This document shows positions 1 through 64,000 of a stretch of 64,000 nucleotides of DNA, in pieces (the stretch's first letter is position 1; every line of letters begins with the position of its first letter). The stretch comes from Prorocentrum cordatum (Eukaryota > Sar > Dinophyceae > Prorocentrales > Prorocentraceae). The notes below the pieces were generated by a model. The model worked only from the letters and a program-made list of their open reading frames with translations, was not told the DNA's origin and did no database searches. The stretch is from NCBI GenBank assembly GCA_963575745.1, contig CAUYUJ010000688.1, forward strand, positions 1-64,000. Direction: 5' to 3'. The position numbers were made by a program, and so were the translations under genes.

Positions 1-260
1 AGGGGAAACAGAGGAGGAGGACGAGGAGGAGGAGGAGCAGGAAGAGGAGGAGGAGGAGGAGCAGAAGGAAGCGGGGGGAGTGGGGGGAGTGGGAGGAAGA
101 AGATACACAGTAGGAGGAAGAGGAGGACGAGGAGGAGGACGAGGAGGAGGAGGTGGAGGAGGAGGAGGACGACGACGATGAGGATGAGGAGAAGGAGGAG
201 GAAGCGGAGGAGGAGGAGGAGGAGGAGGAGGAGGAGGAAGACGAGGAGGAGGAGGAGTGG
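1..260. repeat. GGA-rich microsatellite at the left edge
   Basis: Imperfect GGA/GAC trinucleotide tract with short interruptions (GCAGGA, GACGAC). It reads as polyglutamate or polyarginine in some frames. No gene is supported here. Confidence 0.9.
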
Positions 261-724
261 CAGGTTGGAAGGTTAGTCAGCTGAGCTCTTCCTGGAGGGT
301 GCCAGCTCCAAGGTGAGCAAGCAGGCGCCCAACGCCTCGCGCCCCGCCGCCCCCGCCCGCCGACCGCGAGAGGGAGGCCTTCGCAAGAACGACTCTCAGG
401 GCTGTTCATCCCGATGGAGAGGGCCAGTGTGCAAGATCGTCTCTTAGATTGACACCAGGGGTAAGCCCGATTAGGCGGGGATCCGGAGGAGGAGAAGGCT
501 TCCATACCTCTACCCTTCACCCGTTTTCTCCTTGTTCAGCCTCCTGGGATGCTCTCGTCGCCGCCGCTGGATTCGCGTCGAAACTCTTGTCAAAACGCAT
601 CCCGAGAGAGGTCCGGGGGGTAGTGGTATTGGTACCTCATGGTTTCCCCAGGAATGGTGCCAGATTCGGCCAGTACTGGCCCACGGATATGCTAACGCCG
701 ATGCGGAACGTGACCTCCCGCGAG
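261..724. other. non-repetitive stretch, no assigned gene
   Basis: GC-rich sequence with open frames on both strands but no recognisable domain. Bases about 540-605, read on the minus strand, resemble 37790-37855 on the plus strand (shared core GCGAATCCAGCGG and GGCGACGA). Bases about 680-735 resemble 14556-14625 (shared CGGATATGC and TGACCTCCC). It is therefore at least partly dispersed repeat. I looked here for the missing 3' exons of the dehydrogenase gene and did not find them. Confidence 0.5.
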
Positions 725-925
725 TGGCATCCTCGGGGGGGAGGAGGAGTGAGGAGGAGGGAGGAGGAGGGAGGGGAAGGGAGGAGGAGGGAGGAGGAGG
801 GAGGAGGAGGGAGGAGGAGGGAGGAGGAGGGAGGAGGAGGAGGAGGAGGAGGAGGAGGAGGAGGAGGAGGAGGAGGAGGGGGGAGGAGGGAGGAGGGAGG
901 AGGGAGGGAGAGAGGAGGCAGGGAG
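725..925. repeat. GGA/GGGAGGA microsatellite
   Basis: GGAGGAGGGA units run into pure (GGA)n and then GGAGGGA. Long open frames crossing it are polyglycine, polyarginine or polyleucine artefacts. Confidence 0.9.
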
Positions 926-2060
926 GACCGGAGGGAGCCGAAGGCGCTGCAGCTGCAGTGCACCCTGCCGTTCCAGGTCCCTCTGCTGACGAGTCCGCCC
1001 CTGTGAGCATTCTTTCGCACCGCCTGGAGCCTCCCACCCCCCTGGAAGAACGAGCGCCGCGTGGGGCCTGCAGATCGAGCGCGAACTGTCCCGTCATCAT
1101 TCGAGACAGCGCCACTGAGACAAGGAACCGCTGTCCCTCCATCCTCGCACATGTTGCACTGCATCGGGCCCCTGCCCATACCATTCAACCAGAAGGATCC
1201 AGCGAGAGCCACATGCTGGACAAAAAGGACATCCGCCGGCGTAGCCGGTGCAATCTGGCCTCACTGCGGGAGCACCTGTTGAGGAACGGTCAGGCGGGAG
1301 CTCACTGTCGAAGCAAGCAGGCTGGAAGCTAGCAGTACGAGTGTGCGCGGCGACAAAGGGAGGCCAGAACTTGAAATTCACCCGCCCTCAGCCCGTGCAG
1401 CTGTTCGAGATGCTTAAGGCGCGCGTGCGCGTCGCCAAGGCGAGGTGCAGCTGTCGGGAATGCTCGACGCGTTTGCTCAGCGCCAAGGCCAGACAGAGCC
1501 CATGCTGATGATCCCCAGGACGCGTGCTAGCGCCAAGCGTGCGTTTGTCCACCGAGGCCCCTCAACACAAGGCTGACGGTGCGGGAAGGGCCGACACAAG
1601 CTGCGTGCTATCGGCGGGGCCGAACGTGGCAAGCACACACTGGGCTAACACAATTTCTAAGGATCATCCGTGTTTCACCCCCCCCCGTCCTCAATCCACG
1701 CAACTGGTGGCAATGCTTAGAACGAGCGCGCGCGGCGACAAAACACCATTTTGAAAAAGAGTCTCATTTAATACCTGCCCGGGTGGGAGATTGGAAATCC
1801 AAAGCGTCAACACCATGAGCAGTGGGGAAGTCTCAAGCGAAACGTGCTGCCCGGACTAACGACACGCCTGGTGGCGCGACAGGAAACAGTTCACTCATAA
1901 GGGCGAAGATTGAAGAAGTAGAACAGGCGAAGAGGGGAGGTGGAGGACGGGGAGGAGAATGGAAGGAGGCGGAGGACAGGAAGGCGGAGGAGGAGAAAGA
2001 GAGGGAGGAGGAGCTAGATGGGTGATTTCCTGCGTGTCTTCCTGCCCTTCCTCTTCCCCC
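926..2060. other. intergenic, no gene seen
   Basis: No frame has recognisable protein motifs. About 1390-1470 and 1690-1745 share a degenerate element around TGCTTA and GCGCGCG/GCGACAA. About 1930-2020 is GGA-rich. Confidence 0.5.
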
Positions 2061-2061
2061 A

Positions 2062-2074
2062 CGCATCCATCATC

Positions 2075-2153
<79 letters not shown>

Positions 2154-2340
2154 CCATCGTCATCGTCGTCATCATCATTACCCTCATCATCATGAGCAGC
2201 CTAATCATCATCTCCATCGTCATTAATATGATTATTCGTAATATGGTTAACACCACCATCATTCTCATCACCACCAGCATCAGCATCATCATCAACAACA
2301 CCAACAGTATCATCAACATCATCATCTACATCAGTATCAT
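2062..2340. repeat. CAT/ATC microsatellite
   Basis: A (CAT)n tract, nearly pure from 2067 to 2155 and degenerate to about 2340. Open frames here are polyisoleucine, polyserine or polymethionine artefacts. Confidence 0.9.
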
Positions 2341-2433
2341 CCTTCTCCGATGGCGCGGCTACTATCCGACCGCTGCAGCTCGAGTCCCCGCCATCCCCTT
2401 CAACCCCCCCCTGAGAATGTCCCCCCCCTCCCC

Positions 2434-2563
2434 CATCAATGCCTCGACATGACGGTGCATGGTGTCGGTGGCGACGACAAGATACGTGTCGGCCGCCAGC
2501 TTGGACACGGTAAGGTCCGCCTCCAGCCTGCCCTCCTCGTTCAACCACTGCGTGTAGGTGATC
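2434..2563 (-). CDS. dehydrogenase exon 7
   Basis: Encodes ITYTQWLNEEGRLEADLTVS, KLAADTYLVVATDTMHRHVE and ALM, the family's YTQ(W/M)LNE segment. It joins exon 6 in phase to give EAGRITYT. The 3' edge is approximate. I found no continuation in 1-2433. Confidence 0.82.
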
Positions 2564-5473
2564 CTCCGTGGGCTAAGAAGGTGTGGGGAGAGAAAGGCTT
2601 CGTGCACTTGCATCCGCGGCTTGCCGATGCCAGCGAAGGGACACACATCTATCTCCCTCCCATTGTTCTCAATACTCCAGACTCCGCGCGACTACACGAT
2701 TGGTTACGGAAACCCTTAGTCTGAAAAGTAACATCTCTTGAGAACGCGCCGCTTATGATCGCCAGCTGTCACCAGCCTTCCACCAATTTCCGCGGGCGGT
2801 GCTGCCATCGATTTGTTTCCGCCGCCCTCCGCCTGGGGGAGAGATGTCAACTCTGTCGATCCTCGAAGGCGAGAAAGTTTCTGGAACGCCTCACATGACG
2901 GTCAACGGCCGCCCCAGGGTGGCTGCAAATTCCCCCACGACGATCCAAGATCGTCCCCGCAACGAGCAAACTCGGCTTCCAGAGACGCCCAAAGAGGCCA
3001 CCAGTGAGGCCGTAAGAAGTGTCAAGCATCCAAACGCCTAAAGAGCCTATGAGATCTGCTTCCCTGGGCTCTGGCTTCTGATCGACCCCGGAAGCGTCAG
3101 AGAGCACCACGACGCCCCCAAAGACAGACCCAGGACGGCCCCAAGAGTGCCCGCAGACATCCCACAGAAAACACAAGACGGCCCCAGATGACTCCGAGAC
3201 GACCCGCCCATGCGTCCCCAAGATGTTTCAACCGAGTCACTGCGGGAGAGATCTATGCGGAACCATCGCGCCTACGATAAGATGACCGCGGGACATCCGA
3301 GGGACTCTCGACGGGCCCGCGGCCCCCGAGGGGGCCCTACACAGGGCCACAACGGCCCTTCCAGAAGGAAGATGAAGAAGCAGAAGAAGGGGGATAGACG
3401 ACGAAGAAGAAGAAGAAGAAGAAGAAGAAGAAGAAGAAACACCGGCATGAAGAAGATGGAGAAGGGGGATCGAAGAAGAAAAACTGCATAAAACGTAGAC
3501 TGTTGGTGCCACACGCGAGCTTCTTGTATCTGCGATGTGTCCCCCTCCCAGGCGCGCGGAGCGCGCCAGGGGCGGCGCCGGAGGCGCAACCGGGGGGCCC
3601 AGCGCACATCAAAGAAAGCCGCGTGGAGCGCCAAAATATCCTGTTTATGTTTATGGTGTTTTTTCTTCTTCGAGGGGAGGCGGAAGATGGAGAAGGGGGA
3701 GGTGGCAGAGGAGGAGAAGGATGAGGAAGAGGACGTAAGGGAGAATAACCAGGGGGAGGGAGAAGAAACCAAGGCTGCGGACGAGGAGGGACCATACACG
3801 ACCCGCACAAGCCAGAGATCAGGACTCTGAACTTGGCAGCGTCACACGGTCAGCGGCGAGCGAGGGAGGGAAGTGAGAGGAGGTGACCTCCTCAGAAGGC
3901 GGCGGAACTACTTCGAAGTCCTCGTGCCGTCTGAGAAGTTTGTTATGCCTTCGGGGAAGGCTTAGGAAACTTCTCAGAAGGCCGAGGGACTCCCGAGCCT
4001 TCTGAGAAGGCCCGACCCTTCTCACTTCCCTCCCTCGCTCGCCGCCGATATTTGAAACTCAAACCCCTTCCTACTGCGCTAGAGCGCTTGCGGAATCTGC
4101 CGCGAGCAACTGGGGCTGGACGTCCTGAGATTCCCGTGGTCTGTCGGGCAACCCGGAGTCCCCACATCGGTCCCAAACGTCCATGCTGCTCACCATTAGT
4201 TTGGCCGCCAACCTAGATCCTGCCAGCCTCTCCATCCACGTTCCCAGCCGAGATGAAGTTCAGCACGCGGCCCGCGTCGCGGCCTTGCACCATGAACTTG
4301 GACATGAACGACATATCTATCAGCACGGCGCCGTCGCGGCAGGCCTTGTGCTCCGCCTCCCAGTGCGGGAACCAGCTCTCCCGGCCCCACGAGTGCGCCT
4401 CGATCTTCGGCTCGGCGCCTGGTCCAGCGAACCAGTCGGCCCCCTCCCAGCCACTGACGTCTCGAAAGTACGCTCCGCGCTCCACCAAGCGGTGGTGCAG
4501 GGGCGAGCGCTTCACGTCGCGCGCTGACTGCACGGGCTGCGATGGGTAGTGGCACTTGTACACCTTCCCGAGAGACTCCACCACTCGGCGTGCCCTGTAG
4601 TCGGGGTTGGTCTAGTACTGGGAAGGCTTCGGGCTGCGCACAGACAGCCCTCCCAGGCAGTTCCGGTTGTTCTTAACACGCCTCCCCAATCGTCCATACT
4701 TGCTTCAAGAGCCCCCCCGAGTAGTTCTACTGCAACCCTGGGGCGCGGAGCCCCGGACCACGCGGGGTGCTTGTTGGGGCCAGCTGGGACTACTCAGGGG
4801 GCCTGGGGGCTGTCTTAGGAGCAAAAACGTAAACATAAACTTCTGGCGCTCCCTCCCTGGATCCGCGCTGGCCCTCCCTCCCTGGCGCGCGGAGCGCGCC
4901 AGGGGCGGCGCTGGAGGCGCAGTCGGGGGGGGGCCCAGCGCAGATCCAAGAAAGCCGCGCGGAGCGCCCAAAATTTATGTTCATGGCGTTTTTGTTCTCC
5001 TTCGATTGTTGGGGCCAGCTGGAATTACTCGAGGGGGCCTGAGGGCTGTCTGCGCGCAACCCGCAGCCTTACCAGGTCTGGTACCACTGCGCACGGTCCA
5101 CATTGATGCCAGTGACGTCCATGTCTGGGCGGCCCTTCACGATCCAACGGGCCAGGAGGCGCCCGATGCCAGGGCCAGACAGGATGCCGACAGAGTTGAG
5201 GCCGGCCGCGACGAAGTAGTTCCGCAGCTCCGGGGCCTCCCCGACCAGCGGCGCCAGGTCCGGGGTGAAGCTCTCGGGGCCGCAGAAGAACTGGCTCATG
5301 CCCACCTCGAGCGCCCTAGGAGGAGGAGGAGGAGGAGGAGGAGGAGGAGGAGGAGGAGGAGGAGGAGCAGGAGCAGGAGAAGGAGCAGGAGGAGGAGGAG
5401 GAGGAGGAGGAGGAGGAGGAGGAGGAGGAGGAGGAGGAGGATGGAGGAGGAGTGAGGGGCGAGGAGTTCGCAA

Positions 5474-5505
<32 letters not shown>

Positions 5506-7580
5506 GGAGGAGGAAAAGGAGGAGGAGCAGGAGCAGGAGAAAGAGAACGAGGAGGAGGAGGAGGACGAGGAGGAGGGAGGGCCTTGGGACCCTCGACATG
5601 GCCCTCTCTAGGAACGGGGCCATGCGGTCCCAGTCTGGCTGGATCTCCCCGAAGGAGAAGTCCTCGGGCACGGCCGGCACGCTCCAAGCTGCGGCTTCGG
5701 GCTCGAAGAGGCCCACCATCAGCCCGCCCCGCTCGGGCCGGATGTAGGTGTGAGAGGCCGGGTCCTCCACGATGGTTGGCGGCGCGCGCACGGAGGTGTC
5801 GCGAAGGCGGCGGCCTTCTAAGAGGCCTGGGACGGGTAGCCATAAGAGGACCCCTAACCCTTTGGGACGGGACCTGAGCTAGGAGGGCCAAAGCCATCAG
5901 GGATAAGGGGGTCTTTTTCTGCAGATGTATCAGGCCAAGCAGCCCAGCATTATTATCCCTAATGCGAAGACGGGGACCTCAGTGAGACCGTCTTCATCGC
6001 GTTATTCGGAGAGGGCCTCTTGTGCTCGATGATGGAAGGCTCCCGGCAAGGGGGGCTTCTGAGAAGCTCTCCTGGCTTCCGCGAAGCCTTTCCGCAAGCC
6101 CCTGGGACCTTCTGCGTGAAAACGCCCCCGCCATCGAAGCATTCCCCCCCCCCTTGGCGCCGCCCCCCTGGTGCGCGCCGCCAAGCTGGGCCAGTCGGGA
6201 TGAACGTCTGGCATGGCCTCCGTGATCAGGTAGTAGTGCTCTGCTGCCTGGTTGGGCACCGCCACGCCCGCGAGTGCCCCAAACTGCCGCGCCCACATGC
6301 CGGCGCAGTTCACCACGTACTCCGCGGCCACGTCCCCGTGGGCCGTGGCCACCCCAGCGACGAGGCCGTCACGCTTGAGGACGCCAGTCACGGGAACGCC
6401 CTCCACGATCCTGGAGGAACAGCAGAAGCGCGCAGGCATGCTTCCCCGAGGGCCCCCGCGCGCTTTTCGTGGAGGTCGGCGCTAGACCCTGGACCGCCCT
6501 CGCCCTGCTGGCACGCGTGGCGCACCCGGGGCCAGCCCCGGAGGCACCGGCCGGCGAGGGGGGGGGGCACTGCGCGAATGTTCACGAAAACCGCGCGGCA
6601 CTCCGCAAGTGTAGGCTTGCTTGCTGTTCGAAGAATGCCCTCCACAATCCGCACCCCGCGCTCGCGTGCGGCCTTCGCGATGGCCATGGACGCGTCCACG
6701 GGATTGACTCTGCCGTCGTCCGGGACGTAGAAGCCCCGCAGCACGTCGTCCGTGCGGCAGAGAGGGAACAGCTCCGCGACCTCTCTGGGCCCGATCTCTT
6801 GGACGTCCACGCCGAACAGCCGGTTGGCGGCGGCCACCCGCCGGTACTCCTCCAGGCGGTCGGGCTCGGTGGCGAGCTCTATGTGCCCGGGGAAGCGTAT
6901 AAGACTGGGGAGTCTGGGGGGCTCGAGCTGGGGGTTGATGGGGGCCGTCAAGCTAATGGCGGAACACCCAGTCTGAAACTGTCAAACATCAAAAGTAGAT
7001 GAAAACAAAAACCATAAACGTAACCCTTTGGTGCTCCGCGCGGATTTCTTGGATCCCCGCTGGACCCCCTCCCTGGCGCGCGGAGCGCGCCAGCGGCTGC
7101 ACAAGATGCGCCGCCAGGGGGGCCCAGCGCAAATCCACGAAATCCGCGCGGAGCGCCAGGCGTTTATGTTCATGGTGCTTTTCTCCCAATTCGAACAGCT
7201 CATGAAAACTGGACCGTCAAAGTGATTGCCAGGAGAGACAGAGAAAGAGACGAACCCGAGTTCCCGCAGTCCCCAAATTCTCATCACGCTCCCTCGATCT
7301 GAAGCCGCACGCCTTGAACCCCGTCGACTGCCCCGTCTCCGACTCCAGCCTCCGGTACAGATCCTTGGAGTACTTCCGGAACTCGGTGGAGGTCTCCGAG
7401 AGCGAGCCGAAGGTGCAGACCAACCCCGCGGCGTGCCACGTCGTCCCGGACGTCAGCCGGTCGCGCTCCAGGAGCACCACGTCCGTCCAGCCCTCTAGCG
7501 CCAGGTGGTAGGCCACCGAGGTGCCGATGATGCCGCCTCCCACCACGACGACGCGGGCCTTCGGCGTCGCGCACAGGGGG
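2434..7580 (-). CDS. sarcosine/dimethylglycine dehydrogenase-family flavoprotein, split gene, 3' end not found
   Basis: Seven exons on the minus strand, given separately, together encode an FAD-dependent amine-oxidising enzyme. In this family the N-terminal DAO-type domain oxidatively demethylates sarcosine or dimethylglycine in mitochondria, and a C-terminal GcvT-like domain passes the one-carbon unit to tetrahydrofolate. Visible in order: a dinucleotide fold VVVVGGGIIGTS, SGTTWHAAGL with the His that carries FAD covalently in this family, PDDGRVNPV, VVNCAGMWA, AAGLNSVGILSGPGIGRLLA, the linker INVDRAQWYQ, VKRSPLHHRL, and ITYTQWLNEEG. Phases match across the four junctions I could fix (1/2, 2/3, 4/5, 6/7) and across 5/6. 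The sequence stops inside the folate-binding domain, so roughly the last third is missing from the window or lost. Introns are 239-1656 bases and hold MITEs. Substrate is not resolved; a pyruvate dehydrogenase phosphatase regulatory subunit-like paralogue is the main alternative. Confidence 0.85.
3365..3440. repeat. GAA microsatellite
   Basis: (GAA)n/(AAGAAG)n tract inside intron 6 of the dehydrogenase gene. Confidence 0.9.
3497..3660. mobile_element. MITE family A, copy 3
   Basis: Shares with copies at 4822-4996 and 7011-7177 the central hairpin GGCGCGCGGAGCGCGCC, the GGGGCGGCG segment, the ending GGAGCGCCAAAAT and GTTTATG. Its left arm is the most diverged. It sits in intron 6. Confidence 0.75.
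3854..4044. mobile_element. MITE family B, near-perfect terminal inverted repeats
   Basis: Termini 3854-3880 and 4018-4044 are inverted repeats matching at about 25 of 27 positions (core GAGCGAGGGAGGGAAGTGAG). The interior repeats the near-palindrome CTTCTCAGAAGG and variants. It has no coding capacity. Related sequence lies at 40023-40205, and partial copies at about 7590-7760 and 6045-6100. Confidence 0.85.
4220..4611 (-). CDS. dehydrogenase exon 6 (start of GcvT-like domain)
   Basis: Encodes TNPDYRARRVVESLGKVYKC, HYPSQPVQSARDVKRSPLHH, GAYFRDVSGWEGADWFAG, CRDGAVLIDMSFMSKFMVQG and LNFISAGNVDGEAGR. It covers the connecting domain and the first part of the folate-binding domain. The 392-base length fits. 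The donor is GA, in AG|GATC. Confidence 0.88.
4771..5051. repeat. 43-bp direct repeats flanking a nested MITE
   Basis: 4771-4815 and 5007-5051 share TTGTTGGGGCCAGCTGG, then TACTC, GGGGGCCTG and GGGCTGTC with few differences. They bracket the family A copy inside intron 5. The right copy overlaps the intron's own inverted repeat. Confidence 0.75.
4822..4996. mobile_element. MITE family A, copy 2
   Basis: Left arm AACGTAAACATAAACTTCTG to TGGCGCTCC, central hairpin around GGCGCGCGGAGCGCGCC, right arm GCGCGGAGCGCCC to ATTTATGTTCATGG. Nested in intron 5. Non-coding. Confidence 0.8.
5078..5315 (-). CDS. dehydrogenase exon 5
   Basis: Encodes ALEVGMSQFFCGPESFTPDL, NYFVAAGLNSVGILSGPGIG, RLLARWIVKG and GINVDRAQWYQ. 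It ends the FAD domain and begins the connecting domain. The 238-base length matches phase 2 in and phase 0 out. The acceptor is CCTAG. Confidence 0.85.
5316..5582 (-). repeat. dehydrogenase intron 4, a GGA/GCA microsatellite
   Basis: A GC-AG intron almost entirely made of (GGA)n with GGAGCA runs. Read on the gene's strand it is (TCC)n, without a stop in the gene's frame. Intron status rests on the family alignment: SRVP joins directly to ALEVG, with AGG repeated at both ends. Confidence 0.8.
5583..5774 (-). CDS. dehydrogenase exon 4
   Basis: Encodes IVEDPASHTYIRPERGGLMV, GLFEPEAAAW, EIQPDWDRMAPFLERAMSRVP. It follows exon 3 in the order expected for the family. The 5' edge is approximate. 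The donor is GC, after CCAAG. Confidence 0.8.
5775..6184 (-). mobile_element. dehydrogenase intron 3, with TIR-like ends
   Basis: The ends 5776-5792 and 6170-6184 are inverted copies of TTGGCGGCGCGC followed by AC, directly beside the exon edges. The interior holds CCTTCTAAGAGGCC and TTCTGAGAAGCTCTCC, related to family B. Exact splice bases are uncertain. Confidence 0.6.
6185..6410 (-). CDS. dehydrogenase exon 3
   Basis: Encodes IVEGVPVTGVLKRDGLVAG, GDVAAEYVVNCAGMWARQFG and AEHYYLITEAMPDVHPDWP. The VVNCAGMWA motif is typical of the family. The 3' boundary at about 6185-6189 is inferred from where TIR-like sequence starts. Confidence 0.8.
6411..6649 (-). other. dehydrogenase intron 2, flanked by 18-bp direct repeats
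   Basis: 239 bases, GA donor and AG acceptor. The sequences at 6394-6411 and 6633-6650 are 18-base direct repeats with two differences (both contain GTGGAGGGC on the gene's strand). Only one of them is needed to encode IVEG. Confidence 0.75.
6650..6878 (-). CDS. dehydrogenase exon 2
   Basis: Encodes LATEPDRLEEYRRVAAAN through VAELFPLCRTDDVLRGFYVP, then DDGRVNPVDASMAIAKAA and RGVR. This is the conserved middle of the DAO-type domain. The length (229 bases) fits phases 2-in and 2-out. The acceptor is TAG and the donor is GA. Confidence 0.85.
6879..7299 (-). other. dehydrogenase intron 1 with nested MITE
   Basis: 421 bases, GA donor (TTCA|GATCG) and TAG acceptor. The outer ends show a weak inverted resemblance (GAGCGTGATGAG against AAGCGTATAAGAC). 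The centre is occupied by the best-preserved family A MITE. Confidence 0.7.
7011..7177. mobile_element. MITE family A, copy 1 (best preserved)
   Basis: About 50-base terminal inverted repeats (7011-7063 and 7124-7177) share CGCTCCGCGCGGATTTC and GCGCTGG-type inner ends. The centre has the hairpin CTGGCGCGC-GGA-GCGCGCCAG. No ORF. It lies in dehydrogenase intron 1. Confidence 0.85.
7300..7580 (-). CDS. dehydrogenase exon 1 (FAD-binding fold)
   Basis: Encodes CATPKARVVVVGGGIIGTS, the FAD-binding GxGxxG-type fold, then LLERDRLTSGTTWHAAGL and ETGQSTGFKACGF. The 5' boundary is uncertain: the frame stays open upstream and no convincing ATG is visible, so a transit peptide or earlier exon may lie at higher coordinates. 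The 3' junction is placed after TTCA, with a GA donor, giving GF-K-LATEP when joined to exon 2. Confidence 0.8.
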
Positions 7581-8154
7581 GCGGCAAGGTGGGGGGCGGC
7601 CTTCTGAGGAGGCGGCGGGGGCTTCTCAAGAGGCAGGGGGCATTCTCAGAACAATCAGGGCAGAGCCTGGAGGCTTCTAAGAATAGACGCCGGAGGGCTT
7701 CTAATCAAGAAGCCCCACGCCTTCCGAAAGTTACTCCCCCCTTCTCAGATCCAGACACCACCCAAGGTCGTGTGTTTTTTCCCAACATGGTTCCCCAATT
7801 TTGCGCCAGTGAATGGGGGACGATAAAATTGAGAGGGCAGCTAGGTACCATGTTTCGGGCCCTGAAAGCCCACTTCTGGGCCCGAAAGGGCCCCAAGGCC
7901 CCTTTTCGGCAGCCCTCGCTGCCCCCATCATTTATCGCCCCCCATTACGCGTCCTCCGACCCTAAGGTTCCGAACCGTTCCCAAGAACCGGCTTCCCATG
8001 CCAAAGCGGCTCTTGGCGGCCGCGAGGGGGCCCAATCTCTTCCGCCGAGATGTGTCTCCGCGAGCAGGGGCAGGCTGGCCTCTCTCTCAGGACCTACAAA
8101 CTGCCTCCGCTCGGACGCCAACTTTTCGGTCTCGTGCGTGGCGTCATTTGCTGC
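7581..8154. other. upstream of the dehydrogenase gene: partial family B repeat, then no gene
   Basis: 7590-7760 contains several CTTCT(C/A)AGAAG-type motifs of family B without clear ends. 7770-8154 shows repeated GGGCCC-rich words but no recognisable coding or RNA feature. A promoter or first exon of the dehydrogenase gene could lie here; I see no defining motif. Confidence 0.45.
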
Positions 8155-8420
8155 TACATGACCCAGGATGCTCCGCCGCAGCCCTCGTCCAGGATGCTTC
8201 TCGATAGTCCTCGCCGAGAGAAAACGCACACGTCCGAGGGATGCCAAGACAATCCAGACACCGGTCAGTCAGGCCTTGCAGGATCCTGCGAGATCGATCG
8301 TGCAGGCTCCTGCAGTAATTCCTGCAGCCGAGCCCAGGCCTGCACACCGCTGGCTCTGCAAGGTCCTGCAAGGTCCGTCGCTGTGACTGACCCCCGTTTG
8401 CATTTGACACCCGTCTCTCG
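8155..8420. repeat. dispersed repeat F, copy 1
   Basis: Matches 10755-10985 in order: CCAGGATGCTCC, CTCGATAG, CTCGTCCAGGA, CTCGCCGAG, GACGCACACG-like, GTCAGGCCTT, CTCCTGCGAGATC, and the final GACCCC-GTTTGCATT-GAC. Non-coding. Confidence 0.8.
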
Positions 8421-8803
8421 CGACCCGACTCTCGCGCGATGTGGCGGAGCCCAGTTACCCTGCACCAGAGGACATGCAATATCCTGGGAGGGCAACTTTG
8501 ACTTGCGCCGGCTTCTACGGGCATTCTGCTCGCTTCCGCTGGCAGTGCAACCCACGTTTCAATTGCGCTGCCTTCCGCCGAGGTAGACATGTTCATCCTC
8601 TCTACCTTGAGATCCGACGTTGCGAGAAACTACAACATCGCGAAGACTCACGATGAGAACTCTACACCCCATCTTTCTGCGGCCTTCTTCAAGCCGGGCC
8701 GACCTGATGGCCCCAGGCCCCGATACTGAGCAAAAACGCCCGGTGTGAACGGAATTGCAGAGCCGGGATCCCCAGATCCGGGCGCTACAATTTTGTTCAC
8801 ACC

Positions 8804-8827
8804 TGGGTACCCTGATCAGGGTACCCA
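8804..8827. repeat. 24-bp perfect palindrome
   Basis: Two TGGGTACCCTGA-type arms meet at TGATCA, self-complementary over all 24 bases. There is no loop, so it can form a cruciform. Confidence 0.9.
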
Positions 8828-8865
8828 AAGATCTGCCTTGTATACCTTTTTCGCCACGGGGACCC

Positions 8866-9160
8866 TGGAAAGCTCGAGCCGCTCCCGCGGACCCAAGTCT
8901 CATCCCGAGTCGTTTCTTGATGGCCCCGCGGGTCTGGCGAAGGCCTCTGAAGGCCGAACACGGCGAAAAACACCTGCGTCTTGATCGTGTCAATGCGTTG
9001 CATCACTGGGTATCCCTCGAGCCACTCCTGCGGATCAAAGTCTCATCCCGAGTCGTTTGTGGATGGTTCCGCGGGTCTGGCGACGGCCTGCCTCTCTGGA
9101 GGCCGAACACGGCGAAAAACACCTGCGTCTTGATCGTGCCAATGCGTTGTATCTTTAGGT
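8866..9160. repeat. tandem duplication, unit about 145 bp
   Basis: Two adjacent copies share AAGTCTCATCCCGAGTCGTT, CCGCGGGTCTGGCGA, GGCCGAACACGGCGAAAAAC and ACCTGCGTCTTGATCGTG. Confidence 0.85.
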
Positions 9161-9539
9161 CGGGCATGTCCTCCTACAGGCGGACCTTTGACGGCAAATG
9201 AAAAATACAAAACACATAACCAATGTCCAGAAATACTACACATATCGTCTCCAGACTTCTTTAAGTGTATTAAAGAAAAGAACATGTTTGAATATTCCTC
9301 CTGTCGAGGGACAGGCACGACGTACTTGCATCTCTGGATAACCCTCGAAGGCAGAGCCCACGTCTCGAAGGCGCGAAAGCGCGCCACATCACCCCCCCTC
9401 CGGTATGCGCATGCCGCGAGAGGGCCTGCTGCGGCAGGCCCGCCGGGGCACCCCTCTCCGCGGCCAGGCAGAACCTTAGGATAGGCCCCCCTGGGATCGG
9501 GTCCGAGCGGCTGGGGGTCGGAGGCTCCTGCCGTATGTG
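9161..9539. other. repeat-derived stretch, no gene
   Basis: 9155-9260 resembles 16605-16710 (GTCGG-CATGTCC-CCTACAGGC, then a low-GC segment ending CCAGAC). The remainder to 9539 shows nothing recognisable. Confidence 0.5.
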
Positions 9540-9703
9540 GTGGTGTTTTCCATCGACACCACCATAAGTAGGAGGGGGAGGGAATCCTCCTCCTCCTCCT
9601 CCTCCTCCTTCTCCTCATCCTCATCCTCCTCTTTTCCTCCTCATCCTCCACCTCCTTCCCCCCTGCAACTTATGGTGGTGGTGGTGGTGAAACAGGCCCA
9701 TCA
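9540..9703. mobile_element. hairpin element family C (trinucleotide core), copy 1
   Basis: Left arm ends ACACCACCATAAGTAGGA. Right arm reads ACTTATGGTGGTGGTGG and ends CAGGCCCATCAT. The core is (CCT)n. The same architecture occurs at 37248-37468 and 55447-55633. Confidence 0.75.
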
Positions 9704-9989
9704 TCGGAGGATCCTGCCGCATGGCCGATGCCATCGGCGATGCGCCCGCGGGGCATCGGCGCTGCGTCGGCGATGCGATGCATCGGCGCCGTCGGCGTAG
9801 AGAAAGCCCGGCGCCACGTCGAGCCGCATCGGCGATGCCTCGGCGATGCGGCGCGTCCCTTGATGCCCTGGCTGCTCGGACGCCATCTGGGAGGCCCAGA
9901 GAATTGGGCGGCGATGAACAATAGGGGGGCGATACATTGGGGGGCAGCGAGGGATGCCGAAAAGGGGCCCTTAGGGCCTAGCGCTCCCT
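9704..9989. repeat. GGCGATGC / GCATCGGC short inverted repeats
   Basis: 9720-9860 repeats GGCGATGC and its complement GCATCGCC/GCATCGGC many times in both orientations. No gene is visible to 9989. Confidence 0.6.
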
Positions 9990-10180
9990 CCATTACAGCA
10001 GGAGCTCGACCACAAGAAATCGTCCACAAGGAACCCAACTGCGAGACCCCAGGACGTCCATTGATCTCTGGTGTGGGAACGCCACGGCTTCCATCTCAAA
10101 ACCGTCGACACCCAAGACGCCCAGGGCATCCTGGAGTCAAGCAGGGTGCTTCTTGGCACGGGTTTTTGCTCCAATCCCAG
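9990..10180. repeat. dispersed repeat E, copy 1
   Basis: Shares GAGCTCGACCA-AAGAAA, GAGACCCCAGGACGTCCAT, GTGGGAACGCCACG and CTTCTTGGCA-GGGT with 41712-41905, and more weakly with 16225-16385. Confidence 0.85.
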
Positions 10181-10754
10181 AGATGTGACGTCGTGATTTT
10201 TCCAATGCGGGCTCCCCAGAAGTCCCGACCCTTTCCCCATGGCCAGCTGTTCATGTGGATTTGCTTGTTTACCTTCCCGGGGCCTGGCCCGGCGAGGGCC
10301 TCCAGACGCCCGCAAAACAGCGAAGACCCCCCGTCTCGATGTTTTCCCATGCGTTCGATCTCTCTGGGGGCTTCGCGCCCACGAGATCCGCCGCCCCGCG
10401 CTGGCCGCCAGCGGCGCCGCCGGCAGCGCCCGCTCCGCCCCGCGGCAGGCCCGCGGCGCCTGCAGCAGGCCGCCGGCGGCGCGGCGCAGCGCGGCAGGGC
10501 GTGGCCTCATCGGCCCTCGGCGGCGCGGCGGCGGGCGCGGGCCGTCCTCGGGGCGCGCGGGGCCTCGGGGCCGGGGCCTCGGGGGCCGGGGCCGCCACAT
10601 GACGCCTCTCGGGGACCGGCGGGCCCGGGTCAGTGCAGGCTGCTCCTCGGTGGTCCTCCTCGATGGTCCCCGCCGAGTACAATTCCACACGTGACGCCCC
10701 TCGGGGGCCCGATATCCAGGATCAAGATCCGGGTGCACGTGCACCCTGACCCGG
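10181..10754. other. very GC-rich spacer, no gene
   Basis: 10370-10600 is extremely GC-rich (GGCGGCGCGGC-type words) and open in several frames on both strands. Base composition explains that. No motif recognised. Confidence 0.5.
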
Positions 10755-10985
10755 GTCAATCCAGGATGCTCCTCGATAGCGCTCGTCCAGGAGGCTCCTC
10801 GATGGGCCTCGCCGAGCGAAAAGACGCACACGGCCGAGCGCTGCCGAGGCAATCCGGGTCCGTGACAGTCAGGCCTTCGCATGCTCCTGCGAGATCCTGC
10901 AGGACTCCCTGCGGGAGCTTCAGCAGTCAAGCCCGGGCCAGTGCGACCGCGGCCCTGACCCCTGCTTGCATTGACCCACGTCGCC
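10755..10985. repeat. dispersed repeat F, copy 2
   Basis: Second copy of the 8155-8420 repeat. Within it CTCGTCCAGGA/TGCTCCTCGATAG is itself duplicated. Confidence 0.8.
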
Positions 10986-11764
10986 CGAGCCCCGATCCCA
11001 GATCATCGGATGCTCCGGATTGCTTTTCGGCCCCGTGCGGTAGGGACCGACCGGCACTCGAGTCGAAGAAGAAACACCGAGCCGCAGAGTCACCTGGCGA
11101 TGGGACAACAAGCGAAGGAGTCACACCCTCACGGGCTCCCAGCGGCGGCGTGTCATCGATGCTCTTCCTCCCCTCATGGCTGAACTCCTCGCGTCGTGGA
11201 GAAATCGCGGCGATCTGTGTTGGGTGTTTTTGCTCCGGGAGGACGAGGACGAGGACGAGGAGCAGGAGGAAGATGGATACCTTTGTAATCTCACGCTTCT
11301 GTCCCCATTCGAACCACTGGCGACATCCAGGGACCTCTGGGCGGGACTGACCTTTAAACGCCCACGGCTGTGCAGGAGTGAGCGCCGGGCACCCAGATCC
11401 CTGGCGTCACGTTTTTCATGACGTGGACCCCCAGGAGGTCTGGACCCCGAAACTGGGGACAACTTTGTGGAGCTTTTTTCCTTTTGTTGACGGTCCCAGG
11501 GCGCAGAGAAGGCCCCGCGTGGCCAGCACGTATGAACAACCCTTCGTCGTGGTCTGTGCACGACGCGATATGGAGCTCAGGGCGTGGGGGTCGGGACGCC
11601 TCTGCTCCTCCCTTGCCTGCTGTTCCAGGCCTGCTTTCGGGGTGGACCCTCGGGGTGGGCTTCCAATCGGGCGAGGCCTGGCCGACCCCTGGCAGACCAT
11701 CCCCTTCTGTGAGCTCCTCCTCGCCCTTCGAGCGACGACGAGTCGACGACGACGACGACGACGA
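10986..11764. other. no gene seen
   Basis: Contains short GAC/GGA runs (11240-11270) and GAC runs (11730-11765). Open frames exist on both strands, but none has a recognisable motif. Confidence 0.45.
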
Positions 11765-11765
11765 C

Positions 11766-12892
11766 GCAAGCACCATGTAGGTGCCGATCTGCCCCACAGC
11801 GCCGCCCCTGTGTACACCACAATGCTCGCGTGCACCACAGCGCTGGTGTACACCACAGCGCCCGCGTACACCGCAGCAGCCGTGTGCAAAGCAGCGCCTG
11901 TGCACACCAGTGCTTCAGCGTCTGTGTACACCACAGCGAATATGTACACCGCAACCACCATGTGCAGCACAGCGCATGTGTACACCACAGTGCTTGCGTG
12001 CACCGCAATGCCTGTGTACACTACACACCACACCACAACATCCGCGTGCAACGCAGCGTTGGTGTACACAACAGCGCCTGCGTGACAGGACACAGGTCGA
12101 AGGAGCATGTAAGTGAGGATCTGCTACGCACAGTTGAACGCCACGCCAGGGAAGTGCTGATAATAGAATGCGACGTTCTCCCCTCGCCCCTCATCCTCCG
12201 CCTCCACCTCCTCCTCCTCCTCCTCCTCCTCTTCCTCCTCCTCCCCTTCCTCCTCCTCCACCCCCTCCTCCTCCGTCACCCTTCCCCCTTGTCGTGCGGG
12301 TCGGCTCTACAGCACACGTGCGCATCTCAGCGGTCACTGCAGAATTGTTGATTGAATCTGTCCACTTGGTTATCGAACGGCCAATTTAGCGGGAGCGTCC
12401 TGGACGCAGATAGGAGGAGTTAGGATGATACGGGCGGACTCGGGACGAGTCGTAGATTCCAGCGGCGCTCCTTGTTCAATAAGGATACCTTTTTCGAATC
12501 CTATATAAAACACTTGTTTCCTGTGGAACCCACAGGCGTTCCATTTTGTCATAAGGATTCCTTCTGACATTCTATTTACAACAATGGTGCTCCGTTGCAC
12601 ACAGTTGCTCTGGTACGCACAGGCGCCGTGGTGCAAACAGGCGCTGTAGTGCACGGAGGCATTCTGATGTACACTGGTGCTGTACTGCGCACGAATGATG
12701 TGGTGTACGCAGGCGCTGTGGTGTGTACAAGTGCTGTGGTGCCCTCAAGAACTTTGGCACACACTGGCGCTGACTTGCACGCGGCTGCTGTGGTGTACAC
12801 AGGCGGTGCGGTGTACACAGGCGCTGTGGTGCACGCAGGCACTGCGGTGTACACAGGCGTAGTGGTGCAGATCGCCGCCTACATGCTGCTGC
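11766..12892. repeat. fold-back element made of an 18-bp minisatellite
   Basis: 11805-12085 is a tandem array of 18-base units (GTGTACACCACAGCGCC-type). 12590-12865 is the same array in reverse complement (GTGTACACAGGCGCTGTG). The outermost sequences 11766-11792 and 12867-12892 are inverted copies around CATGTAGG-GCC-GATCTGC, and a third copy sits at about 12103-12125. The loop contains (CCT)n at 12190-12290. The unit is a multiple of three, so it reads as VYTTAP- or VVYTGA-type hexapeptides, probably by chance. Confidence 0.8.
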
Positions 12893-13068
12893 CACCCGTC
12901 CTCGGTCATTCCTAATCATTCCGAGACGCCGCCGTGTCGAAACGTGACGCTATCAGCCCCATCCACCCTCTCCCAAATGATTGCCACCATCAGCCCAGAA
13001 TAATAAGCAGGCTTCCGCGCGCACGACGACGATGAGCGACGAGCGACGAGCGACAAGCGACAACGATA

Positions 13069-13099
<31 letters not shown>

Positions 13100-13330
13100 C
13101 CACGACGACGACGACGACGACGACGAATGCGGAACAGACTCCTATGCGGATGCCTATGCGGACACCTATGCGGATCCCGATGCGCACGGCGGCAGTGCGC
13201 GGAGCGAACTGGGGGGGGGGAGCGTTGCGTTCTAGGGGAGGGGGCGGCCGGGGCCATGTCGCCCGTCATGACCCAAGCAATAAACAACATACGCTCCGAC
13301 GCATGGCGCCACTGAAGTGGATCAAGCCAG
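12893..13330. other. GAC microsatellite and flanks, no gene
   Basis: 13030-13125 is GAC/ACGACG repeat. 13140-13185 is a short tandem TATGCGGA repeat. The minus-strand frame through 13230-13390 contains WLDPLQWRHASERMLFIAWV, which looks protein-like but is not recognised. Confidence 0.45.
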
Positions 13331-13399
13331 AAAAAGCCTGAGACTAAGCGGGATCTGCCCGGACAACCAAAAACCGCGATTCGGCGGGATGACACGCAA

Positions 13400-13550
13400 C
13401 CAGGAGGGAGAGGATGAGGAGGAGAAGGAGGAGGAGGGAGGGGGCAGAGGAGGAGGAGGAGGAGGAGAAGGAGGAGGAGGAGGGTGAGGAGGAGGACGAG
13501 AAGAATGAGGAGGAAGAGAATCGGGGAGGAGGAGGATGAGGAGGAGGCCC
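13400..13550. repeat. GGA microsatellite
   Basis: Imperfect GGA/GAGGAG tract. Confidence 0.9.
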
Positions 13551-14790
13551 GTCATCGAACATGGAAATACGTGTGCTGATGCAGAATGTTTATCTCCCAT
13601 GTGTTGCACCCTATAGTAACCAGAGCAGGCACGCGCACCACCACCCCAGAGGCCATTCGACGGACCGAGCTCGCCCAGCAAGCTCGATCCTCGATCAGAG
13701 GGGGGCGAACAAGGGAGGATGACATGAGGCGAACAGCTCAGGAGGGAAGGATCGGACTGGAATAGGCGATGCAGTCGACCCGTATCACAAGGACGCACGA
13801 TGAGGATGCAAGGGCCTTGGAAGGGCATGTCGACACCTTGCGAGTGGGGCGCGGCCAGAGAAGGCGGCCGAGGATGGGCCGAAGGGGCAAGGATGCAAGG
13901 GCACCATTGGGAAGGTTGCCCATTCGAGCTATGCGGGCTGACTGCACATCGCAGATGGATCAACAAGAAGCCATCGATAGCGCAACCGCAGGTTCATGGG
14001 CGGGCTGGACGCGATGAATGGGCGATTGGAGTAGACGCTTCCACTCCCCACCCCCCCCGCCCTCCCGATATCATACCTCCCCAGCGTCGCCCCTGAGGCC
14101 CGCGGGCGCGGCGGCCTCCTCCTCCTTCGGCGGCGGCGGGTCGGGGGAGTGCTCCTCGCGCGCGCGCACACGCGCGAGTAGCGGCGTGCGCGACGCGGCC
14201 CTGGAGTGCGGCGCGGCGTCTGCGGCTCCGCGGCTCGGTGGCGCAGGGAGGAGCACCGCGGGCCAGGATGTCAGGATGCAGCTGCTGGGAGATCTTCGGA
14301 AGAACGATCAGGATATCATGATAGGAAGGATTGGTACAGGATATGCGTCAGGACTTCCAGATCATATCGAGTGGCCCTCGTTTCGGCAGCCCGACTGGGA
14401 TGTTCAGATATCAAGGGGACCCTGAACTCTTGCGCCCCTGATCACCGAGGCCCTGAGCTCATAAGATGGACTAGCCGAAGTAAAGCCCAGCATTGACCCA
14501 GGATCAGACCCGACTACACGGGAGGCCGTGCTAGACGGGAGTATGCAGGGTTGGGCTTCTCCTGGACCGCGGATATGCCAGCGCCAATGCTGAATATGAC
14601 CTCCCATGAGGTGCGCCCTCAAGGAGGAGAGCGCGGCGCAACTCCTTCACGGTCACCACACCCCTGTTGCTGCCGATGGCATCTAATGAACGACAGACGA
14701 GCGCTGCGCAGGACCTTCACTCTCTCCACGCCTCTGTTGCTGCCGGGTGCGAGGTCTGAGGGACTTCGTGAGCACTTCGTATGCGGCTAG
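13551..14790. other. no gene seen
   Basis: 14100-14270 is GC-rich with CGCGCGCGC runs and open on the minus strand. 14556-14625 is a dispersed repeat shared with 680-735. Two related segments (14640-14690 and 14700-14745) repeat the motif CCTCTGTTGCTGCCG. No motif supports a gene. Confidence 0.45.
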
Positions 14791-15129
14791 CGCCCATTTT
14801 CCGCCTGCTCCCGAGGCGGCCACCCAGGCCGACGTGGCACAACTAGAAGGCCAAGAAGTCAATAGATTCGGAAGATTCGCATGCTTTTGTATGAGGCAAC
14901 AAACTCTGCGCAGCCCCAAAGGGACGACAATGAGCGAGCGCCGAACATCCCATTGCACAGTAATGTGCCAATCGTATGCAGACTATTTCATCTGGGCGCA
15001 AAGGAGAAAGAGTCAACGGAACGAAAAAACAGGAGAGCCAGAATGGTACTCAAGACTGGCGGTTCCTGAGTCGCACGTGTGGGGAAGAGTAAAGGGGAAG
15101 ATGATTAACTCGTAGGTGTAATGACTTGC

Positions 15130-15340
15130 TCACCGTTCTTGGGCCTCTGGGCGGCTCCTCGCTGCCACGGCTGCATTCCCATCAGCACACTGACCGACGC
15201 GCACTGGAAGAGAGGTCGGCTCGTTGTTCCTGAAAGAGGCAACCTGCGCCGGTGCCATGCCGAGAAGCATCCTGCGCTGGTTGCTGACCGCGAAGGGATC
15301 GTTCACCCCGTGAAGGCCCGCGTATCTCTTGGTATCGGGG
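15130..15340 (-). CDS. possible exon, unidentified
   Basis: The minus frame encodes GVNDPFAVSNQRRMLLGMAP, QVASFRNNEPTSLPVRVGQ and CADG. Its composition looks protein-like, unlike the microsatellite frames nearby, but no family is recognised and no splice sites are defined. Downstream and upstream partners were not found. It could be chance. Confidence 0.25.
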
Positions 15341-15349
15341 GGGGCCCTG

Positions 15350-15475
15350 GTCCTCCTCCGCCTCCTCCTCCTCCTTTCCTCCTCCGCCTCCTCCTCCTCT
15401 CCGCCTCCTCCTCCTCCTCCTCCTCCTCCTCCCTCCCCCTCCTCCCCTCCCCTCTCCCCCTTCCCCTCGTCGCGA
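15350..15475. repeat. CCT microsatellite
   Basis: Imperfect (CCT)n tract. Confidence 0.9.
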
Positions 15476-15639
15476 CATGGCCGTGACCTCTTGGCATATC
15501 GGTCGATTCTGGGCACAGACGCGGTTCAGCCCTGGACGCTCTAGCACGTGGGCCGCCGCCAGGCTAACACGGCGGCCTAGCCTGCCGCAAGCTAGCCAGA
15601 CAACAATTTGTAACTGCAGCAGGCAGGAGCTCGACCTCT

Positions 15640-15979
15640 CGTCCTCCTCCTCCTCCTCCTCCTCCTCTTCCTCCTCCTTACTCTTCTTCTTCTTCTTATT
15701 ATTATCTTCTTAGAATTATTAGTTTTACGATTATTCTCCTTATTGTTAGTATTATTACTATTATGATAACTAGCATTATTATTTTTACTAGTATTATTGT
15801 TATCAGCATTATTATTAGTACCACTATCCGTAATAGTATTATTTTTCATACTAGTATTATTATTATTGTTATTGTTATCATTATTATTATTAGTATCATT
15901 ATTATTATCACTATTACTATTATTATTATTATTAATAGCAGTAGTATTATTATTATTAGTACTATTATTATTAGTATTA

Positions 15980-16047
<68 letters not shown>

Positions 16048-16165
16048 CTAGTAATGTTATAATTAATAATGATACTATGATTCGTGTTCTGATTATTCCT
16101 CTTCTCCTCCTCCTCCTCCTCCTCTTCCTCCTCCTCATCCTCCTCATCATCATCATCCCCCTCCT
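15640..16165. repeat. compound CCT, ATT/TAG and CTC microsatellites
   Basis: (CCT)n to about 15680, then about 280 bases of degenerate ATT, then nearly pure (GTA)n at 15979-16050, then (CTC)n to 16165. It is the lowest-GC repeat in the left half of the window. Confidence 0.9.
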
Positions 16166-16224
16166 CCCCCACGCCTCCGCCCCAGCGCAGGACGGGGAGA
16201 GGTGGGGAGGCCTCTCGCCAGGCT

Positions 16225-16385
16225 CCTCCCACAAGAAACCCAAGCCTGAGACCCCAGGGACGTCCATGACTTCCTGGGCTGAGAAGACGCCACGCCTCTT
16301 CCACAGCGAAGAACTACCGACATCACAGCCACCCAAAGCACCCTAGAGGCCAGCGGGGTGTTTCTGGTCACGGGTTTCCACTGCA
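16225..16385. repeat. dispersed repeat E, copy 2 (diverged)
   Basis: Shares CCACAAGAAACCCAAGCCTG, AGACCCCAGGGACGTCCATG, GACGCCACGCC and GGGTGTTTCTGGTCACGGGT with the copies at 9990 and 41712. Confidence 0.75.
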
Positions 16386-16410
16386 CTCGATTACACCCTA
16401 CGGTCAGGAA

Positions 16411-16590
16411 CTTTCGTGCTCAGCGCGCCACGGCGGCGGCTTTTCGGCGACACGCCGTGCTCCGACGGCGGGAGGCTCGGCAGGGCTCGGACCGTCGACG
16501 CCTGGCTCTGGGCACGCGGCGAGCGCGTGTCGCGCCGCAGCGTGGCAGGCCAGGACCAGCGGCGCGCCACGCCAAGCAAGAGTTTCCTGG
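16411..16590. mobile_element. MITE family D, copy 1
   Basis: About 180 bases. The left end aligns with 44452 onward (CTT-GCG-GCGGCGGC, GGCGACACGC) and the right end with the ending at 44640 (CGCGCCACGCCAAGCAAGAG against CGCGACACGTTAAGCAAAAG). The ends are imperfect inverted repeats. Non-coding. Confidence 0.65.
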
Positions 16591-17044
16591 CCCTGCGCTT
16601 AAGTCGGACATGTCCCCCTACAGGCAGATTTGGAAGAAAACCAACAATTCAAACATATCCAAAATTATTAAAATTCTGACAAGCTTGTCCCCAGACTGTT
16701 TCCCAACCGTCCTGTGATGTTGGGTCCTCGTTTTGACGAAACAACGCCCCGCCTTCACTCTTCCCGCTGTCCCCTCCCTCCTCCTCCCCTTCCTCCTCCT
16801 TCTCCTCGTCCTCCTCCTCACATCATCATTCTCAACGTCATCACCATCATCATCGTAGCATCATCATCAGCATCATCGTCATCATCGTCATCGTAATCGT
16901 TTTCACAATTACCATCGCCATCGCCATCATCAACGTCATCATACTCGTCATCATCGTTGTCCTCATCACCGGCATCATCGTCATCATCACCACCGTCGCC
17001 ATCATCATCGCCGTTGTCGTCACCATCATCGACACCAATTTCGG

Positions 17045-17950
17045 CACACCCCTTACCCTTTTCGTGGTCCAAGATGGAGCTCCGCCGAAAGCCCCAGCGG
17101 CAGCGCCCGCAAGCGGTTCCACCCCCATGCCAGCACACCCTTCACACGTCTCGTGGCCCCATAGGGAGCTCCACCGAAAGCCCCAACGGCAGCGCCCGCA
17201 TGCGGCTCCACCGTCCCATGTCAGCACACCCTTCACACGCTTCGTGGCCCCATACGGAGGTCCACCGAAAACCCCAGCGGCAGCGCCCGCATGCGGTTCC
17301 ACCCATGTTTCGGCACATCCATCACACGCTTCGTGGCCCCATCGAAAGCTCCACCGAAGGCCCCAACGGCAGCGCCCGCATGCGGCTCCACCCCCATTGC
17401 GGCACACCCCTCACACGCTTCGTGGCCCCATAGGGAGCTCCACCGAAGGCCCCAACGGCAGCGCCCGCATGCGGCTCCACCGTCCCATTCGGCACACCCC
17501 ATCACACGCTTCGTGGCCCCATCGAAAGCTCCACCGAAAACCACAGTGGCTGCGCTCGCATGCGGTTCCACCCCCATTTCGGCACATCCAATACACGCTT
17601 CGTGGCCCCGTAAGGGAGCTCCACCGAAGGCCCAGGCTGCAATCGCATGCGGTTCCACCCCCGTTGCGGCACACCCCTCGCACGTTACGCGGCCCCGTAA
17701 GGAGCTCTACCGAAGGCCCCAGTGGCTGCGTTCGCACGCGGTTCCACCCCCATGTCGGCACACCCCTCACACGCTTCGTGGCCCCACAGGGAGCTCCACC
17801 GAAGGCCCCAATGGCTGCTCTCGCATGCGGTTCCACCCCCATGTCGGCACACCCCTCACACGTTTTGTTGCTCCTCCACAGGGAGCTCCACCGAATGACC
17901 CAGTGGTTGCGTTCGCATGCGGTTCCACTTCATTTTCGGCACGCCGGAGG
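17045..17950 (+). repeat. 90-bp satellite array 1, about ten units
   Basis: Unit of 89-91 bases with core CGTGGCCCCATAGGGAGCTC, CACCGAAGGCCCCA and a GCATGCGGTTCCACCCCCAT tail. The unit is close to a multiple of three and lacks stops in several frames on both strands, which produces long but probably meaningless open frames. Confidence 0.9.
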
Positions 17951-18768
17951 GCTTGCGGAAGCAGATGGGGCAGTTTGCGGCGCGCACGAAGCGGTGCAGG
18001 AGGGAGGCCACTGCCCTTGCAAGGGAGCTCGGCTTCACCGCGTTCATCCGCGAGGGCTGACTTGAGGGGCACCCCGCCGAGTCGCGCCTTCTCTCGATTG
18101 CCCGACCAATTGTTTGGCCTCGCGCCGCGGACGACCTGCGCGCGTCGCTGGGACCCTCTCGGGGCGAACATCGCGCGTCGCGGGAACTCCGTGCTGCGCT
18201 CTGTCCAGCGCCTCGCTCGCCCGTCGTCGCTCTGCCTAGCGGCCAGAGCCTTACCCGTAGTCAGCCTGTCCGCCAAATCTCTTTGCTCCGCGCAGCGGAC
18301 GACCCGCGCGCGTCGCTGGGACCCCTCCGGGGCGACCGGCGCGGGTCGCGGGGACTCAGCGCTGCGCTGCGCCCGCAGCCTCGGACTTCGGAGTGCGCTG
18401 GCACAGAGCGAGGAAAGGAGGAGAAGGAAGCGGGAACGATCCTCGTGAGGCGCGTGCCGACATGGGCGTCGCGGCGTGCGGGCGATGCCGCCGGTGTTCC
18501 CGGGGAAGCTCCCTGCGGCGCCCTCGCTCAGTGTCACGAGTGCTGAGAGTCAGGCATTCCCGGACGATTCGCATTCACATACATTCACATTCGGCGTAGC
18601 CATGATCGTACTCACGCAAATGTACTCATTCGCGCGCAGACTCATTCACACTCAAACTCACTCGCGCTCAGACTCATCCGCGCTCACCCTCTCGTATCTT
18701 AACCTATCAGATTCCCTCGTGTTGTGTACCCCGCCACGCAATTCGGCAAACTCCTCATACAGTTCTTA
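17951..18768. other. sequence interrupting array 1
   Basis: Lies between the last array unit and the solitary terminal unit at 18769. Contains a direct duplication (about 18110-18215 and 18280-18385, sharing GCGGACGAC, GCGCGCGTCGCTGGGACCC) and a short CTCATTCGCGCTCA-type repeat (18590-18690). A minus frame near 17985 reads FVRAANCPICFRKPSG, too short to call. Confidence 0.6.
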
Positions 18769-18830
18769 GATTCGTGGCCCCATAGGGAGCGCCACCGAAG
18801 AGGATATTCACAATAGCGGTACTCAGAACT

Positions 18831-19855
18831 GCATGTGTCTGGGTCCTTCGCCAGGATAACTGTTTAAACCATGTGTGCATAGTCCTCCTGTTGAGGGACG
18901 TGCCCGACTTAACCCCACATTTGCGGAGGTCCGCTTGGACACACGGCTCAGGCAGCGGTAATACACAGGCCTGCTGGTCTGACCGACAGCCCAGATCTGT
19001 TTGGTGAGACACGGCACCCCGCGGGAGAGCGCCCCAACCGCGCGGGCTCAGCGGCTGCACGACCATTCAAGGAGAAGGAGCCCGAGGAGGAGGAGGAGGA
19101 GGAGGGTAAGACAAGCACTGCGAAGGAACTGCCCTACGTCACATAACTTCGCGCATCGCGCCCCGCGAGAATCTTCGCGACATCACGCCTTCACGCCACC
19201 CCTTTGGAGAAAGGTAGCTGCTGGGTCCGCGCAGCGACAACCGCAGCGCGGTTACCTTCTCGCGTCCCCGGTGGACCTGGAGCCAAGATCTGGGAAGGAA
19301 GCTCCCAAAACTCTCCCCGGCAAGATCAGGGGCGCCCCGAGTCTGTGTGTGCACATGCGCTCCGGGCAGGAGCGCTGCCGTGCCGGGCGTCGACGCCGCC
19401 GCCGCGGTCTGCGCCAGAGCCCTCCAGCTCGTGACCCTCAGGATGAGGCCTCCTGCCCCCAGCTGCCCCGATACGCCACACGGGACACTCAGCGTGTTGA
19501 TGCGGAGCTCAACACGTAGACTGAACACGTGGGGTCTGACGCGATGCGTTCGCCGAAACGTGGGCCCATGCGCTGAGCCACCGCGCAACGTATCGACACG
19601 GACGCTTTGGACACGGGACGCGTCGCAATTCAAAACGGGCGTATCAGGGCATCTATGCTCCTGCTTGCTGCCTCCCGTCCTCAGCCTCAGTCCCCCCTCC
19701 CCCCTGCCGTCCCCCCCCCCCCCCTGGCCTGCCTCTCCTCCCACGGAACGGTGCGCGGCCGCCTCCTGGGCGAGCCGCAGCGAATCGGAGTTGCGCAGCA
19801 GCACCTTCTCGCACCACTGCCCGTCGATGAGGTACTTGATCTCGAAGGAGTTAAG
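18831..19855. other. unresolved region with possible minus-strand exon
   Basis: At 19745-19855 the minus strand encodes SFEIKYLIDGQWCEKVLLRN and SDSLRLAQEAAA, which reads like real protein but matches no family I recognise. The frame stays open towards 19300. No splice sites are defined. 18831-19140 shows nothing. Confidence 0.3.
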
Positions 19856-19859
19856 AGGG

Positions 19860-20010
19860 AGGAGAGGGAGGAGGTGGAGAAGAAATAGGAGGAGGAGGAG
19901 GAGGAGGAGGAAGAGGAGGAGGAGGAGGAGGAGGAGGGGGAGGGGGAAGAGGGGCGGGAGGAGGAGGAGGAGGAGGTGAAGGAGGAGGAGGAAAAGGAGG
20001 AGGAGGAGGA
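19860..20010. repeat. GGA microsatellite
   Basis: Imperfect (GGA)n directly upstream, on the minus strand, of the possible exon at 19745-19855. Confidence 0.9.
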
Positions 20011-20760
20011 AGTAGCCTAGTCTCGCCGGCCGGGGGCCGAACGTCCAGGCGCCAGGGCTTTTCAGATCCCGGAGGAAGTAGCCTACTGCTGCAAGTCTAG
20101 CCCCCTCTGCGGTCTGACCCGTCCATGGCGTCATACCCGCTGGGTGGCTCGCCTGACCCGTTGATGCACCCTTCGGGAGGCGGGCAGTCGTCTTGCAGGG
20201 GTCGCGCCCAGCTGCGCTTTGAAGAAGGGGGGGCTGCGCCCCAGGGCCCCCAGCGAGGAGGAAGGACGAGGGGGATAATACGAAAGAGGAGGAGGGGAAG
20301 GGAGGGGGGGTGTTGGGAGGAGGAGGAAGAGGGGGAGGAGGAGGAGGAGGAGGAGGAGGAGGAGGAGGAGGAGGAGGAGGAGGAGAAGGAGGAGCAGGAG
20401 GTTCGAGGGTCACAGCTCTTCGGAGGACTGAAGGTCCACAAGCATCGAGCATCGATGATGAGGATGAGAGAGGAAGAGACGGATGAGGAGGACGAGGGAG
20501 GAAGAACGATCCTCCGGACGCGCCCCTGTGACTTCATTGGGGGCGTCTGGGGCTCCATCTGAACCCTAAACCTTTTCCATTGCGATTGGCTCCTGTCCAC
20601 ACCATGGCGCCCAACCCCTCCTCTTCTCACGCTGCTGCTGCTGCTGCTGCTCATCCTTCTCCCGTCCGGCTGCTGCTGCACCATTTCCTCCTCCCCCCCT
20701 CCATCTTCCCGCTATTCCTCCTGCTACTCGCGATCCTTATATTGCCCTTAGTTTGACTCG
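20011..20760. repeat. GGA tract and flanks, no gene
   Basis: 20285-20410 is (GGA)n. 20460-20515 is GATGAGGA-rich. 20630-20655 is (GCT)n. Flanking single-copy sequence shows no recognisable gene. Confidence 0.7.
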
Positions 20761-20869
20761 TGCGGAAACGTTTCGATGAAACCATATGTTCAAGGAAATG
20801 CGTACCAGAGAGCCACTGGGACACCTGTGTAGTAGCGGAGGAGATTGTCCTTCCCCTGCTGCTGTCGCT

Positions 20870-21195
20870 GCTCTCTCATCTCCACCTTTCCATCACCGTC
20901 CCCTGCTCCACCTCCTGCTCCTCCTCCTCATCATCCTCCTCGTCCGTAGGCACCTCTACTCCTCATCCCCTCCTTCTCCCCCCCTTCACCCCTTGCCCCT
21001 CCTCCACCCTTCTCCTCCGCCCTTCTCCTTCTCCTGCTCCTCCTCCTCCTCCGCATCCTTTCTCATCCTTCCTCATCCCCCTTGCCCCTAATTACCCTGA
21101 TCCTCCTGCTCCTCCTGGTCCACTGTCCTTCTCCAGACTCCCTCCCAATCCTCACACTCCCCCCCTGCCCGCTCCCCCTCCTTCCCCTCCGCGGG
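20870..21195. repeat. CCT-rich microsatellite
   Basis: Degenerate (CCT)n/(CTC)n tract. Confidence 0.85.
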
Positions 21196-21355
21196 GCTAC
21201 CATGGTGGCAGTGTCGCGGCTGGTCGCCTTGACCATCTGCGGCATGACCTGCTTGACCTTGCCTGCCATCCACTTGCCTGCGCGCCAGGGAGACGAGCTC
21301 ACCGCTCGAGGTACGTGTTCGCCGTTTCGGCGCTCGCCACGAGGGAGGACGAGGG

Positions 21356-21357
<2 letters not shown>

Positions 21358-21397
<40 letters not shown>
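21358..21397. repeat. CAG microsatellite, about 13 units
   Basis: Nearly pure (AGC)n. It lies in open frames that would give polyglutamine or polyserine. The flank 21200-21355 is open on both strands without an identifiable product. Confidence 0.9.
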
Positions 21398-21398
<1 letters not shown>

Positions 21399-22225
21399 TC
21401 AAAAGGCTTGGAATTGTCTTCAACGCTTCTTGCGCATCTCCTGAACCGCCCGAGGACCACAGGAGGAGCTGAACAAAGAAGAGGGGTGCCCGAGCCTGGC
21501 TCCGTAGTGGACGCCACCAGGGCGAAACCACGCTGGATATCGAAGGCCCCCCCCTCCCTTTCTGGCCACGCATCTGGGGCCGAACCACGGTGCAACGAAG
21601 GCCAGAAAACCCCTCCGGCTCGCACTAGCAGGGCCTCAAGCTCGATGGATGTGCCTCCTCTGCGGCGTTACTGAAGAGCTTTCGAGCCACCTCCAGCAGT
21701 CCTTCGGCATTCTTTAGGCCTCTTGGACGGACGCATGTTGGAGATGCGATCTTGGGCATCTTTGGGGGCCGTTGTGGGGCTGGCTTGGGAGCCTCTGGGG
21801 CCGTCTTCGGGCCCTTCTGGGGCCGTGCCGAGGCAATCTTGTGCCCATCTTGTGCCGTCTTCGACACTTCTTGGGACGTCTTGCGCTGACCCTGTTGGGC
21901 CGTTTTGAACTCCTCTGGGTTCCCTCTTCGGGCCCGCTTCAGCCGTCTTGGCCCAATATTGGGCTCTTCCTGGGGCCCAGTGGAAGCTCTCGGGGCCGTT
22001 TAGGAGTGAGGTTGGGGGCCTCTTAGCCAATCGTGGGCGCACAGAGGAGCGGACAAACAAGAAGATACGAACACCATACAGAAAAAATGGAAACTCAATG
22101 AATACTCGACGCGGAGATCCCCAGATTTGTATATGTTTGCCCGGGCGAAGTTAGGAAAGAAAAGAGAGGAGGCACGTCCAAACACACGGTTTGAGCTCAC
22201 GGGCGATGGGGTCCCACGTGAAACA
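21398..22225. repeat. degenerate CTTGGG/GGGGCC repeats, no gene
   Basis: 21690-22030 consists of short degenerate words (GGGGCCGT, TCTTGGG, CTTCGGG), complementary to the CAAGATGGCCCC-type repeats at 38620-39320 and 56570-56700. Nothing recognisable at 21400-21690 or 22030-22225. Confidence 0.6.
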
Positions 22226-22253
22226 ACAAACAACACACACACACACACACACA
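22226..22253. repeat. CA microsatellite
   Basis: (AC)n, about 13 units. Confidence 0.9.
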
Positions 22254-22255
22254 CG

Positions 22256-22560
22256 ATTCGAGCCCCAGAAGAGGGGCAATCTACAGGAACAGAATCAAGA
22301 CACCTAGGATTCGAGCCCCAGGAGGAGGGAACCTATGGGAAATTGAATGAAACACATGGGAGTCGAGCCCCAGAAGAATGGCAACTAATCGAGCCCCATG
22401 AGAAGGGCAATCTACAGGAACACACGTCAAGCACCATGCATTCGAGCCCCAGGAGCAACAATATATAGAAACATACGTAAAACACATAGGAATCGGGCCC
22501 CAGGAAAAGGGCAATCTGTAGTAACAGATTCAAAACACTTGGGATTCGAGCCCCAGGAGG
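22256..22560 (+). repeat. tandem repeat of about 52 bp, six units
   Basis: Each unit starts ATTCGAGCCCCAGGAG or a variant, then GGCAATCTA, then AACA-ATTC-AACAC-TGGG. The GATTCGAGCCCC word resembles a tRNA T-arm, but no cloverleaf is present. Followed at 22560-22810 by CCTCCTGGGGC-type short repeats. Confidence 0.8.
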
Positions 22561-22859
22561 CACCCTGGGGCCTCCTGGTGCTTCCCGGTGCCTCCTGGGG
22601 CATCCTGTGGGCCTCTCGGGGCCTCCTGGGGCTTCATGGGGCCTCCTGTGGCCTCCTATAGTCTCATGTGGCCTCCTGGGCCCCCCCCCCTGGAGTCTGA
22701 TGGGGCCTCCTAGGTCCTAGGGCTTCCTGGGGCGTCCTGGGGCTTCTTCGGGTTCCTGGAGCCGCCTCCTGGGGCCTACCGGAGCTTCTTGGGGCCTCGT
22801 GTGGCATCCTGGGGCCTCGTCTGAGACATCCTCACAAACAACTCCGAAAGCGAAATCTG

Positions 22860-23160
22860 TTGGGCAACCAACCAGGCGACCCGCCTGAGAATCCCCACAA
22901 TCTGGGCGCGAACGGGCCCTTGTCATACACCCCTGGCGCCCCCCCGTGGGAGTGCTGAAACCAGCGCCTCGCTTGAGACGTCCTCCAAAACTGTTCTGAC
23001 AGCCCCTCCGTGGGAGTGTTGAAACCAGCGCCTCGCTTGAGACGTCCTCCAAAACTGTTCTGACAGCGAAAAAAGCTGAGCAGCCATACAGGCAGACCGC
23101 CTGGGACATCCCCACAATCTGAGCGCGAATGGGCCCGTGTCATGCTCACCCCCCTGCCGC
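22860..23160. repeat. direct repeats of about 75 bp and related words
   Basis: 22963-23062 carries two copies of GTGGGAGTG(C/T)TGAAACCAG, CGCCTCGCTTGAGACGTCCT, CCAAAACTGTTCTGACAGC. The words CCCACAATCTG-GCGCGAA-GGGCC flank both sides and recur in altered form near 43800-43830. Confidence 0.8.
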
Positions 23161-24240
23161 CCCCCCCACCCATGGGAGTGCTGAAAAACCCGCCGCTCTT
23201 CATTCCAGGGCTGCTGCAGTCTTCCGCCACAGATCCATCTGCGATAGCCGCCACAGATCCATCTGCGGCAACCTGGGCCCGACATCGGCCCCCAGCGGCC
23301 GACACCGAGGGGGAACCGCCGCGACGGAGCAAGATCAAGATCCGCCAAAAGGTCCAGGTCACCTAGACCCGCGACGTTGTGCCAATCCGCGGGGAAGACC
23401 AAACGACGACGACGACAAAAAAACAACAACATCAAGCTTGTTGTTGTTTTCACATGCGGTCCCCTTTTCCCAGGGCCGGTGTTCCGTCACCAGTTACGCA
23501 AGGGCCCCCCGAGGCCGACAAATAGCGTAATATTCTGCGTCGAGAAGACCACCGAACCCTAGCCGGATGCGTTTCGAGCATTGCGGGGCCAGCGTGTCAC
23601 ACACTATGGTTGGTTTGTCCTTGTCCCTGCTGAACTATGAAGTATGGTGTACTATGTCACGTAGTCATCTCGTTTCTCATAATATCCTCTCTTATGTTCT
23701 GGCACGGCCCTGCGTCGGTGCGCACGCTGTTTTTGATAGGGCGCCGTCAATCGGCCGTTGCTGCATTATCGAATGAAACATCGAATAGTCAAAACGCGTT
23801 ATGATGTAGAATGCGGTCGATTCAATTATCGACAGTCCGTCGTGACGTCAGGACGCCTGTCACGTTCGATACGTCAACAAAGATGTCCTGCTCGAAAATA
23901 TACAAGTTCTGCGCATTTCAGCTTTGAAGCTGTCCGTAATCGCTCCTGTGCTCGAACTAGATGTGTTAAGGTTCGCTATGATCCGTAACGTTCATATATT
24001 AGATATTAGGTATTGCACTATTCGATCAAGCTCGATCAGGAGGTTTGCAGCCGGCGTATGTTATAATCTCTGTTCTGCTGCATCGGCATGCATGACATGA
24101 TGCACGGAACTAAGGTGCTACGATATGTTCGTGTCTAGGTCTATTATCTTCTAGACTACTGTATGCAACTGCGTTCTGTGATATTATGCTATGTTCTCGA
24201 AGTCGTATGCGCTCTTCTTTTATGGTATGCCCTGATGTGT
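23161..24240. other. lower-GC spacer, no gene
   Basis: 23560-24240 has a clearly more balanced base composition than its surroundings and no microsatellite. Frames are short. 23225-23270 repeats CCACAGATCCATCTGCG. No RNA gene recognised. Confidence 0.5.
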
Positions 24241-24500
24241 GTTGTTGTTCTGGGACGGCACACAAAGGGACCCCCGCGGGACCACAGGTGGCCCTGGGGA
24301 TTGACTGACTGCTCCACGGGATCCCCCCGTGGAGCACCACGGGATGCCCATGTGGCGTCCTTCCGCGGGATCCCCCCGTGACCACCGGTGGTCCTGGGAA
24401 ATTTCTGGCGGCAGCGATAAGCGCGTGCGGCCCACAACGGGGTCCCCGCGCAACCGCCAGTGGTCCTGGGGATCTGGCGGCCGCGATATTCAGGGTGGAC
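24241..24500. repeat. tandem GC-rich hairpin repeats
   Basis: Four related segments share GGACCAC-GGTGG-CCTGGG and GCGGGATCCCCCCGTG. One is a hairpin, CTCCACGGG-ATCC-CCCCGTGGAG. Confidence 0.65.
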
Positions 24501-25047
24501 AGCGCGTCAGGAGGCTTGCCCTGAAAATCTAATACCCCTAGCCTGTCGGGCGGGAAAAAGCCTTGCGCCGTGACTGATTCACCACGCGAGCCTGTCTGGC
24601 CACCCGGGCGAGCATGCGGGGGAAGGGTGGCGTGGAGGGCGCCAGGGGTCGGCAAACCCACAGTACTGCTACCGCGCCCGGACCCCTCCGAGCGTGCTCC
24701 CTGGCATAAATCCGAAGCGACTCCAGCCGTGTCGACGAGGGCCTCTCAGGAGGCACAAGAAGGCGAGGGCGAGGAGAAGGTAGCGGTATCGGTGTACCTC
24801 TTCCTCGTCTGAAGCGGGGGGGCGCCTGCGCTCTTGCTGTACACCTCCACCGCCTGCGCGCGGGCGCGCGAGACTGCGCGCGGGCGCGCAGCGTCTGCAA
24901 GCGCTCTGCGCGGCCCCTGCGTGGCGGGCCCAGCGGCCAGCAGCAGCACCGAGGCCAAGATCTCAGATGATTTGATATGTTCAGCCAGCGGGTTTGCCTC
25001 AGCTCAGCCCAGCGTAAGCCGCGTCAGCCTGCCCAGCGCACGCCATC
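24501..25047 (-). other. possible minus-strand exon, unidentified
   Basis: About 24770-24975 minus encodes KSSEILASVLLLAAGPATQG, AVSRARAQAVEVYSKSAGA and PPLQTRKRYTDTAT. The frame is continuous, but there is no ATG and no known family. The rest of the interval shows nothing. Confidence 0.25.
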
Positions 25048-25890
25048 CCTCCTCCTCCTCCTCCTCCTCCTCCTCCTCCTCCTCCTCCTCTTGGGCCTGT
25101 TCACGCCTGTCTAGACGGAGCTCTTTCCGTGATGCCTACTTCTTCAACAACTGCGCGAAAGATCGCCCATTGCACACAGTTGACGGTACTGGGACGCAAA
25201 AACGAACCCGGGGAGGAAGTCTGGGCCCTGGGGCCGCGGATCGAAGACCTCAGATCGGCAGATGTCGAGGATTGCGAGGAAGATGGAGGGTAAAAAAGCG
25301 TGCCAGCGAGGGCGGCACAGATACTAGCAGATGGCGGCTGGCGAGAAAAACTGCACTCGCACTGGCTCCGAGAAACTGGGACGGCTCGAGCAATGGGTAG
25401 ATGAGGGGTGGGGTGGGGGAGGAATAAAAACAAAGAGAGAGAGAGAGAGAGAGACAATCATAAAGTACCGCTGACTCGGACACGGCACATGCAGGGGGAA
25501 CGGGAGGGGGAGGGATGTAGAGAGTACCGAGATTACTGGACGTCCCCTTCCTGGGCTGCCCGAAGTTTCCCGATTCCTCAGGAGTATCGAGGTGTTTGTT
25601 TTGTTTTTTTTTTGGGGGGGGATCTTTGGACCTTGGATGGAACACGCAAGCCGATCCCTGACGGCTCCAGGCCAACCGACAACAAACAATCGGAGCAGCG
25701 ATCTTCTGTGTTGTTTTCGCCCCTCGCCATCGCCGCACCTCCGAAATCGCCGACCAGACATCTCCAGGGATGCGTTTGAGTGGAACTTCGAGGCGGACCA
25801 AGCCGTGGCGGCGAAATGCCTCGGGGAAGCCAACCAACAACATCGATCACACATCGATAACCTGGATCCTCGATCCTCGAACTCCGATGC
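25048..25890. other. microsatellite-bounded spacer, no gene
   Basis: 25048-25092 is (CCT)n, 25434-25456 is (GA)n. No recognisable coding sequence up to the next tract. Confidence 0.5.
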
Positions 25891-25952
25891 TCCCCTCCTC
25901 CTCCTCCTCCTCCTCCTCCTCCTCCTCCTCCTCCTCCTCCTCCTCCTCCTCC
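25891..25952. repeat. CCT microsatellite
   Basis: Nearly pure (CCT)n. Confidence 0.95.
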
Positions 25953-26680
25953 ATCTCTTCTTGGGCTGGAATCTGTCACTGCTTCACCACCCTGGTAGTC
26001 TCCTCTCCGAGGAGTTACATCTCGGGGAGAAGCCAGCCGTGGCGACGGAGGCCCTCCAGCTGGAGCAGCCGTATCGGTACATCCGTCCTCCTCCAAGCCT
26101 CCGCCCCTCCCTCCCCCCCTCCCGCCTCGCTCCCTCGGCGCCCTCTTCGAGCGCGGGCCCGCTCCCCAACGAGCAGGCCGCGTCCAGGCGCGCCGCGCAC
26201 CGCCCGAACGCGCGCGGGAGGCCGCGGGCGGAGGAGCTGGCCGACACTGCCGCCACCGCCGCCGCCGCCGCCGCCGTCGTCGTCGGCGTCGGCGACGTCG
26301 GCGACTTGTTCGCCGCCACTGCCGTCGTCGTCGTCGTCGTCGTTGCCGACGTCGTCGCCGCCGACGTCGTCGTCGCCGTCGTCGCCTCCAAGGTCGTCGT
26401 CCTCCCCGCCGACGTCGTTGTCCTTTCTCGAGTAGTCGTCTTCCGTCCCAATCGCCGCGTATGTCGTCGTCGGCGGCGGTGGTGGAAAGAGGTCAGGCAT
26501 TCAGGAGTGATCGAGGAGTGAGGGAGGAGGATGCGGAGGCGGAGGGGGAAGGAGAAGAGAAGCGAGTGAGCGGGGATTGGGAGGGAGGAGAGCAAGGGAG
26601 GGAGGAGGAGGATAAGGAGGAGGAGGAGCAGGAGGAGGAGGAGGAGCAGGAGGAGGAGGAGCAGGAGGAACAATGATGAC
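25953..26680. repeat. GTC and GGA microsatellites with GC-rich flank
   Basis: 26245-26480 is (GTC/GCC)n, 26555-26675 is (GGA)n. The 26035-26240 flank is open on the minus strand but not recognised. Confidence 0.7.
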
Positions 26681-27285
26681 GCCTGGACTCTGGGCACTCC
26701 CCACTTTTCTGCAGCGGCGCCCTCTGGCCGACCGGTCCTCGCCAGTTCCCCCGCTCCAATCGCGAGGTGCTCGCGGGAACGCAGTCACTGCCTCCTTCGG
26801 CACTTTTGCAGTCTCCGCCACCAACGCCGTTGCTGTCGCCGGCGATCTATAATAAAGGCTCTGGGGGTCCATGCATTTCACTATGCGTTGAAAGAAGGGC
26901 CACGTAAACGCCGCCGTCTCCGTCGCCGCCTTTGTGGTCGCCGCCATCGCTGTGGTCGCAGCCGCCGCTGTCGCTGACAACCCGGGTCGGAGAATGTGGG
27001 GGTCCATTATATTCAGTCATGCACTGAAGCCAGGGCCGCGCAAAAGGGCACGTCCAAATAACCACGAACCTTTCGTGCCCGAGGTAACTCCAGCCGTGGA
27101 TCGAGGCGTTCTCTCCTTGCTTCGTTCTCCCCCGCTCGAATTCGCAAACACCTGGTTTGCGGCGTCCTGATTTTCATGAGGGTGAGATGGCTGGCGCGGG
27201 GTGGGTCGCGGGTTGGACGCGGGGTGGGTCGCGGGGTGGGTCGCGGGTGGGTCGCGGGCGGATCGCGGGCGAGGACGACAACGAC
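26681..27285. repeat. short tandem duplications, no gene
   Basis: 26865-26925 and 26998-27055 share GGGGGTCCAT, ATTCA, GCACTGAA/GCGTTGAA and AGGGCC-CG. 27190-27262 is a GGGTGGGTCGCGG tandem repeat. Confidence 0.65.
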
Positions 27286-27289
27286 AGCA

Positions 27290-27840
27290 GCAATCACTTT
27301 AGGACTGCTCGTTCTTGTCTGAACGCTTGATCACGCGTAGTTGGCGCAGCCCCTGAAACAAAGAAGAGGAGGGAGAGGGAAACAGACAAGGGGGAGGGAA
27401 AAGGATGGAGCACGAGAGAATCTAGCACGAAAGGGATGAGGCACAGGAAAACAAGCGGCAGAACACGGTGGGCGAGTCGGCCAAGCGGACTCCAATGGAC
27501 GGGCGCGGACCCAGACGGCCGAGTCAAGCGGCTGAGTCGGTGAAGCGTCAACCCTGCGTGAGTGGCGGGGGAGACTGGAGCGCTAGCGCGAATCTTACGT
27601 AAACCGTGAGGAAGGCCAAGCGAGAGCGTGATTCCTGGGTGTCGAGGGTGCGGTGTCTGAACAAATTGCGAGGAAGTCCCACGCGAAAGCGCGAGAATTG
27701 TAGGGGGGGTCTCCGCGAGAACGACGCTTATTCTGAGGTGTATATAAGGATCTAGCAGAAACCGGCCGTTGTTGTTGCAGTTCGGGGGCCAGCAACCCAC
27801 TCTGAGGCGCAATGCTTCTTGAAAAAGCACCGGAGGGGGG
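27290..27840 (+). repeat. dispersed repeat R1, copy 1
   Basis: Begins after a CAA/CAG-rich tract with TTTAGGACTG, then GCGCAGCCCCTGAAA, GGAGCACGAGAGAA, GCGTGATTCCTG-GTGTCGA and ends near GTTGTTGTTGCAGTTCGGGG. Other copies: 32130-32510, 33800-34165, 34205-34955, 34960-35640, 35805-36510 and, reversed, 41060-41250. No conserved ORF. Confidence 0.85.
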
Positions 27841-28199
27841 ATCAACAATGTTGGCCAGCGTGGAGGTAGCCAGCGTAGGCCCCAAATCGTGCGATGTGGT
27901 GCAGGATGTGCGATGCAAGCTATGGAGTGCAACCTCTGTGGTGCGATCTACGTGGTGCCATCTATGTTATGTTGCATATGTCGAGCAGGCTATGTAAAGC
28001 CATCTATGTGGTGAACTATATGTTGAACGGTCGATGTGGAGCGCTGTATGTGGTGCGTTGTATGTGGTGCGTTGTCGGGGTGCAAACAATGTGGTGCAAT
28101 CTACGTGCTGCAGTTCATAGTGTGCGATCTATGTGGCGCAACCCATGTAGTGCAGCGCATGTGGTGAAATCTACGTAGTGCAATTAAGCTCTGGGGTGC
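27841..28199. repeat. degenerate TGTGGTGCAATCTA repeats
   Basis: About 15-18 irregular copies of a word like TGTGGTGC-ATCTA-G. No gene. Confidence 0.75.
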
Positions 28200-28330
28200 A
28201 ACCCATGCGGTGCAATTAATCACTTGCTCAACTTGAAGCTGCCCTCTCCGCTGCCCGTGCAAACACCCCACCCTCCCACCTGCAATTTGGTCGCAAGACC
28301 TCTTAAGACCATGACGGTCAGTACCGAATG
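28200..28330 (+). repeat. repeat R2 boundary segment, copy 1
   Basis: CACTTGCTCAACTTGAAG, CCCGTGCAA-CACCCCACCC and CACCTGCAATTTGG match 29865-29945 (CACTTGCCGAACTTGAAG, CCCGCGCAATCATCCCACCC). This marks a duplication on the kilobase scale. Confidence 0.75.
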
Positions 28331-29190
28331 GCACTTGGCAACGACACCGACGCCGACGACGGCAGCGACAACGACAACGACGCCGCCGATAATGACTACG
28401 ACGACACCGACGGTGTCTCCAACGACTTCGACGACGACGACAACGACCACGACGACGACGACAACGACGACGACGATGACGACGACGAAGCTAACGCCGA
28501 CGACAACGATGACAACGCCGACGACGACGACGACGACGCCGCCGCCGACGACGACGACGCCGACGACGACGACGACGAAGACGCCGCCGCCGACGCCGAC
28601 GAAGACGACGACGACGTCGCCAACGAAGAAACCGACACCGACAACGACGATGACGACGACGACGCCGACGCCGCCGACGCCGATGACGACGACGACGAAG
28701 ACGACGAAGACGACGACGACGACGACGTCGCCAACGAAGACGGCGACACCGACGACGACGATAACGACGACGACGAAGACGCCGCCGCCGCCGCCGACGA
28801 TGAAAACGACGACGACGAAGACGTCGCCAACGAAGACGACGACGACGAGGGAGGAGGGCCGACGACGACGGTGACAACGACGACAACGACGACGAAAGAG
28901 GGAGGACGGCGACACCGACGACGACAACGACGAAGGAGGAGGGGAGACGACGACGGCAACGACGACGACGGCGACGAACTCGGATGGACGACGACGGGAC
29001 GCCGACGACGGACGACGACGACGACGACGAGGGAGGAGGAAGGACGACCACGACGACAACAACGATGGAAACGACGACGACGCAAAAAAGGACGACGCCG
29101 ACGACGACGAGTAAAGACAGAGGACGAGAACGGCGACGACGACGACGACGACGAGGGAGGAGGGACGGCGACGACGACGACGACGCAAGA
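28331..29190. repeat. 860-bp GAC/GCC trinucleotide tract
   Basis: Almost wholly GAC with GCC, AAC and GAG variants. It is open for hundreds of codons in several frames on both strands (polyaspartate on plus, polyvaline/polyserine on minus). I do not call a gene. Confidence 0.92.
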
Positions 29191-29970
29191 GCGCATGCGC
29201 ACGTTTTTGTTGAAAATCCGTGTTGCGAAACCATTTGTTTTCATAGTTTTGTTGGGCAATCGATTTTGAAATCCTTCCGAAACCGCACGTTTTTGACAGA
29301 TTTTGGCATGCGCGCGCGACAACGCGCGCGCGCTTCTTCTTGTTTTTTGCGGGCGATTCTCGCGACGGCACGCGCGACAGGGCGTTTGAAGGATTTTGAA
29401 ATGCGCGCGCGCAAAGCCCGTGTGATAGTATTCTTTTTAAAACCTGGCATAACAGATTTCGCAAGAGCGCGCGCGTAAGTTTTTTGTTTATTTACGCAAA
29501 GCAGTGTTGCGAAACCTTTTTGTTTTTGTGTGTTCGTTTTTCGGCTCAATTTTGAAATCCTTCCGCAACCGAAGGTTTTGTGAAGGATTCCGGCATGCAC
29601 GCGCGACGACGCGCGCGTGTGCACTTCTTCACAATTGTTACAAGGGCTTCTTGACAACTTATGATTTGTGATGCACGAGTGCGCGCGCATACGATTTGTT
29701 ACAAAGGATGGCGGGGGGGGTGATACCGGCTTGGTTCAGATAGTATGAATTCACGGGTAGGATGGACATGGGGTCGGAATCTTAAATGCGTTGCATCGGT
29801 TCCCTGGGGGTCTTTAGCCCCGTGGTGGGGGGGGTAGAACCTATATTTGCTTAGAAGCGGTAGTTCACTTGCCGAACTTGAAGTTGTCAACTCCAGTGCC
29901 CGCGCAATCATCCCACCCACCCACCCGCAACCTGGCTTGCAAAAGCTATGCTGGAGCGACTAAGATGACT
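29191..29970. repeat. repeat R2 units with CG-alternating palindromes
   Basis: 29191-29450 and 29450-29700 share TGTTGCGAAACC, TTTTGAAATCCTTCCG, TTTTG-GGATT, GGCATGC and CGCGCGACGACGCGCGCG. Further copies lie at 30290-30680 and 31420-31790. The unit ends near TAGAACCTATATTTGCTTAG, repeated at about 30830. Confidence 0.85.
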
Positions 29971-30780
29971 GCTGGGTGTTGGCTGGTGCATCTCTGCGGC
30001 CGCGCTGGCCCGCGCATGCTCGCGCGCAGCGGCCAGTTAGTTTGGCGCGACCGACGCGAAAGCGGTGGCGCTGACCGCTCGGCACCTCCCAGCGGGCACT
30101 TTAGTGCGAGTCGGCGACCTGGGCGTGCGAGGTATCATGGCAACGTCGACATCGGTAGACACGATGATTGTAGTAGCGATGCTGGTGCCGATGCTGACAG
30201 CGACGACGGGGCAGCCAGTGACGGTGCCGATGCTGATCACGCCGACGACGATGACGGCATCTTCGCGTCGGTGATGGAAGAGGTTCGACATGTGCGCGCG
30301 GCAAACGTGCAAGAATGGCTCGCGTGGTATTATTTGACACGGTTCGTGCCAACCCATCACGCGCGCAAGGGCGTTCAAACGATTTCGACACGCGCGCGCG
30401 AATCCCATTTGGTAGTTCTTTTATGAACATGGTGGCAAACGAATGGTTTCCTGACACATTCGCAAGAACGCGCGCACGCTTTTGTTGAACACCCATGTTG
30501 CGAAACCGTGTTTCGATTAAAAAACATGTGTTTAAAACATTCGGTTTTGAAGTCCTTCTGGAACCGACGGTTTTTGATGGATTTCGGAATGCGCGCGCGA
30601 CGACGCGCGCGTGCGCACTTTATCACATTTTTTTAACCAGGGATTCGCGAACAAGTGTTATGTTAGAACCAACAATGCCAGCGTATATTCTGTTGCAAGG
30701 GAACCGGAGGAGGTCGATACTGGTTTGGCTGGGATAGTACGACTTCACAGGTAGGATGGACATAGTGTCAGAATCCTAGG
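29971..30780. repeat. repeat R2, copy 3, and linking sequence
   Basis: 30470-30680 has the R2 signature (TGTTGCGAAACC, TTGAAGTCCTTCTGGAACCG, GGAATGCGCGCGCGACGACG). 30725-30840 repeats 29733-29850 (AGGATGGACAT, CGGTTCCC-GGG). 29980-30280 is unclear; its open frame on plus contains alternating D/A runs. Confidence 0.75.
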
Positions 30781-31940
30781 TGTCTTGCTTCGGTTCCCGG
30801 GGAATCGATGATAAGTCTGGGGGGGGGGTAGAACCTCTCCTTTTTCGAAAAATATGCGAGGCGGCGACGAGGCGGCGACGGCGGCAGCTCGGCTGGAGAC
30901 GGCGCGGCGACGGCGTGCACGGAGCCGCCAGACCGGCAGACAGGCCCACACAACCGGCGGCGACGACGCGGCGACGGCGAGCACGGAGCCGCCAGACCAA
31001 CAGCCAGTCCCAACCGACAGGCCTCGACGAAGCCGCGACGGGGCGGCGACGGCAAGCACGGAACCGCGAGACATGCAGCCAGGCTCAAACCTGTAGAGCA
31101 CAAGGAAGAGACCGTAAGTGCAGACACTGCCAGGGGAATACGGTTTCTTTGAAGATGAACACTCGACAACAACAACAACAACAACAATCATTTAAGACTG
31201 GGGACAGTCCGTTCTCACCAGTGCCAGGGTTTTCATAGGAGGCGGGCAATACCCCCACTTTGTGGGGGGGCCGGTTCAAGCTCTACCAAATTTCCAAACG
31301 ACTCTTCGCCACCACCCACACCCAGCTTCCCGCCCTATGACGTTCGGACACTTCACTTCGTGGCATGCGGACGACCGTGGCTACTATTCAGGGCCCCGCG
31401 GCCGACGACGACGGCGTGCGCGCGCGAAGAAAAAACGAATGTGTCCCGCATGGTATTATTTGACAGGGATGATGGCCCTGGCAGGTGCGCAACCGTTGTG
31501 CAGAAGTTCGAAAAAGTTGCTCGCAAAAGCCCGTTTGACAGAAATGTTTAAAAAGTGTTGGGTTTCCTACGAATCCGCAAGAGCGCGCGGGATGAAATTT
31601 TGACATTTTTTTTTTGAAAAACCATTGGTTTTTTGATGTTTTTATGTTAAAATCGCTACGAAAACTAAGGTTTTGGAAGGATTTCGTCTTGCGCGCGCGA
31701 ATGTCCACTTTACCTTATTTTTGCAAGGGATTCTTGAAGTTTGGATATGTTAGAACAAGAAATTTCATTTTATATTGTTTTTTGCAAGGGAAAGCGGGGG
31801 ACAACAAAACAACCGCATCTGGACCACATCGTTTTGCCTGAGGCTTCCTCACGAAAATGATGAAAATGTGGCTGCGGCCTAGGCGCGGCGGGGGGGTCGT
31901 GCACCAGGGGTCCCAACAATAATTATTCTTTAGAAGTAAT
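30781..31940. repeat. GGCGACGGC tract, CAA tract and repeat R2 copy 4
   Basis: 30860-31075 is GCGGCGACGGC-rich with a repeated CGGAGCCGCCAGACC word. 31160-31190 is (CAA)n followed by the R1 start TTTAAGACTGGGGAC. 31420-31790 is a lower-GC diverged R2 copy. Confidence 0.65.
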
Positions 31941-31944
31941 AATG

Positions 31945-31947
31945 TTC

Positions 31948-32038
<91 letters not shown>

Positions 32039-32130
32039 ACAAGACGAACAACAACACCAACAACAACAACAACAACAATAACAACAACAACCGCAACAGC
32101 ATCGACACCAACAACCATAACAACAATAAT
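31945..32130. repeat. CAA/CAG microsatellite
   Basis: (CAA)n then (CAG)n then mixed CAA/CAC. It sits immediately upstream of an R1 copy. Confidence 0.95.
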
Positions 32131-32699
32131 GCCAACAATCAATTTAAGACGGTTAGCTCTTACCTTCACGTGCCACTCAACACGTATATCCCAAACACTC
32201 GATACCCTCCCCCTTCTTCTTCGACCGTGTCCCCTTGGGGATATATCTTCCTTAACTGCCACGTACATTTAGCGCAGCCCGTAAAAAAGGGGAAGGGAGA
32301 AGGATGGAGCACGAGAGAGACTATTAGGACGCGGAAGGCAGGAACAGAAAACACGTGGCAGAACAGGACGGGCAGATCGGGCAAACAGACCTTACAATAA
32401 CAGGCCGGTCTGGAAGGCGTGCCAGGGCGGCCAGGTCGGCAAGTCGGGTTGCTGAAGCGTGAATTCTGCATGTGCAAGCCCCAGGAGGAGCACTTTAACT
32501 GAAAAATGAAAACGTTACCTGCGACGGGGGATCAAACTAACCGAGAAGGACGCGTCCCGCGCTCCCGTGCCACCCATCCTCACACAAAGTAGTCGGGCCA
32601 GGCGAAAAGGGCGCGTCACAAGCACCCCCCCAACAACAGCAACCCAGCAACCAGACACAACAAAGAAAAAACATGGCGAAATACTCAACCATATGCAAT
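32131..32699 (+). repeat. repeat R1, copy 2 (partial)
   Basis: Starts CAATTTAAGACGG, then CGTGCCACTCAACACGTAT, TCCCCTTGGGGATATATC, GCGCAGCCCGTAAA, GGAGCACGAGAGAGA, GGCAGAACAGGACGGGCAG. It ends near CACTTTAACTGAAAAATG. 32520-32699 shows no further feature. Confidence 0.8.
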
Positions 32700-33455
32700 A
32701 CTGAGTAACGCAATTATGAATATCGTCTTCGGTGGGACTCCATATGGGCCACGAAGAGTGTGCAGGGTGAGCCGGGATGGTCGCAGCGGGCGCATGCGGG
32801 CGCATGCGAACGCAGGCGCTGGGGCCTTCAGTGGAGCTCCCAAAGGGGCCACGATACTTGCGAGGGCAATGCCGAACTCGGTGGGGCGGGCGCATGCGAC
32901 GACCGCCACTGGGGCCTTCGGCGGAAAATGTACTGAATGTACCGAAATGGGCGGGGCGGGCGCATGCGAACACCGCAACTGAAGCCTTTGGTGGCGTTTC
33001 CTATGGGGCAACAAAACGTGTGAATGGTGAACCAAAAATGACTAGGGTAGACGCGTGCGAACACATCCACGGTGGCCTTCGGTGGAGATCCCTATGGGGC
33101 CATGGGGCGTGTGAGGGGTGTGCCCACATGAATAATCGGGGCGCGTGCGAACACAGCCACTGGAGCGCTCAGTGGAGCTCCCTATGGTGCCACGAAGCGT
33201 GTGATGGGGGTGTTCCGAAATGGGTGCGGCGGGTTCATGCAAACGCATCCATTATGCCTGTCGGTCGAGCTCCCTCTGGGGCCACGGAGCGTTGAAGCGG
33301 TGTGACGACATTGTTGACTGGTGCGGAAGGGAGGGGCAAGGATGGGGGAACGGAGGAGTGGGAGGAGGAGGAGGCGGAAGGGAGGAGTGACGTGGGGCGC
33401 TGTCTCTTCAAAACGACCACCCATTACCACAGGATGGTTGGGAAACACCTTCACT
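32700..33455 (-). mobile_element. composite satellite element, copy 2 (inverted)
   Basis: Read on the minus strand: boundary module (33450-33390: TTTCCCAACCATCCTGTGGT, GGTCGTTTTGAAGAGACA), GGA/CTC-rich segment, about six 90-bp units (33300-32740), terminal edge CCACCGAAGACGATATTCAT to GTTACTCAG (about 32745-32700). This is the same order as 16690-18830. Confidence 0.75.
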
Positions 33456-34204
33456 TCACTCTCACATCGCTTGGTCCATGCAAACAGACCATGCCTGCTC
33501 CAGCGAGCCCCCCTCCCCACTTTAGCTGCATTATATGATGGCTGGACCAGCTCTATAACAACCCAAATCAAGTTGGAACTGGATATGTAGAGATCCGGTT
33601 AAAACTGGAGCCACCTCTACAGGAATCCTAACAAGCGGGACGCAGATGCATAGGAATCCGATGGGACATGGAACCATCTCTATGGGAGCCGTAGTACGGC
33701 TTCACCGAGCCCTGTAGGAATCCGATGAGGGTTGGAGCAAACTCTGACAAAGACTCCTTACTCCTCGATCTGGCACAAGCGGCCAGAGCGAGCAGCCGGG
33801 TTTCTGATGCGTGAACCCTGCATGAATCGCGAGGCAGTCTAAAGAAATAGCGGGATTTCCACATGGACGGTGCGGTGCCACAGCGAGAGCTCGATTCCTG
33901 AGTGTCGAAGGCGCGGCATCTGACTATACCGAGGTCACGTACCACGCGAGAGCGCGATTCTTGCATACATTGTGGGCATCTTCCGCGCGAAAACAAGATT
34001 TTGAAATAGCATGTGGGAAGCTGTGAGGTGAGAGCAGTTGTTGTAGTAGTTCGGGAGCCAGGGGCACAATGTGAGGACAAGACTGTTCTGCTTTACAAGA
34101 ACACAACACGGTGCGAACCTCGGGATATTCACTTTGATTGAAAAACATCACATGCACGGGAGGGGGGGTGACAATCATTATTTGAGGATCATCCATCATT
34201 ATCA
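33456..34204 (+). repeat. repeat R1, copy 3 (partial), and short GGAACC repeats
   Basis: 33570-33740 repeats TAGGAATCC-AT and GGAGC-A-CTCTA words. 33800-34165 has R1 sequence (TGAACCCTGCATGAATCGCG, GATTCCTGAGTGTCGAAGG, GCGCGATTCTTGCATACATT, GTTGTTGTAGTAGTTCGG, ending TTGAAAAACATCACATGCAC). Confidence 0.75.
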
Positions 34205-34955
34205 CTTATGTAAAATTCAACAGCAATAGCAACAAACAAACAGACAAACCACACCAATCTGTTGCAGACCTTTCGCTGATTCTTCCTCGCGTGCCATTCA
34301 AAACGCATATCCCACACGCTCGGTACCCGAACTTTTCGGCATCGACCGCGTCCCTTGGGAGTACATGTTTGTTACCTGCCATGGGGGAAGAAGAAGACAG
34401 AACAACGGGGGAGGGAAGAGGATGGAGCATGAGAGAGAATAGCAAGAAGGGGCCAAAAAAGGAGAAACCGCATGGCAGAACCAGACTGGCAGATCGGGCG
34501 GGTGGACCCTAACAGGCGGGTCGGGAAAGCGGGCCCAAACGGCCATGTCGAGCACGCGGGTTACTGAAGCGTGAGTTCTGCATGAACCGCGAGGTCGTCT
34601 AGAGCGAGAGCGCGATTCCTAAGAGAATCGTCGGGAAGGCCAAGCGACAGCGTGATTCCTGAGTGTCGAAGGCGCGGCGACTGGATGCATTGCGATGAAG
34701 TGCCACGCGAGAACGCGACTCCTGCATACATTGTAAGGGCATCCCGCGCGACAATGAGAGTTCGAAATAACCTGTGAGGAAGTATAAAGTGAAAGCCGTT
34801 ATCGTTGCAGTTCGTGAGCAAAGGGTCCAAACTTGGGAGAAAGAGCTCCTTGCAAACAAAGCAAAGGGCGAACCGAGGGAGAAGTTCGTCCATTGGGAAA
34901 TACCAGGTGCACCACAGAGTAACTCTTCTTCCGGAAAGTGAATCCAACACTCAAC
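34205..34955 (+). repeat. repeat R1, copy 4
   Basis: Full-length-looking copy from the CAA/AACAAAC start through CGTGCCATTCAAAACGCATA, GGAGCATGAGAGAGAATAGC, GCGTGATTCCTGAGTGTCGA and GTTGCAGTTCGTGAG. Confidence 0.8.
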
Positions 34956-35640
34956 TTAACGCTGTTCTCTCTTATTGGCTCGAGTGTCACCAAGCATGAA
35001 TGAACCAAAAGATCGACACCCGCCGTGTTCGTCTTCGATCGCACCCCCCTTGGGGATGTATCCTCCTTGCCTGCCAGGTGTAGTTGGCGCAAGCAATATA
35101 ACATGGAGCGGAAGGGAGGAGGAAGGAGACACGGAGGAGAAAGAAGGCTGGAGCCCGAAAGGGATTTGCAAGAGTGGGGCAAGGAGCACAAGTATAAGTG
35201 GCAGAACCAGATGGGCAGGTCGGGCGGGCGGGCCCGAACGGGCAAGTCGGGCGGGCGGCAGGGCCAGGTCGAGCGGACGGTTCGCTGAAGCGTCAATCCA
35301 ACATGAATCACAAGGCAGTGTCGAACGATAGCGCGATTCCCAAGTAAATCGTCAGGACATCCAAAACGAGAGCGTGATTCCTGAGTGTTGTGGGCGCGGC
35401 GCCGCCATACGCTTCCAGGAAGTACCACGCGAGAGCGCGATTCCTGCATAACGTATGAGGAAGTCCCTCGCAGGAGCGCGACTCCTGCAGACAGTGCGAG
35501 CGAATGCCGCGCGAGCGCCGCTGTTGCTGCTGCAGTTCGGAGGCCAGGGGCCCAGTCGGAGGAGGAAGAGCTTCGTTTGCAAAAGAGCAGGGTGCGAGTC
35601 CCTGGAGGCGCACTTCACTGAAAAACCACGACGTGCATCG
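34956..35640 (+). repeat. repeat R1, copy 5
   Basis: Contains TGTAGTTGGCGCAAGC, GGAGCCCGAAAGGGA, GGCAGAACCAGATGGGCAGG, GCGTGATTCCTGAGTGTTG, CAGTTCGGAGGCCAGGGGCC and the tail GGTGCGAGTCCCTGG, which resembles a tRNA B box. Confidence 0.8.
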
Positions 35641-35679
35641 GGCAAGGCGGTTAACCAAAAGAAGTCATAAGAAACGTTT

Positions 35680-35800
35680 GCCCAGCAGCAGCAGCAACGG
35701 CAACGGCAATAGCAGCACCAGCACCAGCAATAACCACAGCAGCAACAACAGCAAGAACAACATCAACCACTACCACGGCGACTACAACAAAAACAACAAC
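35680..35800. repeat. CAG/CAA microsatellite
   Basis: Degenerate CAGCAA tract directly upstream of R1 copy 6. Confidence 0.9.
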
Positions 35801-35804
35801 GATA

Positions 35805-36510
35805 CTCGTTTTAATACTGGTCGCTTTTGTCTGCTCGCGTGCCAATCAACGCGTACTTCCCGAACCCTAGATGCGCGCGCTCTTGGTCTTCCATCGTACC
35901 CCCCTGAAGGGTACATCTTTCTTACCTGCACCGTGTATATCGCGCAGCCCCTAAGGCAAGGGAGGAGAGGACGGATGGAAGGAAGGGACAAGGGGGAGCG
36001 AGGAGGATGGCGCACAAGAGAGAATAGCAGGATGGGGGCTGGGAGCAGAAAGCATGTGGCAGAACCAGACTGGCAGATCGGGCGGGTGGACCATAATAGC
36101 TAACAGGCGGGTCGGGAAGGCGGGCCCTGGCGGTCAGGTTGAGCAGGCAGGTTGCTGAAGCCTGCGTCCTGCGTGAATTGCGAGGAGGTCTCGAGCGACG
36201 GCGCGACTCCCAAGAAAATCGTGAGAAAGGCCAAAGCGAGAGCGTGATTCCTGAGTGTCGGCGATGCGGCGTCTGATAAATTGTGGTGAACTCCCACGCG
36301 AGAACACAATGTCTGCATACATTGTTGAGAACTTCCGCGCGAGAACGCGATTTGGGAATAAGCTGTAATGAAGTATCCGGCGGGAGCCGTTGTTGTTGTA
36401 CAGCGGTGGCCAGGGATCCGGTTTGGTGAAACCTCGCGTTCCCTTGTAGCAAACAGGGTGCGAGCCCTGGGAGAAGCACTTTAACTGAAAAATGCGATGG
36501 GCACCAGGGG
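35805..36510 (+). repeat. repeat R1, copy 6
   Basis: Contains CGTGCCAATCAACGCGTA, ACCTGCACCGTGTATATCGC, GCAGCCCCTAAG, GGCAGAACCAGACTGGCAGA, GCGTGATTCCTGAGTGTCGG, GGTGCGAGCCCTGGGAG and CACTTTAACTGAAAAATGCG. Confidence 0.85.
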
Positions 36511-36544
36511 GGGTCAACAATAAATATTATGCTGTCATGAAAAT

Positions 36545-36643
36545 TCAAAAAAACAAAAACACAACAACGCCAACAACAACGGCAACAGCAACAGCAACAG
36601 TAACAGCAACGGCAACGGCAACCGCAACGGCAACAACAACAGA

Positions 36644-36680
<37 letters not shown>

Positions 36681-36690
36681 CTCGCTCTTC
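36545..36690. repeat. CAA/CAG/CGG microsatellite
   Basis: Degenerate CAACAG tract directly downstream of R1 copy 6. Confidence 0.9.
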
Positions 36691-37247
36691 CTCCACGCAC
36701 CACACCAACACGCATCATTCGCGCCGAGAAATCTCGCTGCAGCCACCCGCTCGGCCCCCTCACCCTCATGCGTCTCGCCTCTGGGTGCCCCCTGGGGCCC
36801 CCGCGCCTTCGGGGCGGTCGCCGCCGCCGCGGGCCAGGGGCGGGCAGAGCCTCTTTTGGCAATGCACCCTTTGGTGAACCCCCTTCGGTGGCAGCTCACG
36901 AGACCCTCTCGTGCCATCTTGCTGGCTTCTGCGAACCGTCGCTAGTCGACGAGACCAGGGTTCGGATTTGGCTGCCGATTTCAGGCTTCGCAGAGCCTAC
37001 TCCTATCCTGGGAGAGTGGACTGGTGTGGCTGAGATACTATGGCCCAGGTGGGGATGGGGATCGGTTAGACGATGCTGAACACAAGCAGATGCGATATTG
37101 GGATTGGAAGCCAGGGTGGGTGTTCTATGATCAGGCACTCTTGCTCAGCGTGTCGCGGCAGCGGCCCCGGCGAAACTTCATGCCCTGCGAGCTGACAAAG
37201 TGTTCTCCCGTTTCGCGGGGCTGGAGGCTGGAGAAGCTCGGGACGTC
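36691..37247. other. no gene seen
   Basis: 36720-36900 is open on the minus strand (CHRRGFTKGCIAKRGSARPW), not recognised. 37140-37185 resembles only the left end of MITE family D (CTTGCTCAGCGTGTCGCGGC). Confidence 0.4.
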
Positions 37248-37468
37248 GATGATGGGCCGATTTCACACCACCACTACCACAGGTAGGAGAGGGAGGAGGA
37301 GGAGGAGGAGGAGGAGGAGGAGGAGGAGGAGGAGGAAGAACGCCACATGCGTAAGCGTAAGGTCTGGCCCCACCCCCCCCCCAAAAAAAAGAGGAGGAGG
37401 ACCTCCACATCCTCCCTTCCACCCCCCGTCGTTTTTACGGTAGCGGTGGTGGAAAATTGGCCCATCAG
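37248..37468. mobile_element. hairpin element family C, copy 2
   Basis: Left arm GATGATGGGCCGATTTCACA with CCACCACTACCACAGGTAGG, core (GGA)n, right arm ACGGTAGCGGTGGTGG and AAAATTGGCCCATCA, inverted relative to the left. Confidence 0.85.
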
Positions 37469-38140
37469 TCTATGCTTGGGCAATGACGACGTGGCTCGTG
37501 TGTCGCGCCGAGCCAGATCCGGCGGCGCAACACCCAGGCATCCTGCAGTATGATATGTTGCAATCCTTTTTGCGAGAGGTTCCGACCGCTCCCGCGGGAA
37601 TCAATAGACGCAAGTAAATGGCCCCCTGGCCCGACATCGGGCCCAAAGGGGCCGGCATCGAGGCAAACCCGTCATTGTGGAACGAAGCTCACATCGCCGG
37701 TGGAACGAAGATCACGTCGTCGAAGATCACGTCATCGGAATCCAAAGGCAACCGATACCGCTACTCCTCGGACCTCTCCTGGGTGTGTTCTGACTAGGAT
37801 TTCAGAGCGAATCCAGCGGTGGCGACGACAGAGGCCCAGGAGGCCCCAAACGGGGAGAACCACCTTGAGCAGGGACCGACCGTTCCCGCATTCCTATGGG
37901 CCTTCCACGTATTGTTCTTAGAGCCCAAAGATGCTCAAATAACAAAAGCAATGTTCTTGGAACCTAGCCCCGATGTGCTACAACAAGACAATCTCTGCCA
38001 GGAATGTTCGAAGACCATGTCGTGCAGACCACAAAGAAGGTGATTAGCAAATCGTTGTATGGGGCTATACGCAAACAAGAACTCTTCGCCACTGCTTGAA
38101 CTCTTCGCCACTGCTTGAACATCCACCCCGAGCCGAGGAG
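37469..38140. repeat. dispersed repeat G, copy 1, and flanks
   Basis: 37860-38110 shares GAGCAGGGACCGA-CGT-CC, CATTCCTATGGGCCT, CGTGCAGACCACA and CTTCGCCACTGCT with 40490-40740. ACTCTTCGCCACTGCTTGAA is duplicated at 38085-38125. 37790-37855 is shared with 540-605. No gene. Confidence 0.75.
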
Positions 38141-38620
38141 AGGATGAGGCGGCGGAGGAGGAGGAGGTCGGAGAAGGGAGGAGGAGGAGGAACAGAGGAA
38201 GGAAGAGGAGGCGCCTGATGAGGAGGAGGACGAGCCGAGAGCACTCGCCAGCGCCCGCGGGGCAGTCAGCCCAGCAGGCGGCGGCCCTGCAGCCCGCGGC
38301 GGCCGCCCGCGGCGAAGCCGCGGCGGACACGCTCGGCGGTGCGCCTCCGCGGGCAGGCGGCGGGGCGGGGCTAAGGCTTTGGCCGCAGCCCCACGGCCAG
38401 AGGCGGCAGGGGCGGGCGACAACCGGGACCTCCGACGAGGGCATATGATTGAGGAGAACAACTCCCAGACATGATTGCGTCGTGAAGAAATCAGGACGGG
38501 AGGTTTTTGGCAAATCCCACCAGCCCTCTGGGCTTAGGTGGTATAACGCGTTGTTTTCTTCTCTCTACCCCTCCCTCTACCCCCTCCCCTGGGCCTGGGA
38601 GGGGGGGGGGACGGAGGCGC
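38141..38620. other. GGA tract and GC-rich sequence, no gene
   Basis: 38145-38240 is GGA-rich. 38240-38420 is GC-rich and open on both strands without a recognisable product. Confidence 0.45.
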
Positions 38621-39330
38621 CGCAGCGTCCAAGATGGCCCAAGAAGGCTCCAAGAGGGCTTCAAAGTCGCAAGATGGCCTCCAAGATGGCCCATGCTACT
38701 TCAAGATGGGTCAAGATAGCCTCCGACATACCCCCAAGAGGCCCCAAGGCAGCCCCAAGACGGATCCAAGTGCCCTCAAAGCCCTCCACGGCGCCCTCCA
38801 AGATGCCACAACCCTTCCCAGGGAAAATCAATGTGTTTGGCATTATCGCCTTTTCGCTTCCGATGGGCTTTGGAAGCCTCAAGACGGCCCCAAGATGACC
38901 CCAAAAAGGCCCAAGAGGGGCCCAAGAAGGCCGAAGACAACCCCAAGATCGCCCAAGAGGCGCCCAAGAGCGCTCCAAGAGGGCCCCAAGATGCCGTTTG
39001 AGAGCCTCCGAGGGGGGGGGGGGGGGGCTAATTGAGGGACCTCCTCTTTTTGAGTCATGGGGCCCAAGATGACCCCAAGAGGCCTCCCAGCCTCTCCCCA
39101 AAGACCCTCCACCCCGCCCTGTTCGGCCCAACATGGCTCCAAGAGAGCCCTAGATAGGCAAATATGGTTTTCAAAATGGCCTAAGATAGTCAAGCATGGC
39201 TCAAGATAGCCTCCGACAGACCTCCAAGAGGCCTCAAGGCAGCCTCAAGATGGCCCAAGATAGCCGAGCATGGCTCAAGATGGCCTCCGACAGCCTCTAG
39301 CCGAGCATGGCACAAGATAGCCTCCAAAGA
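38621..39330 (+). repeat. degenerate CAAGATGGCCC minisatellite
   Basis: Dozens of imperfect CAAGATGGCC(T)CC, CAAGA-GGCCCCAAG and CATGGCTCAAGATAGCC words with no fixed period. An internal larger repeat is CAAGATAGCCTCCGACA. Confidence 0.85.
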
Positions 39331-39800
39331 GACCTCAAGAAAACTGGCAATCAATTATGGATGGGCTAGTGGGGATATTTTTTTTGGTCGCAGCCGCAGG
39401 CGAGAGCGCAAGCGGCGAGTCGTAAGTCCGGGGCGCGGGCCTACTACTTAAAACAGGATCAAGCTAGAGCGTCGTAACCTAAACAACTAACATCTGGTGG
39501 GGATACTTTTTCGGTCGCGGCCGCGAGACGACGGTCAGGCGGCAAGAGCAAAGTCTGGGACGCGAACTAGGCGAATTAGCTAAGACAGGCGCAAGCCGGC
39601 CGGCCCACTCAGACAGCAGCTGCAAAGCTGAGGGGGGTGGAGCTGACGGCGGAGAACGCCCTGCAAGCTCGAGCACGTGCACCGGACAAAGTGTCTCGGA
39701 ATTCTGGTGGGGATACGCGAAGCGTCGAGAATTTCCGCCTCGGGGGGCCCTCGCAGGGCCTCGGGACCGTCAAAGAACGACTCAAGATGAAAAACCGATC
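39331..39800 (+). repeat. tandem repeat of about 125 bp, two or more units
   Basis: 39368-39480 and 39496-39600 share GGTGGGGATA-TTTTT, GGTCGC-GCCGC, CGGGGCGCG/GGGACGCG and AACAGG-CAAGC. A third start, TGGTGGGGATACGCG, is at 39709. Confidence 0.7.
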
Positions 39801-40022
39801 CCGGGGAAAGAGTCGGTACTTCCAGGGGCCCCGTATCGCAAAAATCAGGACGTCGCATGTCTGGGTTATCGTGCTGGGGGGAAGGGGTTAGGAGAATGAA
39901 GGGCACGAGCAATAACATCCAAATGCAATGAACGATACCTTTGGCCGCCTACGGGTAATGATATCCCCACTTCTCCCAACCCCATCCTCCCAAACCGGTA
40001 CTTGTCTTCCTGATTGATCCGT

Positions 40023-40205
40023 CGGCGACGAGTGATGGGGGGCAAATGAGAAGGAGAAGGCCTTCTCAGAAGACTGCGGGGCTTCTCGAAGGCCTCCTGC
40101 CTTATGAAAGGTTTTTCTGCGAGAACACTTCTCGGAAGGCAGGGAGACTTCCGACCCTTCTGAGAAGGCACACCCCTTATCACTCCACACCCGGGCTCGC
40201 CGCCA
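40023..40205. mobile_element. MITE family B, copy 2 (diverged)
   Basis: Contains GGCCTTCTCAGAAGACTGCG, CTTCTCGGAAGGC, CCCTTCTGAGAAGGCAC. Ends CGGCGACGAGTG and CACTCCACACCCGGGCTCGC only partly pair. Confidence 0.7.
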
Positions 40206-41059
40206 AAAGATGGTATTGATCCAATCGCGGCGTTTGTCCTTCGTTTCGTTCATCCTCTGGGCGCTTTCGGGCCCCAGGTCAATCAACAAAAACAAATCTG
40301 GGACGAAAAACTACCACTAAGGTAGGTGTCGGAAACTCTGAGGCCACGGATTGAAAAAACGTACCGGAATATATCTGGGGAGGCACAGTAGACGGCAGAA
40401 CCACCCTCAGAACAAGCACTCCATACAAGGGAAGCACTGCAGTGCATGGACCTCTACAACAGAAGTCGAACAGGGCAGGGCTGTGTTAGTAAGCACCCAT
40501 TCTTGAGCAGGGACCGAACGTCCCGGCATTCCTATGGGCCTACCACGACATGTTCTAATAATCCAAGCATGACCGGATAACAAACACAAAATTCTTAGAC
40601 TGTCAACACGATGTGTTTAAACAACAGAATATCCGCACGAAGTGTCCTAATAATAATTCGTGCAGACCACAGATGGTTATTATAAGATTCTGTGGTGGGC
40701 CTTTAGGCAAGCTGGGACGCTTCGCCACTGCTAGACATTCGAACGGGCCAGCTGCTCAGGTCGGCAAAGGACACGCGGGCAAATGAAAGTGAACAGTGTG
40801 AACATGCTTGCTGTTGTCGAGTTATCGCTTCTACATACACATGTTGCTAATCCCTCCCATTCTGGGCCCACTGTGTTTTCACATTTGAAGTAGCCCTCCC
40901 AGAGCTCGCAGCCTGCTTTTTTTCACGCAAGGGGAACTCTTGCGTCTCAGACTGTTTCTTTGCTTCCTCGTTTACATCGTCAGCGGCTCCCAAGAGATAG
41001 TTCTTCACCATCTATTGAAACTTTGGACTTCGCCTAAGGCTGGCTTAGGATGTGCCCAG
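40206..41059. repeat. dispersed repeat G, copy 2, and flanks
   Basis: 40490-40740 is the second G copy. 40740-41059 and 40206-40490 show no recognisable gene. Confidence 0.6.
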
Positions 41060-41250
41060 GAATCAGCTCCCGCGCGGAAGCTCCTCGCAATTTGTTCAGA
41101 CGCTGCGCCTCGACACTCAAGAATCACGCTCTCGTTCTGCCCTTCCTCGTGCTTTCCTTGGGGATCGCGCTATCGCTCGAGACTTCCTCGCGATTCCTGC
41201 AACACTGTCGCTTCAACGGCCCGCCCGCTTGACCAGGCCGTGTGGCCCCA
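41060..41250 (-). repeat. repeat R1, inverted fragment
   Basis: The minus strand has GCGATCCCCAAGGAAAGC, GAGAGCGTGATTCTTGAGTG, TCGAGGCGCAGCGTCTGAAC and TTCCGCGCGGGAGC, matching the interior of R1. Confidence 0.75.
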
Positions 41251-41711
41251 CACGCATGCTTGCAAGCGTAGAGGGGGGGGCCCCGTGCAATCGTTCATGC
41301 TAGGGGGGCGTGGGGGTGGGGCGAGCCGGCGGACACCCCGTGACGGACGCTACTGTTCCAAGGAATAAGAAAACGAGCTCGGAGCTGATGATGTGTTCCA
41401 GGGCAAAGCTATACTCGAAGATGGGATGCGGAAGACGCAGGAGGAGGAGGCAGACGAGGAGGAGCAGGACAACGACGATCAATACTTTTGTCGCGACTCG
41501 TCTCTGGCGCACCCGCAGGCCCTTGATCCCTATGGGAGCTCGGGCAGGACGATCGGCGAAGCATGGTCAGCAGACCTAAGAACTACGCGCAGCCCAGGGC
41601 GGCAGGCTCGGCGAGCGGTGTGATAGCAGGGGCGGAGAGAGCAGGCACCACCACCACCAGCCCGAGAAGCCAGGGAAGGTCCTCTGGGGGTGCTCTCCCC
41701 CGAACTCGCTC
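41251..41711. other. no gene seen
   Basis: Contains a short GAGGAGGAGGC run at 41437. No motif recognised. Confidence 0.4.
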
Positions 41712-42105
41712 GAGACATACAGTAGGAGCTCGACCATAAGAAACCTTTCAGAAGAAGCCCAACCCTGAGACCCCAGGACGTCCATGGATTTTTGCGGTGG
41801 GAACGCCACGCCTTCCATCGCAAAGCCATCGAAACCCAAGAATCCCAGGGCACCCTGGAGGCAAGAAGGGTGTTTCTTGGCATGGGTCTCCACTGTATCC
41901 GGCCTCCAGCTCGCTGAAGCAACGCGGACCTCCTCGCTGCAAATGGCCTGGTGGTGGTGTTGTCGCCTGCCCCCCCCAATCCGGACAAGCGGTGTGTGAC
42001 GCTCGGGAAAGGATCTCTTGCGAGGTCTTCTTTTTCTGTGAGAGGTCCTTCGAGGCTTTCAAGCCCCAGGGTGCCTTCCGTCGCTTGCACCTCCTCGGCG
42101 GCCAT
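41530..42105 (-). CDS. ATG-initiated open frame, unidentified, overlapping repeat E
   Basis: An ATG in context AAGATGGCC at 42105 opens 191 codons beginning MAAEEVQATEGTLGLESLEG. The first 65 residues look protein-like. The remainder runs through dispersed repeat E (the 41712-41905 copy), so the ORF is unlikely to be intact as a gene. It might be a first exon whose donor lies around 41890-42000. No family recognised. Confidence 0.22.
   Translation of the reverse strand: MAAEEVQATEGTLGLESLEGPLTEKEDLARDPFPSVTHRLSGLGGAGDNTTTRPFAARRSALLQRAGGRIQWRPMPRNTLLASRVPWDSWVSMALRWKAWRSHRKNPWTSWGLRVGLLLKGFLWSSSYCMSRASSGESTPRGPSLASRAGGGGACSLRPCYHTARRACRPGLRVVLRSADHASPIVLPELP
41712..41905. repeat. dispersed repeat E, copy 3
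   Basis: GAGACCCCAGGACGTCCATG, GTGGGAACGCCACGCCTTCC, GGGTGTTTCTTGGCATGGGT, matching 9990-10180. Confidence 0.85.
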
Positions 42106-42329
42106 CTTGGGAGGGGGGGGGTTGCGACGAATCAAGAAGGTGGGCGGAGGAGGACTCAGGAGGAGGAAGAGGAGGGCCAGTTGAGGAAAAATCTTAGGGG
42201 GAGGAGGAGGAGTGGAGGGCCAGGGAGAGAAAGAGGAGAACAAGCAGTCGTGGAATGGGTCGCATATGGTGTCCCACTGTCGTCTGCTCCCCATTCCCAC
42301 AGACTGCTCCAACAACTGGAGCGTTGCAC

Positions 42330-42660
42330 GGATCTCTTTCACGGACAAACGTTCATCATCCGGATGCCCAATCGCAATTCCCACCCGTGGTCTTGGAGAC
42401 TCGCAGGTCAGCGCCCCCAGGCAAGTGTTCAAGCTTTGCTGCCGTCAGGGCGAAGTTGGATGTGGGGAGTTCACTACCCTATCGTCTCTACGGTATGGCG
42501 CGAATATGGGGCGAAGAGCCAACGCAGCGAATCGCAGCCGCCGCGAACAGTGCTGGCAGACACTTTCACGAATGCTGCTCAAGTGCCTACGAAGGCGAAA
42601 CCAGTCCTTGGAGGGAAGGGTAACCAGAATGCGCATACGATAAGAAGCCTTGCCATAAGG
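42330..42660 (-). pseudogene. protein-like minus-strand segment with frame changes
   Basis: Three minus-strand segments read as protein but in different frames: RLRRHLSSIRESVCQHCSRR then ALRPIFAPYRRDD (42445-42636), SNFALTAAKLEHLPGG then ADLRVSKTTGGNCDWAS (about 42370-42465), and VGIAIGHPDDERLSVKEIRA then TLQLLEQSVG (about 42290-42385). The breaks suggest a decayed gene or unseen splicing. Family unknown. Confidence 0.35.
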
Positions 42661-43270
42661 AATCTAGGAGCGCACCATTCGTCGAGGGCACACGTTGGCA
42701 TGCCAATGTGCTATTTGGCCTGCCCGCGGTACGCAGGGAATGACGGAAGGCAAGGTTTACAATTAGGGTAAACCTCAATACGCTGTTGTTATAATTTTGC
42801 TCGCAAGTGCTTCACGACTGCCCGCAGTGAACGCTACCATAACTACGCTTGCGCTGGGCATGTACTCAATATAATGTCTCTGTCTCTCTCTCTATTCTCT
42901 CTCTCTCTCTATCACTCTTTCCGCACCTCCACTCGATACGCTATGACATATACTGTCGACGATCGGTAGTATATATGTTCGGCTCTCTGATTCCGCCCGT
43001 GGATTCAGCGGGATTTCATTTTTTTGTTTGCTTCGCTCTCTCTCTCTCTCTCTATCTGTCTTTCTCTCTCTCTCTCTCTCTTCTGCATCTGTCTCTCTCT
43101 CTCTCTCTGTCTTGTGTCCCCCTCTCTCTCTCTTCTGTCTTCATCGGCTCTGCATATCTCTCTGTCTCTCTGTCTGGCAACTCTGCTTACTGTCCCGGCC
43201 CTCTAAACTGGCTCAGGTCTCTATCTCTACTCTCTGTTCTCTCTGCTCAACTCTGCGTTCTTCTCGCTGA
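42661..43270. repeat. CT microsatellite cluster
   Basis: 42875-43180 holds repeated (TC)n runs separated by short unique segments. 42661-42870 shows nothing. Confidence 0.85.
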
Positions 43271-44451
43271 TATGCACTTTCTGCCTCTGTATCGCGCTGG
43301 GGACCCTGGACACAGAACCGCGACCCCGGGCCACCGAAATAAACCCACAACTCAAGATTGGGGACCTGGGATCCTGGCCGCCCACCGAAATCGGGTCAGC
43401 TCTTTTGCTGTTGTTTCTTCTATATCCGAGCAACCCTTTCTGACCACGCTGTGGACACATTCGCAGCACAGCCTCCCCCTCACACAATTGGGCAATTTTC
43501 CGCGCACAAGACCTCCAAACTTTGGGGGGTCTCTCCTTATTGGAATCGACGCGCTGGAACGGATCTCTCGGCCACATCCCGTCCAGCAACTTGTTCGAAG
43601 CCACCGAGCATAGAAGATTGAGAAACCTACCGAACACAGTCGACCCTGGAACCGCGATCCCCGAGCCGCGACGATGGCGCACAGAAGTGGGGAGGACAAT
43701 CAACACAGAAGAACCTCCGAGAGCCCCAGAGTTCCTCGAAGAGCCACGACCCTCGGACCTCGACATCCTCGCACTGGCACGAAAGCGACACGTCCGAGAC
43801 ATCCTCGCAACCTGGCCGCGAACGGGCACGTGTCAATCCCCCCCCCGTTCCTCCTGGGGCTGTCCGAGTGCCACGCCTGGCAGATCGCGGCGATCCCTGG
43901 GCTCTCAGAACGACTGAGTGGAGTCCGAGCAGCGAGACGCGCAAAACACCCCGACGCATCCTCGCAGCCCGACGGACAAGTGTCATACCCCCTGGCTGCT
44001 CCTCCCTAGGGTGGCACAAGTGACACGTCTGCTGTATCGCGGTAGCCACGGGGCTTTCAAGAGCGAGTGTGTGAGTGAGTCTACATGTGCGTGCGAGTCC
44101 GAGTGTGAGGCAGTCTCAGTGTGGGTCGGAGTGTGAGTATGACTGTCCTGGGTATGGGCGTGTGTGAATGCGAGCGAGTGCGAGTGTAAGTGGGTCTGGT
44201 TGCGAGTGTGTCTGAGTGTTGCACAGCCTGGGTGTGTCTGACTAAGCACTCGGTACAGCTAAGCGCTGCATATCAACGTATATGTATGGAATCTGAGTGT
44301 GAGTGACTCGAAAAGAGGCGGGCGGATGGAGAGGAAGAAAGAAGGCGAAGCCATTGCACTAATAACAAGAGCCCCAGCCTTAGGATATGCGCAACAAGAA
44401 CATATACTCAGGATCTGGGGATCACAAAATATCGGATGTCCTGGTCAGGCA
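43271..44451. repeat. dispersed words and GAGTGTGAGTG repeats, no gene
   Basis: 43300-43400 and 43640-43680 share ACCCTGGA-CACAGAACCGCGA-CCC. 43795-43840 resembles the 22880-23140 words. 44065-44225 is a degenerate GTGTGAGTGCGAG repeat. No gene. Confidence 0.6.
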
Positions 44452-44640
44452 CTTGTTGCGTGGCGTGTCGCGGCGGCGGCGCCGGCGACACGCTGTGACC
44501 TGTGGGCTGGTGACGCTCTGAGGGGAAGGGCGCTGTGGAAAAAAAACTCGGGGCGTTGTCGCCTGGGGCTCGGCCTCGTTAGCGCGTCGTGCCGAGGCGC
44601 GGTGGGCCAGAGCTGGCGCCGCGACACGTTAAGCAAAAGG
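44452..44640. mobile_element. MITE family D, copy 2
   Basis: Ends CTTGTTGCGTGGCGTGTCGC and GCGACACGTTAAGCAAAAGG are imperfect inverted repeats. Interior matches 16411-16590. Confidence 0.7.
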
Positions 44641-44689
44641 CTTTTTAACTAGACGCGTCATCAGACGTGTCGGAGCAGTAGGTTTGGGT

Positions 44690-45925
44690 CGTGACACCCC
44701 TCACGCGTTTGGTGGCCCCACAGTGAGCTCCACCCGAGGCCCCAATGACACAGTCCACATGCGCCCCCCCCGCACCATGTCGGCACACCCCTCACACGCT
44801 ACGTGGCCCCATAGGGAGCTCCACCCAAGGCCCCAATGGCACACCCCTCGCACGTTTCGTGGCCCCATACGGAGCTCCACAGAAGGCCGCAGTGGCACAG
44901 TCCACATCCGCCCCCACGCACCATCTCGGTACACCCCTCATATGTCTCGTGGCCGAATAGGGAGATCCACCGAAGGCCCCAATGGCATACTCCACATGCG
45001 CCCCCGCACCATTTCGCCACACCCCTCACGCGTTTCGTGGCCCCGTCGGGAGCTCCACCGAAGGACCCAGTGGCCCTCGCCACTTGCGCCCCACCGTACC
45101 ATTTCGGCACACCCCTCTTACGCTTCGTGGCCCCCTAGGCAGCTCCACCGAAAGCACGTTTCGTGGCCCCAAAGAGAGCTCCACCGAAAGCCCCAGTGGC
45201 AAATGCCACATGCGCCCCCCCGCACTATTTCGCCACACCACTCACTCGTTTCGTTGTCCCATTGGACGCTCAACAGAAGGCCCCAATCGCACAGTCCACA
45301 TGCGCCGCCCTCGCAACATTTCGGCACACCCCGCATACGCTTCGTGGACCCATAGGGAGCTCCACCCGAGGTCCCAGTGGCACAGGCCACATGCGCCCGC
45401 CCGCACAATTTCGGCACACCCCTCGCACGCTTTGTGGCGCCTCAAGGAGCTCCACCGAAGGCCGCAGTGGCACAGTCCACATGCGCCCCCCCGCACCATC
45501 TCGGTACACCCCTCATACATTTCGTGGCCGACTGGGGAGCTCCACCGAAGGCCCCAATGGCACACTCCACATGCGCCCCCCGGCCAAATTCTGGCACATC
45601 CCTCACTCGTTTCGTGGCCCGATCGGGAGCTCCACCGAATGCTCCAGTGAGTCCACATGGGCCTCCACGCACCACTTCTGCACCCTCCTCACACGTTTCG
45701 TGTCCCCACACGGAGCTCCACCGAATGCCCGAGTGGCACAAACCACGTGCGCCTCCCCGCACCATGGAGAAGTACACTCCGCACATGGCTCGTGGGCCTA
45801 TATGGAGCTCAACCGACGGCCACAGCTGGAGGGTCCACATGCGTCCCCCGCGCACCATGTCGGCACGCCCCTCGCACGTTTCGTGGCCCATAGGGAGCGC
45901 CACCGAAGATGACTCTCACAAGTGA
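44690..45925 (+). repeat. 90-bp satellite array 2, about thirteen units
   Basis: Units share CGTGGCCCCATAGGGAGCTC, CACCGAAGGCCCCAATGGCA, CCACATGCGCCCCC-CGCACC and TCGGCACACCCCTCACACG. It ends in the terminal unit GCGCCACCGAAGATGACTCT. One unit near 45150 is truncated. Long open frames in several frames are not taken as genes. Confidence 0.92.
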
Positions 45926-46399
45926 GTCCCTCACGACTGCCGCTGGCTCGGCCCTTCGCCATGCCAAATCGAAGGTCACGCTGAGATCACGCCGAAATGA
46001 GACCTCCGCAAAATGCACGGCTCGATCTTGAACACTGTGCAATCGCTACACCCGTGGAGGGCACAACCCTTTCAAACAAATGAGATGTCGCTAGATGCTT
46101 TCCCAGATAGTTCTGGTCCTGCCTCTGCGCGTTATTCAGGGCAGCTCCTCTCTCAACACGGAGCGCTCGCCTGGATGGCAGGCCCACAGGGCAATGATTG
46201 GTCAATGGGGGGCGTGACAAGGCATGCAGGGAAGGATTTACGGGGAGGGGACTTGGACCTTGGAACGGGAAGATGTATTACAGCACAGCTGACGCATCCT
46301 CTTCTGAATCCTCTGGTCTTGCTTTTCATCCACGTCCTCCCATCCCTCCTCCTATCAGATTCCGCCTGGTGCTCTTCCTCCATTCTCCTCCCAGTTCCG
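45926..46399. other. no gene seen
   Basis: Single-copy-looking sequence between the array and the next microsatellite. No motif recognised. Confidence 0.4.
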
Positions 46400-46662
46400 C
46401 CTCCTCCTGATGCTGGTCCTCCTCCTCCTCCTTTTCCTCCGCCTCCTCCTCCTCCGCCTCCTCCTCCTCGTCTCTCTCCCTCCTCCTGTCCTGCGGCATG
46501 CGGTTCCCCCGTTTCCTCCTCACCCCTTTTCCTCCCCAGTCTGCTTCCTCACTGTATGCGTTTCGACTGTGTTGCTTCGAGACGAGTTCTATGCAGCCGA
46601 TGCCTCCTGCTCATCTTCATCCTGTTTCTCTCCCACGTCCTCCTCCTCCTCCTCCTCCTCCT

Positions 46663-46693
<31 letters not shown>

Positions 46694-46850
46694 TCCTCTC
46701 CTCACTCGTCATCCTCTCCTGCTCGCCATCCTCCTGTTGCTGCATGTCCTCCTCTTCCTCACCATCATATCCCTCTTGTTCCTCCTCCGCCCCCTCCGCA
46801 TTTCCACCATCATCCTCGAAGCCATGCTCTCCTCATTCTCCTGATCCGGG
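46400..46850. repeat. CCT-rich microsatellite
   Basis: Degenerate (CCT)n/(CTC)n over about 450 bases with short interruptions. Confidence 0.85.
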
Positions 46851-47759
46851 TCGCCATACCCTCATCCTCCTCGTGCACGTTCGCTTGCTAGAAAGTGTTG
46901 CCTCCTGGAACCCTGGACATCAGCTGGCCAATGTTTGGGATCGAAGTAGGCGCGGGGGGGGGGGCGCTCTTTTTTTGTTGGGCACGGTGACCCGACCAGC
47001 ACAACGGTTCGGCCGCTCACCGCGACCTGCTCGCAGCCTCCCGAATGGCGGTGCGGGCTCGGATGGCCTCCGAGCAGGGTAGCGGAGCGGCAGAGGCCTT
47101 TAGGTCGCCCCGCCGAGCGACCTCCAGGACCATGGTGGCCTCTCGGCGCCCAACCTGCTTTTCAGGTTCGGTGCGCGGCACTGGAGTGTTGCGCAGCGGG
47201 TGCGGCCCGCGGCGCAAGCGAGACAGCACCTGATGTCCGCTTCCAACACTCCCTGGCTTGCAGAGTGCCAACGTGCCCACGCGCGAGCTCGTGGCCATTT
47301 TCAGGCGCAGAAGCGAGCAATTCGGCCACGCGCTCTTGGAAGCCTCCACAAACCATCTCGGGTCTGTCCTGAAGGCTCCCTCTGTAAAGCTCGGGACACC
47401 GGGCACACGGGCAACCCCAAAGCGCGGGACCCCAAGAGTGCCAAGACGCCGCCCTGTCAAAGATTTTCCGAGGGCGGAGTTTCCTAGGGGGTTTCTGGTG
47501 CGAGGCCCTTGGGGAACACGGCACAGCAGCAGCGGCCACTCTGGCCGCCCACCCTACTTGGGACACAACATGCTGGACCTGCGTACACCCGGCCTCAGAC
47601 GGCCTAGAGTGGATCACGATCGCCTTTTTTAGCCCCAAGATCCGCCCTCCATTTAGCCTGACCTATGCTACGATCGGACTGCGGCAGCATATCTAGATCC
47701 TCCAGCTTCCTGTGCGAAGGCGTTTGAATAGCTGGGGCATATTTGAGATTCTGCATATG
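46851..47759 (-). other. unidentified open frames downstream of the LINE
   Basis: Minus frames read MVCGGFQERVAELLASAPEN, GHELARGHVGTLQARECWKR (about 47230-47360) and TMVLEVARRGDLKASAAPLP with SEAIRARTAIREAASRSR (about 47020-47140). They look protein-like but are in different frames. They may be the tail of an older retroelement. Confidence 0.3.
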
Positions 47760-47764
47760 GGCCA

Positions 47765-48400
47765 GGGCAGCTCAACGTAAACCCCCAAATCGTTGCTTGG
47801 GAGCCATCTGCCCCGAACGGATCTTGCCATGGAGCTTAGACCACGTAGCGCAAAGCCTCTTGCTCCACAGCTTCTGGTTCTTACTGTAGCACGTAGCAGT
47901 TAGACCAGGCACACATATGGGCAGTAAGGCGAGCTGCAACTGCTCCGCGGCCTGGCTCGCCTGCGGTAGCGATGGCCACACAGCTCCTCTCGCAACATAT
48001 ACTGCTGTTCTCCCTGCTCGTTGAAAGAAGGCTCATGAGTACGCCGCCATAGACAACTAGCCAATAAAGCGAGGAATACAATGCCCATCCCCTGCCTGAG
48101 ATAGACCACTGGGGTTGAGCTCATCCCACTAAACCTCACTCCCCCTCGATATCATATAGCACAGGCGCGTGCTCATCACTGGCGGCACGCCAACAACTGA
48201 CATGATGTTCCATATTCAGGCCTCCAAAAATGTGAAAATCGCCGGCTGGAGCGCTCTGGCAGAACTGGCTGGGCAGCTTCAGCGAGTCTCTCGCCTGAAC
48301 GACCTCTTCATGCTGACGCTGGTACAGACGGTGTCCTACTGTGCCAGACTCCTGACACAATGGAACAAACGAACACCTAGGTAGCCAGCTTGTTCCGCTC
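47765..48400 (-). pseudogene. LINE ORF2 tail: Cys/His segment and possible RNase H
   Basis: PLCQESGTVGHRLYQRQHEE is consistent with a degenerate C-x2-C-xn-H knuckle. Downstream, VYLRQGMGIVFLALL, YMLREELC and QKLWSKRLCATWSKLHGKIR fall where a type-I RNase H domain would, but the catalytic acidic residues are not evident. Frameshifts occur throughout. Confidence 0.4.
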
Positions 48401-48879
48401 GGCCCTCGGTCCACAGGCCTTCGCAGAAAGCCGACCTGACCATGTACTTCCCTTGGGCCGTGAGGCGACAAATCGGCTCCACGCAAAGTCTGGCCCCAGT
48501 GATCCGACCAAGGTTGGCCGCCAGGGCTCTCCCATGAAAACGCTGGACACCGCTCTCCAGCAAACTGGCTATCGCAGAAGGGGGTGGTGCACACGCGAGT
48601 ATGTTCGATTTCCTCATCGTCAATCCCGTCAATTGGCGCCTCAACTCGCCATCCTATTCGTCCTAACGGCAGGTGCATCCTGCTGATGGTCTCCCGTGGT
48701 TTAGTCCAGCGGAGTCCTTCACTGTCCACCGCCCTCTACATCGCGCGCAGGGCCTTGACCGAGAGGCGCGCAAAAGCTGGGCCTCATGACAGCGATCCGC
48801 ACCGCCTGGGCCCACGCGACAACTCGAGCGACCATGCTCCTCCAAAGACGGTCTCCAAGGAGCGCAATCTTCGCCCGCG

Positions 48880-50610
48880 TGGATACACCTGCATGCCGAA
48901 GGGCTGGAGAGACAGGAGCGCACACCGCGAGCGCTTGAGCTCTCCGCCAGTCAGGTCGACGATCGTATCTCCAAAGGTGAGGGCAGGTTTCGCCCCGCAG
49001 TGACAATCTTACCTAGTCTACCTCGATTCCTGGGAAGGGCCTTCTGATAGCGCCGAGGGATACGGTGCCTCCTAACCATGTCCTTAAACCTGTTTCGACG
49101 ATTCGTGAGGTGCCCCGTTTTACTAATACTCCCCCCCAGGCGCCAGATCACACCCGAGGGGCGTCACGCGGGTGCCAACTAGTCCCGCCATGACTCCGAG
49201 GCGATCCGCGAGGTGACGAGCAGTTCCTTGATCCGAGGCAAAGGTCATCAGCTTATCAGGCGCGAGGCAAACTCCCAGCTCCTGCGTGAAGACTCGGCGC
49301 AGATCGACCGCGTCTCTGAAGGCTTTGAGCACATCACTCTGCTGGCCATAGCAACTTACAGTGTTATCGTCGACGTACGGCGACAGGTCCACGCGCGGGT
49401 TGCAATGCACGAGCCGTCAAAAGGCTGCACCACGTACTCTTTCACACATATGTCGTTGAAGCACGATCAAGCTGGCAGGCCGCTGGTCGCATGCAAGCTA
49501 GCAGTCCTGTGGTCAGATCCTAGGCGCAGGATCCGTGGGCACCTCCAGAAGTTAAGCGTGACCTCGGCAATGATGGGCTCAAGCCCCACCTCCAAAACCT
49601 CTCCCCCTCAACGTTCCTACATCAAAACGTTCGTAGTTCTTGGTGCCATCCCAGGAGAGACCAGCCGCGAAGCCCCCTTCTTCCACCTTGACTCCTTGAC
49701 CACCTGGCCACAGACGCAAGCTTCCGCCGACTCCGCCGCGCTGAACGCCCATCACTTCCGAGGGCGCCGGTCCGACATGGCCGAGGCGGGGCCTCCTGAG
49801 TTTCTCCCGCAACCGAACGGGCGCAGCGCACCGGACCCCCTCTTTGGGTTCCTCGAGAGGGAAAAAACATCCAGTACAGGGCCCTAGGGTACAGCCCCAA
49901 CTTCTCCGTCGTCTGAACAATACAAGCCAGGGCGTCCCACCCATCATCGGCCAGGCACGCGGACTGCCGCACATGCGCCCCGTCCAGGGTCTGATGCCCA
50001 CCGCGCTCAGCCTGGCTAAGCAGCTCCTATCAAGGAACTCAACAGGTGGCGGCATAGTGGGAGCAGCCCAAAAACTCCCCAATGCATCGGCCAGCAACAA
50101 ACGCGGGTCGGAAGTGAACACCCCTGGGGTTTCCCCGGCGACCGTGGGCCCCCACTTGTTCCTGAGACGGGTCAATCGACGCATCTTGCGCGCAGAGGCT
50201 GCTACGGCTTCCGCTCGCCATTGATCCCATCGCTTCCTTTCTTCCCCATCCAGTCCTTCCCTCGACTCCGAGAAGCCCTCCTCGCATTCCTCCAGGAGCT
50301 CGGCGAACTGGTCGACCCAGTCTGCAAGCCCAGCGGGGCGCACAGGCCACTTGGCCATCACCTGGCGGGCCTGCGCGACTGCGAGGTCGAGCCTGGGCGA
50401 AAAGCCTTCGGCACCACCGATGGGGTGGGAAGCAATATCGATGATATGACGCGCAACCTGGACTTCGGTATGATCGACCATCGGGCTCATCTGCACAGCT
50501 AGGCTCGCGTTCAGAAGATCGCTTGTTTTCTGCCGAAGCCAGACCCAACCAACCCAAACACGAACCTCGTCCTCCTCCTTGCGCTGAGGAGGCTGGGGCA
50601 CCGGGCACAA
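48880..50610 (-). pseudogene. LINE ORF2: linker and reverse transcriptase
   Basis: Open from 50610: RHIIDIASHPIGG, then WPVRPAGLADWVDQFAELLE, KMRRLTRLRNKWGPTVAGET and GSFWAAPTMPPPVEFLD. It then shifts frame within ALYWMFFPLEEPKEGVRCAA (expected fingers region). RVDLSPYVDDNTVSCYGQQS is the RT catalytic motif with the YVDD box, followed by LGVCLAPDKLMTFASD and VTPLGCDLAPG. RRNRFKDMVRRHRIPRRYQK is the thumb-like segment. A stop precedes the YVDD segment. The enzyme would prime reverse transcription at the nicked target. Confidence 0.75.
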
Positions 50611-50759
50611 CGGACAACGAACGGCAAACCCTTGTCCCCGTTGCGCTTAAGTGGGCGCCCAGCCTAATTTCCAACTCCAGCTCCATCGCGCCCGAGAAAG
50701 CTTTCCTAGCTTCGCCCAGCACGCCCCGCGCCGTGGCAACATCATGGGCATCAGTGACG

Positions 50760-51440
50760 AGATTAGTCTTCTCGGCTATCGCTCCGGGCACGGTCCAGGT
50801 CAAGGGCTCTCTCGAGGGCCCGTAGGGGGGGTCCGTGGGGAGCCTCTGGTGGCTGGTGTATACCAGCTGGTGCACATGTACAGCCCCTGGCCTGAGTTGC
50901 AGCTGAAGTGGTCGATGGGGCCGTTCGGCCCAAATAGTCACGACGGTATCTTGCTCCACAAGCTTGCTGAACGCCGCCGAAGCCAAAACATGTTCGATCG
51001 TAGTGCGTTGTGTTGGCGTACGGCGTCGCGCAGCTCTCCATCGGTGGCTGTGAGATGCGCGTGCCCGCCTTGCGCGGCATGCCTGACATCTCCAAGCGCG
51101 CGATACCGAAATTCCGATCAGCGCCGAATAAGGCGAGGTGCCGCCCCTCCATCACCTGCCCAGCCTTGCAGAGAATATTGATGTCCCTCTGGCCCAACCC
51201 CATCCCCAGTGCACATGTACGCACCTACAAGAAGTGGTGGCCAGCCTGGGCCAAAGAAATCCGATATGAACCTTGCGAATGGCCACACCAGCCAACGACT
51301 GTCCATGCCCGCAAGGCCTGGCAGGCGGGCACAGCACATTGCGACCCATACTCTTAGCGGTGCTAACTCGGACAGCCAGTCTCTCCTCAGCCAGGGCCTC
51401 CGCGGCAGCTAACCTCTTCTCGAGTGCGCCCCAGCTGTTC
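50760..51440 (-). pseudogene. LINE ORF2: APE-like endonuclease region
   Basis: Fragments in shifting frames follow the expected order: EKRLAAAEALAEERLAVRVS (coil before the nuclease), SLAGVAIRKVHIGFLWP, YMCTGDGVGPEGHQYS, GRHLALFGADRNFGIARLEM (position of the GDFN-type active-site segment) and later IWAERPHRPLQLQLRPG (position of the usual W-xxx-PHRP motif). The DFN motif is not intact. Confidence 0.6.
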
Positions 51441-51716
51441 TCATTTTAACATTCGAACTCATGCGCAACCGAAACACCCTGAGCGGGGGCGGCGGAGACA
51501 GGCGGGCGGCCTACACCATGGGCTGAAATCTTGAAGCCCGTGTAGCGTGGGGCAAGTGCCACCTGCACTGCCTCCTACTCCTCACCCTGCAGGTCACGCA
51601 ACCTGGCGGCGTGGCACGATGCCTGCCGACACTAGTGGCGCGCAGGTGCTGCAAAAGAAAAAAGGCGGCAATCAGTTCTCGGTAAGTGTGGCCCGGCGGC
51701 CATCGCCGCGTCAGAC

Positions 51717-52903
51717 TTACATCAAAAACCCTCTGCACTGGCCCGCGGATCGCGAAACACCGCCTTCCACAATGCAGACCACCGCTGCCAGCACCATCGA
51801 GCGATACTCCATGATCACAGCTGCAACGTTCGAGGGCGTTTGACCTTGGCGGAGAGGAGTGTCCAAGATCGCCCTCTTGTCCCACTCGTGCTTCTCCCAG
51901 AACTGTTCAGCATCGGCCATGTTAGCGAAAGCATCGTCGAGGTCGGTGTCCATGGGCACGGGCACGCGCGCGCGCCGTTGGTCTCCTGCGCCACCTGACG
52001 CCGAAGATGCCGCGCTGGCATCAGGCCCCCTACCACCAGGATGAGGCACCGCCCTTGCCTTCGCGGCATGCGCGCGGAAGAGAGTGGTGAACTCTCTGAA
52101 AGCCTCCGTCCCGAACACGGCCTGGATGGGCTCTTCCCCGTCCAGCAGCTCCTTCGGCACGCCATAATCATCCAGCACAGGCCCATCATCACCACCTCCA
52201 AGCGGAAGAGCAGCCACCAGCTGCTTCTGCAGCGCGTCACGCTCAACCTCCACAGCAATCTTCTCGGCGCCCAGATCAGCGCGATCCTTCTGCATCTGCG
52301 CCACAACCTTGTCGTGCTCAACCAGCTCGTCCTTGAGCTTCGTGGGCCTGGCTCGTGCACAAGTAAGCCTGTGCCCCGCATTGCTATGCTGCGCGAGGCC
52401 AGGCTTCTTACTCTCGATCCGAAGGCGCGCATCCCCGAGCTGCTGCCCCAGTAACTCCCTGGCGGACGCCATGCTCTCCCCCTTGCAAGCGTTGGTGGCC
52501 GCCTCGAGCTCGCTCGCCTCTGCTCGCAGCGGGCCCTCGGCTGGCTCGTCGGCAGCCTGTCCGCCCCCCTCGGCCGCGTGCGTTCGAAGTGGCGAAGCGG
52601 TGAGCTGCTCGAGCCTCTTGGCGAGCTCGGCCGACTGCTTATCCGTGCGCGCCTTCCGACTGGATCCTGCAATTGTCACCCCGCTTGGATCCGGCACCGC
52701 GCTCGGCCGCCGTTGTCGCCGCCGCCGCCGCCGCCAGCAGTCTGACCCCCGAAAGCCATGGCCTCCTGCACCACCGAGGGCGGCGCCTTGGCTCCGCAGC
52801 GGCAGCGCAAGCGGCAGGCCCCGTTCGACGTGAGCCCGCGCTGCTGGCAGCACCAGAACTGCTGCTTGGGTCCGCGGACCACGTCTCCATCCATGGATAC
52901 CAC
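51717..52903 (-). pseudogene. LINE ORF1: zinc segment plus coiled coil
   Basis: The 5' part (52903-52700) encodes FWCCQQRGLTSNGACRLRCR and CGAKAPPSVVQEAM, a Cys-rich module probably binding nucleic acid. A one-base frame change near 52700 leads into ELAKRLEQLTAS, then KLKDELVEHDKVVAQMQKDR and EKIAVEVERDALQKQLVAAL, a heptad-rich coiled coil. Then come FGTEAFREFTTLFRAHAAKA and PVPMDTDLDDAFANMADAEQ. This matches the general design of dinoflagellate LINE ORF1 proteins, which bind RNA and multimerise. Similarity is by architecture; I did not align it. Confidence 0.65.
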
Positions 52904-52905
52904 TG

Positions 52906-53204
52906 CGCGAGGCGCGAACTTGCGGGAGGGCGCTACACTAAAGCTGAAACCAACCCCAGAACTGCGCGGAGGGCGTGCGCTACACTAAAGCTGAAACCAA
53001 CAAACGGCACGCGACAGCGACTGTCGCTCTGAATCCTGCCGCGGCAAGCCCAGAACCGCCTGGGCCAGGACGGCCGGGGGAGGCGCTCGGCCTCACAGAC
53101 GGCCTCACAACATGTCATGCACACGCGCACACACGTTCTGGCGCCGCGCAGCGACATGGCGGAGAAGGCCGACAAGCAAGACGCATGCGCGCGGACAGGA
53201 ATCA
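52906..53204. other. sequence upstream of the LINE
   Basis: 52929-52950 and 52979-53001 are direct repeats of GCTACACTAAAGCTGAAACC. This could be part of a 5' UTR or target-site feature of the LINE. No gene. Confidence 0.5.
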
Positions 53205-53208
53205 CACA

Positions 53209-53303
<95 letters not shown>
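53205..53303. repeat. CA microsatellite, about 49 units
   Basis: (CA)n with a few CG interruptions near its right side. Confidence 0.97.
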
Positions 53304-53304
<1 letters not shown>

Positions 53305-53689
53305 TCGTGACAGCCCGAATCCGCACCACAAGCTCCCAAAACGCGGTTCTCTCTCCCCCCCCCCCCGCAAACGCACCGACTGGAAAACGCAACGCTGGGC
53401 CGTTCTGGCACAGGCATCCTTTGATTTGCGCATGCGATCGCCAAATTGGAGCGGCTGGGCGGCTGGGCGCTGGCGAGCCAGATTGGCTCGGAGCCGCCCC
53501 TCGCTTCTCACGGCGGCGCTGCGATGGCTCCTGGCGACAAGCCTCGTGGCCGCGCTCCTTCTTCTCAACGGTGGACGCGCAGCCACTGACAGTGGAAGAA
53601 GAATCCTTGAAACTTCAAATCGAGCAAGCATTGTGGAAAGCATTGGGAAGAAACCGCCTCGGGCGCCGGCTAGGCTAGCGGTGGTGGAC

Positions 53690-54630
53690 CCCCACGCGGC
53701 GCTGCGGCTCCTGAAGCTCGCCGCGCCGCAGCAGAAGCAGCTTCTGGGAAGGCCCCGTCAACCGACCCCACCGTCGCCAGTTCGGCCACAAAGAGTGAGC
53801 TCCAGCAGCTGGCCGAGCTCAGCGCCAAGGTCGGCGACGCTTCTCTCGCCGCGGCCCCAGAGAAGGTTGCCCAGATGGAACGCGCGTCCATGCCCCCGCA
53901 GCAGAAGGCGGATGCGGCGTTCAAGGAGGTCCAGCGGCTGGAGAAGAAGCTGGACCGCGACATGGACCAGGTACACAACCTCGAGAGGAAGCTGGCCCAG
54001 CAGCGTTCCGACCTCGAGAGCACATTGCGGGAGCTCGAGCGCTATGATGAGAAAAATATGACGGCCATCTCTGAGCTGCGCCTCTCACTGTCGCCTCAAG
54101 CTGTCGGCCAACGGTCTGCTGCTGCGGTGGAGGCACCTGCGCTGCGACTTCAGGACGCGTTTGAAGGTACATTGTCCTAAAGCGTCCTCGACGATGGTGA
54201 CATGTGCGGCCTCGGGGAGCTTCAGGAGTTGTCCGAGGCTGGCCACAAGGAGGCGCAGGCGAGGAAGCAGCAACTGTCGGAGCAGACCACCAGCCTCACC
54301 ACCAACCTGTTCGGAGCTGTCCAGGCCCAGAGCGTCGAGCTCAAGAAGGGCCATCAGGAGCGGATGCAGCGTCTGGAGAAGAAGTGGAAGACGGAAGCGG
54401 ACCGCGAACCTGAAGCTGGCGCGGGAGCTGCAGATGCCTCCCAGACGGCAGGAGCGCCGGCCGTTGCAGGCGAAGGCAAGGCCGCCCCGCTAGAGCCCGC
54501 CCACGCCGCCGCCCCGCCCCGCCAGCCAAGCCTGCGGAGATCGTTCGTGCGCAGGCTCGTGAGGCAGGATCTCGGGCGACCCCCAAGACGGCCCCAGTCG
54601 TGGCCCTAGCGGCCAAGGCGCCCGCGGGGG
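53690..54630 (+). pseudogene. second LINE-like ORF1 fragment (coiled coil)
   Basis: The plus frame encodes TKSELQQLAELSAKVGDASL, PEKVAQMERASMPPQQKADA, AFKEVQRLEKKLDRDMDQVH, NLERKLAQQRSDLESTLREL, then a stop at 54178-54180. It continues in the same frame as SVLDDGDMCGLGELQELSEA, TNLFGAVQAQSVELKKGHQE and KKWKTEAD. The in-frame stop implies a pseudogene. The design (Ala-rich leader, long coiled coil, LFG(A/N)VQ segment) resembles dinoflagellate LINE ORF1. No endonuclease or RT follows, so the copy lacks its 3' part. Orientation is opposite to the neighbouring LINE. Confidence 0.55.
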
Positions 54631-54800
54631 TCACCCTTCTCTCACCCTAGACTCCCAGTAATATTTGGAGCTCCTGACATTATGAGGCCTGCCTGGGCCT
54701 CCTTTGGCCAGGTAACGAACATACTTGCCTGTGGAAAACGCTTTGCAACGAACGCAATCACAAACGATGCCCCCGTCCGGGCAAGCAAACCCCACACAGT
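54631..54800. other. short spacer, nothing recognised
   Basis: No motif on either strand. Confidence 0.4.
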
Positions 54801-54804
54801 TGTG

Positions 54805-54907
54805 CTCCATCATCAGCAGCAGCAGCATCATCATCATCATGATCATCATGATCATCATGATCATCATGATCATCATGATCATGATCATGATCATGATCAT
54901 GATCATG

Positions 54908-54950
<43 letters not shown>

Positions 54951-55015
54951 GCAGCAGCATCAGCATCAGCATCATCATCATCAAAATAATCATCATCAGC
55001 ATCATTTTCCCTTAC
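54805..55015. repeat. CAT/ATGATC microsatellite
   Basis: (CAT)n with an internal block of alternating ATCATG/ATGATC that is self-complementary (54835-54910). Confidence 0.95.
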
Positions 55016-55446
55016 CTTCGTTGTCGTCCTGTCCTCCTTTTTCTCCTCCTCCTCCTCCTCCTCCTCCTCCTGCTCCTCCTCCTGCTCGCGCGAGGGCCGC
55101 TCAGGCTGCGCTGCTGGCGGCTCGGGCAGCCCAGTCCCCAAAGTTGACCAGCCGCTTCTGGACCGCATCCTCCGCCTCGCGGCAGCAGACGATGAAGGAG
55201 AGGGAGGAGGAGAGGGAGGAGAGGGAGGAGACCTGCGTAGGAGAGTTCAAGATCCAGCCTCGTCTACTGGCTAAAGAACTCTAAGCCAGAACATTCGGCA
55301 TCGCGAGACATCGGGGAGGGAGGGGGAAGAGAGGGAGGAACTGGAGCAGCATGATGAGAACGGCATGGGGGGCCACCTGCCAGCAGTCACCGATTCTTGG
55401 CCCAACCAGCCTGAGCTCACATGGACTCGCATGACGCCTTCGCGGC
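55016..55446. other. CCT tract and flanks, no gene
   Basis: 55036-55090 is (CCT)n. 55090-55270 is open on plus (AAQSPKLTSRFWTASSAS), not recognised. 55195-55235 is GGAGAGG-rich. Confidence 0.5.
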
Positions 55447-55633
55447 GATGATCGGCCGATTTTCCACCACCACTACCATTGGTAGGAGAGCGAGGAGGAG
55501 GAGGAGGAGGAGGAGGAGGAGGAGGAGGAGGAAGGAAAGGAGGAGGAGGAGGAGGAGGAGCAGGAGGACCTCCTCATCCTCCCTTCTCCCCCGTCCTACA
55601 TATGGCAATGGTGGTGGACAATTGGCACATCAT
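55447..55633. mobile_element. hairpin element family C, copy 3
   Basis: Left arm GATGATCGGCCGATTTTCCA and CCACCACTACCATTGGTAGG, core (GGA)n, right arm ATATGGCAATGGTGGTGGAC and AATTGGCACATCAT. The arms pair over about 32 bases with few mismatches. Confidence 0.88.
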
Positions 55634-56565
55634 TCGCGGCGAAGCCGGGGGGGCGCACCCCAGGGCCCAGGATGGGCCCGGCAAGGACCGGTACATCCGC
55701 CACCGTGCCAGCGTCGCGCTGGGGTGTGCCAAAATACCATGTCTGCTATATTCCGCAGGTTTGCTACCACGTGGCGCACCGAGCAAGAAGCGGGCGTGCT
55801 TTTCTGGCCACGGCGAGCCTCGGCCACGAATAGGTTCCCCCTCGGACTAGACCCAAGGAGCAGCCCGGAAACGGGAGACCCTCCTGAGCCCAAAGCGATC
55901 CTTCCTTCAGCGCCCTGACTGGAGCATGTCTCTGCTGTGCTTCCAAGGCCCCCTCCCCTCCACAGCGTTGCGTTGCATGCACCATTCGAGCCCCTTACCC
56001 AGGTTTTGCTCTCAGGCACCGCTTCCGACCTCCAGACAGCTCCAAGACGATCCAACACTCTTGTGAAACGGCTGCAAGATCCCTCAAGACAATTGTTGAA
56101 CAAAAAACAAAACACAAAAAAAGGCCTGGCGAACCTCCGAATGCTCCCACATTGGCCAAGACGCCCCAAAACGTCTCAAAAAAACGCCTAACGATACCCC
56201 CAGCGAGGCCCAAAGAGGCGAAATTCATTGAACAACCAGAGGAGCAAATGCTTTGATGTTCCTGCATCTGTTTGGCACAAGATCGCGGGCCGACAACGAT
56301 GTTTTGATTAAAAACGTGATTCCTCTGAGGTCTTGACCTGTTCCTGGAGAAAGCTTTTCGTCCTAACATGTTGTTGCTGCTCTTGTTGACGGTTTTCTCA
56401 GGAAGCCCAGAACTCGGCAAAACCTTCCGGTGCGCTTGGTTCAGCAGGGGGGCCCAGAAGAAGCTGCCGACATTCCCACAATCGGCCTCAAGACAGCCAC
56501 CAAACGGCCGAAGAACTCCCCAACGACAGCCCAACCTTAGCCCGGGAGGGCGCTAAGACGGCCCA
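55634..56565. other. no gene seen
   Basis: Mixed sequence with degenerate CAAGA/CCAAAACG words between 56030 and 56200. Neither strand shows a recognisable product. Confidence 0.4.
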
Positions 56566-56710
56566 TGACTCGCTAAGACGGCCCCAAGATGGTACAATTG
56601 AGCCTGTCTGGAGGGCTCGGTAGAACCATGGGGTCCAAGACGGCCCGAGCACCACGAAAGGCTGGCAAAAAATCCCAGAGGGCCACGAAGAGGCCCTGGA
56701 GAAACCTTCA
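56566..56710 (+). repeat. degenerate AAGACGGCCC words
   Basis: Same short-word family as 38621-39330 and, reversed, 21690-22030. Confidence 0.65.
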
Positions 56711-56754
56711 TGGTGCCTGCAGGAGGGAGGATTGACGACAGGGAGGGGGAGTCA

Positions 56755-57160
56755 GAAGAGGAATGAGAAGTGGAGAGGAGAACGTTGCTGCAGACAAGCA
56801 TTGGGCGTTCAAGACCCGCGCCACCCCAGATGGGGCGCTAAAGTTGGGGGGCGCGCAGACATGGATTAGCGATCCATGGATTTGGCGCGCGGTCGCCAAA
56901 TCCATGTGTTGGTGGAGGTGCCCTCCCCAAAATGCGGCCGGTGTCGCTTCGCTCGGCGGCGGAAATCCGCGATTCCCCATGGAAACGAGACCCGTCGCTA
57001 ATCCACGCCCCCTTGATCCATGGTTGCGATCGCCTGACAGGGAGAGTGAGGACAGGGAGGAATGAGACATGAAGAGTCTGAAGAGGAAAGAGCGATGCTG
57101 CAGACAAGCATTGGGCGTTCAAGACCCGCGCCACCCCAGATGGGGCACTAAAGAGGAGCA
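56755..57160 (+). repeat. direct repeat, two copies 300 bp apart, with hairpin
   Basis: 56762-56850 and 57064-57152 share GCTGCAGACAAGCATTGGGC, GTTCAAGACCCGCGCCACCC and CAGATGGGGC. Between them, CATGGATTTGGCG (56875-56887) and CGCCAAATCCATG (56894-56906) form a 13-bp stem. Confidence 0.88.
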
Positions 57161-57290
57161 GGCCTCAATCTTACCCCGCTTCCCGCTGCGCTCCTGCTCC
57201 GGCACTGTGGCGGGGCTCGCGGCGGCCAGGCTGCTGCTGTGCATGGCCGACGCCGAAGCCCCTCCAAATTTCCCAATTTCCAGATCATGT
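57161..57290. other. possible short exon, undecided strand
   Basis: Plus reads PLRSCSGTVAGLAAARLLLC, minus reads EIGKFGGASASAMHSSSLAA. Both are open and plausible, so I call neither. Confidence 0.2.
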
Positions 57291-57294
57291 GAAA

Positions 57295-57520
57295 CCTCAT
57301 CCTCCACACCCTCCCTCCTCCCCCTCATCCTTCCCGTGCTCCTCCTCCACCTCCTCCTCCACCTCCTCCTCCTCCCCCTCGTCCTTCGCGCCCCCCCCTC
57401 CTCCTCCGCCTCATTCTTCACCTCCTCCCTCCTCCCCCTCACCCTCACCCTCCTCCCTCCCCCTCCTCTTCCTCCTCCTCCTCGTCCTTCTCCTCCTTCC
57501 TCCTCCTCCACAATTACTCA
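57295..57520. repeat. CCT microsatellite
   Basis: Degenerate (CCT)n/(CTC)n. Confidence 0.9.
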
Positions 57521-57844
57521 ATATGAGAACTACTCTCCCTCTTTCCCTGATGACGTCTTGGGAAATTCGCCCCCCCCCCCCCCCCCATTGTTTCACACCC
57601 CTGGAGTTGGGTTTTCGCCTGCAATTTTTTCCCAAAATGCTGCTCTCGCTGAGGCGCCGGCCTCATTTTCGGGCCCCGCTCGTTCCGAATCGTGCTCCCG
57701 CTGCAGCGTTGGCATCATTTCCGCCAGCACCTGGGCTGCACGCCCGAGCCGGCGCCCGGGCCAGCGCTCGGGCCGGGTCCGGAGCCGGTTCCGGCCGGCG
57801 CCGGAAAATCGAGTTCCGACTTGAATCGCCGCGGCGGTTCCTAA

Positions 57845-58165
57845 CCATTTAGGCATGATATAAGCATATATATCATGTATATAAGCATATTATAAGCAAC
57901 TTATAAGCAAATTATAACTGCATATCCTCGGTTATATCATCGTATCCTCGACGACGCAAGGTGCAACCATTTAGCTCTTTTAGTTACCACATAGCACACA
58001 TATAAGCATTTACTAAAGTGCTTAGGCTATCTTGCTAACTTGAATACGGAGGATATCTAAGGTGGTTACGATATTCAGCTAACCTGTTTAGCGGTTGTGA
58101 AACCTCGATTAGCTAAACTCGGAAACTCAGTTTAGCTAAACACTTTAGCTTCTTCGTAAACGCGG
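57845..58165. promoter_or_regulatory. AT-rich island with ATAAGCA repeats
   Basis: Sharp drop in GC relative to both flanks. Contains five ATAAGCA words (57857-58003), a 12-bp palindrome GTTTAGCTAAAC (58130-58141) and the inverted pair GCTAAACT/AGTTTAGC. It lies 0.5-0.85 kb upstream of the 58699 gene. A regulatory role is only a guess; it could be an unrelated repeat. Confidence 0.35.
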
Positions 58166-58639
58166 TTTCGGTGATCGCGATGTTGGGGTTCGGCATCGCA
58201 CTAAGACGAGGCGGGACATGATGAGGGCGGGGGGGGATCATGAGAAGGGGGATGCCATGGCCCCGATCTGGCCCCACGATAGTCACAAGTCGGCGTGCGG
58301 ACTTGCGATTTTCGGTTGAGGAGTAGCAGGAGGAGGAGGGGGAAAAGGGGAGGACCAACATGAGGATGAGGAGGTGGAGGACGAGGAGGAGGAGAAACAA
58401 GAGGAGGAAGAGGAGGGGCCTCTTTGGGCACTATGGGACCCAGTTGGGCTGCGGGCCTTTGTGGATCACCCTCGGGGTTACTCGTTGGCCCTCATGGCGT
58501 CTTGAGTAGTATCCAAAGCCCCCCCCCCGAGAGGGCCCCATGAGGGCTCGCAGCGATATCATCGCTCGTGGGGGGCTCTGTGCTGGATGGTGAAGGGGCC
58601 TCCCGATGCACCCCCCTAAGAAGGCCCCTGGAACCTCCT
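58166..58639. other. upstream flank of orphan gene 1
   Basis: 58325-58420 is GGA-rich. 58440-58600 is single-copy-looking, open on both strands, no motif. Confidence 0.4.
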
Positions 58640-58662
58640 TCCGTAGCCATTTAGTGCTCAAG
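58640..58662 (+). other. spliced-leader relic upstream of orphan gene 1
   Basis: Reads CCGTAGCCATTT then AGTG then CTCAAG. The dinoflagellate spliced leader, from memory, is CCGTAGCCATTTTGG followed by CTCAAG. The first twelve and last six leader bases match, with a small change and one extra base between. It ends 36 bases before the ATG at 58699, where a leader would sit in an mRNA. Confidence 0.8.
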
Positions 58663-58698
58663 CTTCGAGGTATCTCGATTATCTCACGTGCGGAATAT

Positions 58699-60601
58699 AT
58701 GGCGTCGGGCGGGTTCAAGGCGGCCTTGGAGACTGCCATCCCGTGGATCAACGGTCGGCTCGCGAGCTTCGCCGCGCAGGCTGAGTGCCAGCAGAAGAAA
58801 GCCAAGAGCGAGGAGCTGGTCAACTACTTGCTCCAACACGGGCTCGCCACCAAAGAGAGGATGAAACCCAAACATGTGGCGGCGTCGAGTCGGAACAGGT
58901 ACGGCAACGGCGTCGACCCCGTCGATGTGCACCTGTTGCTGGCCAGGATTATCGAGCAGGGCTTCGTCAAGAGCAGGCTGGACAGCCCCACTTGCTTCCA
59001 GCTGGGCCCACACGACTCGGATGAGATCAAATTCAACGTGGATATGGCGTCGAATTCAGACGGCATGCTGGCGCCTGTGTCTCGCGAAGACATACGCGCG
59101 GTGTCGGTCACGTGCACTCACACCAACTTCGGCTTGAACGCTGTCAACGCCGAGGCGCTCTGCGACATCGCCGACCTGGAGCACCTGTGCAGGGACGGCA
59201 AGCTGGCGCGCGAGAAGGTGATCGCCATCAACCCCTCGATCAAGGAATTCCTCGACGAGGGCATCGAGTGGGTGATGATTCGGAATGAGATCCTCCACGG
59301 GTGCCCTGGCCTCCCCGAGTTCCTGCAAGATGCAGGCAACTCAGGGCACCAGACGGAGCGGACCTTGACGAAGATGCAGCTCCTGATGGAGATTCACGCG
59401 AAGGGTGGTCGGAACCTCAAGAAGAAGGGCGAGTTCGACTGGCCTGGAGTGGTCGCGAACATCGAGTCGGGAAAGCCACACCTGAAGGGGCAGATCAAGG
59501 ACCTCACCAAGTTCGTCGAGAACTGGTCTGGGGGGCATGAGCAGGCGCCGCTGCTCAATGAGTTGGACATCTGGTCGAAGCTGATGAGGACCAAAGTTGA
59601 TGTCCCGAGCTCGGTGTTCAAGATCTTGGGTACCGTGGAGTTCGCGAGCGCACCCGACGTCATCATCGCGATGGTGAAGAGCGCAGTGTGCAGCCCTGAG
59701 AACTATGTGAAGAACGGCGTGTCCACCCTACTGACCAGCTGGGACGTCCAGAACCTGGTCGGCAAGAACAAGAACAAGTGCTTGGAGTTTTCTGAGATCG
59801 TCAGGAAGGCGAAGCAGTTTCTTGATGGCCTCAACGATTTGACGCCGAGCCCGAATGCCACGGACAAGAACAGGCTCATTGGCGACCTCCAGGTCCGCGG
59901 CATGATGATGCTATTGGGGAAAAAGGGTAAAGGCAGGAAGACCTACGATGATCTCAACCAGATCGTGTGCGAATTCCTCGGCGACGTCTACCTGCGCTTC
60001 CCTGGGAGCGACCAGAAGGAGGTCCCGTTCGACGTCGAGCCAGATATGCAGCAGAAGGGGCAAGCGTCGTCGGCGTCGGGGCCAGTGGGATTCAAAGTCT
60101 TCACTCGCGACGGCGACGTCTCCCAGCAGACACTCGTCCAGCACGGGCTCGTGGCCAAGGCCGTGGTCGAGCGCAAGGTGCCGCCGTTCTTCGGCGGCCC
60201 GTGGACCATCGTGAGGTTCGAGGGCTCCCGCGCCATCCTCGAGCCAGAACCTGGGGATGATGACGCCAAGAAGCGGGCGACGAGCAAGAAGGCCGACCAG
60301 CTCAAGGTGCCGACGGGCCAACTGCTGGACGAGTACCAGGTACCTCGGGCTACCTTGAGAAGCATGAGGGGATGCATGAAGATACTGAGGGGGATGGGGG
60401 AGGAGGAGGAGGAGGAGGAGGAGGAGGAGGAGGAGGAGGAGGAGGAGGAGGAGGAAGATGATGAGGAGGAGGAGGAGGGGGATGAGGAGGATAAGGATAC
60501 TGATACGAGCGAGGAAGAGGGCAGGGGGAGGATGAGGATGGGGTTGGATGATATGACGACGATTACGATGACGATGGCGACGATGATGATGCTGCTGCTG
60601 A

Positions 60602-60645
<44 letters not shown>

Positions 60646-61217
60646 TAGAGATGATGATCACGATGGTGATGTGATGCTGGTATGGTGGTGATGATGGCTG
60701 TGGCGGTGGTAATGCTGATGCTGCGGATGGCGATGGTGACTACGATGGCGCTGGTGATGCTGATGTTGCTGCTGCTGGTGATGTTGAGGATGATGATGCT
60801 GATGATGATGAGGAAGACGAGGACGACGACGCTGATGAGGATGCGGAGGATGATGCGGAAGGCGAGGAGGGGGAATCTGAGGAGGAGGAGGAGGAGGAGG
60901 AGGAGGAGGGGGAGGAGGAGGAGGAGGAGGAGGAGGAGGAGGAGGAGGAGGAGGAGAGGCGGGGGGCTGCCCTCCCCGCAGAGGTCATGAAGCGCTGGAC
61001 GCACCTCTCCGTGACGGTCGGCCCTGACGAGGCCTCCGCCCTGGAGCTTCGGGCCCTGAGCCCCTCCCTCCCTCCCTCCCACCCTCCCTCCTCCCTCTTC
61101 CCTCTCCCTCTTCCCTCTTCCCTCCCCCCTTTCCACCCTCCCTCCTCCCACCCTCCCTGCCCCCTCTTCCCTCTCCACCACCACCGCCACCACCGCCACC
61201 ACAACCACAACCACACA

Positions 61218-61252
<35 letters not shown>

Positions 61253-62020
61253 GCACCACCACCCACTACGCACGCGCGCGCGGAGCCACAAGTCCGCTAC
61301 GACACGCGTCCGCGGATAGAGAAAATCAGCGCCATGGTAAGGGGTGGGAGGGAGGGGTAGGACGTCAGATATGACGCGAGCGCACCTAGCTTGCCCGACC
61401 CCCTCGTCTACCTCCCTCGTAGCTTCTTTGGAACCCCGCCGCAGGACCACCAAGATGTCCTGACCGAGGGGTGCAAAGCATCGGTGCGGGACACGGTGAT
61501 GACCGCGTACCGCATCACGAGCCCTGCCGTGGACCTCACCATCAAGTACGCCACGTCGCCGACGGGCAAGACCGAGGTCCAGGAGGTGGCGTGCAACAGA
61601 CCATATGAGCCTGGCCAGTTGATCATCGTGCCCTTGAGCATCAATGTCGGGGCATGCTCCACAGACAAGGTCCCCGAGGGCGCCGTCATCGTGGATGGTG
61701 TCGGGGCCCCGTCGGGCACGGCCGTGTACCTCACCAAGTGCTGCCAGCTCCCCGTGGGCGACAAGAAGGCGTTCGTGGTGCCGTACTGGTGCATCCCTGA
61801 GGCCGAGGATGATGACAGTGCGCCGCTCGCTGTCGGCAAGCTGAAGCTCGACCTCGCGTGCACTCCCAACGCCCGTGGCATGGGCGGTTGCAGTCGCAAC
61901 GTGCTGATCCCCGTGCTGCACAACACGACGAAGCTGAAGAAGGGCACGGTGCTCGCACGTCCGTCTCACTGCTCGCCCGATGTGCCCCTGAGCGGCGCCA
62001 ACAAGAGGCCGCGCGAGTAG
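58699..62020 (+). CDS. orphan gene 1, three exons, about 761 residues
   Basis: Exons 58699-60339, 60984-61052 and 61445-62020. The start MASGGFKAALETAIPWINGR follows a spliced-leader relic. Exon 1 is a long clean frame with high G/C at third positions, unlike nearby microsatellite frames. The protein is mixed-charge, with ARIIEQGFVKSRLDSPTCFQ near residue 90, WVMIRNEILHG near 190, a basic LGKKGKGRKTYDD near 405, and a Cys-rich C-terminal exon (KASVRD, CNRPYEPG, LTKCCQLP, YWCIPEAEDD, GGCSRN) ending KRPRE. Intron 1 is GT-AG and consists of GGA/GAT repeats; the second appears GC-AG. No known domain, signal peptide or membrane segment is recognised. The exon 2/3 junction is the least certain. It reads in the same direction as orphan gene 2. 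Confidence 0.8.
60340..60983 (+). repeat. intron 1 of orphan gene 1, microsatellite-filled
   Basis: GT donor after GAGTACCAG and AG acceptor before GTCATGAAG, which joins EYQ to VMKRWTHL in frame. The interior is (GGA)n, (GAT)n, (GAC)n and (GGA)n again. Reading through would add polyglutamate. Confidence 0.75.
61053..61444 (+). repeat. intron 2 of orphan gene 1, CCT/CCA/ACGC repeats
   Basis: Probable GC donor (CGG|GCCC) and CAG acceptor before GACCACCAAG. Contains CCCTCC, (CCACCG)n and (ACGC)n at 61216-61252, then a short single-copy stretch. Confidence 0.6.
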
Positions 62021-62059
62021 GTGCTCGACGTTGTCGAGTCGCCCGAGAGAGGATGGGAA

Positions 62060-62103
62060 TGGACGATGATGACGATAACGATGACGATGACGATGACAAT
62101 GAC

Positions 62104-62152
<49 letters not shown>

Positions 62153-62215
62153 ATGATGATGATTATGCTGTTGATGATGATGATGGTGATGATGATGATG
62201 ATGATGATCAGCGCA
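62060..62215. repeat. GAT microsatellite
   Basis: (GAC/GAT)n directly downstream of the stop of orphan gene 1; may be in its 3' UTR. Confidence 0.95.
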
Positions 62216-62700
62216 AGCGCATTAACTCGGCATGGCATTCCCATCCCCACGCGGGCTCCAGCAGCGACGCCCTCTCTGCGGGGCTCGCTGCTTTCCGCTG
62301 CAGGCGCGAGGCATCTCGCTCTGCCCTTGGCGCCCGCGGCGAAGGCGCTGGCAGCCAACGTTGTTGCTGGGCGGAGGGCGCCCGTGCTGCCAGCGCACTA
62401 GCTCTCGCAGAAATCCTCGCCGTTCATCTCCTCCTCCTCCTCCTTCTCCTCCTCCTCATCCCCCTCCTCCTCCAGTCAGGGCCGCGACGTCCAGTGGGAG
62501 GGGGGCGAAGCCGTCGGCCCACCTTGTGCAGGGCGCGTGATGGCGCAGATGTCGAGGCAAATCCAGCTGCGGCATGGCCCTCCCGACCCCTCCCGAAAGA
62601 TGGCTTTTTTCATTGAGTTCCGGCTAACTTTGGAGTTCGGGGCGGGGGGGCCAGAGGAGGCTGGAGGTCGGATGGAGGGCGCACAAGGACCAACGCAGAA
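62216..62700. other. intergenic, no gene seen
   Basis: 62430-62475 is CTC-rich. No recognisable exon on either strand. Confidence 0.4.
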
Positions 62701-62709
62701 GGTCACAGC

Positions 62710-62945
62710 CAGACAATACGGCATGGCATAGCGCAGCATTGCATAACATTTGCAAAACAAAAGCGAGGTCCGAATCAACAAACAATACGCCACAACACGA
62801 ACCAGACAGTGCGCAATTGCATAGCTTAGCATAGCATGGTGGCGAACGCCATAGCATTGCATAGCATAGCGCATCGCAGGTCACGTCGGAAATCAACGTA
62901 AACAGAACAACGGCGCATGCCATAGCATAGCATAGCATAACAAAG
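62710..62945. repeat. degenerate CATAGCATAGC pentanucleotide repeats
   Basis: Clusters of GCATAGC/CATAGCATAGC at 62722-62750, 62818-62840, 62850-62875 and 62920-62942. They lie just upstream of the spliced-leader relic of orphan gene 2. Confidence 0.85.
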
Positions 62946-62955
62946 CCTCCACCAT

Positions 62956-62977
62956 CGCATAGACATTTAGGCTCAAG
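62956..62977 (+). other. spliced-leader relic upstream of orphan gene 2
   Basis: Reads CGCATAGACATTTAGG then CTCAAG. From TAG onward 16 of 18 bases match the spliced leader, and the distance to the ATG at 63032 is 54 bases. It shares the CATTTAG variant with the relic at 58640. Confidence 0.7.
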
Positions 62978-63031
62978 CCGCTTGGCGAGTTTTGGCGTGT
63001 ATTTGTATCTAACCTCCCAGTGCTACTCATC

Positions 63032-63816
63032 ATGCCCTTGACCGTTCAGGAGGGCTATGTGCTCATCGGAGATGCCGAGGACCCCCAGCCCGCCAACTCG
63101 TGGGTTACGCGCGTGCACGAGGCTGATGGTAAGAAATGGATTTCCTGCGACCGTTCGAACGCAGCCTTCAAGAGGCTGCTGGACAACAATTTCGAGATGC
63201 TTGAGCTCTGCCAGAGACGCCGCCTGGAGACCACAGAACAAATGATGGATGAGGCCGAAGCAAAGGCCGCTCGCGAGGGCGACCACCTGGCAGATCATGC
63301 TCCCGATTCCCAATGTGCGAAGAGGGCCAAGAAGGAAAGGATCGATGGAATCGCAGGCGCCCTGGTCTGAACGTGGGCCACACCTCCCAGCCCAATCAGC
63401 ACCCCCTTCAGCGCCTGCGATTTCATCGGCGTTTCCTTCTTTCAGGGTTCTGCTCTATCAAGGTCCAGGACGCCCTGGGCCAGGACCACTGCATGACTGT
63501 GCAGACCTCCGCCTACCTACGCTCGAAACTATCGGTCGAACTGAAGGCCGAACACATCCAGGTGCTGAGGAAGACCCCGAGCCATGAAACTGTTCGCGAC
63601 CCAGGGTTCGTTCCAGTGATTCGAGAGAAAAACGTCACCTACTTGCCGTACAGGTGTTCCCTCAAGACCACCTGGATCGATCCGCTGAGTGGGACCCCCA
63701 GGACGAAAACCCAGTGCATCAGGGCCCCGACCAACGAGCAGATGCAGGAGAAGGCAGACAAGGTCGCGCCAGTGCTCCAAGCTCACTACAACAGCCACAA
63801 TGTGCAGGACCTCTAG
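63032..63816 (+). CDS. orphan gene 2, two exons, 231 residues
   Basis: Exons 63032-63356 and 63446-63816. It starts MPLTVQEGYVLIGDAEDPQP after a spliced-leader relic. Segment NAAFKRLLDNNFEMLELCQR is followed by a charged helix-like stretch (TEQMMDEAEAKAAREG) and a basic patch AKRAKKER near residue 95, which could be nuclear-targeting. After the intron come VQDALGQDHCMTVQTSAYLR, ELKAEHIQVLRKTP, REKNVTYLPYRCSLKTTWID and a lysine-rich end. The intron is GC-AG and 89 bases, and phases match exactly (IAG joined to FCSIKV). Codon use is G/C-ending, as in orphan gene 1. No known domain is recognised. It is in the same orientation, 1 kb downstream of orphan gene 1, so the two may be expressed from one long transcript resolved by trans-splicing. 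Confidence 0.82.
63357..63445 (+). other. GC-AG intron of orphan gene 2, with stem-forming ends
   Basis: Starts GCGCCCTGG, ends TTCTTTCAG. Bases 63344-63360 (GATGGAATCGCAGGCGC, spanning the donor) pair with 63411-63427 (GCGCCTGCGATTTCATC), one mismatch. Confidence 0.85.
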
Positions 63817-63965
63817 TGAACGCACGTGCGGACTCATGTGTACATATCGCCCCTCGGCTGCGCCAGTGTGCAATTTTGTTGTTCGATATAGTAGCACGTG
63901 CCGCTGCACGCGCATGTGGGAAGGGGTATGCACGCATACTCCTTAGCGCTCCGCTCGGCCTCACC

Positions 63966-63984
63966 TAGATATGATGTGCTCAAG
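63966..63984 (+). other. weak third spliced-leader-like sequence
   Basis: TAGATATGATGTGCTCAAG matches the 58640 relic at 14 of 19 positions, including the GTGCTCAAG end. It is 150 bases past the stop of orphan gene 2. It could mark the next gene, which would lie outside the window. Confidence 0.35.
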
Positions 63985-64000
63985 CTTGGCAAGACATCCG

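Follow-up and report, generated by a model that had tools for sequence, protein, structure and literature searches.

Spliced-leader relics directly upstream of the genes of a DNA transposon in the dinoflagellate Prorocentrum cordatum

The last part of the window, the stretch of 64,000 nucleotides of contig CAUYUJ010000688.1 (C688) analysed here, is occupied from position 57820 to 64000 on the forward strand by a 13,718-bp terminal-inverted-repeat DNA transposon, which spans C688:57820-71537 and contains both genes that were noted initially. Its left terminal inverted repeat, the 13-bp CTTGAATCGCCGC at 57820-57832 (+ strand), matches the reverse-complemented right end in 13 of 13 bases; the right repeat ends beyond the window at C688:71537 and is common to copy B, and the left end is identical in all four compared copies of the element. 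A 25-mer at this left end has 195 matches in the genome (at most 3 mismatches) vs none for the reversed control. Target duplications of 2 bp (GA/GA in C688, TT/TT in copy B, CA/CA in the relative E) are found in three of the four copies with both ends readable, the flanks of copy A being mismatched (TA/GA), and the right side of copy C consists of N. With four different left flanks among its copies, the element thus has the inverted ends, the target duplication and the occurrence at unrelated sites that define such a transposon, and a host gene cluster was rejected, as the genes sit in mobile DNA that moved as a block. Two further copies with the exact left end, C14596 and C114, were excluded, since the small windows aligned (approximately 65-72%) missed the gene starts. 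In the more distant relatives D and F, no convincing inverted repeats were found in the stretches searched, that of F including 2,459 N.

The element holds four genes, all on one strand; the last two, genes 3 and 4, lie to the right of the window. Gene 1 consists of a first coding block of 546 amino acids (58699-60338, + strand; dN/dS 0.25 vs E), with homologues in D and F, and a second one of 191 amino acids (61445-62017, + strand; dN/dS 0.32 vs E), presumably separated by one or more introns; it forms two separate blocks in E, D and F as well, with the exact place of the interruption not resolved in D and F. Gene 2 (63032-63816, + strand) has blocks at 63032-63367 (dN/dS 0.38 vs E) and 63445-63816, between which a 77-bp intron is predicted; E and F have the interruption at the corresponding site, whereas gene 2 of D, which carries a fresh leader relic, has none and could represent the ancestral state. 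Gene 3 lies at 65496-67193 and gene 4 at 68030-70030 (both + strand). Gene 4 is uninterrupted in E, D and, apart from an in-frame TGA at 69512-69514, C688, and is interrupted in F; an 'intron' at 69512 was rejected, because E, D and F read through where C688 has the in-frame TGA. Across six of the seven coding blocks, dN/dS vs E is 0.11-0.46.

The product of gene 4 is probably a DDE-type transposase, with a possible D118-D218-E491 triad. Pfam gave no match for the seven translated blocks of the element, the first block of gene 1 and gene 4 included, nothing above the cut-off for four homologues and nothing for ten long open reading frames elsewhere in the window. A PDB sequence search with the first block of gene 4 was empty, and the first blocks of genes 1 and 4, the two sequences sent to viral_contigs, had no relative there. 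Large DNA transposons of the CACTA/EnSpm type carry terminal inverted repeats, repeats near their ends and several genes, and are defined by CACTA termini, a 2-3 bp duplication and a Tnp2-type transposase. The present element resembles them in its inverted ends, its TAAACACTTTAGC repeats near both ends, its several genes and the possible triad in gene 4. However, its termini read CTTGAATC, its duplications are of 2 bp and gene 4 lacks a Pfam match, and on account of the termini and gene 4 I do not assign it to that superfamily.

Each of the four genes has a leader or truncated leader directly upstream of its coding sequence. Relic 1, TCCGTAGCCATTTAGTGCTCAAG (58640-58662, + strand), reaches a local score of 18 out of a possible 22 and is separated by 36 bases from the ATG at 58699; relic 2, GCATAGACATTTAGGCTCAAG (62957-62977, + strand), scores 14 over 62960-62977, with 54 bases between it and the ATG at 63032. 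When the 110 bases of either region were dinucleotide-shuffled 400 times, or the leader was permuted 200 times, the score was never reached, so that the initial annotation, which had recognized these two as leader relics, is confirmed, the start of relic 2 now being set at 62957. The third match that it had proposed (63966-63984, + strand) scores 8, which 45 of 500 shuffles and 36 of the 580 tiles of the window equal or exceed, and was rejected as chance-level; in the 700 bases following it only two open reading frames longer than 80 amino acids start, both repetitive. The gene that was expected to the right of position 64000 does exist, in the form of gene 3 (ATG at 65496), and the real next relic, relic 3 (C688:65423-65446, + strand, score 13), precedes it, as relic 4 (C688:67997-68019, + strand, score 16) precedes the ATG of gene 4 at 68030. 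The + strand of the element has exactly four leader-like sites scoring at least 11, each directly before a gene, and the - strand none. In 248,660 strand-bases of other DNA from these contigs, one site scores at least 13. Genome-wide, CCGTAGCCATTTNGNGCTCAAG (at most 2 mismatches) has 646 matches vs 5 for the reversed pattern.

In a DinoSL RNA gene, the leader is followed directly by a GT donor and the snRNA body. The relics share the leader sequence with these genes, but the two bases after them are CT (relic 1), CC (relic 2) and CA (relic 4), and only relic 3 happens to have a GT in this place; SL RNA genes were therefore rejected, and an Rfam search of the window at the gathering threshold was empty.

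The exact sequence of relic 1 occurs at four places in the genome, which have the flanks and one sharp left end in common; these copies were therefore made at the DNA level, through transposition or duplication, and do not stand for four separate recyclings. Relic 1 is identical in copies A, B and C and unchanged between close copies. At relic 2, copy B reads GCATAGCCATCAAGGCTCAAG and copy H ends in TAGCCATGAAGGCTCAAG, the cores in close copies being TTTAGG, TCAAGG and TGAAGG. As relics 1 and 2 are also unlike in length and core, the CATTTAG that they share does not point to one ancestral event, as had been considered. In copy B, relics differ from C688 at 7 of 91 positions vs 33 of 1806 in the flanks (p = 0.002), and in copy H at 5 of 88 vs 27 of 1728 (p = 0.017), two tests that are not independent, as both are set against C688, and that include relic 1, without which the relic counts are 7/68 (B) and 5/68 (H). 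Since relics change faster than their surroundings in close copies, an old relic would not be expected to stay leader-like. Over the longer distance between E and C688, differences amount to 20/89 in the relics, 30/136 in the 5' leader and 138/353 in upstream DNA, and the lower divergence of relic and 5' leader would be compatible with some constraint.

Three relatives at other places in the genome, E, D and F, keep the order of the four genes of C688, even though the D and F proteins are only about 28-51% identical to those of C688. With two further loci, L066 and L077, leader-like sequence is present before 18 of 19 gene starts, gene 3 of D being the exception (p = 0.08); for the 11 starts neither found through a relic nor named in the initial annotation, the combined Fisher p against dinucleotide shuffles is about 5e-15. 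In the diverged lineages, relics scoring 17-19 precede D gene 2, F gene X and F gene 4, but all fresh D and F relics, like L066 and L077, were found by relic search, and gene X by scanning F, whereas in D and F the gene starts not selected in this way reach no more than 8-11. Scores also vary within one element (10, 17, 8 and 10 in D; 12, 10, 16 and 20 in E). Of 18 relics, 4 have remnants of an earlier relic behind them at p < 0.05, namely those of C688 gene 3, D gene 3, F gene X and L066 (CCATTTTGGCT, p = 0.001 for the last); the other 14 are not significant, and over all 18 relics the Fisher p is 0.003. Such remnants are what repeated trans-splicing and recycling predict. Two other loci in the genome, L043 and L050, align from the first base of the relic on, as expected of recycled copies.

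I lean, with some reserve, towards the explanation that leader-bearing mRNA re-entered this transposon family repeatedly while the element itself spreads as DNA. Trans-splicing would give the leader to the mRNAs of the transposon genes, these mRNAs would be reverse-transcribed, and the cDNA would re-enter copies of the transposon repeatedly in the history of the family, probably in place and by homology, because gene order is conserved. Each relic would decay after its entry, and an AG that remains or arises in it could accept the next leader, while the element would move as DNA through the product of gene 4. The initial proposal that the genes re-entered the genome from trans-spliced mRNA thus remains the best account of the relics, but what was taken for a cluster of genes is a mobile DNA transposon. 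A stronger form, in which the family routinely renews its genes from its own trans-spliced mRNAs, with cDNA from a host or retroelement reverse transcriptase replacing genes in place, is a tentative idea that I consider rather doubtful. The missing interruption of D gene 2, together with its fresh relic, speaks for re-entry of mRNA in general; against it count the two blocks of gene 1 in all four lineages and the interruption of F gene 4 despite its fresh relic, although intron retention is reported for dinoflagellate retrogenes (PMC6050394). If renewal were true, the element would be DNA-mobile yet partly RNA-copied, and each renewal would write a dated leader tag.

Alternatively, a single ancestral recycling may have tagged each gene, after which selection retained the leader copy as a trans-splice acceptor or as a promoter motif, the latter along the lines of the TTT(G) idea in PMC6050394. 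This would fit the comparable position of leader-like sequence in all lineages, the reduced divergence of relic and 5' leader between E and C688, and the recurrence of AG in the core at 7 of 19 gene starts, but it is somewhat unlikely, as the relics of close copies change faster than their flanks, single elements (D, E) mix fresh and badly decayed relics, and, judged by eye, the TTTT core to which the promoter role is ascribed is frequently altered in this family while GGCTCAAG is often kept. Simple decay since a single assembly of the transposon from four retrocopies would account for relics on all genes in a fixed order, for the GTG that E and C688 both have in relic 1, and for the weak unselected relics of D and F. 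However, with 22% difference between the E and C688 relics at a dS of about 0.45, such decay should have erased the relics, and even a few relics as fresh as those of the strongly diverged D and F would be unexpected, though these were found because they are fresh; I regard this history as improbable. Least credible of all, to the point of being very improbable, is that selection for resemblance to the leader shaped these sequences from existing DNA without any passage through RNA: their uniform position and orientation would agree with it, but full-length matches including CCGTAG, together with the second-relic remnants, fit trans-splicing followed by reverse transcription, and recycling does take place in the same genome, as L043 and L050 demonstrate.

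It had been suggested that an internal AG acceptor may be under selection, and within the transposon family this is suggestive: AG occurs in 7 of 13 altered relic cores (p 0.001-0.004), and in 5 of 11 (p 0.02-0.04) without the two relics named initially. A genome-wide trend is not seen, the first 100 listed of 623 relics altered at that T having 2 A, 35 C and 63 G; the scarcity of A at this T, the one position counted, may be mutational. If trans-splicing occurred at the AG inside a relic, the mRNA would consist of a new leader followed by the remainder of the relic, CCATTTAG... or GCTCAAG...

Slamovits and Keeling reportedly described, in 2008, dinoflagellate retrogenes marked by DinoSL relics. 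Excerpts of Haro 2025 (PMC12014239) likewise describe such retrogenes, and it is already known that dinoflagellate DNA takes up recycled leader-bearing mRNA; the type of retroelement mediating it is given as not known in the part of PMC6050394 available. The present genes resemble the retrogenes of these partial accounts in having a genomic leader copy directly upstream of the coding sequence and sometimes second-relic remnants, but differ from them in that retrogenes are reported there for single genes, whereas here all genes of a transposon have relics, which recur across diverged lineages in a fixed order. No copy away from its parent was found, since C688, E, D and F all have the same gene order; single genes are therefore not filed as ordinary dispersed retrogenes, and any re-entry would have had to occur in place, which is unusual. 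I found no description of leader relics on DNA-transposon genes in the portions of the literature available (including PMC10666404, PMC9399869, PMC7245778, PMC11453091, PMC12014239 and PMC6050394). The target of recycling would here be a mobile element whose gene order is fixed, whose ends are known and of which many copies exist, so that the replacement of genes by cDNA in place, its frequency and the choice of the AG for the next leader become accessible questions. Moreover, some of the leader relics that are scored as host retrogenes can in fact mark genes of transposons; in a non-random sample, 5 of 48 other relic sites belong to the transposon family.

Scored over both strands of the whole window, the 22-base dinoflagellate spliced leader (possible score 22) has its two best matches at the two relics, or genomic leader copies, proposed in the initial annotation (58640-58662 and 62956-62977), with scores of 18 and 14 and the next at 12; for each relic, none of 400 shuffles and none of 200 permuted leaders scored as high. 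A third relic proposed there, at 63966-63984, matches the leader only at chance level. The G+C content of the window is 54 to 66% (2-kb tiles). In the assembly (4,128,499,153 bases in 21,875 contigs), where the window is C688:1-64000 (C688 is contig CAUYUJ010000688.1), leader copies are common: a one-base-longer leader pattern with at most 2 mismatches occurs at 646 places, versus 5 for its reverse, and 623 full-length copies are changed at the fourth T, versus 0. The most frequent form in the list of genomic relic loci (e.g. L036-L055) is a 5-T form, CCGTAGCCATTTTTGGCTCAAG, whose source may be a variant SL RNA gene. The relic variants TTTGTGG and TTTGTAG are also seen within multi-copy DNA (L030/L031 and L028/L029; 98% and 85% identity).

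The block that bears relic 1 is a transposon with terminal inverted repeats, C688:57820-71537. The exact relic-1 sequence is present at four genomic places, C688 and the close copies A (C15611), B (C5224) and C (C13955), which have about 820 bp upstream in common, an abrupt left edge at 57820 and four distinct flanks. The right end of copy B is the same inverted complement of the left edge as in C688 (CTTGAATCGCCGC...GCGGCGATTCAAG), and the element measures 13,718 bp in C688 and 12,800 bp in copy B, with matching 2-bp target duplications of GA in C688, TT in copy B and CA in a diverged relative, E. The left-end 25-mer has 195 genomic matches with at most 3 mismatches (9 exact), versus 0 for the reversed control. 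The dinucleotides flanking copy A differ (TA left, GA right), and this copy is 99.8% identical to C688 over 50 kb, from the element to about C688:109,199, a near-identity beyond the element which implies that the C688 or the C15611 contig is misjoined or recombined. The right side of copy C is N. By eye, alike repeat DNA (...GCTCTCGCTGAGGCGCCGGCCTCATTTTCGGG...) flanks the element at 57601-57819 and from C688:71538 onward, so that the insertion was probably into a repeat. At G000:C5625:97265-97464 left-end repeats face inward with about 200 bp between them, and the family may here have given rise to a short non-autonomous element. Elsewhere in the window, a repeat of about 90 bp (GGCACACCCCTCACACG...) forms two arrays, at 17041-17928 and 44694-45908.

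All four genes of the C688 element carry a relic. Exactly four sites on its plus strand score at least 11, at 58640 (18), 62960 (14), 65423 (13) and 67997 (16), and these lie 36, 54, 49 and 10 bases ahead of the ATGs of genes 1 to 4, which start on the plus strand at 58699, 63032, 65496 and 68030, the latter two past the window. No site on the minus strand of the element reaches 11, and a single site reaches 13 in the 248,660 strand-bases of other DNA of these contigs. A Pfam search gave no match for any of genes 1-4. The product of gene 4 is a possible DDE transposase, as residues D118, D218 and E491 (C688 numbering) and several C and H are kept in C688 and in the relatives E, D and F. Gene 4 of C688 has an in-frame TGA at 69512-69514, absent there from E, D and F, so the whole protein is maybe no longer made by this copy; in copy B the later part of this gene contains a single stop.

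The relatives came from relics. Besides the four copies I examined 48 relic loci from the 646-place search (5 + 8 + 20 + 15), a non-random sample picked chiefly because they had the 5-T form or a variant that was unusual or repeated, and five of them precede transposon-gene homologues (L033, gene 2; L035 and L041, gene 4; L066, gene 1; L077, gene 3). Once extended, three of these five loci gave elements E (C858; complete, 13,827 bp; 63-89% protein identity), D (C1559; 28-42%) and F (C1; 30-51%), all three of which keep the order of the four genes; F has an additional 160-aa open reading frame between genes 2 and 3, gene X, spotted via its relic. Leader scores upstream of genes 1 to 4 are 12, 10, 16 and 20 in E, 10, 17, 8 and 10 in D, and 10, 11, 11 and 19 in F, with 18 for gene X, 18 for L066 and 17 for L077. 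Omitting the starts found through relics (E gene 4, D gene 2, F gene 4, gene X, L066, L077) and genes 1 and 2 of C688, which the initial annotation had supplied, leaves 11 starts; their scores are reached by 0 to 21 of 1000 dinucleotide shuffles, except D gene 3 (79 of 1000), and the combined p for leader-like sequence before these starts is 5e-15. Some of the ATGs in the family were set from protein alignment. Between C688 and E, which has no stops, dN/dS is 0.11-0.46 in six of seven coding blocks (dS 0.39-0.64), values that show purifying selection to have acted on the family; between C688 and copy B it is 0.38 to 1.32 (six blocks with synonymous change, the changes being few), and recent copies may be under weaker constraint.

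Relics before every gene could be held in place by constraint or be renewed. Between C688 and E, 20 of 89 relic bases differ, versus 30/136 from relic to ATG and 138/353 in upstream DNA, so that relic and 5' leader have some protection relative to upstream DNA, the relic not more than the remaining 5' leader. When close copies are compared, it is the relics that change fast: 7/91 bases changed versus 33/1806 in the surroundings for copy B (p = 0.002), and 5/88 versus 27/1728 for copy H on C20321 (p = 0.017), two comparisons that are non-independent, C688 being the reference for both. The changes are in relics 2, 3 and, in H, 4, and none in relic 1, the first bases of which are deleted in H. 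Leader-likeness as such is therefore weakly held, and near-perfect relics in lineages as distant as D, F and C688, those of D and F having come from relic searching, point to later arrivals. Some relics are followed by the remnant of another, which is moderate evidence of repeated passage: L066 has CCATTTTGGCT (p = 0.001), D gene 3 another (0.015), F gene X GCTCAAG (0.02) and C688 gene 3 a fourth (0.042); singly 14 of 18 are non-significant, and all 18 jointly give p = 0.003.

Interruptions of the genes bear on renewal in both directions. That of gene 2 is at the same place in C688, E and F and absent from D, whose gene 2 relic is fresh (near-perfect); this fits passage via spliced mRNA, but could equally be the ancestral state. 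Against renewal, gene 1 is split into two blocks in all of C688, E, D and F, and F gene 4 is interrupted where the others are not, although its relic is fresh; retrogenes with retained introns are, on the other hand, reported (PMC6050394, section 7). Direct support exists for the element, its relics, their family-wide recurrence, the fast change between close copies and some second-relic remnants, and renewal would most likely proceed as follows: transposon transcripts would be trans-spliced as other mRNAs are, a retroelement enzyme would reverse-transcribe the leader-bearing mRNA, and the cDNA would enter transposon copies in place by homology, with a leader copy left behind at the 5' edge, after which the element would multiply as DNA through its putative transposase. 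Leader relics and mRNA recycling are already established (PMC12014239, PMC6050394, PMC7245778); a search of open-licence papers gave no report of relics on DNA-transposon genes.

The initial annotation noted a CATTTAG variant shared by relics 1 and 2, and selection for an internal AG acceptor was one of the two meanings that it suggested. An AG directly before GCTCAAG or its equivalent is present in the core, the T-run region, at 7 of 19 gene starts; 13 cores are altered, and random substitution would give 2.0-2.4 AGs (p 0.001-0.004), or, without the two relics that gave the idea, 5 of 11 altered cores have it (p 0.02-0.04), with cores hand-coded and D gene 3 weakly aligned. Relic 2 has three different cores in three close copies, each keeping the AG. 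The pattern is suggestive within the transposon family (7/13 altered cores). Across the genome the simplest change of this kind is rare: the first 100 listed of the 623 fourth-T changes are 2 A, 35 C and 63 G, a tally by eye at this one leader position with repeat families counted without collapsing. An internal acceptor may hence matter for the transposon, with no general trend seen.

Elsewhere in the genome, L043 (C1625) and L050 (C3283) are copies of one gene, 97.6% identical over 701 bases that begin exactly where the relic begins, and the DNA ahead of the relic differs, a boundary as expected of recycled cDNA. The relic-led genes at L037, L043, L050, L051, L055 and L076 seem by eye to include several of a single family (LHGxLxRR...NxxRHxT), which may represent the first open reading frame of a retroelement with the spliced leader as its 5' end. 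Behind the full-length relic L006 (C13632), an open reading frame encodes FDIRQFYQRIDHDIL, similar by eye to a reverse-transcriptase motif.
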